Assembly (NCBI GenBank): GCA_015659035.1
Contig: DQNS01000053.1
Coordinates: 1 to 42,182 of the forward strand
Reading direction: 5' to 3'
Length of the DNA stretch: 42,182 bases
Source: Acidobacteriota bacterium
Lineage (GTDB): Bacteria > Acidobacteriota > Vicinamibacteria > Vicinamibacterales > UBA8438
Part shown: one piece after another, positions 1 through 42,182 of the stretch
Layout: each line of letters begins with the position of its first letter
How positions within the stretch are numbered: position 1 is the stretch's first letter
Notes under the pieces: model-generated
Seen by the model: the letters and a program-made list of their open reading frames with translations, nothing else
Told to the model about the DNA's origin: nothing
Database searches by the model: none
Made by a program: the position numbers and the translations under genes

Positions 1-1428
1 GGCACCGTGGCGTGGAACGGCTACCGGCATTTCGAGCTCTACTACGGCGTGTCGGGCATGGGCGCCATCTTGCACACCGTCAATCCGCGCCTGTTCCCCG
101 AGCAGCTCGTCTACATCGTCAACCACGCCGAGGATGCGTACGTCTTCGTCGACCTCACCTTCGTACCGCTGCTGGAGGGGCTCGCCGACACGCTCGAGAC
201 GGTCAAGGGTTTCGTCATCATGACGGACGAAGCGCACATGCCGGACACCACGCTCGCCAACGCCCTCTGCTACGAGACCCTGATCGGCGCCGAGTCATCC
301 GACTACGAATGGCCCCGATTCGACGAGAACACGGCGTCTTCCCTGTGCTATACCTCGGGCACCACCGGCAATCCCAAAGGCACGCTCTACAGCCACCGCT
401 CCACCGTGATCCATGCCTTGGCCGGCTGCTCGACGGATGTGCTCGGGCTCTCGTGCCGTGACACGGTGCTGTCCATCGTGCCGATGTTCCACGCCAACGC
501 CTGGTCTCTTCCGTATGCCGTGCCGATGTGCGGAGGCACGCTCGTGTTTCCTGGCGCGCGGCTGGATGGGGCCAGCGTGTATGAGCTGATCGATGGCGAG
601 GGGGTGACCTTCAGCGCCGGTGTGCCGACGGTGTGGCTTATGCTGCTCGACTACCTGGCGCACAGCGGCAACACCCTCGACGGCATGTCGAGGGTCGTCT
701 GCGGCGGCTCGGCGGTGCCGCGGTCGATGATTCAGGCATTCGAAGAGCAGCAGGGGGTTCGCATGATTCAGGCCTGGGGCATGACCGAGATGAGCCCCCT
801 CGGTACTGTGGGGACCTTCAAGCGAGGGATGGCGGAGCTGCCCGCCCAACAGCGCTACGACATTCAGGGGAAGGCGGGCCGCTGCCTCTACGGCGTCGAG
901 ATGAAGATCGTCGACGACGCAGGCCACGAGATGCCGCGCGACGGCGTAGCCTTCGGCCAGCTCATGGTGCGGGGGCCGTGGGTCGCCACCGGCTACTTCA
1001 GGGGAGAGGGCGGAGACGTCCTCGATGCCGACAACTGGTTTCCCACCGGCGACGTCGCCACGCTCGACCCCGAGGGCTTCATGCAGATTGTCGATCGCAC
1101 CAAGGACGTCATCAAGTCGGGGGGCGAGTGGATCAGCTCCATCGATCTCGAGAACGTCGCGGTCGGCCACCCCGAGGTCGCCGAGGCCTGCGTCATCGGC
1201 GTGTCCCATCCGAAGTGGGACGAGCGGCCAGTCCTGTTCATCGTCCGCACCGACGGCAGCACGCTCGACAAGGACGGCGCGCTCGCGTTCCTGGAGGGCA
1301 AGATCGCCAAGTGGTGGACGCCCGACGACGTGCTGTTCGTCGACGACCTGCCCCATACGGCCACGGGCAAGCTCTACAAGTCTGTGCTGCGCGAGAAATA
1401 CAAGGACTACGTCCTGCCGACCGCGTAG
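1..1428 (+). CDS. Fatty-acyl-CoA synthetase (AMP-forming), 5' end outside window
   Basis: ANL-superfamily acyl-CoA ligase that activates a carboxylic acid, probably a medium- or long-chain fatty acid, through an acyl-adenylate to the CoA thioester in the cytoplasm. The reading frame is open to base 1, and the first residues ([18 protein letters not shown]) match the interior of family members, so the GTG at 7 is not taken as the start and the N-terminus lies upstream. Visible motifs are the P-loop-like [12 protein letters not shown], the adenine-binding [10 protein letters not shown], the hinge region [20 protein letters not shown] followed by IKSGGEWIS, and the C-terminal catalytic-lysine motif TATGKLYK. 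The 3' end is complete (TAG) and lies only 7 bp from the convergent gene that follows. Family is secure; chain-length preference cannot be read from the sequence. Confidence 0.93.
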
Positions 1429-1435
1429 GACGCGA

Positions 1436-2722
1436 TTACCGCGTCACGCTGAAGTCGGCAGTCCAGACGTGCTCGCCCCAGTGGATGACAAGCCCGATCT
1501 GACCGTTGTTTCGAGGCGCGAGATACACGGCGAGCGGTTGCTCGTCTTTGTCAGAGGGGCCGCGCTGTACGTGGGACAGGGCGATGTCCGCGGCGTCGAA
1601 GGCAGGGTCGTGCTGGGTGCCCCACGAATCTGGCTCGTTGTTGAAGACCAGCCGCCAGTCGGTGCCGGCCTTCTTCAGCCAGAGTCCATAGGCGCCGGGG
1701 AAGTCGGGCGCCAGATTGTCGGTCGGCACCAGGGTGTCTGTGAACCGTAGCGGAACCTCGGTTCTGAGCCGGATGACCGCCCCCCGGGTCAGCTGGACGA
1801 GACCACCGTCCGCGATCGACTCGAGCGCGGCGTAGTCGTCGCCGTCGGCCCCGAGCTCTTTCTGGAACAGTATCTGGACGTGCATCCCGTCAGGGGTCAC
1901 GAGCGCCGTCTCGTTCCGGGTGCCGAGCGTGGCGGCTCGGTAGCGAGCGCTGGTGTCCGAGTCGCGGGTCAGACTGGTCGCCCGGCCGACGTTGGAGGTG
2001 CGCTCGGGTCGCGGGCGTCGCGGCAGTTCGACGAACTCGAAGTCGGTCGTCCAGGAGTTCAGGCCCCACAGCAGCGTCAGCTGTCCGCTGTCCTCTCCGT
2101 CCGGCGCCAGGATGAGGGTCAGCGTGTCGGCCGACTCGGTCCTCGGCCGGTGTGTCAGCGAAATGCGGCCTGGCACGCGCGGGGGCGGTCCCGGTCGTGC
2201 CGCGGCTTCTTCCGAATCCTCGTCCTCCCCCGCATTCTCGGCGTCTGTGTCATCCGGGTCATCCGGGTCATCCGATTCATCCGTGTCGTCCGGGTCATTC
2301 GGGTCGTCCGGGTCGTCGTCCGGCTCATCCGGGATTGGGGGGCGGGCGTCGAGAGCCCATCCGTCTTCGGTGCGGGTCAGCCAGAGATCGTGGCTCGGTC
2401 CGGGCGATCGTGGCGCGTCCGGATCCGGAGCGAGCGTCCCGATGCTCAGCGCTCGGTGCCCCTCCAGCCGACCCACGCGAACCGCGGATTGAGCCGCGCC
2501 GGCCGACCAGGCCAGCAGCGTCGCAAGTGCCGGGTCGTCTGCCCGCAACGCGGGCTCGTATGCCACGCTGATCTGGCGGGCACTCAGCGTCAACTCGTAT
2601 CTGATCAGGCCATCAGGGTCGTCGCCGGCTTGCCCGGCCTCGACAGTTTCGACAGTGCCGGCCAGCGTCGCCAGACAGGCAACGAGACCGATCGCGATCA
2701 GATGGGGTCGCCAGGAGCGCAT
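1436..2722 (-). CDS. Secreted protein of two similar halves joined by an Asp-rich linker
   Basis: 428-residue protein of unknown function with an N-terminal hydrophobic signal segment (about residues 8-25, then VEAG). It seems to be an internal duplication: the end of the first half ([16 protein letters not shown]) and the extreme C-terminus ([16 protein letters not shown]) are clearly alike and are each preceded by a similar beta-rich stretch. A low-complexity acidic linker of repeated Asp-Asp-Pro units lies in the first half, at about bases 2200-2335. The second half ([19 protein letters not shown], then WGTQHDP) resembles DUF2911-type proteins of Acidobacteria and Bacteroidetes; that is a motif-level impression only. 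It is co-oriented with the cytochrome-like gene upstream (78-bp gap containing a strong hairpin) and may be cotranscribed with it. Role unknown, probably periplasmic or extracytoplasmic. Confidence 0.75.
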
Positions 2723-2744
2723 GGCGGTCAGGAGAGCGTGTCGG

Positions 2745-2778
2745 GCGAGTCCCGGTCCGAGACGGACGCGGGACTCGC
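2745..2778. repeat. Long hairpin between two co-oriented genes
   Basis: Ten-base arms GCGAGTCCCG (2745-2754) and CGGGACTCGC (2769-2778) are perfect complements. Just inside them GTCCG pairs with CGGAC around an AGA loop, with one bulged G. There is no T-tract on the minus strand after it, so it is not a classical terminator. It could be an attenuator, an mRNA 3'-end stabiliser for the gene at 2801-4120, or a small palindromic repeat. Confidence 0.7.
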
Positions 2779-2800
2779 TACCAACAGGAAGGCCGGCTCG

Positions 2801-4120
2801 CTACTGCTGGTCGGAGGACGTGGCTTCCTCGGGCTCGATCTCGACCGCGTATCCGATGAAGCCCAGCGACATTTCATCGTCAGTCCGGGGGCCGTGCCCG
2901 GGCGACTCGTCCGATCGGAAGTCGTAGCGGGCCGCGTTCTCCGGCGAGTTGTCATACCAGAAGCTGATGTCGATGCGGGTGCCCTTGGGCAGCAGCTTCG
3001 GCTCCTTGTACTTGTAGGTCTCCTGCCAGCCCTGGTCATACTGCGGCACGTCGAGCAGCAGCTCTTCGCGGCCGTCGGGATAGATCGCGGTGTAGCGCGA
3101 CGCCTTGGCTCGCATGTGCGCGTGCGGCCAGTAGGTCAGCACGTAGGTGTCTTTCTCGAGCGTGCGCGACATGCCGATGCGATAGTTGCCGTGGTTGGGC
3201 GGAATCTCGAACCCGGTGTTGCCGATCGAGTCGTTGATCACCTTGTACTTCACCGGTCGGTGCTCGACGAAGAACGCGATCTCGGGCTGGGTATAGACAC
3301 CGGTGTCGGGGCCGGGTCGCTTGTGAAAGTGCATGTTGTAGGTGATGGTCGACCCCGCCTCGAGCTGCAGCCCGTAGCCGTCAGGCAGCATGACCGCCTC
3401 GGCGCCTTCGGCGATGCAGGTCAGCAGCTGCCCGGTCCCGGCAGCGCCGTCCTCGGCGGCGGCCTCCTCGATCGGCTTGTCGTCCTTGGCCGGCGCTCGC
3501 ACGAAGCCGCACATGTGGTGCGCCACGTTGCCGGCCCCGGTCTTGAACTCCCAGCCTCGCACCCAGACGTCGTCCGGCAGCTCCGCCTCGGTCAGCTCCT
3601 TGAAGAAGCTGATGTTGAGGTCGTAGACGTCGTCATCGATGAAATAGGGCTCGTCCAGCTGGAAGACGAAGTCGGGCGTGCCAAGCGACCAGCCGCCGCT
3701 CGTCGCCTCGACGAACTGGCGCGGCGCCGGTGCATCGGCCTTGTTCCCGGCCGGCGCTCCGGCGTCGACCCAGCGCACGATCGTGTCGATCTCCGCATCG
3801 GTCAGGCCGCGCTCGTTCGAGAAGACACCCGTGGGCTCCGACGCGAACCAGGGCGGCATCTCGTGCGCTTCCACCTTGCGGGCAATCGCGCGGGCCCAGG
3901 GTCGGGTCTCGTCGTAACTCATGAACGACATCGGGGCGATGACACCACCGAGATTCAGCCCCTCCGGCTGGTGACAGGTCTGGCAGTTGTCCTGAATAAG
4001 CGGCAGGACGTCCTTGTAGTACGTCACGGCCTCCTCGTTGGCCGCATAGCTCGGAGCGACAATCACGCTCAGCAGGCCCGCCGCTAGAACGACCACAACC
4101 GCTCGCGCCTGGATTCTCAT
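2801..4120 (-). CDS. Secreted c-type heme protein with a copper-monooxygenase-like C-terminal region
   Basis: 439-residue exported protein. Residues 1-26 form a signal peptide ending SYAA. A mono-heme motif CQTCH sits at residues 46-50, followed by a segment rich in conserved Trp and Met (EMPPWF) typical of the acidobacterial and planctomycete cytochrome family. The remainder contains His-rich pieces (NMHFHKRPG, YWPHAHMRAKA, NVAHHMCGF) like the copper type II ascorbate-dependent monooxygenase (PHM/DBM) fold. The C-terminus is Glu-rich and not clearly membrane anchored. Such proteins probably transfer electrons from heme to a copper centre that oxidises an unknown substrate; that function is inferred. 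It starts at an ATG 135 bp from the divergent DUF1592 gene, suggesting a shared promoter region at 4121-4255. Confidence 0.82.
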   Translation of the reverse strand: MRIQARAVVVVLAAGLLSVIVAPSYAANEEAVTYYKDVLPLIQDNCQTCHQPEGLNLGGVIAPMSFMSYDETRPWARAIARKVEAHEMPPWFASEPTGVFSNERGLTDAEIDTIVRWVDAGAPAGNKADAPAPRQFVEATSGGWSLGTPDFVFQLDEPYFIDDDVYDLNISFFKELTEAELPDDVWVRGWEFKTGAGNVAHHMCGFVRAPAKDDKPIEEAAAEDGAAGTGQLLTCIAEGAEAVMLPDGYGLQLEAGSTITYNMHFHKRPGPDTGVYTQPEIAFFVEHRPVKYKVINDSIGNTGFEIPPNHGNYRIGMSRTLEKDTYVLTYWPHAHMRAKASRYTAIYPDGREELLLDVPQYDQGWQETYKYKEPKLLPKGTRIDISFWYDNSPENAARYDFRSDESPGHGPRTDDEMSLGFIGYAVEIEPEEATSSDQQ

Positions 4121-4255
4121 CAGTGGTCTCCCTCAACGCTTCCGGAGTACAGATTCCCATACGGTTTGTATCACGAACCTGGACTTGGCTGCAAACGCGG
4201 CCGCGAGCCGGAATTTTGTTGCGAATTCCACGGGGCCGACGCTAAAGTTGGAACG

Positions 4256-6733
4256 ATGTCGAGACACGCGGTGGTGAGGGGGCCCGCGGCGGCCGTCGCG
4301 TGGCTGGTGGTGGTCGGTGCGGTTACCGATGTCCCTGCTGCCGCCCGACAGGTACCCGCCTCCGGCCAGGCATCTCCGGCGTCGCCCCAGCGAGATCTGC
4401 TTGACCGTTACTGTCTGACATGCCACAACGGGCGCCTGGCGGCCCAGGGTACGGTGCCGGTCTCGTTCGAAGCCCTGAACACACGCGATGTCGGTCGAGA
4501 CCCGCAGGTCTGGGAGCAGGTCGTGCGCAAGCTGCGGCTCGGCATGATGCCGCCGGCCGGCCGCCCACGCCCGGACCAGGCGACGCACGACGGGTTTGTG
4601 GCGTGGCTCGAAGCAGAGCTCGATCGCGGAGCGGCCGCCAACCCGAACCCCGGCCGGCCGGCGATCCGCCGGCTGACCACCGCCGAGTACATCAACGCCA
4701 TCCGGAGCCTGCTGGATCTCGAGGTCGACGAGCGCTGGCTGCTGTTTCCGGCCGACGACGTGGACCAGGAGGGCTTCGCGACCAACGCCGATGTGCTGTC
4801 GGTCTCGCCGGCCCTGTTCGACCGCTATCTCTCCGCCGCGAACCGTGTCAGCCGTCTTGCCGTCGGCGACCCCACCATCGGGCCGGGGTTCGCCGCCGCC
4901 ACCTACGACACGCCCCGACTGCTGTATCAGGACGACCGGATGAGCGAGGAGCTCCCGTTCGGGTCGCGGGGGGGCATGGCGATTCGCCACTACTTTCCAC
5001 TCGACGGCGACTACGAGGTGAAGGTCCGGTTGCGCCGGATGATCTACGACTACATCGTCGGCATGGGCACGTCACAGCAGATCGAGGTGCGGCTCGATGG
5101 CAGGCTCGTCGAGCGCTTCACGGTCGGCGACGCGGACCGCGTCGGGTATCCGTCCGCCTACAGCTTCTTTGGCACCATCCGCGGCGACCCCGCGTGGGAA
5201 GAGTATGTCTCGGTCGAGGCGGATACCCATCTCGTGGTGCGCATGCCGGCGCAGGCAGGGATGCGGGTCATCGGCGTGTCGTTCGTCGACGCGCACACCG
5301 AGCCGACCGGGATTCTGGAACGGCGGCTGTCCGGCTTCTCACTCAGTGGTCTTGGCTTCTATCACGGCAACGCGGCGGTCGGGCGGGTGGAGGTGACCGG
5401 TCCCTACGACGCCATGGGGCCGGGGGACACGCCAAGCCGGCGGAGGCTGTTCACGTGTCGGCCGTCGGCGCCGGCGGCCGAGGGCCCGTGCGCCCGGGAG
5501 ATCCTGTCGCGACTTGCGCGACGCGCGTATCGGCGCCCGGTGACGGACGACGACCTCCAGACGTTGCTCGGGTTCTACGAGACCGGCCGGGCCGAGCGGG
5601 ACTTCGAGGCGGGGATTCAGAAGGCGATCGAACGGGTGCTGGTCGCGCCCGAGTTCCTGTTTCGCATCGAGCGTGAATCGCCCGATCTCGCGCCGGGAAC
5701 CGCCTACCGCCTCACCGATCTGGAGTTGGCCTCACGGCTGTCGTTCTTCCTGTGGAGCAGCATTCCCGACGAGGCGCTGCTGTCTGCGGCCGAGGCGGGT
5801 CGACTCCACGAGCCGGCCGAGCTCGAGCGGCAAGTGCGGCGGATGCTGGCCGACGCGCGCGCGAGGGCGCTCGTCGACGACTTCGCCAGTCAGTGGCTGC
5901 AGCTGCGTCGGGTGCGCGGGGTGATGCCGGATACGGACGTGTTCTACGAGTTCGACGAGAACCTCCGGGCCGATATGGAACGAGAGACGTTGCTGTTCCT
6001 GGAGAGTCAGCTGCGTGAGGACCGCGGGTTGCTCGACCTGTTGAGGGCGGACTACACGTTCGTGAACGAGCGTCTGGCGCGGCACTACGGCATCGCGGGC
6101 ATCTACGGCGAGCGGTTTCGTCGGGTGACCTTTGATGACGACGACAACCGAGGCGGCTTGCTGGGGCACGCCAGTCTGCTGACGCTGACCGCCTACCCGA
6201 CGCGGACCTCGCCGGTACTTCGGGGCAAGTGGCTGCTTGACAACATTCTCGGCATGCCGCCGTCCCCGCCGCCGGCCGACGTGCCGGCGCTCGAGGAGAA
6301 TCATGGTGCGGCCCAGCCGCGGTCGGTCCGCGAGCGGATGGAACGGCATCGGGCGAATCCGGCCTGCGCGGTCTGTCATCGGGTCATGGACCCCCCTGGG
6401 TTTGCACTCGAGCACTTCGACGCCATCGGGCGCTGGCGGGCCACGGATGAGACCGGGGCGCCGGTCGACGCCGCCGGAACACTGGCTGACGGTACCATGG
6501 TGGACGGTCCCGCGACCTTGCGACAGGCGTTGCTGGCTCATGAGCACAGCTTCGTGAGGACCGTCATCGAGAAGTTGCTGACCTATGCCGTCGGCCGCAG
6601 CATCGAGTACTATGATCAACCCGCCATTCGGAAGATCACGGCAGCAGCCGTATCCGACGACTACCGCTGGTCGTCGATCGTGCTCGGCATCGTCGAGAGC
6701 GTGCCGTTCCAGATGAGGAGGTCGGAGTCATGA
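4256..6733 (+). CDS. DUF1587/DUF1595/DUF1592/DUF1588/DUF1585 heme protein, cassette 1
   Basis: Large exported protein (825 residues) of the planctomycete-cytochrome (PSCyt/PSD) group. The ATG at 4256 is preferred over the upstream in-frame ATG at 4166 because it directly opens a signal peptide (hydrophobic core AAAVAWLVVVGAV, then PAAARQ). A heme motif CLTCH lies at residues 53-57. DUF1587 (RRLTTAEYINAIRSLLDLEV), DUF1595 (ILSRLARRAYRRPV), DUF1592 (ELASRLSFFLWSSIPDEALL) and DUF1588 (YPTRTSPVLRGKWLLDN) follow in family order. Near the C-terminus a second CxxCH (CAVCH, residues 704-708) precedes the DUF1585 part. It overlaps the following DUF1552 gene by 4 nt (ATGA), so the two are translationally coupled. 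Biochemical role is not established; presumably extracytoplasmic electron transfer or oxidation. Confidence 0.92.
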   Translation: MSRHAVVRGPAAAVAWLVVVGAVTDVPAAARQVPASGQASPASPQRDLLDRYCLTCHNGRLAAQGTVPVSFEALNTRDVGRDPQVWEQVVRKLRLGMMPPAGRPRPDQATHDGFVAWLEAELDRGAAANPNPGRPAIRRLTTAEYINAIRSLLDLEVDERWLLFPADDVDQEGFATNADVLSVSPALFDRYLSAANRVSRLAVGDPTIGPGFAAATYDTPRLLYQDDRMSEELPFGSRGGMAIRHYFPLDGDYEVKVRLRRMIYDYIVGMGTSQQIEVRLDGRLVERFTVGDADRVGYPSAYSFFGTIRGDPAWEEYVSVEADTHLVVRMPAQAGMRVIGVSFVDAHTEPTGILERRLSGFSLSGLGFYHGNAAVGRVEVTGPYDAMGPGDTPSRRRLFTCRPSAPAAEGPCAREILSRLARRAYRRPVTDDDLQTLLGFYETGRAERDFEAGIQKAIERVLVAPEFLFRIERESPDLAPGTAYRLTDLELASRLSFFLWSSIPDEALLSAAEAGRLHEPAELERQVRRMLADARARALVDDFASQWLQLRRVRGVMPDTDVFYEFDENLRADMERETLLFLESQLREDRGLLDLLRADYTFVNERLARHYGIAGIYGERFRRVTFDDDDNRGGLLGHASLLTLTAYPTRTSPVLRGKWLLDNILGMPPSPPPADVPALEENHGAAQPRSVRERMERHRANPACAVCHRVMDPPGFALEHFDAIGRWRATDETGAPVDAAGTLADGTMVDGPATLRQALLAHEHSFVRTVIEKLLTYAVGRSIEYYDQPAIRKITAAAVSDDYRWSSIVLGIVESVPFQMRRSES

Positions 6734-8133
6734 CGATGGGCAGCAAGGGCAGCTTGGGCAGAATGATGATTAGCAAGAAGGCGATTCCGCGCCGGATGGT
6801 GCTGCGTGGGCTGGGCGCGAGCGTCGCCTTGCCGTTTCTCGACAGCATGGTGCCGGCGCTGAGTGCGCTGAGCACGACGGCGGCGAACCCCACGGTGCGC
6901 TTCGGTGCGGTCTACGTGCCCAACGGGATGGTCATGCAGAACTGGACGCCGGCCGTCGAGGGGGCCGCGTTCGAGCTGCCACCGATTCTGCAGCCGCTGG
7001 CGCCGTTTCGCGACCAGCTGCTGGTGCTGTCCGGGCTCAACTGCACTCCGCCGCCCGGCACGCGGGGCGGGACGCACTCCCGGGCCGCGACACGCTTTCT
7101 GACCGACGTGCACCCGGGCCTCTGGAACCCGCAGGCGATTTCGATGGACCAGATCGCGGCCAGGGAACTGGGGCGGCACACGCCGCTGGCGTCGCTCGAG
7201 CTCGGGCTGGAAGGCGCCAATTTCGCCGGGTCGTGCGACAGCGGCGGTTTCAGCTGTGCCTTCTCGTACACGATCTCCTGGAGTAGCTCGTCGACGCCGT
7301 TGCCGATGGAGCACAACCCGCGGGCGGTGTTCGAGCGGCTGTTCGGCGACAGCGAGACGACGGACCCGGCGGCGCGGCAGGCACGTATGCGGGAGCAACG
7401 CAGCATTCTCGATTCGGTGAGCGAGGAGGTGGCGCGGCTGCGAGGCAGCCTGGGGCCGATCGACCGCGTCAAGATTGGCGCGTATCTCGACGCGGTCCGC
7501 GACGTCGAGCGTCGCATCGAGATCGCCGAGGCGCAGGGCGAACAGGAGGTGCCGCTGCTGACGCGCCCGATGGGCGTTCCGGCGCGCTTCGCGGACCATG
7601 CGCGCCTCATGTACGACCTGCAGCTGCTGGCACACCAGACCGACCGCACACGGGTCACCACGTTCATGGCCGGTCACGAGCTGAGCGGTCGTACCTACCC
7701 GGAGATCGACGTGCCGGATGCGCATCATCCGTTGTCGCATCATCGGAACGTGCCGGAGGCGCTCGCGAAGCTGACCAAGATCAACACGTATCACCTCACG
7801 CTGTTCGCGTCGTTCGTCGAGAAATTGCGGTCGACATCGGATGGAGACGGGTCGCTGCTGGACCACATGGTCCTCATGTACGGCGCCGGCATGAGCGACA
7901 GCAACTCCCACTCGCCCTACAACCTCCCGATCGTGCTCCTTGGCGGGGGGGCGGGTCAGCTCGCAGGCGGGCGGCATCTGGTGTATCCGGACCGCAATCG
8001 CACACCGCTGGCCAACCTGCACGTGACACTGCTCGACAAGCTCGGCGTCCCGGTGGAGCGGATGGGTGATAGCACCGGCCCGCTCGTGAACCTGTCTGGG
8101 CACGCGGGCATCGACACGCTGTCAGAGATCTAG
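6730..8133 (+). CDS. DUF1552 protein with Tat-type signal, cassette 1
   Basis: 467-residue member of the DUF1552 family, which often follows DUF1592 genes in Acidobacteria and Planctomycetes. The N-terminus carries a twin-arginine signal (PRRMVLRGLGASVALPFLDS), implying folding, perhaps with a cofactor, before export. The start at 6730 overlaps the upstream stop codon; an in-frame ATG at 6769 (MISKKAIPRR) is a possible alternative. The body has family-typical segments such as YVPNGMVMQNWTP, ISMDQIAARELG, HHPLSHHRNVPEALAKLTKI and DGSLLDHMVLMYGAGMSDSN. These recall an alkaline-phosphatase/sulfatase-like (DUF1501-type) fold, but a catalytic assignment would be speculative. It forms an operon with the DUF1592 gene before it and the ankyrin gene 6 bp after it. 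Confidence 0.9.
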   Translation: MTMGSKGSLGRMMISKKAIPRRMVLRGLGASVALPFLDSMVPALSALSTTAANPTVRFGAVYVPNGMVMQNWTPAVEGAAFELPPILQPLAPFRDQLLVLSGLNCTPPPGTRGGTHSRAATRFLTDVHPGLWNPQAISMDQIAARELGRHTPLASLELGLEGANFAGSCDSGGFSCAFSYTISWSSSSTPLPMEHNPRAVFERLFGDSETTDPAARQARMREQRSILDSVSEEVARLRGSLGPIDRVKIGAYLDAVRDVERRIEIAEAQGEQEVPLLTRPMGVPARFADHARLMYDLQLLAHQTDRTRVTTFMAGHELSGRTYPEIDVPDAHHPLSHHRNVPEALAKLTKINTYHLTLFASFVEKLRSTSDGDGSLLDHMVLMYGAGMSDSNSHSPYNLPIVLLGGGAGQLAGGRHLVYPDRNRTPLANLHVTLLDKLGVPVERMGDSTGPLVNLSGHAGIDTLSEI

Positions 8134-8139
8134 GCGCGG

Positions 8140-9675
8140 ATGTCTCAGGAGGCAGGAGACAGGAGACAGGAGGCAGGAGGAGCTGTAGGGCTTCGCCGGC
8201 TTCTGCTTGCCGCTGTGGTGCTGCTTACGACCGCGAGCGCTGTGTCGGCACAGCGCGTCGACCTGCGGCTCGTCGAGGCGGTCAAGCGCCAGGACACGGC
8301 GGCGGTGCGCGTCCTCGTCTCCGAGGCGGACGTGAACGCCACTCAGGCGGACGGCGCCACGGCGTTACATTGGGCCACCTATCGGGACGATCTCGCGACA
8401 GCGCGTCTGCTGATCGGTGCCGGCGCCGATGCCGGTGTGTCGAATGAGCTCGGCGTGACACCGTTGGACCTGGCGTGCGAGAACGCGAACGCGGCGATGG
8501 TCGAGATGCTGCTGACAGCCGGCGCCGACGCGACCGCCGCGGTCGGCTCGGGCGAGACGCTGCTGATGAGCTGTGCCCGCACCGGGAGCGTCGCGGCCGT
8601 GCGGGTCCTGGTGGCCGGTGGGGCCGAGGTGAACGCTCGAGAGCCGACCGAGAACCAGACGGCGCTGATGTGGGCCGTGGCCGAGCGTCATCCGGCGGTG
8701 GTCAAGCTGCTGCTCGACAGCGGCGCTGATCTCCATGCGCGGTCGCGTGTCAGACGGAAGGTCATCAGCCGGCGGCTGCAGTCCGAGCTCAAGTACGGCG
8801 AGCTCGGTCGCAGCTACGGCACCGATGCCGAGGAGACGAGCATCGGCGGGTTCACGCCGTTGCTGTTCGCCGCCCGGCAGGGCGACATCGAGTCGGCACG
8901 TCTGCTGCTGGCCGCGGGCGCCAGCGTCAACGACACCGCGCCCGACGGGGCCAGCGTGCTGGTCGTGGCGACACACAGCGGGCACGGGACGCTTGCGACG
9001 TTCCTGCTGGGGCACGGTGCCAACCCCAATGGCGCCGCGGCCGGCTACACGGCGCTCCACGCTGCGGTGCTCACGGGCGACCTGGATCTCGTCGAGGCGC
9101 TGCTTGCGCACGGGGCCCGCCCCGACGCGCAGGTCACACTGGCCACACGCGTGACACGCAACGGCCAGGTCCTGATGCTGGGCGAACATCTGCTCGGGTC
9201 GACGCCGTTTGCGCTCGCGGCGAAGTTCACCGAGGTTCGCATCATGCGCGCGCTGGCGGCCGCCGGCGCCGACGTGCGGCTCCCGCTGAAAAACGGGTGG
9301 ACGCCCTTGATGCTGGCGGCGAGCGCGAGTTGGAGATACGCGGTCTGGGACCGCCGCGACCGCGCGCTGGCCAAGGCCCCAGCGTTCCAGGCCCAGATGT
9401 ATGACGAGGACGGCACATTGGCGGCGGTCAGGTCCGCGGTCGAATCGGGCGCCGACGTCAACGCCGTCGACGCGGACGGGAACACGGCGCTGCACCACGT
9501 CGTCGACAAGGGCTTCGACACCGTCGTGGAGTTCCTTGCGGCGCGCAGTGCGGACCTGGACGCGACGAACCACCGCGGACAGACGGCGCTGGCGATCGTG
9601 GTACGCGGCCGCACGGGTAACACCGACGCGGCGCCGGCCACGGCGGACCTGCTTCGATCGCTGGGGGCGCAGTAG
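8140..9675 (+). CDS. Secreted ankyrin-repeat protein, cassette 1
   Basis: 511-residue protein with an N-terminal signal peptide (GLRRLLLAAVVLLTTASAVSA) and about ten or eleven ankyrin repeats, for example DGATALHWATYRDDLATARL, GGFTPLLFAARQGDIESARL and AGYTALHAAVLTGDLDLVEA, with GADVNA-type turns. Two non-repeat insertions interrupt the array (about residues 205-235 and 325-350). It probably acts as an extracytoplasmic protein-binding scaffold; the partner is unknown, but the position right behind the DUF1592/DUF1552 pair suggests one of those. The first 20 or so codons are made of a dispersed repeat (8146-8206). No alternative in-frame ATG, GTG or TTG lies between it and the signal core, so the repeat appears really to be translated. 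Confidence 0.9.
   Translation: MSQEAGDRRQEAGGAVGLRRLLLAAVVLLTTASAVSAQRVDLRLVEAVKRQDTAAVRVLVSEADVNATQADGATALHWATYRDDLATARLLIGAGADAGVSNELGVTPLDLACENANAAMVEMLLTAGADATAAVGSGETLLMSCARTGSVAAVRVLVAGGAEVNAREPTENQTALMWAVAERHPAVVKLLLDSGADLHARSRVRRKVISRRLQSELKYGELGRSYGTDAEETSIGGFTPLLFAARQGDIESARLLLAAGASVNDTAPDGASVLVVATHSGHGTLATFLLGHGANPNGAAAGYTALHAAVLTGDLDLVEALLAHGARPDAQVTLATRVTRNGQVLMLGEHLLGSTPFALAAKFTEVRIMRALAAAGADVRLPLKNGWTPLMLAASASWRYAVWDRRDRALAKAPAFQAQMYDEDGTLAAVRSAVESGADVNAVDADGNTALHHVVDKGFDTVVEFLAARSADLDATNHRGQTALAIVVRGRTGNTDAAPATADLLRSLGAQ
8146..8206 (+). repeat. Dispersed GGAGACAGGAG/GGGCTTCGCCGG repeat, copy a
   Basis: Purine-rich GGAGACAGGAG units followed by GGGCTTCGCCGGCTTCTG. The same module recurs at 12599-12655 (minus), 28496-28533, 31970-32014 and 37894-37950 (minus). 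In this copy the repeat is in frame with the ankyrin gene and encodes the n-region of its signal peptide. Confidence 0.75.
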
Positions 9676-9702
9676 CGTCCAGCCTCGTTGCTTTTGCGCG
9701 TG

Positions 9703-9857
9703 TCAGCTGCCGGACAGAACCTCGGCCAGACGCAGCACGGAGATGACCTCGACGTCTTGGACGGTCTGACCGTAGTGGTGACCGAAGTCGCGCCTGTCGC
9801 CGGTTACGAAAGAGGCGCATCGGCGGCCGAATACGGCCGTATTTGTGACAAGGGCCA
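9703..9857 (-). pseudogene. C-terminal fragment of a PIN-domain (VapC-like) toxin
   Basis: About 52 codons ending in TGA read ALVTNTAVFGRRCASFVTGD and continue RRDFGHHYGQTVQDVEVISV. This is the characteristic C-terminal part of PIN-domain ribonucleases, with the TGD and DF signature near the last acidic active-site residue. The frame is broken exactly where the miniature element at 9858-10023 begins, and no N-terminal half or antitoxin gene is found on the other side. It is therefore a remnant of a toxin gene cut by, or deleted together with, the element insertion. Family assignment is moderately sure; the toxin should be inactive because the N-terminal acidic residues are missing. Confidence 0.7.
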
Positions 9858-10023
9858 CTAGCAGCCCGTGGTGAAAGTCCAGCTGCATTCGACAGGCGCT
9901 GCATTCCGGCTGCCTGCGTTACTCCTCGGTCACATGCTGCCTGTATGTTCCCTCGTCGTGCCTTAGCAGGCGGGCGCATCAGCGGTCTCGGTGCAACGCT
10001 GGACTTTCACCACGAACTGCTAG
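9858..10023. mobile_element. Miniature inverted-repeat element, family A, complete copy (A1)
   Basis: 166-bp element with 27-base terminal inverted repeats differing at two positions. The left end reads CTAGCAGCCCGTGGTGAAAG and the right end, reverse-complemented, CTAGCAGTTCGTGGTGAAAG. There is no coding capacity. Internal sequence is shared in inverted order with the element at 21743-21919 and in part with 21472-21532. CTAG at each end is either part of the terminal repeat or a 4-bp target duplication; because CTAG is its own complement the two cannot be told apart here. The right end stops 4 bp before the ATG of the cytochrome gene, so it also forms that gene's leader. Confidence 0.85.
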
Positions 10024-10027
10024 GCAC

Positions 10028-10810
10028 ATGAAGAGGTGCAGAGACATCGGTGTGACCTCGGCGCTCGTCGTCGCCGTGATGCTCATCATGGCCGTGGAGC
10101 TGGCAGCAGGCCAGACGCTGACCCCGGCGCTGATCACCCAGGAGCGGTCCGTCAAGGACGGCGTGTTCACCCCAGACCAGGCGGCGCGTGGCCGTGAGCG
10201 ATACGAAGCCAGCTGTCAGCGGTGCCATGGGATCGACCTCGCCGGCGGTGCCGGCCGGTCGCTCACCGGTGCCGTGTTCCTTCGCGACTGGACCGGGCTC
10301 ACGCTCGACAGCCTGTTCGAGCGGATGCAGTCGATGCCGCCCGGCGGGTCGGAGAGTCTCGCCGCCGACGCCTACGTCGACATCATCACCTACGTGCTGG
10401 AGCGTAACGGCTTTCCCGCCGGCGGGGACGAGCTGTCCACCCGGTTCCTGAACGCGGTCCGCGTCGAGGGAGAGGAGGGCCCGGATGTCGTCCCGAACTT
10501 TGCCCTGGTGCGGGTCGTGGGCTGTCTGGCCGGAAGCGCGGCCGACGGGTGGCGGCTCGCCGACGCCAGCGCGGAAGTGCGGACCACCGACCCTGAGCCC
10601 TCGGCCGGCGACGAGCTGAGGGCGGTCCAGGCGATCCCGTTGGGGGAAGGCGCGTTCCGGCTGATGTATGTCTTCCCGAGCCCCGAGGCCTATGTCGGGC
10701 ACATGGTCGAGACCAAGGGGTTGCTCATTCGCGGAGCCAGCGACAGTGCCGGCGACAGCCTCAACGTGACGTCGGTGCAGAGTCTGGCGCCGCGCTGCGG
10801 CCGTCCATGA
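10028..10810 (+). CDS. Exported mono-heme cytochrome c family protein
   Basis: 260-residue protein with a signal peptide (core SALVVAVMLIMAVELAAG) and one heme motif CQRCH at residues 63-67. The domain continues with a helix-rich stretch containing MPPGG, the likely axial-methionine loop, and DIITYVLERNGFP, the terminal helix of small c-type cytochromes. The C-terminal part (from about residue 145) contains a GCLAGSAADGWRL segment seen in acidobacterial pyrroloquinoline-quinone-type and other cytochromes but not assignable to a known enzyme. The ATG lies 4 bp after the end of element A1, so the native promoter may have been displaced. It sits between the two DUF1592 cassettes and could be their electron acceptor (inference). 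Confidence 0.85.
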   Translation: MKRCRDIGVTSALVVAVMLIMAVELAAGQTLTPALITQERSVKDGVFTPDQAARGRERYEASCQRCHGIDLAGGAGRSLTGAVFLRDWTGLTLDSLFERMQSMPPGGSESLAADAYVDIITYVLERNGFPAGGDELSTRFLNAVRVEGEEGPDVVPNFALVRVVGCLAGSAADGWRLADASAEVRTTDPEPSAGDELRAVQAIPLGEGAFRLMYVFPSPEAYVGHMVETKGLLIRGASDSAGDSLNVTSVQSLAPRCGRP

Positions 10811-11044
10811 GCCGGCGCGACACACCGCACTCGCAAAACCAGCTGATCTTCGGTGGCGCCTGTGCGGGCGTTCGGGTCCACCGTCAAGCGGATCAGCGAG
10901 CAGCACCGCGGACGCTCGGCCGTTGAAAGCCCGGTCCAGTGGGATGTGAACGGGGTGCCGGTTCGCGCGCGGAGCGGAGTTCTGAGAGAAGCTCGGCTCG
11001 CGAAGAAGCTGCGCTCCGTCTCACTCGTCGGTTTCAGGCGGAGC

Positions 11045-12523
11045 CTACTGTGACTGCTCGGGGTCGACGCCGGCGGCGAGCATGATCGCGCGAATCGAGG
11101 CCGCGGTCTCCGGAGAGCTGAGGATGTTCATCCCGCGGTGCATGCCGACCGCGATGTTCAACGGTGTCGCGCCGCGCTCGTTCTTCCGGTGCCAAACATC
11201 GATGTCGGCACCGGTTTCGGCCAGCAGGGTCACGACCCGCGGCAGGTGCTTGTAGGCGGCGCCGTGCATGGCGGTCTCGCCCTTGTCGTCGACCGCGTCG
11301 ATGTCCAACCCGAGATCCAGCGTCACCTGAACCGCCTCGATGACCTCCGCCTCGGTGCCCGGGTCCTCTCCCGGGGACGACGTGCCGAGCCCCGCCGCCA
11401 CCATGAGCGCGGTCGAGCGGTCTTCGTTGGTCAGGTGCGGGTCGGCGCCCAGTTCGGCCAACAGCCGCATGTACGCCGCGTCGGCGGTCCGGGCGGCGAG
11501 CAGGAAGGGGGTGCCGCCGATGAAGTTCAGTGCGGTGATGCCGGCCGGCGGCCGCGTCGTCACACGCACGTTCAGGTTCGCGCCATGCGCAATCAGCTTC
11601 CGGGCGAACTCGATGCTCGTCATGGTGCCCGACCCTCGCGGTGCCGGATTGTTGCTGCCGGCGACGCCCGCCTTACGCACCCAGGTGAGCTGGTGCAGCG
11701 CGGTCCAGCCGCGCGGCGCGGCATTGGGGTCGGCGCCGCGATCCAGCAGATAGGCTGCCAGCTCGAAGTGGGCGCTGCCGGCGGCAAGCAGAAACGCGTT
11801 CAGCCCGGCGTCCGAGGCCCGACGCTGCACGACGCCACCGGCGGTCAGGGTCGAGTTGATCGACAGCTGCTCGTTTAGGTCCGCGCCGGCTTCCAGCAGC
11901 GTCTGGACCACGTCAATCTGTCCCTCGCGCGCCGCGAACAGCAACGCCGTGAACCCCCGGTTCGACCGTGCGCTCAGGTCCGCCCCGTGGGACACCAGGG
12001 TGGGAATGGTCGCGGCGTGGCCCTCGGCCGCGGCCCACATCAATGCGGTCTGCCCCTTCCAGTGCTCATGCGCGTTGGGGTCGGCGCCGGCGTCGAGCAG
12101 CAGCTCGACCGCCTCGACGTTGCCGGACCGCGCCGCGGTCATCAACGCCGTCTCGCCCTCCATGCGCGACGTGTTCGGGTTGGCGCCCGCGTCGAGCAGC
12201 GCCGCAATCACGGGGGCGTTGCCGTCGACGCAGGCGAGCGAGAGCGGTCGGACGCCGTAGCGGTTGCCGACGTTCACACCGGCGCCCGCCGCCAGCAGGA
12301 GCCTGGCGATCTCCGTATCCTGGCCATTCGCAGCCCAGTGAAGGGGCGTCGTGCCGTCGACTTCGGCCGCGTTCACGTCGACGCCCTGTTCGATCAGGGC
12401 GCGGACACCCGCCACATCACCCGCCTTGACCGCCTCGACCAGCGGCACATCCGCCGGCGCGGCCGCCACCGGCAGACTGGTCAGTAGCAATCCCAGCACC
12501 GTGACGCCGATCAATCGTCCCAT
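11045..12523 (-). CDS. Secreted ankyrin-repeat protein, cassette 2
   Basis: 492 residues with a signal peptide (IGVTVLGLLLTSLPVAAAP) and a nearly continuous ankyrin array, for example DGTTPLHWAANGQDTEIARL, EGETALMTAARSGNVEAVEL, RGFTALLFAAREGQIDVVQT and EDRSTALMVAAGLG. It has the same architecture as the protein at 8140-9675, including an insertion before a GGTPFLLAA repeat (about residue 325), which indicates paralogy rather than chance use of ankyrins. It is the last gene of the minus-strand cassette 14008-16398 / 12662-14008 / 11045-12523. A 138-bp gap containing a dispersed repeat separates it from the DUF1552 gene. It converges on the cytochrome gene; the 234 bp between them hold no recognisable gene. 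Confidence 0.9.
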   Translation of the reverse strand: MGRLIGVTVLGLLLTSLPVAAAPADVPLVEAVKAGDVAGVRALIEQGVDVNAAEVDGTTPLHWAANGQDTEIARLLLAAGAGVNVGNRYGVRPLSLACVDGNAPVIAALLDAGANPNTSRMEGETALMTAARSGNVEAVELLLDAGADPNAHEHWKGQTALMWAAAEGHAATIPTLVSHGADLSARSNRGFTALLFAAREGQIDVVQTLLEAGADLNEQLSINSTLTAGGVVQRRASDAGLNAFLLAAGSAHFELAAYLLDRGADPNAAPRGWTALHQLTWVRKAGVAGSNNPAPRGSGTMTSIEFARKLIAHGANLNVRVTTRPPAGITALNFIGGTPFLLAARTADAAYMRLLAELGADPHLTNEDRSTALMVAAGLGTSSPGEDPGTEAEVIEAVQVTLDLGLDIDAVDDKGETAMHGAAYKHLPRVVTLLAETGADIDVWHRKNERGATPLNIAVGMHRGMNILSSPETAASIRAIMLAAGVDPEQSQ

Positions 12524-12598
12524 CTAGGTCATTCCGTGCGTTTCCTACAGCATCGAGCCCACAGGGGTCTGAAGAGCCGGCGCTGCATACTCTGAAGA

Positions 12599-12655
12599 TA
12601 GCCGGCGAAGCCCTCCGGCTGCTCCTGTCTCCGCCTCCTGTCTTCTGCCTTCTGC
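12599..12655 (-). repeat. Dispersed GGAGACAGGAG/GGGCTTCGCCGG repeat, copy b
   Basis: On the minus strand the sequence runs GACAGGAGGCGGAGACAGGA, a short spacer, then GGGCTTCGCCGGCT. AGCCGG and CCGGCT flank the central GGGCTTCG and can form a 6-bp stem. It lies between DUF1552 and ankyrin genes, the same place and same relative orientation as copy a in the other cassette. Confidence 0.75.
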
Positions 12656-12661
12656 AGAGCG

Positions 12662-14008
12662 TCAGAGTGAAAGCGGCTCCATGACCTCGCCGGCGTGGCC
12701 GGTACTGTCGACGAAGCGGTCGAGATGCACACCGACGTCGTCGAGCAACGCGAGGTGCAGGTTCGCCAGCGGGGTCAGCGTGTCGTACTTGACGTGCCGG
12801 CCGCCCCATTTCTTGTCGCCGCCGCTGCGCGCCACGATGATCGGCAGGTTCCGGTGATCGTGCACGTCCGGGTTGCCCATGCCGCTACCGAGCATGTAGG
12901 TCGAGTGGTCGAGCAGCGAGCCGTCGCCGTCCTTGGTCGACTGCAACCGGTCGACCATGTAGGCGAAGAGCGACACGTGATACGCGTTGATCTTGGCCAG
13001 CTTGGCGAGCTTCTCCGGGTCGTTCACGTGGTGTGAGATCGGATGATGCGGCTCGGGCACCCCGATTTGCGGGTAGGTGCGTGTGCTGGCCTCCCGCGCC
13101 ATCTGGAACGTGATCACCCGCGTCAGGTCGGCTTGCAGCGCCAGCACCTGCAGGTCGAACATCAGCTTGACGTGGTCCTCCCACTCGGGCGGCACGCTGG
13201 TCGGTCGCGTCAGGTCCGGGATCGGCGAGCTGGCTGTCTGCTTTTCGGCCAGCTGGATCCGGCGCTCGACCTCGCGCACGGTGCTCAGATACTCGTCGAC
13301 CCGGGTCCGGTCAGCGCTGCCGACCGTACGCTGGAGGCGCGCCATATCGTCGAGCACCCAGTCGAGGATGCTGGCGTTCTTGTGCATCTCGGCGCGGCGT
13401 TGCTCAGGTGTGCCCCCGTCTCCGAAGAGCCGCTCGAAGACCACCCGCGGGTCCGCCTCGGTCGGCAGTGGCGATGTCGGCGACGCCCATGACAGATTGT
13501 TCTGATACACGCAGGCGTAGCCGTTGTCGCAGGAGCCGACCTGCACGATCAGATCGGTGCCGAGCTCGAGCGACGGAAGCGGTGTGTCGCCGCCGATCTG
13601 CTGGGCAGCGATCTGGTCCACCGTGATGCCCAACTTGTAGTCGCTGCCCTCGGTGCGCTTCCCCTTCAGACAGCTCAGGAACGCTGCATTCGACGAGGCA
13701 TGGTTGCCGGTCGTGTGCGCGTTGTTCAGCTCCATGTTCGTGACCACGGTCACGTCATCGAGATGCGGCGTCAGCGACGCCAGCGACGGCGAGAGCTGGG
13801 TCAGACGGCCCACTTCCTTCGGCGTCCAGGGCTCCGGGTTCATCCCCATCGGAATGAAGACGAAGCCCAGGCGGCGTGGCACGTTGGCGGCGGTGGCCGC
13901 CTGCGCCGTGAACGCGGGCACCATCGAGTCGAGCAACGGGAGCGCCACCGAGGCGCCCAGCCCCTTGAGGAACGTGCGGCGCGGCAGCGCCATCTTCGTG
14001 ATCATCAT
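12662..14008 (-). CDS. DUF1552 protein with Tat-type signal, cassette 2
   Basis: 448-residue paralogue of the protein at 6730-8133. A twin-arginine signal is present (PRRTFLKGLGASVALPLLDS), followed by the family segments FIPMGMNPEPWTPKE, TVDQIAAQQIGGD, HHPISHHVNDPEKLAKLAKI and DGSLLDHSTYMLGSGMGNPD. The start ATG at 14008 shares one base with the stop of the DUF1592 gene (TAATG), so translation is coupled. The product is probably exported in folded form and acts with its DUF1592 partner. Enzymatic role unknown. Confidence 0.9.
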   Translation of the reverse strand: MMITKMALPRRTFLKGLGASVALPLLDSMVPAFTAQAATAANVPRRLGFVFIPMGMNPEPWTPKEVGRLTQLSPSLASLTPHLDDVTVVTNMELNNAHTTGNHASSNAAFLSCLKGKRTEGSDYKLGITVDQIAAQQIGGDTPLPSLELGTDLIVQVGSCDNGYACVYQNNLSWASPTSPLPTEADPRVVFERLFGDGGTPEQRRAEMHKNASILDWVLDDMARLQRTVGSADRTRVDEYLSTVREVERRIQLAEKQTASSPIPDLTRPTSVPPEWEDHVKLMFDLQVLALQADLTRVITFQMAREASTRTYPQIGVPEPHHPISHHVNDPEKLAKLAKINAYHVSLFAYMVDRLQSTKDGDGSLLDHSTYMLGSGMGNPDVHDHRNLPIIVARSGGDKKWGGRHVKYDTLTPLANLHLALLDDVGVHLDRFVDSTGHAGEVMEPLSL

Positions 14009-16398
14009 TACTGCGACCTCCGCATCTGGAACGGGGTGCTCTCGACGATGCCGAGCACCAGAGATGAGAACCGGTTGTCGTTGCGGGCGGCGCTGCGGAC
14101 GATTCGCCGCACCGCCGGGCCATCGTAGTGGTCGAGCCCACGCCCGAGCGCATACGTCATGAGCTTCTCGGTCATCGTCCCGACGAACACGTCGGGTCGG
14201 GCCAGCACAGCGTCACGCAGCCCGCCGACGCCACTGAAGCCGTCGCGGCCGCTACCGGGGATGCTACCCGAGGCGTCGATCGGGGTCCAGTCGTCGCTGC
14301 GGTCCCGCCAGCGGCCGATGGCGTCGAAATTCTCCATCGAGAGCCCCGCCGGGTCCATCAGCCGGTGACAGGCGGCGCAGACGGCGTTCGCACGGTGCTG
14401 CTCCATCCGCTCGCGCATCGAGTGCGCGGCGACGCCCGGCTCCGGTTCTTCGAGCGGCGGCACGTTCGGCGGCGGCGGCGGCGGCGGCGTGCCGAGCAGG
14501 TTCTCGAGAATCCACTTGCCGCGCAGCACGGGCGACGTTCGGGTGGCGTAGGAGGTGACCGTCAGGATGCTGCCGTGGCCCAGCAGGCCTCGGCGCACGC
14601 TGTCGGCCGGTAACGCCACCCGGCGGAACTGGGGACCGTAGACGTTGGGGATACCGTAGTGGCGCGCGAGCCGCTCGTTCAGGAACGTGTAGTCGGCGCG
14701 CAGCAGGTCGAGGACGTTGCGGTCCTCGCCGACGATGCTCGCGAACAGCAGCTGGGTTTCCTGGCGGAACGCGCTGCGCAAGTTGTCGTCGAAGTCGGGG
14801 AACAGTCGGAGATTCGGCGCCGCTGTGTCCAGATTGCGCAGATACAGCCACTGGTCGGCGAAATTCGTCGTCAGCGTCGCGGCGCGCGGGTCCCCCAGCA
14901 TTCGTCGCACCTGGGCCTCGAGCACCGCGGCGTCGCCGAGACGCCCCGCCTCGGCCAGGTCGAGCAGCGCGTCGTCGGGGATGCTGCTCCAGATGAAGAA
15001 CGACAGGCGGGAGGCCAGCTCGACGTCGCTGATGCGGTAGGCGGTCGCCGGCGCCACGCCGTCCGGGTCACGCTCGATCCGGAACAGAAACTCCGGGCTC
15101 GTCAGCAACGCCCGCAACGCCAACTCGATGCCCGACTCGAAGTCGCCCTCGGCGCGTCCCTGCTCGTAGAAGGCCAGCGGCATTGCCAGGTCCCGGTAGG
15201 ACACCGGCCGCCGGTAGGCGCGACGGGCCAGGCTCGAGATGATCGTGGCGGCGCAGTCCGCCTCGTCAGCCGCCGTTGCCGGGCGGCACGTGAAGATTCG
15301 GTCACGGCTCGGCGTGGTGCCGGCGCCGGTGGGGTCGAACGGCCCGGTGATCGACACCGAGTACACGGCCGGCTGCTGGCGTGGGTGCCGGTCCTGGTTG
15401 AACTGCGCCTGATACGGCTGCCGCTCGGTCTCGATGAGCGCCGAGTTCTTCTGCAGGAATGCCGCGCCGAAGACGTGTGGCCCGGCGGTGACAGGGATAT
15501 GCAGGTTCAGGTGCTTGTCGACCCCTTCGTCGGCGTAGTAGCTCCCCAACCGGTTCCGGTTCGGGACGACGGAGAACAGCGCGAGCCGCTCGCCGTCCAG
15601 GGTCATCTCCAGCACGTGTGTGTTGCGTAGCCCTTCAACATTCTCGTTCCGGTTCCGCGCCAGCCGCACCTCGATCTCGTATTCCCCGTCCAGCGGGAAC
15701 GAGTGCTCCAGCATCGTGCCGCCCCTGGTGCCGAAGGGCAGCCCGTCGAGATGGCCCTCCTGGGTCAGATCCGGTCGCAGGGTCACCACGCGGCTCCCCG
15801 GGGTGATCGCCATGCTCCCGACCGCCAGCCGGCTGATTTTCTGTGCGGCCGACAGATACCGCTCCATCAGGGTGGGTGACAGCTCGGTCACACCGATGTT
15901 GTCGAAGCCGAAGCTCGCGTCGTCGCGGGGTAGCAGCGCCGTGACGTCCACGTCGAGCGCCAGCAGATCATGCACCGCGTTCCGATACTCGGTGCGGTTC
16001 AGCCGGCGGAAAGTCTCGGCGCGGCCCGGGTGCGGCGTGGCGGCGGCGATGGTGTCGAGCTCGGTTTCGAGATACGTGAGCAGCCGGCTGGAGCCGGCTG
16101 CGTCCGGGCGCGGTGCCCCCGTCGGGGGCATGGCGCCCGCGCGCAGCTTGCGCACGGCGCGTTCCCACACCTCGACGTGGTCGGCCACCGCATCGAGCGG
16201 GAGGCCCTCGAGCGACACCCCGCCCCTCAGGGCGCGGTCGTTGTGGCAGCCCAGACAGTACTGGTCGACGAGGGCCTGCTCGGTGGCCGCCCCCGCCGGT
16301 GCGCCCTGTTGTTCGGGGCCGGCGGCCCCGAGATACGGGACGGAAAGGAACACCACGGCCAGTCCGGCCGCACACGACGCGAGCCGACGCCTTCGCAT
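14008..16398 (-). CDS. DUF1587/DUF1595/DUF1592/DUF1588/DUF1585 heme protein, cassette 2
   Basis: 796-residue paralogue of the protein at 4256-6733. The frame is open far upstream to 17232, but that extension lies opposite the porin gene. The start chosen is the ATG at 16398, preceded by GGGAGGT with good spacing and followed at once by a signal peptide (MRRRRLASCAAGLAVVFLSV). The heme motif CLGCH is at residues 48-52, followed by DUF1587 (RRLNRTEYRNAVHDLLALDV), DUF1595 (ISSLARRAYRRPVS), DUF1592 (ELASRLSFFIWSSIPDDALL), DUF1588 (YATRTSPVLRGKWILEN) and a second CxxCH (CAACH) before the DUF1585 end. A run of proline codons (TPPPPPPP) lies after the DUF1588 start. First gene of the minus-strand cassette; 192 bp separate it from the divergent porin gene. 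Confidence 0.92.
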   Translation of the reverse strand: MRRRRLASCAAGLAVVFLSVPYLGAAGPEQQGAPAGAATEQALVDQYCLGCHNDRALRGGVSLEGLPLDAVADHVEVWERAVRKLRAGAMPPTGAPRPDAAGSSRLLTYLETELDTIAAATPHPGRAETFRRLNRTEYRNAVHDLLALDVDVTALLPRDDASFGFDNIGVTELSPTLMERYLSAAQKISRLAVGSMAITPGSRVVTLRPDLTQEGHLDGLPFGTRGGTMLEHSFPLDGEYEIEVRLARNRNENVEGLRNTHVLEMTLDGERLALFSVVPNRNRLGSYYADEGVDKHLNLHIPVTAGPHVFGAAFLQKNSALIETERQPYQAQFNQDRHPRQQPAVYSVSITGPFDPTGAGTTPSRDRIFTCRPATAADEADCAATIISSLARRAYRRPVSYRDLAMPLAFYEQGRAEGDFESGIELALRALLTSPEFLFRIERDPDGVAPATAYRISDVELASRLSFFIWSSIPDDALLDLAEAGRLGDAAVLEAQVRRMLGDPRAATLTTNFADQWLYLRNLDTAAPNLRLFPDFDDNLRSAFRQETQLLFASIVGEDRNVLDLLRADYTFLNERLARHYGIPNVYGPQFRRVALPADSVRRGLLGHGSILTVTSYATRTSPVLRGKWILENLLGTPPPPPPPNVPPLEEPEPGVAAHSMRERMEQHRANAVCAACHRLMDPAGLSMENFDAIGRWRDRSDDWTPIDASGSIPGSGRDGFSGVGGLRDAVLARPDVFVGTMTEKLMTYALGRGLDHYDGPAVRRIVRSAARNDNRFSSLVLGIVESTPFQMRRSQ

Positions 16399-16590
16399 CC
16401 GACCTCCCGCCTGAGGGTACAAGAACCTAAAAGATATCTTACACCTGGTCCTATCAATAGTCACGAATGAGTTGGCAGGCGTTCGGCAGACTTCGTGCTG
16501 CCGTGTGGTGGCGAACGTGGTACCGTCGTGGCCAGATAGATTTGCCCTGCTCGAAGCGAGTCTGGAATCCGGCACCGGTACTCTCGACAC

Positions 16591-17778
16591 ATGCAGATAC
16601 GCACAGCAGTCCTGCACAGGCTGCTTTCGCTTTTCGCGCGCGGCGCCAGTCGGGCGATTCTCGGGTTCGCCATGGTCGGTGCGATGCCAGTGGCTGGGTT
16701 CGCGCAGGGTGACGATGCGGAACCCCGGCCGTGGTACGAACGGATCGAGTTCGGCGGCGATTTTCGTTCTCGCTATGAGGGGTTCTATCAGGATGGCCGG
16801 ACGACGCGGCACCGGAACCGGTTTCGCCTCCGGCTCCGGATCGACAGCGACATCAACGATGACACGCATCTGCAGATCCAGATCGCCAGCGGCGACCCGG
16901 GGACACCGGTGTCCACCAACCAGACGTTCTCCAGTTTCTTCCGCCCCAAGCCGTTCAACCTCGACCGGGTCAACATCGCCTACAACCCCGGTGGCGCGCG
17001 GGCGCTGACGCTCGGGATCGGGAAGTTCGGGTTCCCGATCACCCGCACCCAGATGACCTGGGATGACGACCTCAACGTCGAGGGCGGCTACGAGCAGGTG
17101 GCCTGGAGCCCGACCGAGAGGGTCGGGGTGAAGCTGGTGGCGTTGCAGACGGTGGTCAACGAGGTGAGTAGCGACCAGGACTCGTACATGCTCGCCGGCT
17201 ACGGCGAGGTCAGCGTGGCATTCGGTAGCCACACGCTCCAGGTCTCGGTGGCCGACTACGGGTTCGGCAACGTCGACCAGGTGGCCGTCGGGCGCGCCAC
17301 AGGGCCGCTCAGAAGCCTTCTCACCAACCAGGTCGAGCGGGACGCCGCCGGCGCCATCACCGGGCTCGTGTCCGACGTCAACATGGTCGACGTCATCGCC
17401 CAGGCCGAGCTCGACACCGGGCGCGAGGGGTACCCGTTCCGCGTGCTGGCCGACGTCGTGCGCAACATCCGGGCGGCGTCGAACCTCGACACAGGCATCT
17501 GGTTCGAGGCGGAGTATGGCGGGTCACGCCGGCCGCGCAGCTACACCCTGGGGTACACCTACGGGTGGATCGAACAGGACGCCGTTCTGTCCCCGTTCAT
17601 GTTCAGCGACATCCCTGGCACCAACCTGCAGCTGCACATGATCACCGTGGCCTATGTGCCGCTGCCGAACCTGACCCTCGACCTGACAGTGCACATCACC
17701 AAACAGCTCGAGGTGCCGGTGGGGACCCCCAACAGCTACCTGATCCGACCGCACGTGGCCGTCATCGTCCGGTTCTAG
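16591..17778 (+). CDS. Outer-membrane beta-barrel protein (putative porin family)
   Basis: 395 residues. A signal peptide (AILGFAMVGAMPVAGFAQ) is followed by alternating aromatic/polar beta strands (FGGDFRSRYEGFY, NRFRLRLRIDSDI, ALTLGIGKFGFPI, YTLGYTYGWIEQDAV, LHMITVAYVPLPNLTLDLTV) and a C-terminal phenylalanine (VIVRF), the usual barrel-assembly signal. This fits the Porin_5-like 'putative porin' family that makes outer-membrane diffusion channels. An in-frame GTG/ATG upstream is less suitable because the ATG at 16591 gives a normal signal peptide. The stop codon sits in the palindrome CTAGATCTAG, which also holds the stop of the convergent rdgB gene 2 bp away. Substrate unknown. Confidence 0.85.
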   Translation: MQIRTAVLHRLLSLFARGASRAILGFAMVGAMPVAGFAQGDDAEPRPWYERIEFGGDFRSRYEGFYQDGRTTRHRNRFRLRLRIDSDINDDTHLQIQIASGDPGTPVSTNQTFSSFFRPKPFNLDRVNIAYNPGGARALTLGIGKFGFPITRTQMTWDDDLNVEGGYEQVAWSPTERVGVKLVALQTVVNEVSSDQDSYMLAGYGEVSVAFGSHTLQVSVADYGFGNVDQVAVGRATGPLRSLLTNQVERDAAGAITGLVSDVNMVDVIAQAELDTGREGYPFRVLADVVRNIRAASNLDTGIWFEAEYGGSRRPRSYTLGYTYGWIEQDAVLSPFMFSDIPGTNLQLHMITVAYVPLPNLTLDLTVHITKQLEVPVGTPNSYLIRPHVAVIVRF

Positions 17779-17780
17779 AT

Positions 17781-18422
17781 CTAGAGCGCCCAAGTAGGGC
17801 TGCCAGGGCCACTTCCGTCGAGCCACTTCCCAAAATAGGCACCGAGCGCGCGAAACGCCTGCCCGCGGTGACTCACGGCCGCTTTCTCTTCGGCCGTGAC
17901 CTCCGCCAGCGTGCGGCCATAGGCCGGGTAGTAGAAGATCGGGTCGTAGCCGAAACCGCCGTTCCCGCGTGGCGGCAACCGCACGCGGCCTTCGACGATA
18001 CCGGTCGTTTCCCAGACGATTCCATCCGTTCGGACTGCTAGTGTCAGCGCGCAGACGAACCGCGCCGTGCTCGAGTCTGTCCCGCGCTCGGCGAGCATCT
18101 CTTGAATCGTGGCGAACTTCTCCGCGTAGGACTCGCCGTTGAACCGCGCCGAGTGCACCCCGGGCTCGCCGTCCAACGCATCGATTTCGAGACCGGAATC
18201 CTCCGCGACCGTGAGCTCGCCGGTGGCGCCGGCGTAGTAGCGCGCCTTGAGCCGCGCGTTCTCGGCGAACGTCGACCCGGTTTCCTCCGGCTCCGGACCT
18301 GGGGAATGGTCGGCGAGCGTCACGAGCGTGACCGGCACCGCGCCGAGGATGCCGCGGATCTCGTCGAGCTTGCCGGGGTTCGTGGTGGCGATCAGCAGAC
18401 GGGCCGGCAGGGGGACGGTCAC
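17781..18422 (-). CDS. rdgB: dITP/XTP pyrophosphatase (RdgB/HAM1)
   Basis: 213-residue cytoplasmic house-cleaning enzyme that hydrolyses non-canonical purine triphosphates (dITP, XTP) to monophosphates, keeping them out of DNA and RNA. Family motifs are all present: the N-terminal [18 protein letters not shown], the metal-binding [35 protein letters not shown] and [20 protein letters not shown], and the C-terminal [10 protein letters not shown]. Length is usual for the family. The GTG start overlaps the rph stop by 4 nt (GTGA), so it is the distal gene of the amidase-GerMN-rph-rdgB operon. Confidence 0.97.
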
Positions 18423-19156
18423 GAGAGAAAATCGGCCACCAGCTCGCGTTGCAGCGTGACCAGATGACCGATGCCGGTCTCGGCCAGCGCCAGCAGCGCA
18501 TCGTGCGAGGTGCGCGAGAACGGTGCCCCTTCGGCGGTGCCCTGGACCTCGATGAAGCGGCCGTCCCCGGTCATCACGACGTTCATATCGACCTCGGCCT
18601 TCGAGTCCTCGTCGTAGGCGAGGTCGAGCAGGGGGGTGCCGTTGACGATGCCCACGCTGGTGGCCGCGACATGGTCGGCGATCGGAATCCGCTTGAGGAC
18701 GCCGCGCTCCTTCAGATGCTGGAGCGCGAAGACGAGCGCCACGAACGCGCCGCTGATCGAGGCGGTGCGTGTCCCGCCGTCGGCCTGGATCACGTCACAG
18801 TCAATCCAGATGGTTCGCTCGCCCAGCGCCTCGAGCTGCGTGACCGCGCGGAGCGACCGGCCGATCAGCCGCTGGATCTCCTGCGTGCGTCCACCCAGCT
18901 TGCCTCGGCTGGCCTCGCGAACGGTTCGGGTGGAGGTCGCGCGGGGCAGCATGCCGTACTCGGCGGTCACCCATCCCTTCCCGGTGCCGCGGAGAAAGGA
19001 CGGCACCTTGTCGTCGACACTCGCCGTGCAGATGACGCGTGTCCGCCCCGCCTCGATCAGCACCGACCCCTCGGCGTGCTCGAGATAGTGGGGCGTGAGT
19101 CGGGTCTCTCGGAGCTGGTCCGCCGAGCGTCCGTCGCTGCGTGTGTGCTCTGTCAT
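18419..19156 (-). CDS. rph: Ribonuclease PH
   Basis: 245-residue phosphorolytic 3'-5' exoribonuclease that trims tRNA 3' ends, normally a hexamer. The ATG at 19156 is chosen although the frame is open to 19237: it overlaps the GerMN stop (ATGA), and the extra residues would be low-complexity. Motifs typical of the family: [51 protein letters not shown], the phosphate/RNA-binding region [18 protein letters not shown] and [18 protein letters not shown]. The pairing with rdgB is a common conserved neighbourhood in bacteria. Confidence 0.97.
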
Positions 19157-19782
19157 ATCGTCGGTGTGGGCGTCGCCTCGACCTCGAGTGTCGGCTCCGC
19201 CTCGGGTGTCGGCTCCGCGTTGGGGTCGGCGACCCACTGCATGTTCCTTTCGAGCGGGCTCTGGAGATCCACATGGCCCACCAGGGTGTCGACCTCACGG
19301 CCGTTAATCAGGATCTGGACGGCGTTGATCACCGGGAGATTGGTAGTCAGGGCGTTCACGATCGCGTACACCGTGAACAGCTCCTCGAGCGAGCCGCCCG
19401 AGTGACCGAGTGTGACCTCCTCGCTGAGGTCGACGATGGCATCGCCGCGCTCGGTCAGATACAGGGCAAGCAACTGCGTGCCGGGCGGAATCGGTGACAG
19501 CAAGTGGGCCGGTGGCTCGGCGAGCTGCGCCTCGAGAATGACCCGCGCCTGCGCGGCCGGTTCCGCCCGCTGCTCGAGCCGGCGCTCGAATTCGACCAGC
19601 TGCATCCCATCGTCGGAGATGTAGAAGAGCGTCGTCGCGACACGCGCGCCAGCCGTCGGTGTCCCGGTCGCAGCCGGGGGGGTGTCCGGCGGATACCAGC
19701 GGGGCAGCCCCACGAAGAGCACCCACGCGCCCAGGACGGCGGCCGCGCCCAGCGCCACGTAGAGCCAGTAGTCGCGCTTCAC
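19153..19782 (-). CDS. GerMN-domain membrane-anchored protein
   Basis: 209 residues: a short cytoplasmic start (MKRDYW), one membrane anchor ([20 protein letters not shown]) and then a GerMN domain ([20 protein letters not shown] to [13 protein letters not shown]). GerMN domains occur in spore-germination GerM but also in non-sporulating bacteria next to cell-wall amidases, so an envelope or peptidoglycan role with the upstream amidase is likely (inference). The C-terminus is a Pro/Thr/Glu-rich tail. The GTG start overlaps the amidase stop by 4 nt and the stop overlaps the rph ATG by 4 nt, giving a strictly coupled operon. Confidence 0.88.
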
Positions 19783-21434
19783 GGGTTTTGTCCCAGGTGT
19801 CCGTGGTGAAAGTCCTGCGTCGCACCGAACGCAGCGGGACTTTCACCACGGGCTGCTAGCGTGGCGTCCGGCCCGTCGGGCGGCGCGAACGCCGCCGGGC
19901 CAGCCGGTGGCACGCCGCGCGCGACCTCGTCCCGATATCGGATGATGCTGCGCAGCAAGCCGTTCACGATGGTGGTCTGAAACGTCGTCGCTGTCAGCTG
20001 CGCCTCCTGATCCGGGTTGGAGAGAAACCCCATCTCCACCAACACAGCCGGCATGTTGGCGCCGACCAGCACCCGGAACGGTGCCTGCTGGAGCCCGCGC
20101 GGGCTCATCGGGATCCGGAGGCTGAGCTCGTCGGCCACGGTCAGGGCCCAGCGGGCCGACTGGTCCACGTGGCGCAGCTGCGCCAGCTCCCACGGTACGA
20201 TGTCGAGGACCCGCGAGCCGCCGCCGACCACCGGCACTGGCTGGCCGGTGAACCCGGACGCCTCGCGCGCTTCCGCGTCGTACTCGGCGAGGCTCAGATA
20301 GAAGACCTCGGCGCCGGTGGCCGATTCGCGGACCGACGCGTTCGTGTGGAGGCTGATGAACAGATCCGCCCGGTTGTTGTTGGCGATGGCCGCCCGCTCG
20401 TCAAGTGCCACGGTGGTGTCGGTGGTTCGGGTCAGCACGACCCGGAGCCCCAGCTGACTCTCGATCAGATTCCGCAGCCGACGTGCGACGGCGAGCGTGA
20501 CCTCCTTCTCCAGGGTGCCGTTGGGTCCACGGGTGCCGGTATCGTCGCCGCCGTGACCAGGGTCGATCGCGATCGCGCGGATGGTTCGTGGTGGCGCAAG
20601 ATCGGACAATGTCGGCAGGTCGGGATCTGGAGCGGCGTCGGCCGGCGTCGGCACCCGTGGCGCGGGTGGCGGGACGACGCGGGTCGAGGTCGCCGGGGTC
20701 GGTTGCAGGTCGATGACCAGTTCGACACCGCCGCCAATCGCCGGCTCGCTCCGTGACGTATAGGCGCCGAACGCGTTGCCCAGGTCGACCGCCAGCGCGG
20801 GGCGCGTCGCGACATCGCGCAGACCCCGCACCAGGGTGTCCGGCGCGATGTCTGGGAGCACCAGGTCGAGGGCGTCGGCCGCGAATGTGATCACGAGGCG
20901 GCCGGTTTCCTGCTCGATGACGTGGTCTGCCGCCGGCGTGATCATGAGGCGCAGCCGCGACTGCGGGCCGATACGTTGATACCGGGCGACCACCTGGGGC
21001 ACGCGGATGTCGCCGATGACCACCAGACCCGAGCGGCGTCGCAGCTCGACGCTTTGGTCATGGACCAGCGCGAGCACCCGCCCGATGAAGTCGATCGGCA
21101 CATACCAGAAGCCAGAGCGCTGCACTGGTGGAGAGGGCAGCGACACGAGCGTACCGGCGACCGACACGAGACCCTGGTTCGCGGTCAGGACAATTACCTG
21201 CTCGCCACGCAGTAGCGTCAGGCGACCGGGCTGCTGGTTCTCGGGGACGGTGAGACCGAACGGTCCGGTCAGCTGCCGCAGGTCGACCATCCGGCGCCCG
21301 TCGAACGCCACAGTCGGCAGCAGTCGTCGGCCTTCCGAGGAGACCAGCGTGAGCGGTTCGTCGAGGGTCTGGCTCCCGCCGGGTTCCGTTGCGAGCAGCA
21401 ACAGACAGGCAGCGAGTGTCAGCCGGTGCGTCAT
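19779..21434 (-). CDS. amiC: N-acetylmuramoyl-L-alanine amidase (AMIN + Amidase_3) with element-derived C-terminus
   Basis: 551-residue exported peptidoglycan amidase. A signal peptide (LTLAACLLLLATEPGGS) is followed by a copper-amine-oxidase-like/AMIN beta region (residues about 30-270) and a zinc Amidase_3 domain. The latter starts with IAIDPGHGGDDTGTRGPNG (His ligand) and includes the Glu of ATLEKEVTL-type strands, DLFISLHTNAS (second His) and VLVEMGFLSNPDQE (catalytic Glu). The last 25 or so codons (LAARGESPAAFGATQDFHHG and onward) are encoded by the miniature element at 19801-19859, yet the stop still overlaps the GerMN start codon. The symbol is by function; the ortholog may simply be called an AmiA/B/C-type amidase. 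First gene of the four-gene operon. Confidence 0.93.
   Translation of the reverse strand: MTHRLTLAACLLLLATEPGGSQTLDEPLTLVSSEGRRLLPTVAFDGRRMVDLRQLTGPFGLTVPENQQPGRLTLLRGEQVIVLTANQGLVSVAGTLVSLPSPPVQRSGFWYVPIDFIGRVLALVHDQSVELRRRSGLVVIGDIRVPQVVARYQRIGPQSRLRLMITPAADHVIEQETGRLVITFAADALDLVLPDIAPDTLVRGLRDVATRPALAVDLGNAFGAYTSRSEPAIGGGVELVIDLQPTPATSTRVVPPPAPRVPTPADAAPDPDLPTLSDLAPPRTIRAIAIDPGHGGDDTGTRGPNGTLEKEVTLAVARRLRNLIESQLGLRVVLTRTTDTTVALDERAAIANNNRADLFISLHTNASVRESATGAEVFYLSLAEYDAEAREASGFTGQPVPVVGGGSRVLDIVPWELAQLRHVDQSARWALTVADELSLRIPMSPRGLQQAPFRVLVGANMPAVLVEMGFLSNPDQEAQLTATTFQTTIVNGLLRSIIRYRDEVARGVPPAGPAAFAPPDGPDATLAARGESPAAFGATQDFHHGHLGQNP
19801..19859. mobile_element. Family A miniature element, internally deleted short copy (A2)
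   Basis: Two arms of the family A terminal repeat (CCGTGGTGAAAGTCC at 19801 and GGGACTTTCACCACGG near 19836-19851, then GCTGCTAG) face each other with only about 20 bp between them, making a long hairpin. The right end keeps CTAG; the left end has diverged. It lies wholly inside the 3' end of the amidase coding sequence. Confidence 0.8.
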
Positions 21435-21471
21435 GGTGCCGATGGGGTGCAGGTGTCGGATACGAAGAGAG

Positions 21472-21532
21472 ATGCCAGCCGGGATGCAGCGTCGGTCGAA
21501 TGCAGCGGGACTGCCACCACGGACTGCTTAGG
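21472..21532. mobile_element. Family A miniature element, one-ended fragment (A4)
   Basis: On the minus strand the sequence starts AAGCAGTCCGTGGTGGCAGT and continues into the same internal sequence as A1 and A3 (GCTGCATTCGAC, then GACGCTGCATCCCGGCTG), but the second terminal repeat is absent. It lies about 40 bp upstream of the amidase start, so it may affect that operon's promoter. Confidence 0.7.
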
Positions 21533-21539
21533 CCTCGGG

Positions 21540-21679
21540 CGGAAATACGTGTGCCACTTCTGGGCGTCGAGGTGCCTGCCCGGCCAGGCGCGAGGAGCGC
21601 GCATCCCGGGAGCATGTAAGCGACGAGCAACGACGTGGTGCGGGATACATCGGCGACCGGAATGGCACACGTATTCCCC
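21540..21679. mobile_element. Second palindromic miniature element (family B)
   Basis: Terminal inverted repeats GGAAATACGTGTGCCACTTC (21541-21560) and, reverse-complemented from the right end, GGGGAATACGTGTGCCATTC. The terminal sequence is unrelated to family A. About 140 bp long with no coding capacity. It is flanked by family A copies on both sides (A4 and A3). Only one copy is in the window, so mobility is inferred from structure. Confidence 0.6.
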
Positions 21680-21742
21680 TCCCCCCCCGGGTCCTTACAG
21701 CATGATAGCGTACGCCACCCTGCCGGCCGGCTGTCGCACGGT

Positions 21743-21919
21743 CTGGCAGTCCGTGGTGAAGTCCCGCGTTGCACCGAGACCCGTCGTGAAAGAAGCCGCG
21801 TCTGGCCAGTACAAGGCGCGACGAGGAAGAATACCGGCAGTATGTGACCGAGGAGCAACGTGGGCAGGCGGGATGCAGCGCCTGTCGAATGTAGCGGGAC
21901 TGTCACCACGGGCTGCTAA
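21743..21919. mobile_element. Family A miniature element, full-length copy (A3)
   Basis: About 177 bp. The left end reads GGCAGTCCGTGGTGAAGTCC and the right end, reverse-complemented, TTAGCAGCCCGTGGTGACAG. Its interior matches element A1 in inverted orientation, for instance GTTGCACCGAGACC near the left arm and CGACAGGCGCTGCAT (on the minus strand) near the right arm. CTAG is not intact at either end, suggesting an older insertion than A1. Confidence 0.8.
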
Positions 21920-22047
21920 CTGGTTCGCAGCGCAAGAGAGTTATCAGGTGTGGTGTGTGTCCGAAACAATCCGTGTTCCACCCGACCGCGCCGCGGTAAG
22001 CGGGCCGGCGCCGAACCATCCGGTCAGACCTGGAGGCTGCTGAGTCG

Positions 22048-22227
22048 ATGACGCCGACCGATCCGTCACCGTCGCCCAATCCGTCACTGATCGTAGATCT
22101 CGCCGTGGCGTATCGTGGTGCGATGATGCTGTTCGCTGTGAACGAGCTCCATCCCCACCTCGACGCGTGTCAAGATGTCGTGGCCTCGCGGCTGCAGGTC
22201 CAGTTGGGGAGCAAACCAGGGCCTTGA
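22048..22227 (+). pseudogene. Possible remnant of a gene 5' end (59 codons)
   Basis: An ATG at 22048, with GGAGG 12 bp upstream, opens a 59-codon frame beginning MTPTDPSPSPNPSLIVDLAV and continuing AYRGAMMLFAVNELHPHLDA to a TGA at 22225. The helix-like DLAVAYRGAMMLFAVNEL faintly resembles the dimerisation region at the start of some O-methyltransferases. It could be a truncated gene stranded in the repeat-rich region, or chance. No downstream continuation was recognised in other frames. Confidence 0.3.
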
Positions 22228-22314
22228 GAGAAAAACAGAATAGCGTACCTGTCTGTTCGGGATCCCGGCGGACTTCACGCCTGTCGCATCACTGCTGAAC
22301 ACGGGAGAGACGAG

Positions 22315-23820
22315 ATGCCCACGCGCTACAGGGTTCTTACCTTTGTGATCACGCTGTTTTGGGCCGGCGGCGCCGGCGCCCAGGAACCGGTCGACCGCGA
22401 GATGGTGGAGCGGATCAAGGCTGAAGGCAGCGAGCGGTCGCGGGTCGGGGAGCTCTTCAACCATTTCACGAACGTCATCGGCGGTCGGCTCACTGCCTCG
22501 CCGGCGCATCGCGAGGCGGTGGAGTACGCGCGTGGCAGGCTCGAAGGTTGGGGGCTCGACAACGTTCATCTCGAGGCGTGGGAGTTCGGTCGCGGGTGGA
22601 CGCTGGAGCGGTTCTCTATTGAGATGCTCGAGCCGCGGTATCTGCCGATGATCGGTTATCCACATGGGTGGTCGGCGTCGACCGACGGCCGTCTGGTTGC
22701 GGAGCCCGTGCTCCTGGGGGACATGACACCGGAGACGCTCGGCGATCGCGCAGGGACGCTGAGCGGCGCGATCGTGCTGACCCGGCCGATCCAGGCCGAC
22801 TTCGTCCGCGAGGATCGTCCGGCGCCACGCGCCGACTACCGTCCGTCGTCGGCGCCGCCCCGCCCAACCGCCGAGGCGGAGACAGCGCGCGCTGCGCGCG
22901 CCCGGCTGCGCACGGCCCGGAATGAGCTGACGGCGATGCTGCGCCGCGAGGGCGCCGGGGTCCTGCTCGAGCCGAACATCGGCGAACACGGTACGTTGTT
23001 CGTCACCGGGCGCGACCAGGGCGAGGGGGCGCTGCCGTCGGTCGTGCTGTCGGCCGAGCACTACAACCTGGTCGCGCGGCTGATCGCGCAGGGGATTCCG
23101 GTGACGCTGGCGGTCGAGGTGCGGGCTCGCTTCAACGACGACGATCTGAACACCCACAACCTCATCGCCGAGATCGCCGGTACCGACCCTGAGATCGGCG
23201 ACGAGGTGGTGATGGTAGGCGCGCACCTCGATTCGTGGCACTCCGCGAGCGGGGCCACCGACAACGCCGACGGCTCATCGGTGGCGATGGAGGCGTTGCG
23301 CATTCTCGAGGCGCTGGGTGTGCGACCGCGGCGCACGATCCGGCTGGCGCTGTGGAGCGGCGAGGAGCAAGGGCTCCTCGGGTCACGCGAGTATGTCCGA
23401 CGGCATCTCGAGGGCGATGCCAATCAGGCCGAGCGCGACCGATTCTCGGTCTACTTCAACCTGGACAACGGCCTGGTGCCGATCTACGGCTTCTACCTGG
23501 AGGGTAACGAGGCGATGCGGCCGATCATGGACGCGTATCTGCGGCCGTTCCAGGACTACACCAGCATGTACAACACGCAGCAGGGGATCGGCGCCACCGA
23601 TCACCTGTCGTTCCTCCGGACGGGCGTGCCCGGGTACCAGGCGATCCACGACTACACCGACTACGACGTCCGCACCCACCACACCAACATGGACACCTTC
23701 GATCGGATCGACGGGGAGAGTCTCGTGCACGCGGCTGTCGTGATGGCGTCGATTCTCTACCACGCCGCCATGCGCGACGAGAAGATGCCGCGTGATCCGA
23801 CATGGAGGCCGGGCCGGTAG
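22315..23820 (+). CDS. Secreted M28-family zinc peptidase
   Basis: 501 residues. The signal peptide (VLTFVITLFWAGGAGA) ends at about residue 22, followed by a PA-like insertion and a C-terminal M28 zinc aminopeptidase/carboxypeptidase domain. Expected metal and catalytic residues are visible: H304 and D306 in GAHLDSWH, bridging D316 in GATDNADG, E350/E351 in WSGEEQGLLGS, D384 in FNLDNG and H430 in TDHLSF. All are present, so the enzyme should be active. It probably trims peptides outside the cytoplasm. A purine-rich GGGAGAGACGAG lies just before the ATG. It is divergent from the amidase operon across the element-rich 880 bp and ends 1 bp from the convergent aquaporin gene. Confidence 0.92.
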   Translation: MPTRYRVLTFVITLFWAGGAGAQEPVDREMVERIKAEGSERSRVGELFNHFTNVIGGRLTASPAHREAVEYARGRLEGWGLDNVHLEAWEFGRGWTLERFSIEMLEPRYLPMIGYPHGWSASTDGRLVAEPVLLGDMTPETLGDRAGTLSGAIVLTRPIQADFVREDRPAPRADYRPSSAPPRPTAEAETARAARARLRTARNELTAMLRREGAGVLLEPNIGEHGTLFVTGRDQGEGALPSVVLSAEHYNLVARLIAQGIPVTLAVEVRARFNDDDLNTHNLIAEIAGTDPEIGDEVVMVGAHLDSWHSASGATDNADGSSVAMEALRILEALGVRPRRTIRLALWSGEEQGLLGSREYVRRHLEGDANQAERDRFSVYFNLDNGLVPIYGFYLEGNEAMRPIMDAYLRPFQDYTSMYNTQQGIGATDHLSFLRTGVPGYQAIHDYTDYDVRTHHTNMDTFDRIDGESLVHAAVVMASILYHAAMRDEKMPRDPTWRPGR

Positions 23821-23821
23821 C

Positions 23822-24565
23822 CTAGGACACTAGCGCGAGCCACGCAGCGAGCGCGGCGCCGATGAGCGGGCCGACGACCGGGACCGCCGCATAGCCCCAG
23901 TCGCTGTCCCGTTTGCCGGCGATCGGCAAGACCGCGTGTGCGAGCCGCGGGCCCAGGTCGCGGGCCGGGTTGATCGCGTAGCCGGTGGTGCCGCCGAGCG
24001 AGAGACCGATGGCGAAGACAACGAGCCCGACCCGCACCGCGCCGATCGACCCCAGTCCTACGGGCACCGACGCCGCGGCTCCGGTCGCGGCCCACGCGAA
24101 CGAGGGGTCGCTGATCAACAGGACGGCGTAGACCAGCACGAAGGTGGCCACCGCCTCACACAAGAGGTTCAGCCCGAAGTGCCGGATGTTCGGGCTGGTG
24201 CTGAAGGTCGCCAGCTTGCCGTCGGCGTCCGCCGTCGCCTCGTAGTGTTTCATGTAGAACAGATAGACGACGACCGCCCCGACGTACGCGCCGACCATCT
24301 GCGCGGCAATGTAGCCGGGGACCTGGTCCCAGGCGAACCGGCCGGCCAGCGCGACGCCGAGGGTGACGGCCGGGTTGATGTGTGCGCCGCTCGTCTCGCC
24401 CACACACAGCACGGCCGTGTAGACCGCGAATCCCCAGCCGGCGCAGATGACGATCCAGCCGGCGCCGTGTCCCTTGGTGCGGTCGAGCACCACGTTGGCC
24501 ACCACACCGTTGCCCAGGAGTATCAGGATGGCGGTGCCCAGCAGCTCCGCGAGATAGACGTTCAT
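23822..24565 (-). CDS. glpF: Aquaglyceroporin (MIP family, glycerol facilitator type)
   Basis: Integral inner-membrane channel of about 247 residues with six membrane segments and both NPA boxes: GAHINPAVTLGVAL in the first half and GYAINPARDLGPRL in the second. The Asp right after the second NPAR is the mark of glycerol facilitators rather than pure water channels, so glycerol or small polyols are the likely substrates. The start is the ATG at 24565 (MNVYLAELLGTAILILLGNG); a frame open to 24625 would add a basic non-family extension. No glycerol kinase or other glp gene is adjacent. Confidence 0.92.
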   Translation of the reverse strand: MNVYLAELLGTAILILLGNGVVANVVLDRTKGHGAGWIVICAGWGFAVYTAVLCVGETSGAHINPAVTLGVALAGRFAWDQVPGYIAAQMVGAYVGAVVVYLFYMKHYEATADADGKLATFSTSPNIRHFGLNLLCEAVATFVLVYAVLLISDPSFAWAATGAAASVPVGLGSIGAVRVGLVVFAIGLSLGGTTGYAINPARDLGPRLAHAVLPIAGKRDSDWGYAAVPVVGPLIGAALAAWLALVS

Positions 24566-24768
24566 CGTGTTCCTCGCCGACGGGGCTTCACGGGGGAGGC
24601 GCACCGGGCGCCGTGGCGGTCTCATTATAGGTGGCCGTCAGGACATGCAGGCGGTCCATCAAATTCTTGCTCGCATCCGATCAGGCGACGTAACCTGTTG
24701 GCCTCCGCGGGGATTCGGCGGGTAGGGCAGTTCGGCTGTGGAACCCGTCCTCGCGGCAGGAGACGGAT

Positions 24769-26010
24769 ATGGCAAGAAGCTGGATGTCGGTTCTGTGGCT
24801 GGCAGTTCTGGTGACGATGTCGGCGATCGGGGCTCGTGCGCAGGACGTGGTCATCGTCGGCGGGCAAGGACGCACCTGCAACGACGACCCCGCGTGCATC
24901 AACCGGTTGCACCCCGACATCCCGATGGCGGCCCGGGCGCGCCCGGGTCAAACGATCGTGCTCCACACGCGCAACGCCAGCGATTTCGACCTCGACCCCG
25001 CGAGCACGTATGTGGATCCGCGGGCCGACGGGCCGGCGGTCAGCACCGTGCACCCGCTCACCGGCCCCGTCTATATCGAGGGCGCCGAGGCGGGTGACGT
25101 TCTGGCCGTCACGCTGCTCGACATTGAGCCCGGTCCGTTCGGCTACACGAGCCTCAGCAGCATCGGGTTCATCTCGGACCAGTTCGACGAGACGCTCCGG
25201 CTGCTCTGGCGATTGAACCGGACCGAGGCGGTGTCGGACGACCTCCCGGGTGTGCGGATTCCGAACAACAGCTTCCCCGGTGTCGTCACCGTGCTGCCCG
25301 GACGGGCCCAGCTCGATGAGATACTGGCCCGCGAGACCGCGCTCGCGGCGGTGGGCGGCGCCGTCTTTGCGCCCGAGCCGGCCAACGCCACGCCGGCCCA
25401 GGTCTGCGGCACCGACGCGCCCGGCGCGGGTGAGTGCCTGCGCACCATCCCGCCCCGCGAACATGGCGGCAACCTGGACATCCGCTACTTCGGGGTGGGT
25501 GTCACCGTGTATCTGCCGTGCTATCTCGACGGCTGCGGTTTGGCGGTGGGCGATCTGCACTTCGCGCAGGGTGATGGTGAGGTCAGCGGCACCGCGATCG
25601 AGATGGATGCCACGGTGATGCTCACGACCGAGGTCATCAAGGACGGTCCTGCGCTGGCGCGCGGGCCGCACTACGCGGGTCCGGCGCGCCTGCTCGACAT
25701 CCCGTCCCGGCGGTTCTACGCGACCACGGGGTTTCCGGTGAAGCAGCCGGGAGAGGTGCCCCCCGACATGGCGTATCTGGATTCCGGGCGAGTTGCGCCG
25801 CTGGGCAACCTCTCGAAGGACATCTCGCTGGCCGCCCGTAACGCGCTGCTCGAGATGGTCGAATACATCTCCCGGACCTACGGCCTCACCCGCGCCCAGT
25901 CCTACCTCGTCGCGAGTGTCGCGGTCGACCTGCGGATTGGCCAGCTGGTCGACGCACCGAACGTGGGAGTGACCGCGATCCTCCCACTTGATATCTTCGC
26001 GGATCGATGA
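24769..26010 (+). CDS. Exported acetamidase/formamidase family protein
   Basis: 413 residues. Unlike cytoplasmic FmdA/AmdA enzymes it has a signal peptide (SVLWLAVLVTMSAIGARAQD), preceded by AGGAGACGG before the ATG. The mature part follows the FmdA_AmdA fold: RARPGQTIVLHTRNASDFDL, GPVYIEGAEAGDVLAVTLLD, PREHGGNLDIRYFGVGVTVY (the conserved metal-site region), GDLHFAQGDGEVSGTAIEM and the helical end SYLVASVAVDLRIGQLVDAP. It would hydrolyse short amides to ammonia and acid, but extracytoplasmic members may have another substrate. Its stop overlaps the next gene's start by 4 nt (ATGA). Confidence 0.9.
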   Translation: MARSWMSVLWLAVLVTMSAIGARAQDVVIVGGQGRTCNDDPACINRLHPDIPMAARARPGQTIVLHTRNASDFDLDPASTYVDPRADGPAVSTVHPLTGPVYIEGAEAGDVLAVTLLDIEPGPFGYTSLSSIGFISDQFDETLRLLWRLNRTEAVSDDLPGVRIPNNSFPGVVTVLPGRAQLDEILARETALAAVGGAVFAPEPANATPAQVCGTDAPGAGECLRTIPPREHGGNLDIRYFGVGVTVYLPCYLDGCGLAVGDLHFAQGDGEVSGTAIEMDATVMLTTEVIKDGPALARGPHYAGPARLLDIPSRRFYATTGFPVKQPGEVPPDMAYLDSGRVAPLGNLSKDISLAARNALLEMVEYISRTYGLTRAQSYLVASVAVDLRIGQLVDAPNVGVTAILPLDIFADR

Positions 26011-28487
26011 GCCCCGCCCCACACCCGATGGGGTCCGCGCGTGGCCCGCGCGCGCGTCCGGGCGCCCTGCTGTTCCTGTTTCTCGGCAGCGGCTGTGCGG
26101 CGTTGATCTACGAGCTTGTCTGGTTCCACATCTTACGGCTTGTCATCGGGTCGTCGTCGATCTCCATCGCCGCGTTGCTGGTGAGCTTCATGGGCGGGAT
26201 GGGGCTGGGGAGCGTCGCGCTGCCCAGAATGGTGCCCCGGTCCTGGCACCCGCTGAGGGTCTACGCCGGCCTGGAGCTGTCGATCAGCGTCATCGGGCTC
26301 ATTCTGCTCGTCGCGCTGCCCCGGGTCCAGACGGTGTATCTCGCGGCGGTCGGCTACGGTCTGGGCGGTGTGCTGCTCCGGGCCGTCGTCTGCATCGCCT
26401 GTCTGCTGCCGCCGACCATGCTGATGGGGGCGACCCTGCCTGCGGTGGCGCGCTGGACCGGCGTGACACGAACCGGCGTGGCACAGACCGGCCTGCTGTA
26501 TGCCGCGAACACCATCGGCGCGGTCGCCGGTGTGCTCATTGCCAGCTTCTATCTCCTGCGTCTGCACGACACGGTCGTGACGACACTGGTGGCGGTCGGT
26601 CTGAACGTCGCGGTGGCGCTGGTGGCGCTGTGGCTCGCGGCCCGTCGGCCACATGCGGCGGCATCTGACGTAGCCGAACCGGGGCCGGTGGCCGCGCGAC
26701 CGGTGGTGCTGGCCGCTATCGGGCTCTCCGGCTTCGTCTCGCTTGGGGCCGAGGTGGTATGGACGCGCCAGCTGTCGCTGCTGTTCGGCGCCACCGTGTA
26801 CAACTTTTCGCTGATCCTGGCGGTGTTCCTGGCCGGGCTCGGGACCGGCAGTCTGGGTGGCGCCTGGCTGGCGAAGCGCACCGACCGGGCCGACCTGGCG
26901 CTGGCGTGGTGTCAGCTCGGCCTGTTGGCGGCGCTGCCGTATGGCGCCTACATGATCGGGTATCAGATCCCGTTCTGGCAGGTCGGTGAGAACTTTCTTC
27001 CGGCGGTCGACGCGTCGCGGCCGCTCCTGTTCGTCTATGACATCGCCCGCTGCGCGGTGTCGATGGGTCCGGCGACGCTGTGCTGGGGGGCGAGCTTTCC
27101 GCTGGCGCTGGCGGCGGCCAACGCGGGGGAGTTCGACGCGGGCCGGCTGGTGGCGCGGGTGTCGGTGGTCAACACCCTCGGCGCGTTGGTCGGGACCGTT
27201 GTCTTCAGTCTCGTCCTAATTCCGGGCCTCGGCACGCAGCGCGCGCAGCAGGCGCTGGCGCTGGTGGCGGCTACCGCCGCGGTGCTCCTGTTCCTGAGGG
27301 CGACGCCACGCGTCACTGCACATCGGGGTCGGGGGGAGCATTGGGAGCACCGGGACGGGGACGCGCCCGAGCCGGTGCGTGGCTCGCGGCTCAGACCCGC
27401 GTGGCGTGCCGGGCTGCTCGTTGTCGCGACTCTGAGCTGTCTGTGGGCGATGCCCCGTACGCCGAACGGGCTCATCGCGTTCGGCCGCGATATCGAGGGG
27501 TGGGACACGATCGAGCAGTATCTCTACATCGAGGAGGGGGTGAACGCGTCGGTCGCCGTCACCGACAGCGAGGCGGGGTATCGCCAGCTCCACATCAGCG
27601 GCAAGGTGGTCGCCTCGACCATGGACCTGGACATGCGCATCGAGCGGATGCTCGGGCATGTACCTGCGCTCATCCACGGGGCCCCCCGCAGCGTGCTGGT
27701 GGTCGGCCTGGGGGCGGGTGTGACCGCAGGGTCCTTCGTGCGGTATCCAGAGGTCGAGCGGATCGTCATCTGCGAGATCGAGCCGAGCGTGCTCGAGGCG
27801 TCGGACCAGTTCGTGGTCCAGAATTACGCCGTGCTGTCCGATCCACGGACCGAGGTCATCTACGACGACGCGCGGCACTTTCTGGCCACGACCGACGAGC
27901 AGTTCGATGTCATCACGTCGGACCCGATCCACCCGTGGGTGCGTGGGGCCGCGAGTCTCTACTCGGTCGAGTATCACGAGCTGGTCAAGCAGCGGCTGCG
28001 ACCGGGCGGCGTGGTGGCGCAGTGGGTGCCTCTGTACGAGACCGACGAGGCGTCGGCCAAGAGCCAGATCGGAACCTTCGTCCAGTCGTTCCCGGACGCG
28101 ACGCTGTGGAACAGCGACTTTCTCGATTCCGGGTACGACCTCGTGCTGGTTGGACAGATGGGGCGGGCGCGCGTGGACGGGGAAGAGATTGCGCGACGGC
28201 TCGACGGCAACAGCGCGCTGTGGCAGTCGCTCGCGGATGTCGGTCTGGGGTCGACCGTGGAGCTGCTCCAGACCTATGCCGGGCGGGGCCCGGACCTGGA
28301 GCCCTGGCTGCGGGATGCCGAGATCAACCGCGATCGGAGTCTGCGGTTGCAGTATCTGGCCGGGCTCGCGCTCGATCGGCAGGACGCCTACCACATCTAC
28401 GACGCGATCGTCGGGTACCGGCGCTATCCGCGAGCGCTGTTCCAGGTGTCGCCCCGTGACGAGGCGATGCTCTTGCGGGGCTACTGA
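26007..28487 (+). CDS. Membrane-fused spermidine synthase-like protein
   Basis: 826 residues. The N-terminal half is polytopic, beginning GALLFLFLGSGCAALIYELV with conserved WTRQLSLLFGATVYNFSLIL in the second repeat, as in 'fused MFS/spermidine synthase' proteins. The C-terminal cytoplasmic domain is a spermidine-synthase-type Rossmann fold: VLVVGLGAGVTAGSFVRYPE (SAM/dcSAM-binding glycine loop), IVICEIEPSVLEAS, YDDARHFLATTDEQFDVITS and DPIHPWVRGAASLYSVEYHE. Whether it makes polyamines or is a methyl/aminopropyl transferase for another substrate is unknown. It is translationally coupled to the acetamidase, which suggests joint use of a nitrogen compound (inference). Confidence 0.9.
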   Translation: MSPAPHPMGSARGPRARPGALLFLFLGSGCAALIYELVWFHILRLVIGSSSISIAALLVSFMGGMGLGSVALPRMVPRSWHPLRVYAGLELSISVIGLILLVALPRVQTVYLAAVGYGLGGVLLRAVVCIACLLPPTMLMGATLPAVARWTGVTRTGVAQTGLLYAANTIGAVAGVLIASFYLLRLHDTVVTTLVAVGLNVAVALVALWLAARRPHAAASDVAEPGPVAARPVVLAAIGLSGFVSLGAEVVWTRQLSLLFGATVYNFSLILAVFLAGLGTGSLGGAWLAKRTDRADLALAWCQLGLLAALPYGAYMIGYQIPFWQVGENFLPAVDASRPLLFVYDIARCAVSMGPATLCWGASFPLALAAANAGEFDAGRLVARVSVVNTLGALVGTVVFSLVLIPGLGTQRAQQALALVAATAAVLLFLRATPRVTAHRGRGEHWEHRDGDAPEPVRGSRLRPAWRAGLLVVATLSCLWAMPRTPNGLIAFGRDIEGWDTIEQYLYIEEGVNASVAVTDSEAGYRQLHISGKVVASTMDLDMRIERMLGHVPALIHGAPRSVLVVGLGAGVTAGSFVRYPEVERIVICEIEPSVLEASDQFVVQNYAVLSDPRTEVIYDDARHFLATTDEQFDVITSDPIHPWVRGAASLYSVEYHELVKQRLRPGGVVAQWVPLYETDEASAKSQIGTFVQSFPDATLWNSDFLDSGYDLVLVGQMGRARVDGEEIARRLDGNSALWQSLADVGLGSTVELLQTYAGRGPDLEPWLRDAEINRDRSLRLQYLAGLALDRQDAYHIYDAIVGYRRYPRALFQVSPRDEAMLLRGY

Positions 28488-28495
28488 GGACTCCC

Positions 28496-28533
28496 AAGGA
28501 GACAGGAGACAGGAGGAACCGGATGGCTCCGCC
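28496..28533 (+). repeat. Dispersed GGAGACAGGAG repeat, copy c (degenerate right half)
   Basis: AGGAGACAGGAGACAGGAGG is followed by AACCGGATGGCTCCGCCG; the right half is degenerate relative to GGGCTTCGCCGG. It lies in the 70-bp convergent gap between the spermidine synthase-like gene and recQ. Confidence 0.6.
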
Positions 28534-28557
28534 GTCTCTTTCACTGCTTCTGGGCTC

Positions 28558-30444
28558 TTAACCGTCTGCCACGTCTGGCTCCTCGAGATCCGGTTCCCCG
28601 CGGTAGTCCTGGATGACCTCGAGGATGATCGGGCCGAGGTCCTCCGCCTTCCGCGCGCCGATCCCGTAGACCTCCAGCAGTTCCGCCGTTGTCGTCGGTC
28701 GTCGCCGCGCCAGGTCGCGCAGCGTGTTGTCGTGGAAGACGACATAGGGCGGCACGCCCCTGGCGTGGGCCACCTCGGTACGGCACTGTCGCAGGGTCTC
28801 AAAAAGCCCACGGTCCACACCGTCCCAGACGGCGGGGTCGCCCCCCACCCGGCGTTTGCGCCCTCCTGGGGCCGGACGCGGCTGTCGATAGAGCTCGATG
28901 GTCCCTAGGCCCTTGAGCGCCGCCACGCCGTCGTCGGTCAGCTGCAGCACCGGATACGGTCCGTCGGTGCGCAGGAGCAGTTGCTGCTCGGTCAGCTGGT
29001 CGAGATACCCACGCAGCTCGGCGATCGGCACGTCGGCGAGCAGGCCGAAGGTGCTCAGCTGCTGGTGCCGCCGGTTGGTGATCTGGTCGGTGACGCGGCC
29101 ACGCAACACGTCGATGATGTGACCGACGCCCCAGCTCTGTCCGATCCGGACCACCGTCGACAGGATTTTCTGGGCCACCGTCAGCGGGTCGTCCACACGC
29201 TCCAGCTCCTTGAGACACCAGTCGCAGGCGGCGCAGGCGGCGCCGTCGTAGGTCTGGCCGAAGTACTCCACCAGCACGCGATGGCGGCAGCGGGTGCCGG
29301 CGGCGTACCGCTCCATGTCGCGCAGCAGCCGTCTGGCGTTCTCCGATAGCTCTCCACTCTGCTCCAGCATCTGGCGCCACTTGGCGAAGTCGGCGCCGGA
29401 GTAGAGCAACACGCACTCGGCCTCCAGCCCGTCCCGGCCGGCGCGGCCCGACTCCTGCTGGTAGTGCTCGAGCGAGCGCGGCGCACCGGCGTGGATGACG
29501 TAGCGAATGTTCGAGCGGTCGATGCCCATGCCGAACGCCACCGTGGCGACCATGACGTCGGCCCGCTCCTCGAGAAACGCCTCCTGATTGCGGCGCCGCG
29601 TCTCGTCCGCGAGCCCGGCGTGGTAGGGCAGGGCACGATGGCCGAGCTCGTCGAGCCAGCTCGCCACACTCTCGACTTCCCGGCGGGACACGCAGTAGAT
29701 GATGCCGGCCTCACCCGGATGCTGGTCCAGCACGCGGCGGATCTGGTCCTTGAGCCCGGTGCGGGCCCGCACCCGGTAGACGAGATTCGGTCGGTCGAAC
29801 GACCCGACCAGCACCTCGGGATCACGCAGCGCGAGCTGGGTGACGATGTCGTCACGGACCTGCCGGGTCGCGGTGGCCGTGAAGGCGTGGATGGAGAGCG
29901 CTGGAAAGTCGTCGCGAAGTCGTCGCAGCCGCCGAAACTCCGGCCGGAACTCGTGTCCCCACTGGCTGATGCAGTGGGCCTCGTCAACCGCCACGAACCG
30001 GACACCCCACGTGTGGAGTCGTGCGCGAAATGCGTCTCCGCCCTCGCCGACCAGCCGCTCCGGGGTGACGTAGAGCAGGCGGCACCGTCCCTCGTCGAGA
30101 TCGGCGTAGACCGCGCGCCGCTCATCCGGCGTCAGCGAGCTGTTGAGCGCCGCGGCCGCCACACCGCTCGCCACCAGACCGTCCACCTGGTCCTTCATCA
30201 GCGAGACGAGCGGCGAGACGACCAGCCCGAGACCGCCGTTCGGCCGCACCAGCGCCGGCATCTGGAAGCACAGCGACTTGCCGCCGCCGGTGGGCAGCAC
30301 GACGACGCTGTCGCGCCCGCTGAGGTTCGCCGCGATCGCGGCGCGCTGCAGAGGCCGGAACTCGCGGTAGCCCCAGTACCGGGCCAGCGCGTCATGCAGG
30401 ACGGACTCGTCAACGGGCGGGGACAGCTCAGGCTGGGTCAACAC
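28558..30444 (-). CDS. recQ: ATP-dependent DNA helicase RecQ
   Basis: 628-residue 3'-5' DNA helicase acting in recombinational repair. Superfamily-2 motifs are complete: Walker A PTGGGKS (residues 51-57), DEAH box AVDEAHCISQWGHEFRPEFR (154-157), FTATATRQVRDDI and QESGRAGRDG (motif VI). Then come the RecQ zinc-binding Cys cluster (CRHRVLVEYFG, CAACDWC), the RQC winged helix and a C-terminal HRDC domain (ETLRQCRTEVAHARGVPPYV through TTAELLEVYGIGARKAEDLG). GTG is the likely start; a TTG one codon later is possible. Full length for the family. Confidence 0.96.
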   Translation of the reverse strand: MLTQPELSPPVDESVLHDALARYWGYREFRPLQRAAIAANLSGRDSVVVLPTGGGKSLCFQMPALVRPNGGLGLVVSPLVSLMKDQVDGLVASGVAAAALNSSLTPDERRAVYADLDEGRCRLLYVTPERLVGEGGDAFRARLHTWGVRFVAVDEAHCISQWGHEFRPEFRRLRRLRDDFPALSIHAFTATATRQVRDDIVTQLALRDPEVLVGSFDRPNLVYRVRARTGLKDQIRRVLDQHPGEAGIIYCVSRREVESVASWLDELGHRALPYHAGLADETRRRNQEAFLEERADVMVATVAFGMGIDRSNIRYVIHAGAPRSLEHYQQESGRAGRDGLEAECVLLYSGADFAKWRQMLEQSGELSENARRLLRDMERYAAGTRCRHRVLVEYFGQTYDGAACAACDWCLKELERVDDPLTVAQKILSTVVRIGQSWGVGHIIDVLRGRVTDQITNRRHQQLSTFGLLADVPIAELRGYLDQLTEQQLLLRTDGPYPVLQLTDDGVAALKGLGTIELYRQPRPAPGGRKRRVGGDPAVWDGVDRGLFETLRQCRTEVAHARGVPPYVVFHDNTLRDLARRRPTTTAELLEVYGIGARKAEDLGPIILEVIQDYRGEPDLEEPDVADG

Positions 30445-30598
30445 ACGTGTCCGGTTGCAAACACCTCGCCACTCGCGACTACGCCTTCACGACCGTTTCG
30501 CGTCAACCGCTTTCTGCCACGGCGTTGGCGCTGAGCGATTGCAATAGCTGCCCCCTCTCACCGGAGCGTTTGAAGCCCAACGCACAAAGCCGATGAGC

Positions 30599-31084
30599 CT
30601 AGCTTGCCGGTCCGAGTCCGGCCGCCCGCCGCCAGGCGGCGATCTGGCCCAGGTGGTCCATTTCGTGCGAGGTCATGATGAACGCGACCATGGCACCGAT
30701 GGTCGGGAAGTACTTGCGTGTGTCCTCGCTGGGGTGTTCCCGATCCAGGGTCTCGGCTGCGATGCCTGGAAGCGCCGCTTTCATCCGTTCGTGCATCTTG
30801 CCGAGCTCGGCGAGTAGCTCCGCCTTGCCGGGGTACGCACTGCGGTCCGCGCCTGGCGTCCCGCCCGCCTTGAACAGCTCGTCCCAGCCGTCCGGCAGCG
30901 TCGAGTCGATGTCGAGCAGCTTGCACGTATGGTGCTCCGACAGCACGAGATGACCGAGGTTCCACGTGGGATGATTGACCAGCCCATGAGGTTGCGCGCA
31001 CATCTGATCGTCGGGGATATCCTTGACGAGCATCGACGCGAGGTTGAGCTGGAGGTCGTAGGCGTGCAGCATGTGTGTGAGCAT
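30599..31084 (-). CDS. DinB-family metal-binding four-helix protein
   Basis: 161-residue small cytoplasmic protein of the DinB/YfiT-like four-helix bundle superfamily. The ATG at 31084 (MLTHMLHAYDLQLNLASMLV) is chosen because upstream in-frame residues come from non-coding sequence. Three spaced His ligands are visible: NLGHLVLSEHH in helix 2 and SHEMDHLGQIAAWRRAAGL in the last helix, the usual metal triad. Members include thiol-dependent S-transferases and DNA-damage-inducible proteins of unknown function; the substrate here cannot be told. It is co-oriented with, and about 150 bp upstream of nothing else but, the end of the strand's run (recQ lies 154 bp beyond its 3' end). Confidence 0.85.
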   Translation of the reverse strand: MLTHMLHAYDLQLNLASMLVKDIPDDQMCAQPHGLVNHPTWNLGHLVLSEHHTCKLLDIDSTLPDGWDELFKAGGTPGADRSAYPGKAELLAELGKMHERMKAALPGIAAETLDREHPSEDTRKYFPTIGAMVAFIMTSHEMDHLGQIAAWRRAAGLGPAS

Positions 31085-31238
31085 CGTGTCCCTGTACTCC
31101 TTGGTTCTTCGAGAGAATTCCCAGGCGGCGGCGCCGCGGGGTGCATCGAATCTCCGATTATACGGCGAGACGCGCCGCGGACACCGGAGCCCGCGGCGTG
31201 CTGGACTTGCGCGCCGGGGCCAAATCACACCACACTGT

Positions 31239-31283
31239 CTAGCGAGGCTCCGCCTCAGACCGTGGCTGGCTCCGCCTCGCTAG
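31239..31283. repeat. 45-bp palindrome with CTAG ends
   Basis: CTAGCGAGGC (31239-31248) and GCCTCGCTAG (31274-31283) are perfect complements. Each arm continues into GGCTCCGCC, which can also fold locally. It is within the 350-bp gap between the DinB-type gene and the gene at 31435, which holds no other gene I can recognise. Confidence 0.8.
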
Positions 31284-31316
31284 CCGAGCTTTTCTCACAG
31301 CCCCGCTACTCGGGGG

Positions 31317-31411
31317 CTAGACTCCTTGAACGGAGGCTGTCCTGGTGCGCGCGAAAAAAATACGACCAATACGTGACACCTGTCACGAGACACGGTGTTC
31401 AAGGAGTCTAG
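31317..31411. repeat. 95-bp element with perfect 15-bp inverted ends starting CTAG
   Basis: CTAGACTCCTTGAAC (31317-31331) and GTTCAAGGAGTCTAG (31397-31411) are exact reverse complements. Between them lies non-coding sequence with an A-run and CACCTGTCACGAGACACGG. Size and structure suit a miniature transposable element or a regulatory hairpin. Its right arm contains AAGGAG just before a GTG at 31411 in frame with the next gene, so folding could hide that ribosome-binding site. Confidence 0.8.
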
Positions 31412-31434
31412 TGACCCGATCCTCGGAGGTGGCT

Positions 31435-31962
31435 GTGAGACGTCGTGTGGTGCTGGTCGTGGGCCTGGTAATGACAGTGGCGGTGTCGCACGTGGCGGCC
31501 CAGACGCCCGACTTCTCTGGTATGTGGACACTGGATCGAGACGCCAGCCAGTTCACCTCGCCTGCGTTCAGCGGTGGGCGCGGCGGCGACGACATCGACC
31601 ACCTCTTCATCACGCAGGCGGCGAACGGCACCCTGATCGTCGGCACCGAGACCAACGGGCTCAAAGCGTGGTCCTACACGCCGGGTCGCGAGCTCACGAT
31701 TCCAGTGGGCCGCGACACCACGATGCGCGCCGCGTCGCGCTGGGACGGCGAGCGGCTCATCGCCGAGGGCCGTCAGGGCGACATGACCATGTACGAGATG
31801 ATGGTGCTCAGCCCCGACCGTCGGACGCTCATCATCGAGATCCGGACCACCACGCCGGAGGGCGAGACCAACAACCGGCTGGTGTATACGCTGGGCCGGC
31901 CGGTGGGTCCGTGCGAGGCGTGGGCGATGCCGTGCAAGGAGTTTCCCCAGGGGGTGCAATAG
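31435..31962 (+). CDS. Secreted protein of unknown function (PDFSGxW family)
   Basis: 175 residues. A signal peptide (VVLVVGLVMTVAVSHVAAQ) is followed by TPDFSGMWTLDRDASQF, a start very common among secreted acidobacterial proteins of unknown function, and then alternating beta strands (GTLIVGTETNGLKAWSYTPG, MMVLSPDRRTLIIEIRTTTP). A lipocalin-like beta-barrel would fit but is not proven. GTG at 31435 is preferred because GGAGGT lies 4 bp upstream; GTG at 31411, with AAGGAG inside the palindrome arm, is an in-frame alternative adding eight residues. It is 92 bp upstream of the PQQ-propeller gene and may be cotranscribed. Confidence 0.75.
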   Translation: MRRRVVLVVGLVMTVAVSHVAAQTPDFSGMWTLDRDASQFTSPAFSGGRGGDDIDHLFITQAANGTLIVGTETNGLKAWSYTPGRELTIPVGRDTTMRAASRWDGERLIAEGRQGDMTMYEMMVLSPDRRTLIIEIRTTTPEGETNNRLVYTLGRPVGPCEAWAMPCKEFPQGVQ

Positions 31963-31969
31963 AGTGCCC

Positions 31970-32014
31970 TCAGGAGACAGGAGGTGGGAGAAGCCTGTGG
32001 GCTTCGCCGGTTTC
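31970..32014 (+). repeat. Dispersed GGAGACAGGAG/GGGCTTCGCCGG repeat, copy d
   Basis: CAGGAGACAGGAGGTGGGAG, then AAGCC, TGT and GGGCTTCGCCGGTTTCTG. It is intergenic, between the small secreted protein and the PQQ-propeller gene, on the same strand as both. Confidence 0.75.
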
Positions 32015-32054
32015 TGATCAGGGCACCTCTCCGTGTGAGCACCACCAGACCGAG

Positions 32055-33362
32055 ATGATGCAAGACACGACTTCGGCCGCCGTCCTCACCGTCCTGACGA
32101 CGCTGATCCTGTTCGGTGCGCCTGCCACCGCCGGCGCCCAGCAGACCGAATGGCTGCAGTGGGGTGGGCCGCACGGCGACTTCATGACCGACGTGACCGG
32201 GCTCGCCGACAGCTGGCCCGAGGCGGGGCCACCCGAGATCTGGAGCCGACCGCTCGGCGCGGGTCACACGGCGATTCTCGTCGCCGATGGGCGGCTCTTT
32301 ACGATGTATCGCGTCTCGCACGGCCAGGGCGGCGGTCGGCCGTGGACGCCGCGCGAAACCGTCATCGCGATGGACGCCGCCACCGGCGAGACGCTCTGGG
32401 AGTACACCTACGCGTCCGAGAACCAGGACTTCGGTCAGGGCGCGGGCCCGCACGCCACGCCCTTGATCGCCGGGGATCGGCTCTTCACCATGGGCACCAA
32501 CAAGGAGGTGCACGTCTTCGACCCCGCGACCGGCGCGTTGCTGTGGTCGAAGAACCTGGTGACCGATTTCGGAGCCCCGCCGCTGCTGATCCGCTCGATG
32601 GTCAAGCCGGGATATGGCGTGAATCCCCTGGCCTACAAAGACACCATCATCATGCAGGTGGGTGGGCCAGGGCAGTCGGTGATGGCGCTTCGTCAGAGCG
32701 ACGGCGAGGTCGTCTGGAAGAGCGGCAGCTTTCTGGTGTCGCATGCGCCGTCGGGGCTGATCTTGGTGGATGGCCGGCCGCACCTGGTCGTCTTCGGAGG
32801 ACAGGCGGTGTTCGGGATGGACCCCGACACCGGACAGGTGCTGTGGGCGCACGCTCACGACGCCGGCAACGACTTCAACTTCCAGGTCCCGCTCTACAGC
32901 GATGACGACAAGATCCTGTTCTTCTCGTCCGGGTATATCGGTGGCAGCCGCGCGATCCGACTCGTGCCCGATGGCGACATCGTGCACACCGAGGAGCTGT
33001 GGTACGACCCGCGGCTCCGGTTCACCTTCCTCAACCCGCTGCGGATCGGCGACTTCATCTACGGTACGAGCGGTCAGAGCGCCACGGCGATCCTGACCGC
33101 GACCCATGTGGCGTCCGGTGAGACCGTCTGGCGGGCGCGTGGGTTCAGTCGCGCCAACATGCTCTACGCGGATGGGAAGGTGATTCTGATGGAGGAAGAC
33201 GGCGACCTGTCGCTCGTCCGGTTGACCCCGGACGGTCTCGAGACGCTGGCCACCACACCGTTGTTCAACACCAGGGCCTGGACCGTGCCGACGCTCGTTG
33301 GCACAACGCTGTATGCCCGTGACCGGGAGCGGATCGTCAAGCTGGATCTCGGCGCGCAGTAG
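32055..33362 (+). CDS. Secreted PQQ-binding-like beta-propeller protein
   Basis: 435 residues from the first of two adjacent ATG codons. A signal peptide (LTVLTTLILFGAPATAGAQ) precedes an eight-blade-type propeller with repeated blade cores: WSRPLGAGHTAILVADGRLF, VIAMDAATGETLWEYTY, EVHVFDPATGALLWSKNL, VMALRQSDGEVVWKSG, VFGMDPDTGQVLWAHAHD and ATHVASGETVWRARGF. The WxW-type tryptophan docking motifs are those of PQQ-dependent dehydrogenases and BamB-like proteins. The Cys-Cys and Ca-binding residues of true quinoprotein dehydrogenases are not seen, so it is more likely a propeller scaffold or a cofactor-free relative. The frame is open far upstream, but that region is shadow sequence opposite and across other features. 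Confidence 0.87.
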   Translation: MMQDTTSAAVLTVLTTLILFGAPATAGAQQTEWLQWGGPHGDFMTDVTGLADSWPEAGPPEIWSRPLGAGHTAILVADGRLFTMYRVSHGQGGGRPWTPRETVIAMDAATGETLWEYTYASENQDFGQGAGPHATPLIAGDRLFTMGTNKEVHVFDPATGALLWSKNLVTDFGAPPLLIRSMVKPGYGVNPLAYKDTIIMQVGGPGQSVMALRQSDGEVVWKSGSFLVSHAPSGLILVDGRPHLVVFGGQAVFGMDPDTGQVLWAHAHDAGNDFNFQVPLYSDDDKILFFSSGYIGGSRAIRLVPDGDIVHTEELWYDPRLRFTFLNPLRIGDFIYGTSGQSATAILTATHVASGETVWRARGFSRANMLYADGKVILMEEDGDLSLVRLTPDGLETLATTPLFNTRAWTVPTLVGTTLYARDRERIVKLDLGAQ

Positions 33363-33385
33363 CCGCCGGACATGCACCACCAGCC

Positions 33386-33808
33386 ATGCTCAAGCTCTCC
33401 GAGACGGTGGCGGTTGACGCACACGAGTTGACAGAGCGCTTCGTGCGCGCGTCTGGACCTGGGGGCCAGAACGTCAACAAGGTCGCGACAGCCGTCGAGC
33501 TGCGGTTCGACGTGAAGAACTCGTCCCTCGCGCCCGACGTCAAGGCCCGCCTGATCGCACAGGCGGGGAGTCGAGTGTCGTCGGATGGCATCCTGGTGAT
33601 CGACAGCCGTGAGCACCGGACCCAGGGTCAGAACCGGATCGCGGCTCGAGCGCGTCTCGCCGACCTGCTGGAACGGGCGTCGAAGCGTCCCAAGGTTCGG
33701 CGACCGACCACACCTCGTCCGGCGGCTCGTGAGAGACGGCTCGATGTGAAGCGGCGACGGAGCCTGGTGAAGGCGCTCCGCGGGCGTGCCCGCGGCGGGG
33801 AGGAGTAG
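33386..33808 (+). CDS. arfB: ArfB-like ribosome rescue peptidyl-tRNA hydrolase
   Basis: 140-residue class-I release-factor-like protein (YaeJ/ArfB/ICT1 type) that enters the A site of stalled ribosomes and hydrolyses peptidyl-tRNA without a stop codon. The GGQ catalytic motif (ASGPGGQNVNKVATAVELRF) is at residues 26-28. The C-terminus is a basic Arg/Lys-rich tail (ARERRLDVKRRRSLVKALRG) that plugs the empty mRNA channel, as in ArfB. There is no codon-recognition domain. It follows the PQQ gene by 23 bp. Confidence 0.93.
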   Translation: MLKLSETVAVDAHELTERFVRASGPGGQNVNKVATAVELRFDVKNSSLAPDVKARLIAQAGSRVSSDGILVIDSREHRTQGQNRIAARARLADLLERASKRPKVRRPTTPRPAARERRLDVKRRRSLVKALRGRARGGEE

Positions 33809-33817
33809 TCCCGGAGC

Positions 33818-34003
33818 TTGCACCGATGCACGCCACGATGCCGGAACCCGCAGCAGGACACGACGATTCTCCTTGTCGATGACGACCCGAGCCTGCGGTC
33901 CGCGATGGGTCAGTTTCTGGAGGATCAGGACTGGGTGACGCTGGTCGCCTCCGACGGTGCTGACGCGCTCCGCATCGTCGGGTCGTACCCGGGGCCGTGG
34001 TGA
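33818..34003 (+). pseudogene. Truncated response-regulator receiver domain
   Basis: The 61-codon frame contains TILLVDDDPSLRSAMGQFLE and VASDGADALRIVG, the beta1-alpha1-beta2-alpha2 start of a CheY-like receiver with the acidic cluster DDD. It ends at a TGA before the phosphoacceptor-Asp strand, so it cannot be a working receiver. The first residues are not family-like, so even the 5' end may be fused or mis-started. The following 134 bp to the next gene hold no continuation that I can recognise. Confidence 0.7.
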
Positions 34004-34137
34004 TCGCGGTTGCGGTTTCGGGGTGTCGCACCGACATCCATCGCTGAACGGGCTACGAGGGTCGACAGTCTGCTCCCGCCTCGTTACCATGTGCTCGCCC
34101 AGTGTTCCGTGATACGGGACGCTCACTGGAGGTGGTC

Positions 34138-34809
34138 ATGACTGGCTGGCACGGGCTCTCTCGCCGGGAGCTGCTGAAGCGGACGGCGGTGCTGGGCGCA
34201 GCAGCGACGGTCCCGTTGCGTGTGGCGCTGGTCGCCCGACAGGCGGCACCCCTCGAGGGCTTCGTCACCCTCACGGCGTCGGAAGCGGACACGCTCGAAG
34301 CGATCGTCGCGCGGCTCATCCCAACCGACGAGGATGGGCCGGGCGCCACCGAGGCGAGGGCGGCCTCCTACATTGACCGTGCGCTCGGTGGCGCGCTAGC
34401 GTCCTCTCGTGAGACCTACGCTGAGGGCCTAGCGGCCACCGATGCCTATGCGCGGGCGTCGAAGGGGGCCCCGTTCGCCACGCTCGCCCCGGCCGACCAG
34501 GACCGGATCCTCGGTGAGATGGAGGAGGGCGTCGCCACCGGCTTCGAGCCCAGCTCGCGCAGTTTCTTCAACCTGGTGCGCAGCCACACGATTCAGGGCA
34601 CCTTCTGCGACCCGTACTACGGCGGCAACGCCGACTTCGTCGGCTGGGATCTGCTCGGGTACCCCGGCCTGCGGCTGGTCGTGACCGAAGACGACCAGCG
34701 GATGGACGCGCCGCGGGCCCGTCATCGGTCCGCGTATGGGTTCGGGCGGTTCACCACGCCCACCGAGCTTGCTGTTGGCGAGCGTTCGGAGGACGACGAT
34801 GGCCGTTGA
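34138..34809 (+). CDS. Gluconate 2-dehydrogenase subunit 3 family protein (Tat signal)
   Basis: 223 residues, with GGAGGTGGTC immediately before the ATG. A twin-arginine signal (LSRRELLKRTAVLGAAATVP) is followed by the subunit-3 domain (LTASEADTLEAIVARLIPTD, GPGATEARAASYIDRALG, FFNLVRSHTIQGTFCDPYYG, DFVGWDLLGYPGLRLVV). Subunit 3 escorts the FAD-containing GMC subunit through the Tat system and forms part of membrane-linked sugar/alcohol dehydrogenases. Its end overlaps the GMC gene by 11 nt. No cytochrome subunit follows, so the electron acceptor is not encoded here. Confidence 0.92.
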   Translation: MTGWHGLSRRELLKRTAVLGAAATVPLRVALVARQAAPLEGFVTLTASEADTLEAIVARLIPTDEDGPGATEARAASYIDRALGGALASSRETYAEGLAATDAYARASKGAPFATLAPADQDRILGEMEEGVATGFEPSSRSFFNLVRSHTIQGTFCDPYYGGNADFVGWDLLGYPGLRLVVTEDDQRMDAPRARHRSAYGFGRFTTPTELAVGERSEDDDGR

Positions 34810-36505
34810 GCTGAACCGGACCGACGTCGTCGTCATCGGGCTCGGCGCGGTGGGCGGCGTCGCCGTGCTGCCCCTCACGCAGGCGGGGCTCGACGTCATC
34901 GGTCTCGAGGCGGGCGGCTGGCTGCACCCACCCGATTTCGCGCCCGACGAGCTGCGCAACAACGTGCGCGGCTGGCCCTACGCCGTGCAGAAGGCGAACC
35001 GGGAGGTCCCGGTGCATCGGCGCAACGCCTCGGCGCCCGATTCGCCGCGGCGCGCCGTGCACCCGATGATGAACGCCGTTGGTGGCACGACGCTGCATTA
35101 CTGGGCGCAAAGCTGGCGGCTCAACCCGTGGGACTTCAAGGTCGTCAGCGAGACCACGCGCCGATACGGCGCTGCGCGGATTCCCGCCGGGTCGACCGTC
35201 GAGGACTGGCCGTTCGGGCTCGAGGCGCTCGAGCCGTACTACGACATCGTGGAGCATGAGATCGGGATATCGGGCAAGGCGGGCAACATCGGTGGGGTCA
35301 TCGACGAGGCCGGCAACATCTTCGAGGGCCCGCGGATGCGGGAATACCCGATGCCACCGCTGCGTGGCACCGAGTTCACCGACCTGATGGGCGAGGCGGC
35401 CCGGCGGCTGGGGTGGCATCCGTTCCCGGGGCCGGCGGCGATCAACTCGCGCCCCTATCAGGACCGCTCGGCCTGCGTGTATCACGGGTTCTGCAACCGT
35501 GGCGGGTGTCACGTCGGTGCGAAGAACTCCACCGCGGTCTCGACCATTCCCAAGGCGCAGGAGACCGGCCGGCTGAAGGTCGTGACCCGGGCGCACGTAA
35601 CCCGCATCCAAGTGGACCGCGACGGGCGGGTCACCGGCGTGACGTATCTATGGAACGGCACCGAGTACTTCCAGCCGGCCGACGTCGTGTTGCTGGCGAG
35701 CTATACCTACGAGAACGTCCGACTGCTGCTGCTCTCGACCTCGGCGCCCTATCCGAACGGGTTGTCGAACAACGGGGGGCAGGTCGGCCGGCACTACTTC
35801 AGTCACAGCCAGGGCGCCGGTGTGCAGGCGCTGTTTCCCCATGACCTCAACTGCTGGTACGGGCTGCCGGCTCAGGGTGTGGCGGTTGACAATTGGGCGG
35901 ACGACAACTTCGATCACGCCGGTCTCGATTTCATCGGTGGCGGCAACCTCTGGGTCTTCTCCGACCGCCGGCCGATCAGCGCGGCCGGCATGAACACCTT
36001 CGGCCGAGCGCCCCGCTGGGGTGCGGCGTGGAAGCGGTTCATCAAGGAGAACGCCGACCGCTCGATCGGGTCCTATCTCCAGAAGACCACCCTGCCCTAC
36101 GAGGACAACTACCTCGATCTGCATCCGACCGTGACCGACCCGCTCGGCGACCCCGTCTGCCGGATTACGGCCGACTTCAAGGACAACGAGAAGAAGGTCG
36201 CGGCGTTCGTGCAGGACAAGATGGTGGCGTGGTTCGAGGAGGTGGGCGCCGTGGAAATCGTGCGACAGGGCGTCGGCACGATGGGCCCGTCCACCCACGC
36301 CTATGGCGGCACCCGGATGGGTGACAACGCCGAGACCAACGTGGTCGACCGCTGGGGCTTCTCGCACGAAGCCCAGAATCTCGGCGTGCTGGGCGGGTCG
36401 GTCATGGGCACGAGCGGTGCCCACAACCCGACCGAGACCGCCCAGGCGCTGGCCTGGCGCACCGCCGAACATCTGGTGGAACACTGGCGCGGCATCGCCG
36501 GGTAG
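34799..36505 (+). CDS. GMC-family FAD oxidoreductase (gluconate/sugar dehydrogenase large subunit)
   Basis: 568 residues. The N-terminal FAD-binding Rossmann motif is VVVIGLGAVGGVAVLPLTQA with LEAGG after it. GMC features follow: NAVGGTTLHYWAQSWRLNPW, the Cys-rich YHGFCNRGGCHVGAKNST, VLLASYTYENVRLLL, and the C-terminal HAYGGTRMGDNAETN and SVMGTSGAHNPTETAQALA with the conserved His/Asn pair. The start is the ATG at 34799, overlapping the small subunit. It has no signal of its own, fitting co-export with the Tat-tagged subunit 3. It oxidises an unknown polyol, sugar or sugar acid. Confidence 0.93.
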   Translation: MAVELNRTDVVVIGLGAVGGVAVLPLTQAGLDVIGLEAGGWLHPPDFAPDELRNNVRGWPYAVQKANREVPVHRRNASAPDSPRRAVHPMMNAVGGTTLHYWAQSWRLNPWDFKVVSETTRRYGAARIPAGSTVEDWPFGLEALEPYYDIVEHEIGISGKAGNIGGVIDEAGNIFEGPRMREYPMPPLRGTEFTDLMGEAARRLGWHPFPGPAAINSRPYQDRSACVYHGFCNRGGCHVGAKNSTAVSTIPKAQETGRLKVVTRAHVTRIQVDRDGRVTGVTYLWNGTEYFQPADVVLLASYTYENVRLLLLSTSAPYPNGLSNNGGQVGRHYFSHSQGAGVQALFPHDLNCWYGLPAQGVAVDNWADDNFDHAGLDFIGGGNLWVFSDRRPISAAGMNTFGRAPRWGAAWKRFIKENADRSIGSYLQKTTLPYEDNYLDLHPTVTDPLGDPVCRITADFKDNEKKVAAFVQDKMVAWFEEVGAVEIVRQGVGTMGPSTHAYGGTRMGDNAETNVVDRWGFSHEAQNLGVLGGSVMGTSGAHNPTETAQALAWRTAEHLVEHWRGIAG

Positions 36506-36603
36506 AGCGCCCGCCGTTGCGACCTGGCGGGCGGCTACATCTTGGGTAAGGACGTCGAGGAGACGCTCAGGCTGGCGCAGGAATCGTCAAGCGGACGATG
36601 AGT

Positions 36604-36640
36604 GCCCTCACCCCAACCCTCTTCCAGAGGGAGAGGGAGA
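36604..36640. repeat. CCCTCACCCC...GGGAGAGGGAG palindromic repeat
   Basis: CCCTCACCCCAACCCTCTTC is followed by CAGAGGGAGAGGGAG. CCCTCT and AGAGGG form a 6-bp stem around TCC. This matches a repeat type scattered through many bacterial genomes. It sits between the convergent GMC and redoxin genes and could act as a bidirectional terminator. Confidence 0.7.
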
Positions 36641-36689
36641 AACCGAATGCCGCCGAGACGATCAAGCGTCTGGGCGGTGTGAGGCGCAG

Positions 36690-37832
36690 CTAACGATTTG
36701 CCCGTTGCCGGTCGAGCGCGTCGAGGTCGAGCGTGAACGAGAGCGGCACAGACACCGGGTCGAAGCAGAGCTCGTCGTTGCAGGCCTGATAGTCGAGCGT
36801 CCCGGTCAGGGTCAGCGCGTCGAGCTCGGCCAGCGCTTCCTCAACCTCCGCTGCCCCCGAGACGACCACCTCCTGCAACAGCATGAACGGCTGCTGATAC
36901 ACCGGCACCCGCTCGTCGAGCGGCTCGAAGTGGTAGAGCTCCGATGCCGGGAACTCGACCGGCTCGAACCGGACGTGCGACACCGGGGCCATGGTGAGCC
37001 CGATCACGCGGTAGCCCATCTGCTCGGCGCCCGGCGCGTAGACGTGGATGTTCGGGTTGGGCACGATCTCGATCGCGATCGAGAACCGGGTGCCGACGGT
37101 GACGCTCGGGTCGCTCGGATAGGCGGTCAGCGTCAGGTGTGCGGTCGTGCCCTCGATCGCGGCAATCGGGGAGAGACCCGCGCCAAGCTTCAACATCACG
37201 TTCGCTGTCGTGTTCCGCTCCCGGTAGAACTCCTCGAAGAATCGCGACGTGACGCGACCCGTCCCATCGAGTATGAAGGTGCCCGGGTGGGGGGTGCCGA
37301 CGATCATCGGGTTGGCGCCGAAGAGCGAGACATACTTCGCCACATCGGCGACGACGTTAGGATCGTCCCGATTCGGGCCCACACCCTCCGCCGCCACGGT
37401 GTTCAGGATGCCGAACGCCGTGATCACCGACGAGTCGTCGTCCGACAGGAGCGGGAACGTGATGTCCCGTCGTTGGCTGAAGTCGGCAAGCACCTCCTCC
37501 GAGTCGTAACTGATCGCCACGACGCCGAGCCCTTGCGCCCGCAGTTCCTCCAAGCGGCTTTGCAGCTCCACGAGCTGCGCTTTGCAATACGGTCACCAGT
37601 TGGCCGAGCGGTGAAACAGCAGAATCGCACCGTTCGGTCCCAGGACGGAATCGCGGGTCCAGACCCGGCCGGTCTGATCCGAGAGGCTGAAATCGGGCAC
37701 ACGTTCGCCGACTTGCGGGCCAAGCGACGCCACCTCGATCGGGGTTCTGGACTGCATCCCCTGAGACGGGAATCCAAGCACCAGGGCTGCCAGGACCCCG
37801 GTCAATGCCGCTCGCGGAACCACCTTTGTCAT
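36690..37832 (-). CDS. Selenoprotein redoxin with DsbD-type C-terminal domain (in-frame TGA = Sec)
   Basis: 380 residues if the TGA at 37593-37595 is read as selenocysteine (residue 80). Residues 1-25 form a signal peptide (AALTGVLAALVLGFPSQG). Residues about 36-190 are an AhpC/TSA-type thioredoxin fold: VGERVPDFSLSDQTGRVWTR, ILLFHRSANW, then Sec80-PYC, KAQLVELQSRLEELRAQGLG, VVAISYDSEEVLADFSQRRD and FPLLSDDDSSVITAFGI. The Sec replaces the first Cys of CxxC (UPYC, Cys83). The C-terminal part (PSVTVGTRFSIAIEI to YQACNDELCFDPVSVPLSFT) resembles the DsbD N-terminal domain with its CxxxxC pair. The protein probably handles thiol/disulfide or peroxide chemistry outside the cytoplasm. Standard gene callers would report two pieces, 37593-37832 and 36690-37571. 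Confidence 0.85.
37562..37578 (-). promoter_or_regulatory. SECIS-like hairpin after the Sec UGA
   Basis: On the minus strand GCAGCTC-GTG-GAGCTGC forms a perfect 7-bp stem whose loop lies 21 nt after the UGA. This falls in the distance window known for bacterial SECIS elements (loop about 16-37 nt after UGA, G in the loop). It lies inside the coding sequence, as bacterial SECIS elements do. Direct sequence evidence; binding by SelB is inferred. Confidence 0.7.
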
Positions 37833-37893
37833 GACGGCGCATCCTACCACGAACCGCTGCGCCTGGCGTGTTGTCGTCCGCGCCGTGTTGAAG

Positions 37894-37950
37894 TAGAAGC
37901 TGGCGAAGCCCCCGGCTTCCTCCTGCCTCTGACTTCTTGAGTGTCTCCTA
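37894..37950 (-). repeat. Dispersed GGAGACAGGAG/GGGCTTCGCCGG repeat, copy e
   Basis: On the minus strand TAGGAGACACTCAAGAAGTC is followed by AGAGGCAGGAGG, AAGCC and GGGGGCTTCGCCAGCTTC. The GAAGCC...GGCTTC parts can pair. It begins in the stop codon of the methyltransferase gene and lies upstream of the selenoprotein gene on the same strand. Confidence 0.7.
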
Positions 37951-39102
37951 CGCCTGACAGACGGCAATCAACGCGGTCACCGGCTCCCCGTACTCGTGCC
38001 GGACGACCGGCTCGCTCAGACCGAGGAGGGTCAGGCCGGCGCCCCTCACCACATCCGATACGTGGTGCGGGTGGTGCGTGAAACGACCGGAGTCCGAGAG
38101 CCGGAACGGGTCGGTGTCCCCCCGTTCGACGCTGAACGCCAGCAGCCCACCCGGCTTGAGCACACGGGCCGCCGGTTCGACGACCTGTGCGAGATCGCCG
38201 AAGTAGATCAACGTGTCGCACGCGATCACCAGGTCGAACCGCTCGGGCATGTCCTTGGCCAGCCACCCCGTGATCTCCGCGGTTTCGAGCCGGTCGTAAA
38301 CGCCACGTGTCCTCGCCCGGGCGATCATGTCGGCGGACAGGTCGACACCCACGAGACACGCGGCCCGGGCGCGCCATTGTTCGCCGCCTAGCCCGGTGCC
38401 GCACCCGAGGTCCAGCACATCGAGGTCTGCTCGCGTCCCCAGGACCGCAACCGTGGCGTCATGGAGTCGCTCGGGCGCGCAGTAGTCCAGCTCGCCGGTC
38501 ATGTTCTCGTCGTAGAAGGCGGCGAACCGGCTGTAGAGCTGTTCGATGCATCGGTCGGAGACGCGTGTCGGAGGGGCCGCGTCGGTCAGTGCCGTCAACA
38601 GGTGCTCGACCTCTGCGTCGTCGGGGCACTGTGAGAGGTAGTGCTGGTAGGCAATCCTCGCCTCGTTGCGACGGCCGACGATATGGGCCAGCTCCCCGAG
38701 CCGGAGCCACGCATCCGGGTCGTCCGGTGCGAGATCCACCGCGCGTCGTTGGCACAGAAAAGCGGCGAGCACCCGGTCGCGCCTCTGGAGCGCGTCGGCG
38801 TGCGCTGCGAGCGCAGCGGCGTCCGGTGCGGCCGCTGTCCGGTGCTCCTCGGTGAGGAGCTGGTCCCGCCTGGCGGTGGCGATCCAGTCGAGACATCCCG
38901 GCCAGTCGTCGCCCATCAACGGGCTGAGGTCGGCCTGCAGTTGCTGGAGATCCCGCGTGCCGTCGCACAGCTCGACGATCAGCGCGGCGGTGGGGTTCAG
39001 GCGATACAGTCGGTCGAGCCGGACGTCGTACGCGACATAGCCGTCCGGGGCGGTTGACAGCAGTACCGAGGGGCTAAGCCGAAGCGGGCTACCGGTCGGC
39101 AT
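37948..39102 (-). CDS. PqqD-like / TPR / SAM-dependent methyltransferase fusion
   Basis: 384 residues. The N-terminal 75 or so (LRLSPSVLLSTAPDGYVAYD, RLDRLYRLNPTAALIVELCD, GTRDLQQLQADL) look like PqqD, the peptide-chaperone (RiPP recognition element) fold. A short TPR-like helical region follows (DPDAWLRLGELAHIVGRRNE, ARIAYQHYLSQCPDDAEVEH). Then comes a class-I methyltransferase: LDLGCGTGLGGEQW (motif I), LVGVDLSADMIARAR (motif II), FDLVIACDTLIYFGDL and VLKPGGLLAFSVE. The start ATG at 39102 is chosen because the frame upstream overlaps another gene and is not family-like. PqqD fusions usually modify a ribosomally made peptide, so the target may be a nearby gene product (inference). Confidence 0.85.
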   Translation of the reverse strand: MPTGSPLRLSPSVLLSTAPDGYVAYDVRLDRLYRLNPTAALIVELCDGTRDLQQLQADLSPLMGDDWPGCLDWIATARRDQLLTEEHRTAAAPDAAALAAHADALQRRDRVLAAFLCQRRAVDLAPDDPDAWLRLGELAHIVGRRNEARIAYQHYLSQCPDDAEVEHLLTALTDAAPPTRVSDRCIEQLYSRFAAFYDENMTGELDYCAPERLHDATVAVLGTRADLDVLDLGCGTGLGGEQWRARAACLVGVDLSADMIARARTRGVYDRLETAEITGWLAKDMPERFDLVIACDTLIYFGDLAQVVEPAARVLKPGGLLAFSVERGDTDPFRLSDSGRFTHHPHHVSDVVRGAGLTLLGLSEPVVRHEYGEPVTALIAVCQA

Positions 39103-39196
39103 TGTCGGATGCGGCGGGCTCGGGGCGTCCACGCAGCGGCCCCGAGCCCTGTCATTTCCGGCGTGTCTGCCCAGGGGTTCGAGTTGCCGGACCGTG

Positions 39197-39595
39197 CTAC
39201 ACCTGCGGCGGGGTGCCCTTCCCCCTGCCGCGACCCTTTCCTTTGCCTCGGCCCCGGCCCTTGCCGCGGCCCCTGCCGTCGCCCTTGCCGCGCCCCTTGC
39301 CGGTACCGTCACCGGGCCGCTGACCCTTGCCGCGCCCCTTGCCGGTACCGTCACCGGGCCGCTGACCCTTGCCACGCCCCTTGCCGGTACCGTCGCCTTT
39401 GCCCTTGCCGCGGCCCTTCCCCTTGCCGGTGCCGTCGGGGGGCTGCGGCGGTTGCGGATCCTGCGCCAGCACCGTCGCAGTAGGCAGCACGGCGAGCGCG
39501 CCGGCACCAGCCAGCAGACGCCGCAATGCCTGACGCCGGGTTGTCGGGATGTTCTTCAGCAGGGTTTCCAGTTGTTCGCCTATCTCTCGAGACAC
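39197..39595 (-). CDS. Exported Gly-Lys/Arg-rich tandem-repeat protein
   Basis: 132 residues, GTG start with AAGGAG 6 bp upstream. The N-terminus is MSREIGEQLETLLKNIPTTR, then a twin-arginine-like signal (RRQALRRLLAGAGALAVLPT, ending VLAQD). The mature part is a Pro-rich hinge and then about 80 residues of almost only Gly, Lys, Arg and Asp in GKG/GRG steps, with DGTGKGRGKGQRPG repeated. It resembles no enzyme; the strongly cationic repeat could bind nucleic acid, acidic polymer or the cell surface. It is 94 bp upstream of the PqqD-methyltransferase gene in the same direction and could be its substrate. The leader and repeat-core layout fits a peptide precursor, but a plain export signal explains it equally well. 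Confidence 0.7.
   Translation of the reverse strand: MSREIGEQLETLLKNIPTTRRQALRRLLAGAGALAVLPTATVLAQDPQPPQPPDGTGKGKGRGKGKGDGTGKGRGKGQRPGDGTGKGRGKGQRPGDGTGKGRGKGDGRGRGKGRGRGKGKGRGRGKGTPPQV
39285..39395. repeat. 42-bp in-frame tandem repeat
   Basis: Two almost identical 42-bp units (39285-39326 and 39327-39368) and a partial third unit encode the 14-residue DGTGKGRGKGQRPG step of the Gly-Lys-rich protein. The unit keeps the frame, so copy number can vary without breaking the gene. Not CRISPR: no spacers. Confidence 0.85.
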
Positions 39596-39852
39596 GGCAC
39601 TCTCCTTGTGGCGGCAGATCTTGCGACCGCCGCACGAACGGCGTGGCGCTGGCGTGCGTCCAGCGTGCCATTAGCGGCACCCGTCTGACAGAAACCGCAG
39701 GCACCTTCAGTTTATTCCCTTCGACCGTCCTTTTCCCACCGTGGCCAGACGGCTCCCCGCCCTCGCCAGGAAGAGCCGGAGTCAACAACGCCACGGCCAA
39801 GGATGAAGAAGCGTCCATGGTGTGCCCATACAACCGATTCTCTGAATGCCGT

Positions 39853-40244
39853 CTATCCTTCGGCCACGCCGTCGTCGAAGATCTCCTCGATGGCACGTCC
39901 GAAGAGCCGCGCCATGGCGAACGCTAGCGGCAAGCTGGGGTCGGACTTGCCGTTCTCGATCGCGTTGATCGTCTGAGCGGTTCGAGGCGCAGCGTCGCCA
40001 GATCTCGACTGACTGGCCGCAATACGGCGGTCGTAGAACGGCGCGAGCCGGCTGTCGAGCTGTTCGATACACCGGTCGGATACCCGTGGCGGGGGCGCGG
40101 CGTCGGTCAGCGCCGTCGGCAGGTGCACGATTTCCGCGTCGTCCGGGTGCTGGGACACGTCGCGTTGGTAGGCCACCCGCGCCTCGTCGCGACGACCGAC
40201 GATGTGGGCCAGTTCGCCGAGCCGGAGCCGGGCCGGCAGTCCCG
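39853..40244 (-). pseudogene. Chimeric remnant: methyltransferase TPR part joined to an XRE regulator C-terminus
   Basis: The 5' part on the minus strand (LRLGELAHIVGRRDEARVAY, DVSQHPDDAEIVHLPTALTD, RVSDRCIEQLDSRLAPFYD) is a duplicate of residues about 165-240 of the methyltransferase at 37948-39102. It then runs, in the same open frame, into TINAIENGKSDPSLPLAFAM and ARLFGRAIEEIFDDG, the typical end of a Cro/C1-type DNA-binding repressor. Neither half is complete: no PqqD or methyltransferase domain, and no first helices of the repressor. The frame has no proper start; an internal ATG at 40176 gives 107 residues. Likely a recombination or deletion scar. Confidence 0.8.
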
Positions 40245-40433
40245 CTAGTCTTCCTCGGTTCGTGCCGCGACATGGGCGATGGTGACATCATCCCCGTCCA
40301 GCGTGACCGTCAGGGTGATCGGTCTGCAGCACACCTGACAATCTTCGATGTACTCCTGCCGGCGCACAGACGGGTCGATGAAGACCTCGAGCCATTCGCC
40401 GCAATACGGGCACCGGACGGTCTGCGTGTTCAT
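40245..40433 (-). CDS. CPXCG-motif small cysteine-rich protein
   Basis: 62 residues: MNTQTVRCPYCGEWLEVFID, then a second Cys pair in EDCQVCCRPITLTVTL, giving a four-Cys zinc ribbon. This matches the Cys_rich_CPXCG family (about 60 residues, function unknown). It is complete with an ATG start. It lies head to head with the GlcG/HbpS-like gene (34 bp apart), so a promoter pair is squeezed into 40434-40467, which contains TATAAT. Confidence 0.9.
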   Translation of the reverse strand: MNTQTVRCPYCGEWLEVFIDPSVRRQEYIEDCQVCCRPITLTVTLDGDDVTIAHVAARTEED

Positions 40434-40467
40434 CGCTGACTATAATTCGCGCGGGAGGTTGAACCTT

Positions 40468-40893
40468 ATGCGAACGGTGCAGAAGCTCACACTCGATGAC
40501 GCGCGCGTGATGATGACCGCCGCCGAGGCCAAGGCGCAAGAGATCGGTGTCGATATGGACATCGCCATCACCGACGACAACGGCAGCCTGCTGATGTTTC
40601 ACCGGATGGATGGTGGGCGGATCACGAGCATCGACATCGCGATCAGCAAGGCGTTCACGGGGGCGGCCGCGCGCAAGTCGACGCGGGCGTATGGCGAGGT
40701 CAGCGGTCCCGGTGGTCCCGCGTTCGGGATCCACGTCAGCAATCAAGGGCGCTTCATGATCGTCGCCGGCGGCCTGCCGGTGTTCGTCGACGAGCAGATC
40801 GTCGCCGGCATCGGGTGCAGCTCCGGCAGTCCGGACCAGGACGAGGTAGTGGCCCAGGCCGGCATCGATGCGCTGTTGGCGAGCTTGACCTAG
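40468..40893 (+). CDS. GlcG/HbpS-like (DUF336) protein
   Basis: 141 residues with GGGAGGTT 8 bp before the ATG. This single-domain PAS-like alpha/beta fold (LTLDDARVMMTAAEAKAQEI, MDIAITDDNGSLLMFHRMDG, AISKAFTGAAARKS, GGPAFGIHVSNQGRFMIVAG, GLPVFVDEQIVAGIGCSSGS, DEVVAQAGIDALLA) is the whole family length. Relatives bind heme or act as accessory or sensor proteins; this copy has no signal peptide. The stop codon overlaps by 4 nt the stop of the convergent ankyrin gene. Confidence 0.92.
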   Translation: MRTVQKLTLDDARVMMTAAEAKAQEIGVDMDIAITDDNGSLLMFHRMDGGRITSIDIAISKAFTGAAARKSTRAYGEVSGPGGPAFGIHVSNQGRFMIVAGGLPVFVDEQIVAGIGCSSGSPDQDEVVAQAGIDALLASLT

Positions 40894-42182
40894 CGCTGCG
40901 TGTCCTGACGGGCCTTCAGGACGGCCTTGAAGTCCTTGCCGAGGTCTTTCCCCAGCGTGGTGCTTGCCCCCAACCGTGCGAGGAGTTCGCCGGTCTCCTT
41001 CTGGGTGTAGAAGGAGCCCGATCGATATTCGCCCTTCGCGGCGATGATCCAGGGGGTCTGGCCACGCGCGTTGATCGCGTTGATGTCGGCGCCTTGCTCG
41101 ACGAGGAACGGAACCAGGAGTGTGCCGCCGAGATAGACGACGGCGTGCAACGTCGTTTGCTCATAGTCGTTGGTGGCGTTGATGTCGAGACCCAGGTCCA
41201 GCAGGAACTTCATCGTCGCGAGCGCCGATTCCTGAAGCGGCAGATTGTTCCCGAACCAGCGGCGGCCGTACTTGTCCGCCCCATCCACGTAGTCGGCTCC
41301 GGCGGCCACCATGAGCGCGGTCGTGCCGTCGTCGACGGTGGACATCGGGTCTGCGCCGCCGCGCAGTAAGGTCCGCATGCTCTCCAGGTCGCCGAAGCTG
41401 GCCGCCAGGAAGAACGGTGTGGCCCCCGTGTTGGACGGCGTCAGCCCGTTGTCCTGGCTGATGCGGCGCGACACGAAGGGGAGACGACGTTCGAGTCTGG
41501 CGTTTGGATCCGCGCCGCGCTCCAGCAGGGCGGCGACGACGTCCGGCATTGCCCCCTGGACGGCGGCGTGCAGCGCCGTGCGCCCCGCGCCGGCGTGACC
41601 GGGGTCGGCGCCCCGCTCCAGCAGAAACAGCGCCATGTCGGCATGACCGCTGTCGATAGCCACAAGCAGCGCGGCGGCGTCGGTATCGGCGATGAACCGC
41701 GTGCGGGCGTTCGTGTTGCCGCCGATGCCCTCCGGCGCCGATTCGTTGGCGTCCGCGCCGGCGGACAGCAGCAGCCGGGCCGCGTCGATGTTCCCCTGCT
41801 GCGCGGCGAATAGCAGCGCCGTGAACCGGTTTGTGGACCGTGCCGAGACCGTTGCGCCGACCTCGAGCAGCACGCGTGCGACCGGGGTGTGGTTCTCTGC
41901 CACCGCCAGCATCAAGGCGGTCTGCCCGAGGGTCGCCTCGGTGGCGTTCGGGTCGGCGCCGGCAGCCACGAGGCGCCGGACCACATCCACGTTGCCCACG
42001 CGTGCGGCGGTCATCAGCGGGGTCTCGCCGTTGCTGCGTGCCGCGTTGGCGTCGGCCCCGGCGGCGAGGAGCCTGTCGACCACTGCGGCGCTGCCGTTCA
42101 GACAGGCCAGCGACAAGGGGGTCACACCATGGTCGTCCGCCGCATTCGCATCGGCGCCGGCATCGAGCAGAAAGCTGACCAA
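40890..42182 (-). CDS. Ankyrin-repeat protein, third copy, 5' end outside window
   Basis: At least 430 residues; the frame is open through the window edge, so the N-terminus (probably a signal peptide and one or two repeats) is missing. About eleven ankyrin repeats are visible, for example HGVTPLSLACLNGSAAVVDR, NGETPLMTAARVGNVDVVRR, NRFTALLFAAQQGNIDAARL, AGRTALHAAVQGAMPDVVAA and RGQTPWIIAAKGEYRSGSFY. The insertion before a GATPFFLAA repeat occurs at the same place as in the other two ankyrin proteins, so all three are paralogues. It may belong to a third DUF1592/DUF1552 cassette beyond the window. Confidence 0.92.
   Translation of the reverse strand: MVSFLLDAGADANAADDHGVTPLSLACLNGSAAVVDRLLAAGADANAARSNGETPLMTAARVGNVDVVRRLVAAGADPNATEATLGQTALMLAVAENHTPVARVLLEVGATVSARSTNRFTALLFAAQQGNIDAARLLLSAGADANESAPEGIGGNTNARTRFIADTDAAALLVAIDSGHADMALFLLERGADPGHAGAGRTALHAAVQGAMPDVVAALLERGADPNARLERRLPFVSRRISQDNGLTPSNTGATPFFLAASFGDLESMRTLLRGGADPMSTVDDGTTALMVAAGADYVDGADKYGRRWFGNNLPLQESALATMKFLLDLGLDINATNDYEQTTLHAVVYLGGTLLVPFLVEQGADINAINARGQTPWIIAAKGEYRSGSFYTQKETGELLARLGASTTLGKDLGKDFKAVLKARQDTQR

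Follow-up and report, generated by a model that had tools for sequence, protein, structure and literature searches.

A selenoprotein of Acidobacteriota joining a redoxin-type Sec-x-x-Cys site to a DsbD-alpha domain, and its probable role as an exported thiol:disulfide oxidoreductase

We describe a gene of an Acidobacteriota bacterium, located on the minus strand at 36690..37832 of the window (the whole stretch of 42,182 nucleotides analysed here, contig DQNS01000053.1 of assembly GCA_015659035.1), whose in-frame UGA at codon 80 almost certainly encodes selenocysteine (Sec), making the product a selenoprotein. Comparison of sequences supports Sec coding, a bacterial SECIS hairpin, a redoxin domain fused to a DsbD-alpha domain, four conserved redox residues, and probable export. 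The reading we prefer, to which we give a probability of roughly 0.78, is that the product is an exported selenoprotein acting as a thiol:disulfide oxidoreductase, and that its Sec-Cys pair is recycled by the dithiol of the fused DsbD-alpha domain.

The gene and its surroundings

The frame opens with an ATG at 37832 and closes with a TAG at 36692-36690, giving 380 codons plus the stop, and its sole interruption is the TGA at 37593..37595. With that TGA read as U, the protein has 380 residues and a single recoded codon, in the context ...FHRSANW-U-PYCKAQLVELQ.... A match is present in all 28 genomes of the host's family, and in 24 of these it is a long TGA-containing orthologue. The first 28 residues or so (37749..37832, minus strand) are a hydrophobic stretch with the look of an N-terminal signal peptide, and a simple hydropathy rule finds a hydrophobic 12-mer after a basic residue in 46 of the 51 aligned members; export of the window protein thus appears probable.

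Judged by eye, the neighbours in the window (a methyltransferase and a GMC oxidoreductase) are unrelated to the selenoprotein gene, and no neighbourhood around its homologues is widely common across genera. Elsewhere on the same strand, 39197-39595 holds a possibly coding frame of low complexity made mostly of G-K-R repeats (GTGKGRGKG), and the translation of 40890-42182, at the window end, looks by eye like an ankyrin-repeat protein.

The redoxin domain and its active site

Residues 41-195 (37248..37712, minus strand) form an AhpC-TSA/redoxin domain of thioredoxin fold (PF00578, E 3e-26; 92.1 bits against a cut-off of 26). Sec80 takes the first position of its U-P-Y-C site, and Cys83 (37584..37586), the putative resolving residue, is present in 117/117 TGA forms of the gene; U80 and C83, together with C351 and C356 of the C-terminal domain, are invariant across the 51 sequences of alignment A1. 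An AhpC-TSA match above cut-off combined with U80-P-Y-C83 places the protein among the Prx-like UxxC oxidoreductases. A plasmid sequence search returned only distant Prx-like proteins, with 25-31% identity among the matches listed.

The nearest folds of this domain are the peroxiredoxins AhpE, BcpB and Bcp4 (Z about 18), and fused dithiol domains can act as reductants for peroxidases; both points would suit a genuine Sec protein that is instead a seleno-peroxiredoxin, that is, a peroxidase with the fused DsbD-alpha domain as its reductant. The active site itself, however, speaks against peroxidase activity: profile alignment with Bcp and AhpE puts C83 at the position of the peroxidatic Cys and U80 at that of the Prx Thr/Ser; S76, part of a conserved R75-S76 pair, stands for the Pro of PxxxTxxC, and the peroxiredoxin signature PxxxT(S)xxC/U is absent; and ResA-type oxidoreductases match the domain at similar significance. 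Given this placement of C83 and U80, the site is better read as that of a ResA-like disulfide oxidoreductase than of a peroxidase, which we regard as an unlikely function for this protein.

The DsbD-alpha domain and a possible relay

The preliminary description had proposed a DsbD-like domain fused to the redoxin, and both profile and fold comparisons bear this out. The domain covers about residues 226-371 (36720..37157, minus strand). PF11412 (DsbD_N) is matched by 51/51 members at E 0.01 or better, the best at 5e-13, and residues 246-359 of the window protein score 24.3, just below the cut-off of 25. Modelled alone (pLDDT 88.9), the domain has as its best eleven fold matches nothing but ScsB/DsbD N-terminal domains (Z 9.8-12.3, rmsd 2.2-3.2 over 103-125 residues; Z 10-12 to DsbD-alpha/ScsB in round figures), against Z <= 8.3 for unrelated folds; the Foldseek ranking was weak beyond ScsB, and a PDB sequence search with the C-terminal domain alone gave nothing useful. 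Its redox pair, Cys351 (36780..36782) and Cys356 (36765..36767), both invariant in A1, lies in the motif CNDELC, and the longer YQACNDELCF recurs as YQACNDRMCF in the full-length DsbD that the same genome encodes, whose alpha domain is homologous. One homologue (L101), which was excluded from A1, has Arg in place of Cys356. The protein is not a whole DsbD: neither Pfam nor the model finds transmembrane beta or thioredoxin-like gamma domains in its 380 residues.

We infer the steps of the following relay (attack, resolution, reduction and refilling) from DsbD biochemistry, and likewise the presence of Sec in the protein, the direction of electron flow, the substrate and the donor. The mature protein would carry two domains, a Prx-like one of thioredoxin fold with Sec-Pro-Tyr-Cys and, fused to it, DsbD-alpha with its CxxxxC pair. 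Outside the cytoplasm, Sec80 would attack an oxidised substrate; Cys83 would resolve the Sec80-substrate intermediate, leaving a Sec-Cys bond; the Cys351-Cys356 dithiol would reduce that bond, within or between chains; and the DsbD-alpha domain would in turn receive fresh electrons from a donor in the membrane, for example the host's own DsbD. That the fused dithiol recycles the Sec-Cys pair is, by analogy, a slightly better than even proposition.

DsbD-alpha normally docks client proteins, and the fused domain could accordingly be a docking or substrate-presenting module rather than an electron donor, the Sec site being reduced by an external thioredoxin-like protein. A docking role does not account well for the cysteines, both of which are invariant in the 51 sequences though much else varies, and neither of which is missing from any full-length Cys form among those listed; we think it improbable, about as much so as a peroxidase.

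Evidence that the UGA specifies selenocysteine

After removal of duplicates, 117 distinct homologues carry TGA at residue 80 and 7 carry TGC or TGT; the TGA forms come from Acidobacteriota, Gammaproteobacteria and MAGs with a Gemmatimonadetes label. The residue replacing Sec is always Cys, in agreement with the earlier suggestion that the TGA stands at the first Cys of a CxxC site. One apparent homologue with another codon at residue 80 (L177) was rejected, being a SelL-related protein aligned out of register. In one genome (G142; L164, L165), which has SelA, the fusion protein occurs in two forms, one with Cys and one with UGA.

Full-length SelA was found in 33/35 TGA-form genomes vs 0/5 Cys-only genomes (40 genomes tested; Fisher p 3e-5), one of the latter, G088, giving weak SelA hits only (best 32 bits); SelA is also present in 14 of 15 further TGA-form genomes, chiefly Gammaproteobacteria. 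The TGA-form genomes with no SelA match are G005 (85% complete), G166 (650 contigs) and, in the further set, G329, and these absences may be assembly gaps.

The UGA is followed by a perfect 7-bp hairpin, GCAGCUC-GUG-GAGCUGC (37562..37578, minus strand; arms 37578-37572 and 37568-37562, loop 37571-37569), lying inside the coding sequence, where it would direct Sec decoding. It had been placed 21 nt after the TGA; the hairpin itself is as described, but 21 nt is the distance to the loop, and the stem begins after 14 nt. The published bSECIS model asks for a loop of 3-9 nt, a stem of 4-16 bp, a G among the first two loop bases, a spacing of 16-37 nt between UGA and loop, and an MFE of at most -7.5 (PMC13188914). 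The window hairpin, at -11.6 kcal/mol, agrees with this model, as do 111 of its 117 TGA-bearing relatives, which upholds the original identification of a bacterial SECIS; only 1/7 Cys forms has such a core at -7.5 or below. In single-sequence folding the stability of the hairpin is not exceptional relative to shuffles (z = 0.22 for a 48-nt fold, z = -1.65 for 28 nt), and for that reason we do not count it by itself as evidence.

The comparative data are more telling. The loop lies 20 or 21 nt from the UGA in 115/117 TGA forms. Base 3 of codon Q86 is paired with base 1 of codon L90, and either can change without altering the amino acid; the 117 TGA forms comprise 75 with CAG-CTG, 37 with CAA-TTG, 5 with CAG-TTG (a G-U pair) and none with the mismatch CAA-CTG, these states having changed at least 10 times on the protein tree. 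A covariation test on independent pairs counted 4 double changes together and 0 against, with only these 4 informative (p 0.125), a number too small to reach significance on its own. Codon choice is constrained as well: E89 is GAG in 108/108, where codon use in these genes would predict 69, and L87 is CTC in 101/117, where 35 would be predicted. Taken together, the 117 TGA homologues, the fixed distance, the synonymous covariation and dN below dS put the hairpin and the UGA far beyond what chance would produce. The sole Cys form that passes the SECIS model (L174, G318:C2), in a genome without SelA, has its hairpin intact; here Sec has probably given way to Cys only recently, leaving the SECIS as a fossil.

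The means to decode UGA are encoded in the host genome, in which selA, selB, selD and tRNA-Sec had been named as the genes to look for: all four are there, on contigs other than that of the window. SelA scores 443 bits, SelB 350 bits (cut-off 242) and SelD 291 bits (cut-off 125); the tRNA-Sec scores 55.5 bits (cut-off 47), has a UCA anticodon, and lies at a contig end with its last bases missing. The UGA at codon 80 would be decoded as Sec by this SelA/SelB/SelD/tRNA-Sec set. A second in-frame-UGA gene of the genome (G000:C39, minus strand), the locus L177 mentioned above, encodes the SelL-related protein with the site ...FHRHLF-U-LPCRRH... (U-L-P-C) and scores 164.7 bits with NF040769, whose cut-off is 120. 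The window gene combines three sequence marks of a bacterial selenoprotein: its in-frame UGA occupies a conserved redox position where some homologues have Cys, a hairpin of the bSECIS type follows, and selA, selB, selC and selD are in the same genome.

An in-frame UGA alone does not specify the residue inserted, and genome-wide reassignment or suppression could in principle supply another amino acid; with Cys the only alternative residue, a SECIS and the Sec machinery present, and the Cys form tracking the absence of SelA, we regard this as extremely improbable. Equally improbable is an ordinary stop, pseudogene or sequencing error with the downstream part starting at GTG 37571, as the split made by gene callers might suggest, because TGA is retained in 117 homologues of several phyla, the protein is conserved across it, dN being well below dS on either side, and the downstream ORF would be left with neither active site nor signal peptide; conservation across the UGA is the ground on which we reject stop, pseudogene and frameshift alike. 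Homologues, moreover, do not begin downstream of the TGA, and the two frames that gene callers would separate are, as first proposed, parts of one protein.

Relation to known selenoproteins

Prx-like UxxC thiol:disulfide oxidoreductase selenoproteins of the PF00578 family are already known (PMC13188914, Table 1; Prx-like 1 and 3, PMC2398784). The window protein shares with them the AhpC-TSA/redoxin fold, Sec as the first residue of a CxxC site, a bacterial SECIS and the existence of Cys homologues, of which those proteins have many; unlike them, it has a C-terminal DsbD-alpha fusion and a signal peptide. No NCBIfam model scores above its cut-off for the window protein, and its relatives are matched by general redoxin/peroxiredoxin models. 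The SelL-related redox proteins (NF040769), with a member in the host genome, have the Prx-like fold and Sec-x-x-Cys in common with it but differ in architecture, and the window protein reaches only 47.7 bits against their cut-off of 120. With the alpha domain of DsbD/ScsB (PF11412; PDB 1jpe, 1vrs, 6c29; Z 10.4-12.3) it shares the fold and, as in the resident DsbD, the YQACxDxxCF cysteine-pair motif; in contrast to DsbD/ScsB, it carries this domain attached to a selenoredoxin, with no transmembrane beta or gamma domain.

Two other selenoproteins invite comparison. TsoB (NF045694), described as a rhodanese/DsbD fusion-like selenoprotein (PMC13188914), also has a DsbD-like part, but its partner is a rhodanese and its motif UxxxxU, whereas the window protein has Sec in the redoxin domain and a Cys-Cys pair in DsbD-alpha; NF045694 is absent from the NCBIfam matches of the relatives of the window protein. 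Unknown_3, as far as its available description goes, likewise joins a Prx-like selenoprotein to a further domain in which cysteines are conserved, and is probably set apart by having three conserved Cys including a CxxC rather than two in CxxxxC. A literature search of partial coverage found no paper uniting redoxin, selenoprotein and Acidobacteria, and none on the fusion family; in the literature searched, DsbD, SECIS and selenoprotein occur together only in a 2026 review, and TsoB alone was found as a DsbD-containing selenoprotein. The accessible part of deep-Sep lists one Acidobacteriota genome, and the redoxin-DsbD-alpha family was not found in that part. The fusion adds a new architecture to a kind of selenoprotein that is itself well known.

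Linkage to the sel genes, transfer and significance

Complete selC-selA-selB-selD clusters that include a redoxin-DsbD-alpha gene were found in two genomes, and their gene orders differ. In G055 (L180) the redoxin-DsbD-alpha gene at 3.7-4.8 kb is followed by tRNA-Sec (4853-4947, opposite strand), selA (4989-6392), selB (6398-8404) and selD (8464-9426); in G209 (L181/L182) selB, a frame in which SelD is fused to an NADH dehydrogenase-like part, selA and the redoxin gene lie on one strand, with tRNA-Sec just upstream of selB. At a third locus (L085), in a proteobacterial MAG, a divergent selA has two neighbours, a second UGA gene and the redoxin gene. That second gene (1550-2689, between selA and the redoxin gene) encodes a Redoxin/deiodinase-like, probable selenoprotein (...GCLT-U-PPF...) with a weak DsbD_N-like segment, YYACDDALTFC, at its C-terminus, and is possibly another Sec-plus-DsbD-alpha fusion.

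On the protein tree the gammaproteobacterial sequences sit inside acidobacterial diversity, a nesting that suggests horizontal transfer. The gammaproteobacterial loci (L038-L117) come from Pseudohongiella, OM182 and SAR86-labelled MAGs; genome OX638378 has three copies, and the family has probably expanded there as well as moved. We offer, tentatively and as the less probable course of events, that redoxin-DsbD-alpha was the founding client of a self-contained Sec cassette (client, selC, selA, selB and selD; ~6-7 kb) that moved between Acidobacteriota and Gammaproteobacteria and would have given its recipient a selenium-based, self-reducing relay outside the cytoplasm.

The family described here is widespread and unannotated, is split by gene callers, and is known mostly from metagenome-assembled genomes. 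In it, a single exported chain would combine a Sec active site with the domain that probably serves as its reductase. The pairs of Sec and Cys orthologues, in one of which a SECIS is left over, allow the worth of Sec relative to Cys to be tested within a single protein, and how the Sec trait spreads together with a client gene can be tested directly through the gene's linkage to the complete Sec machinery.
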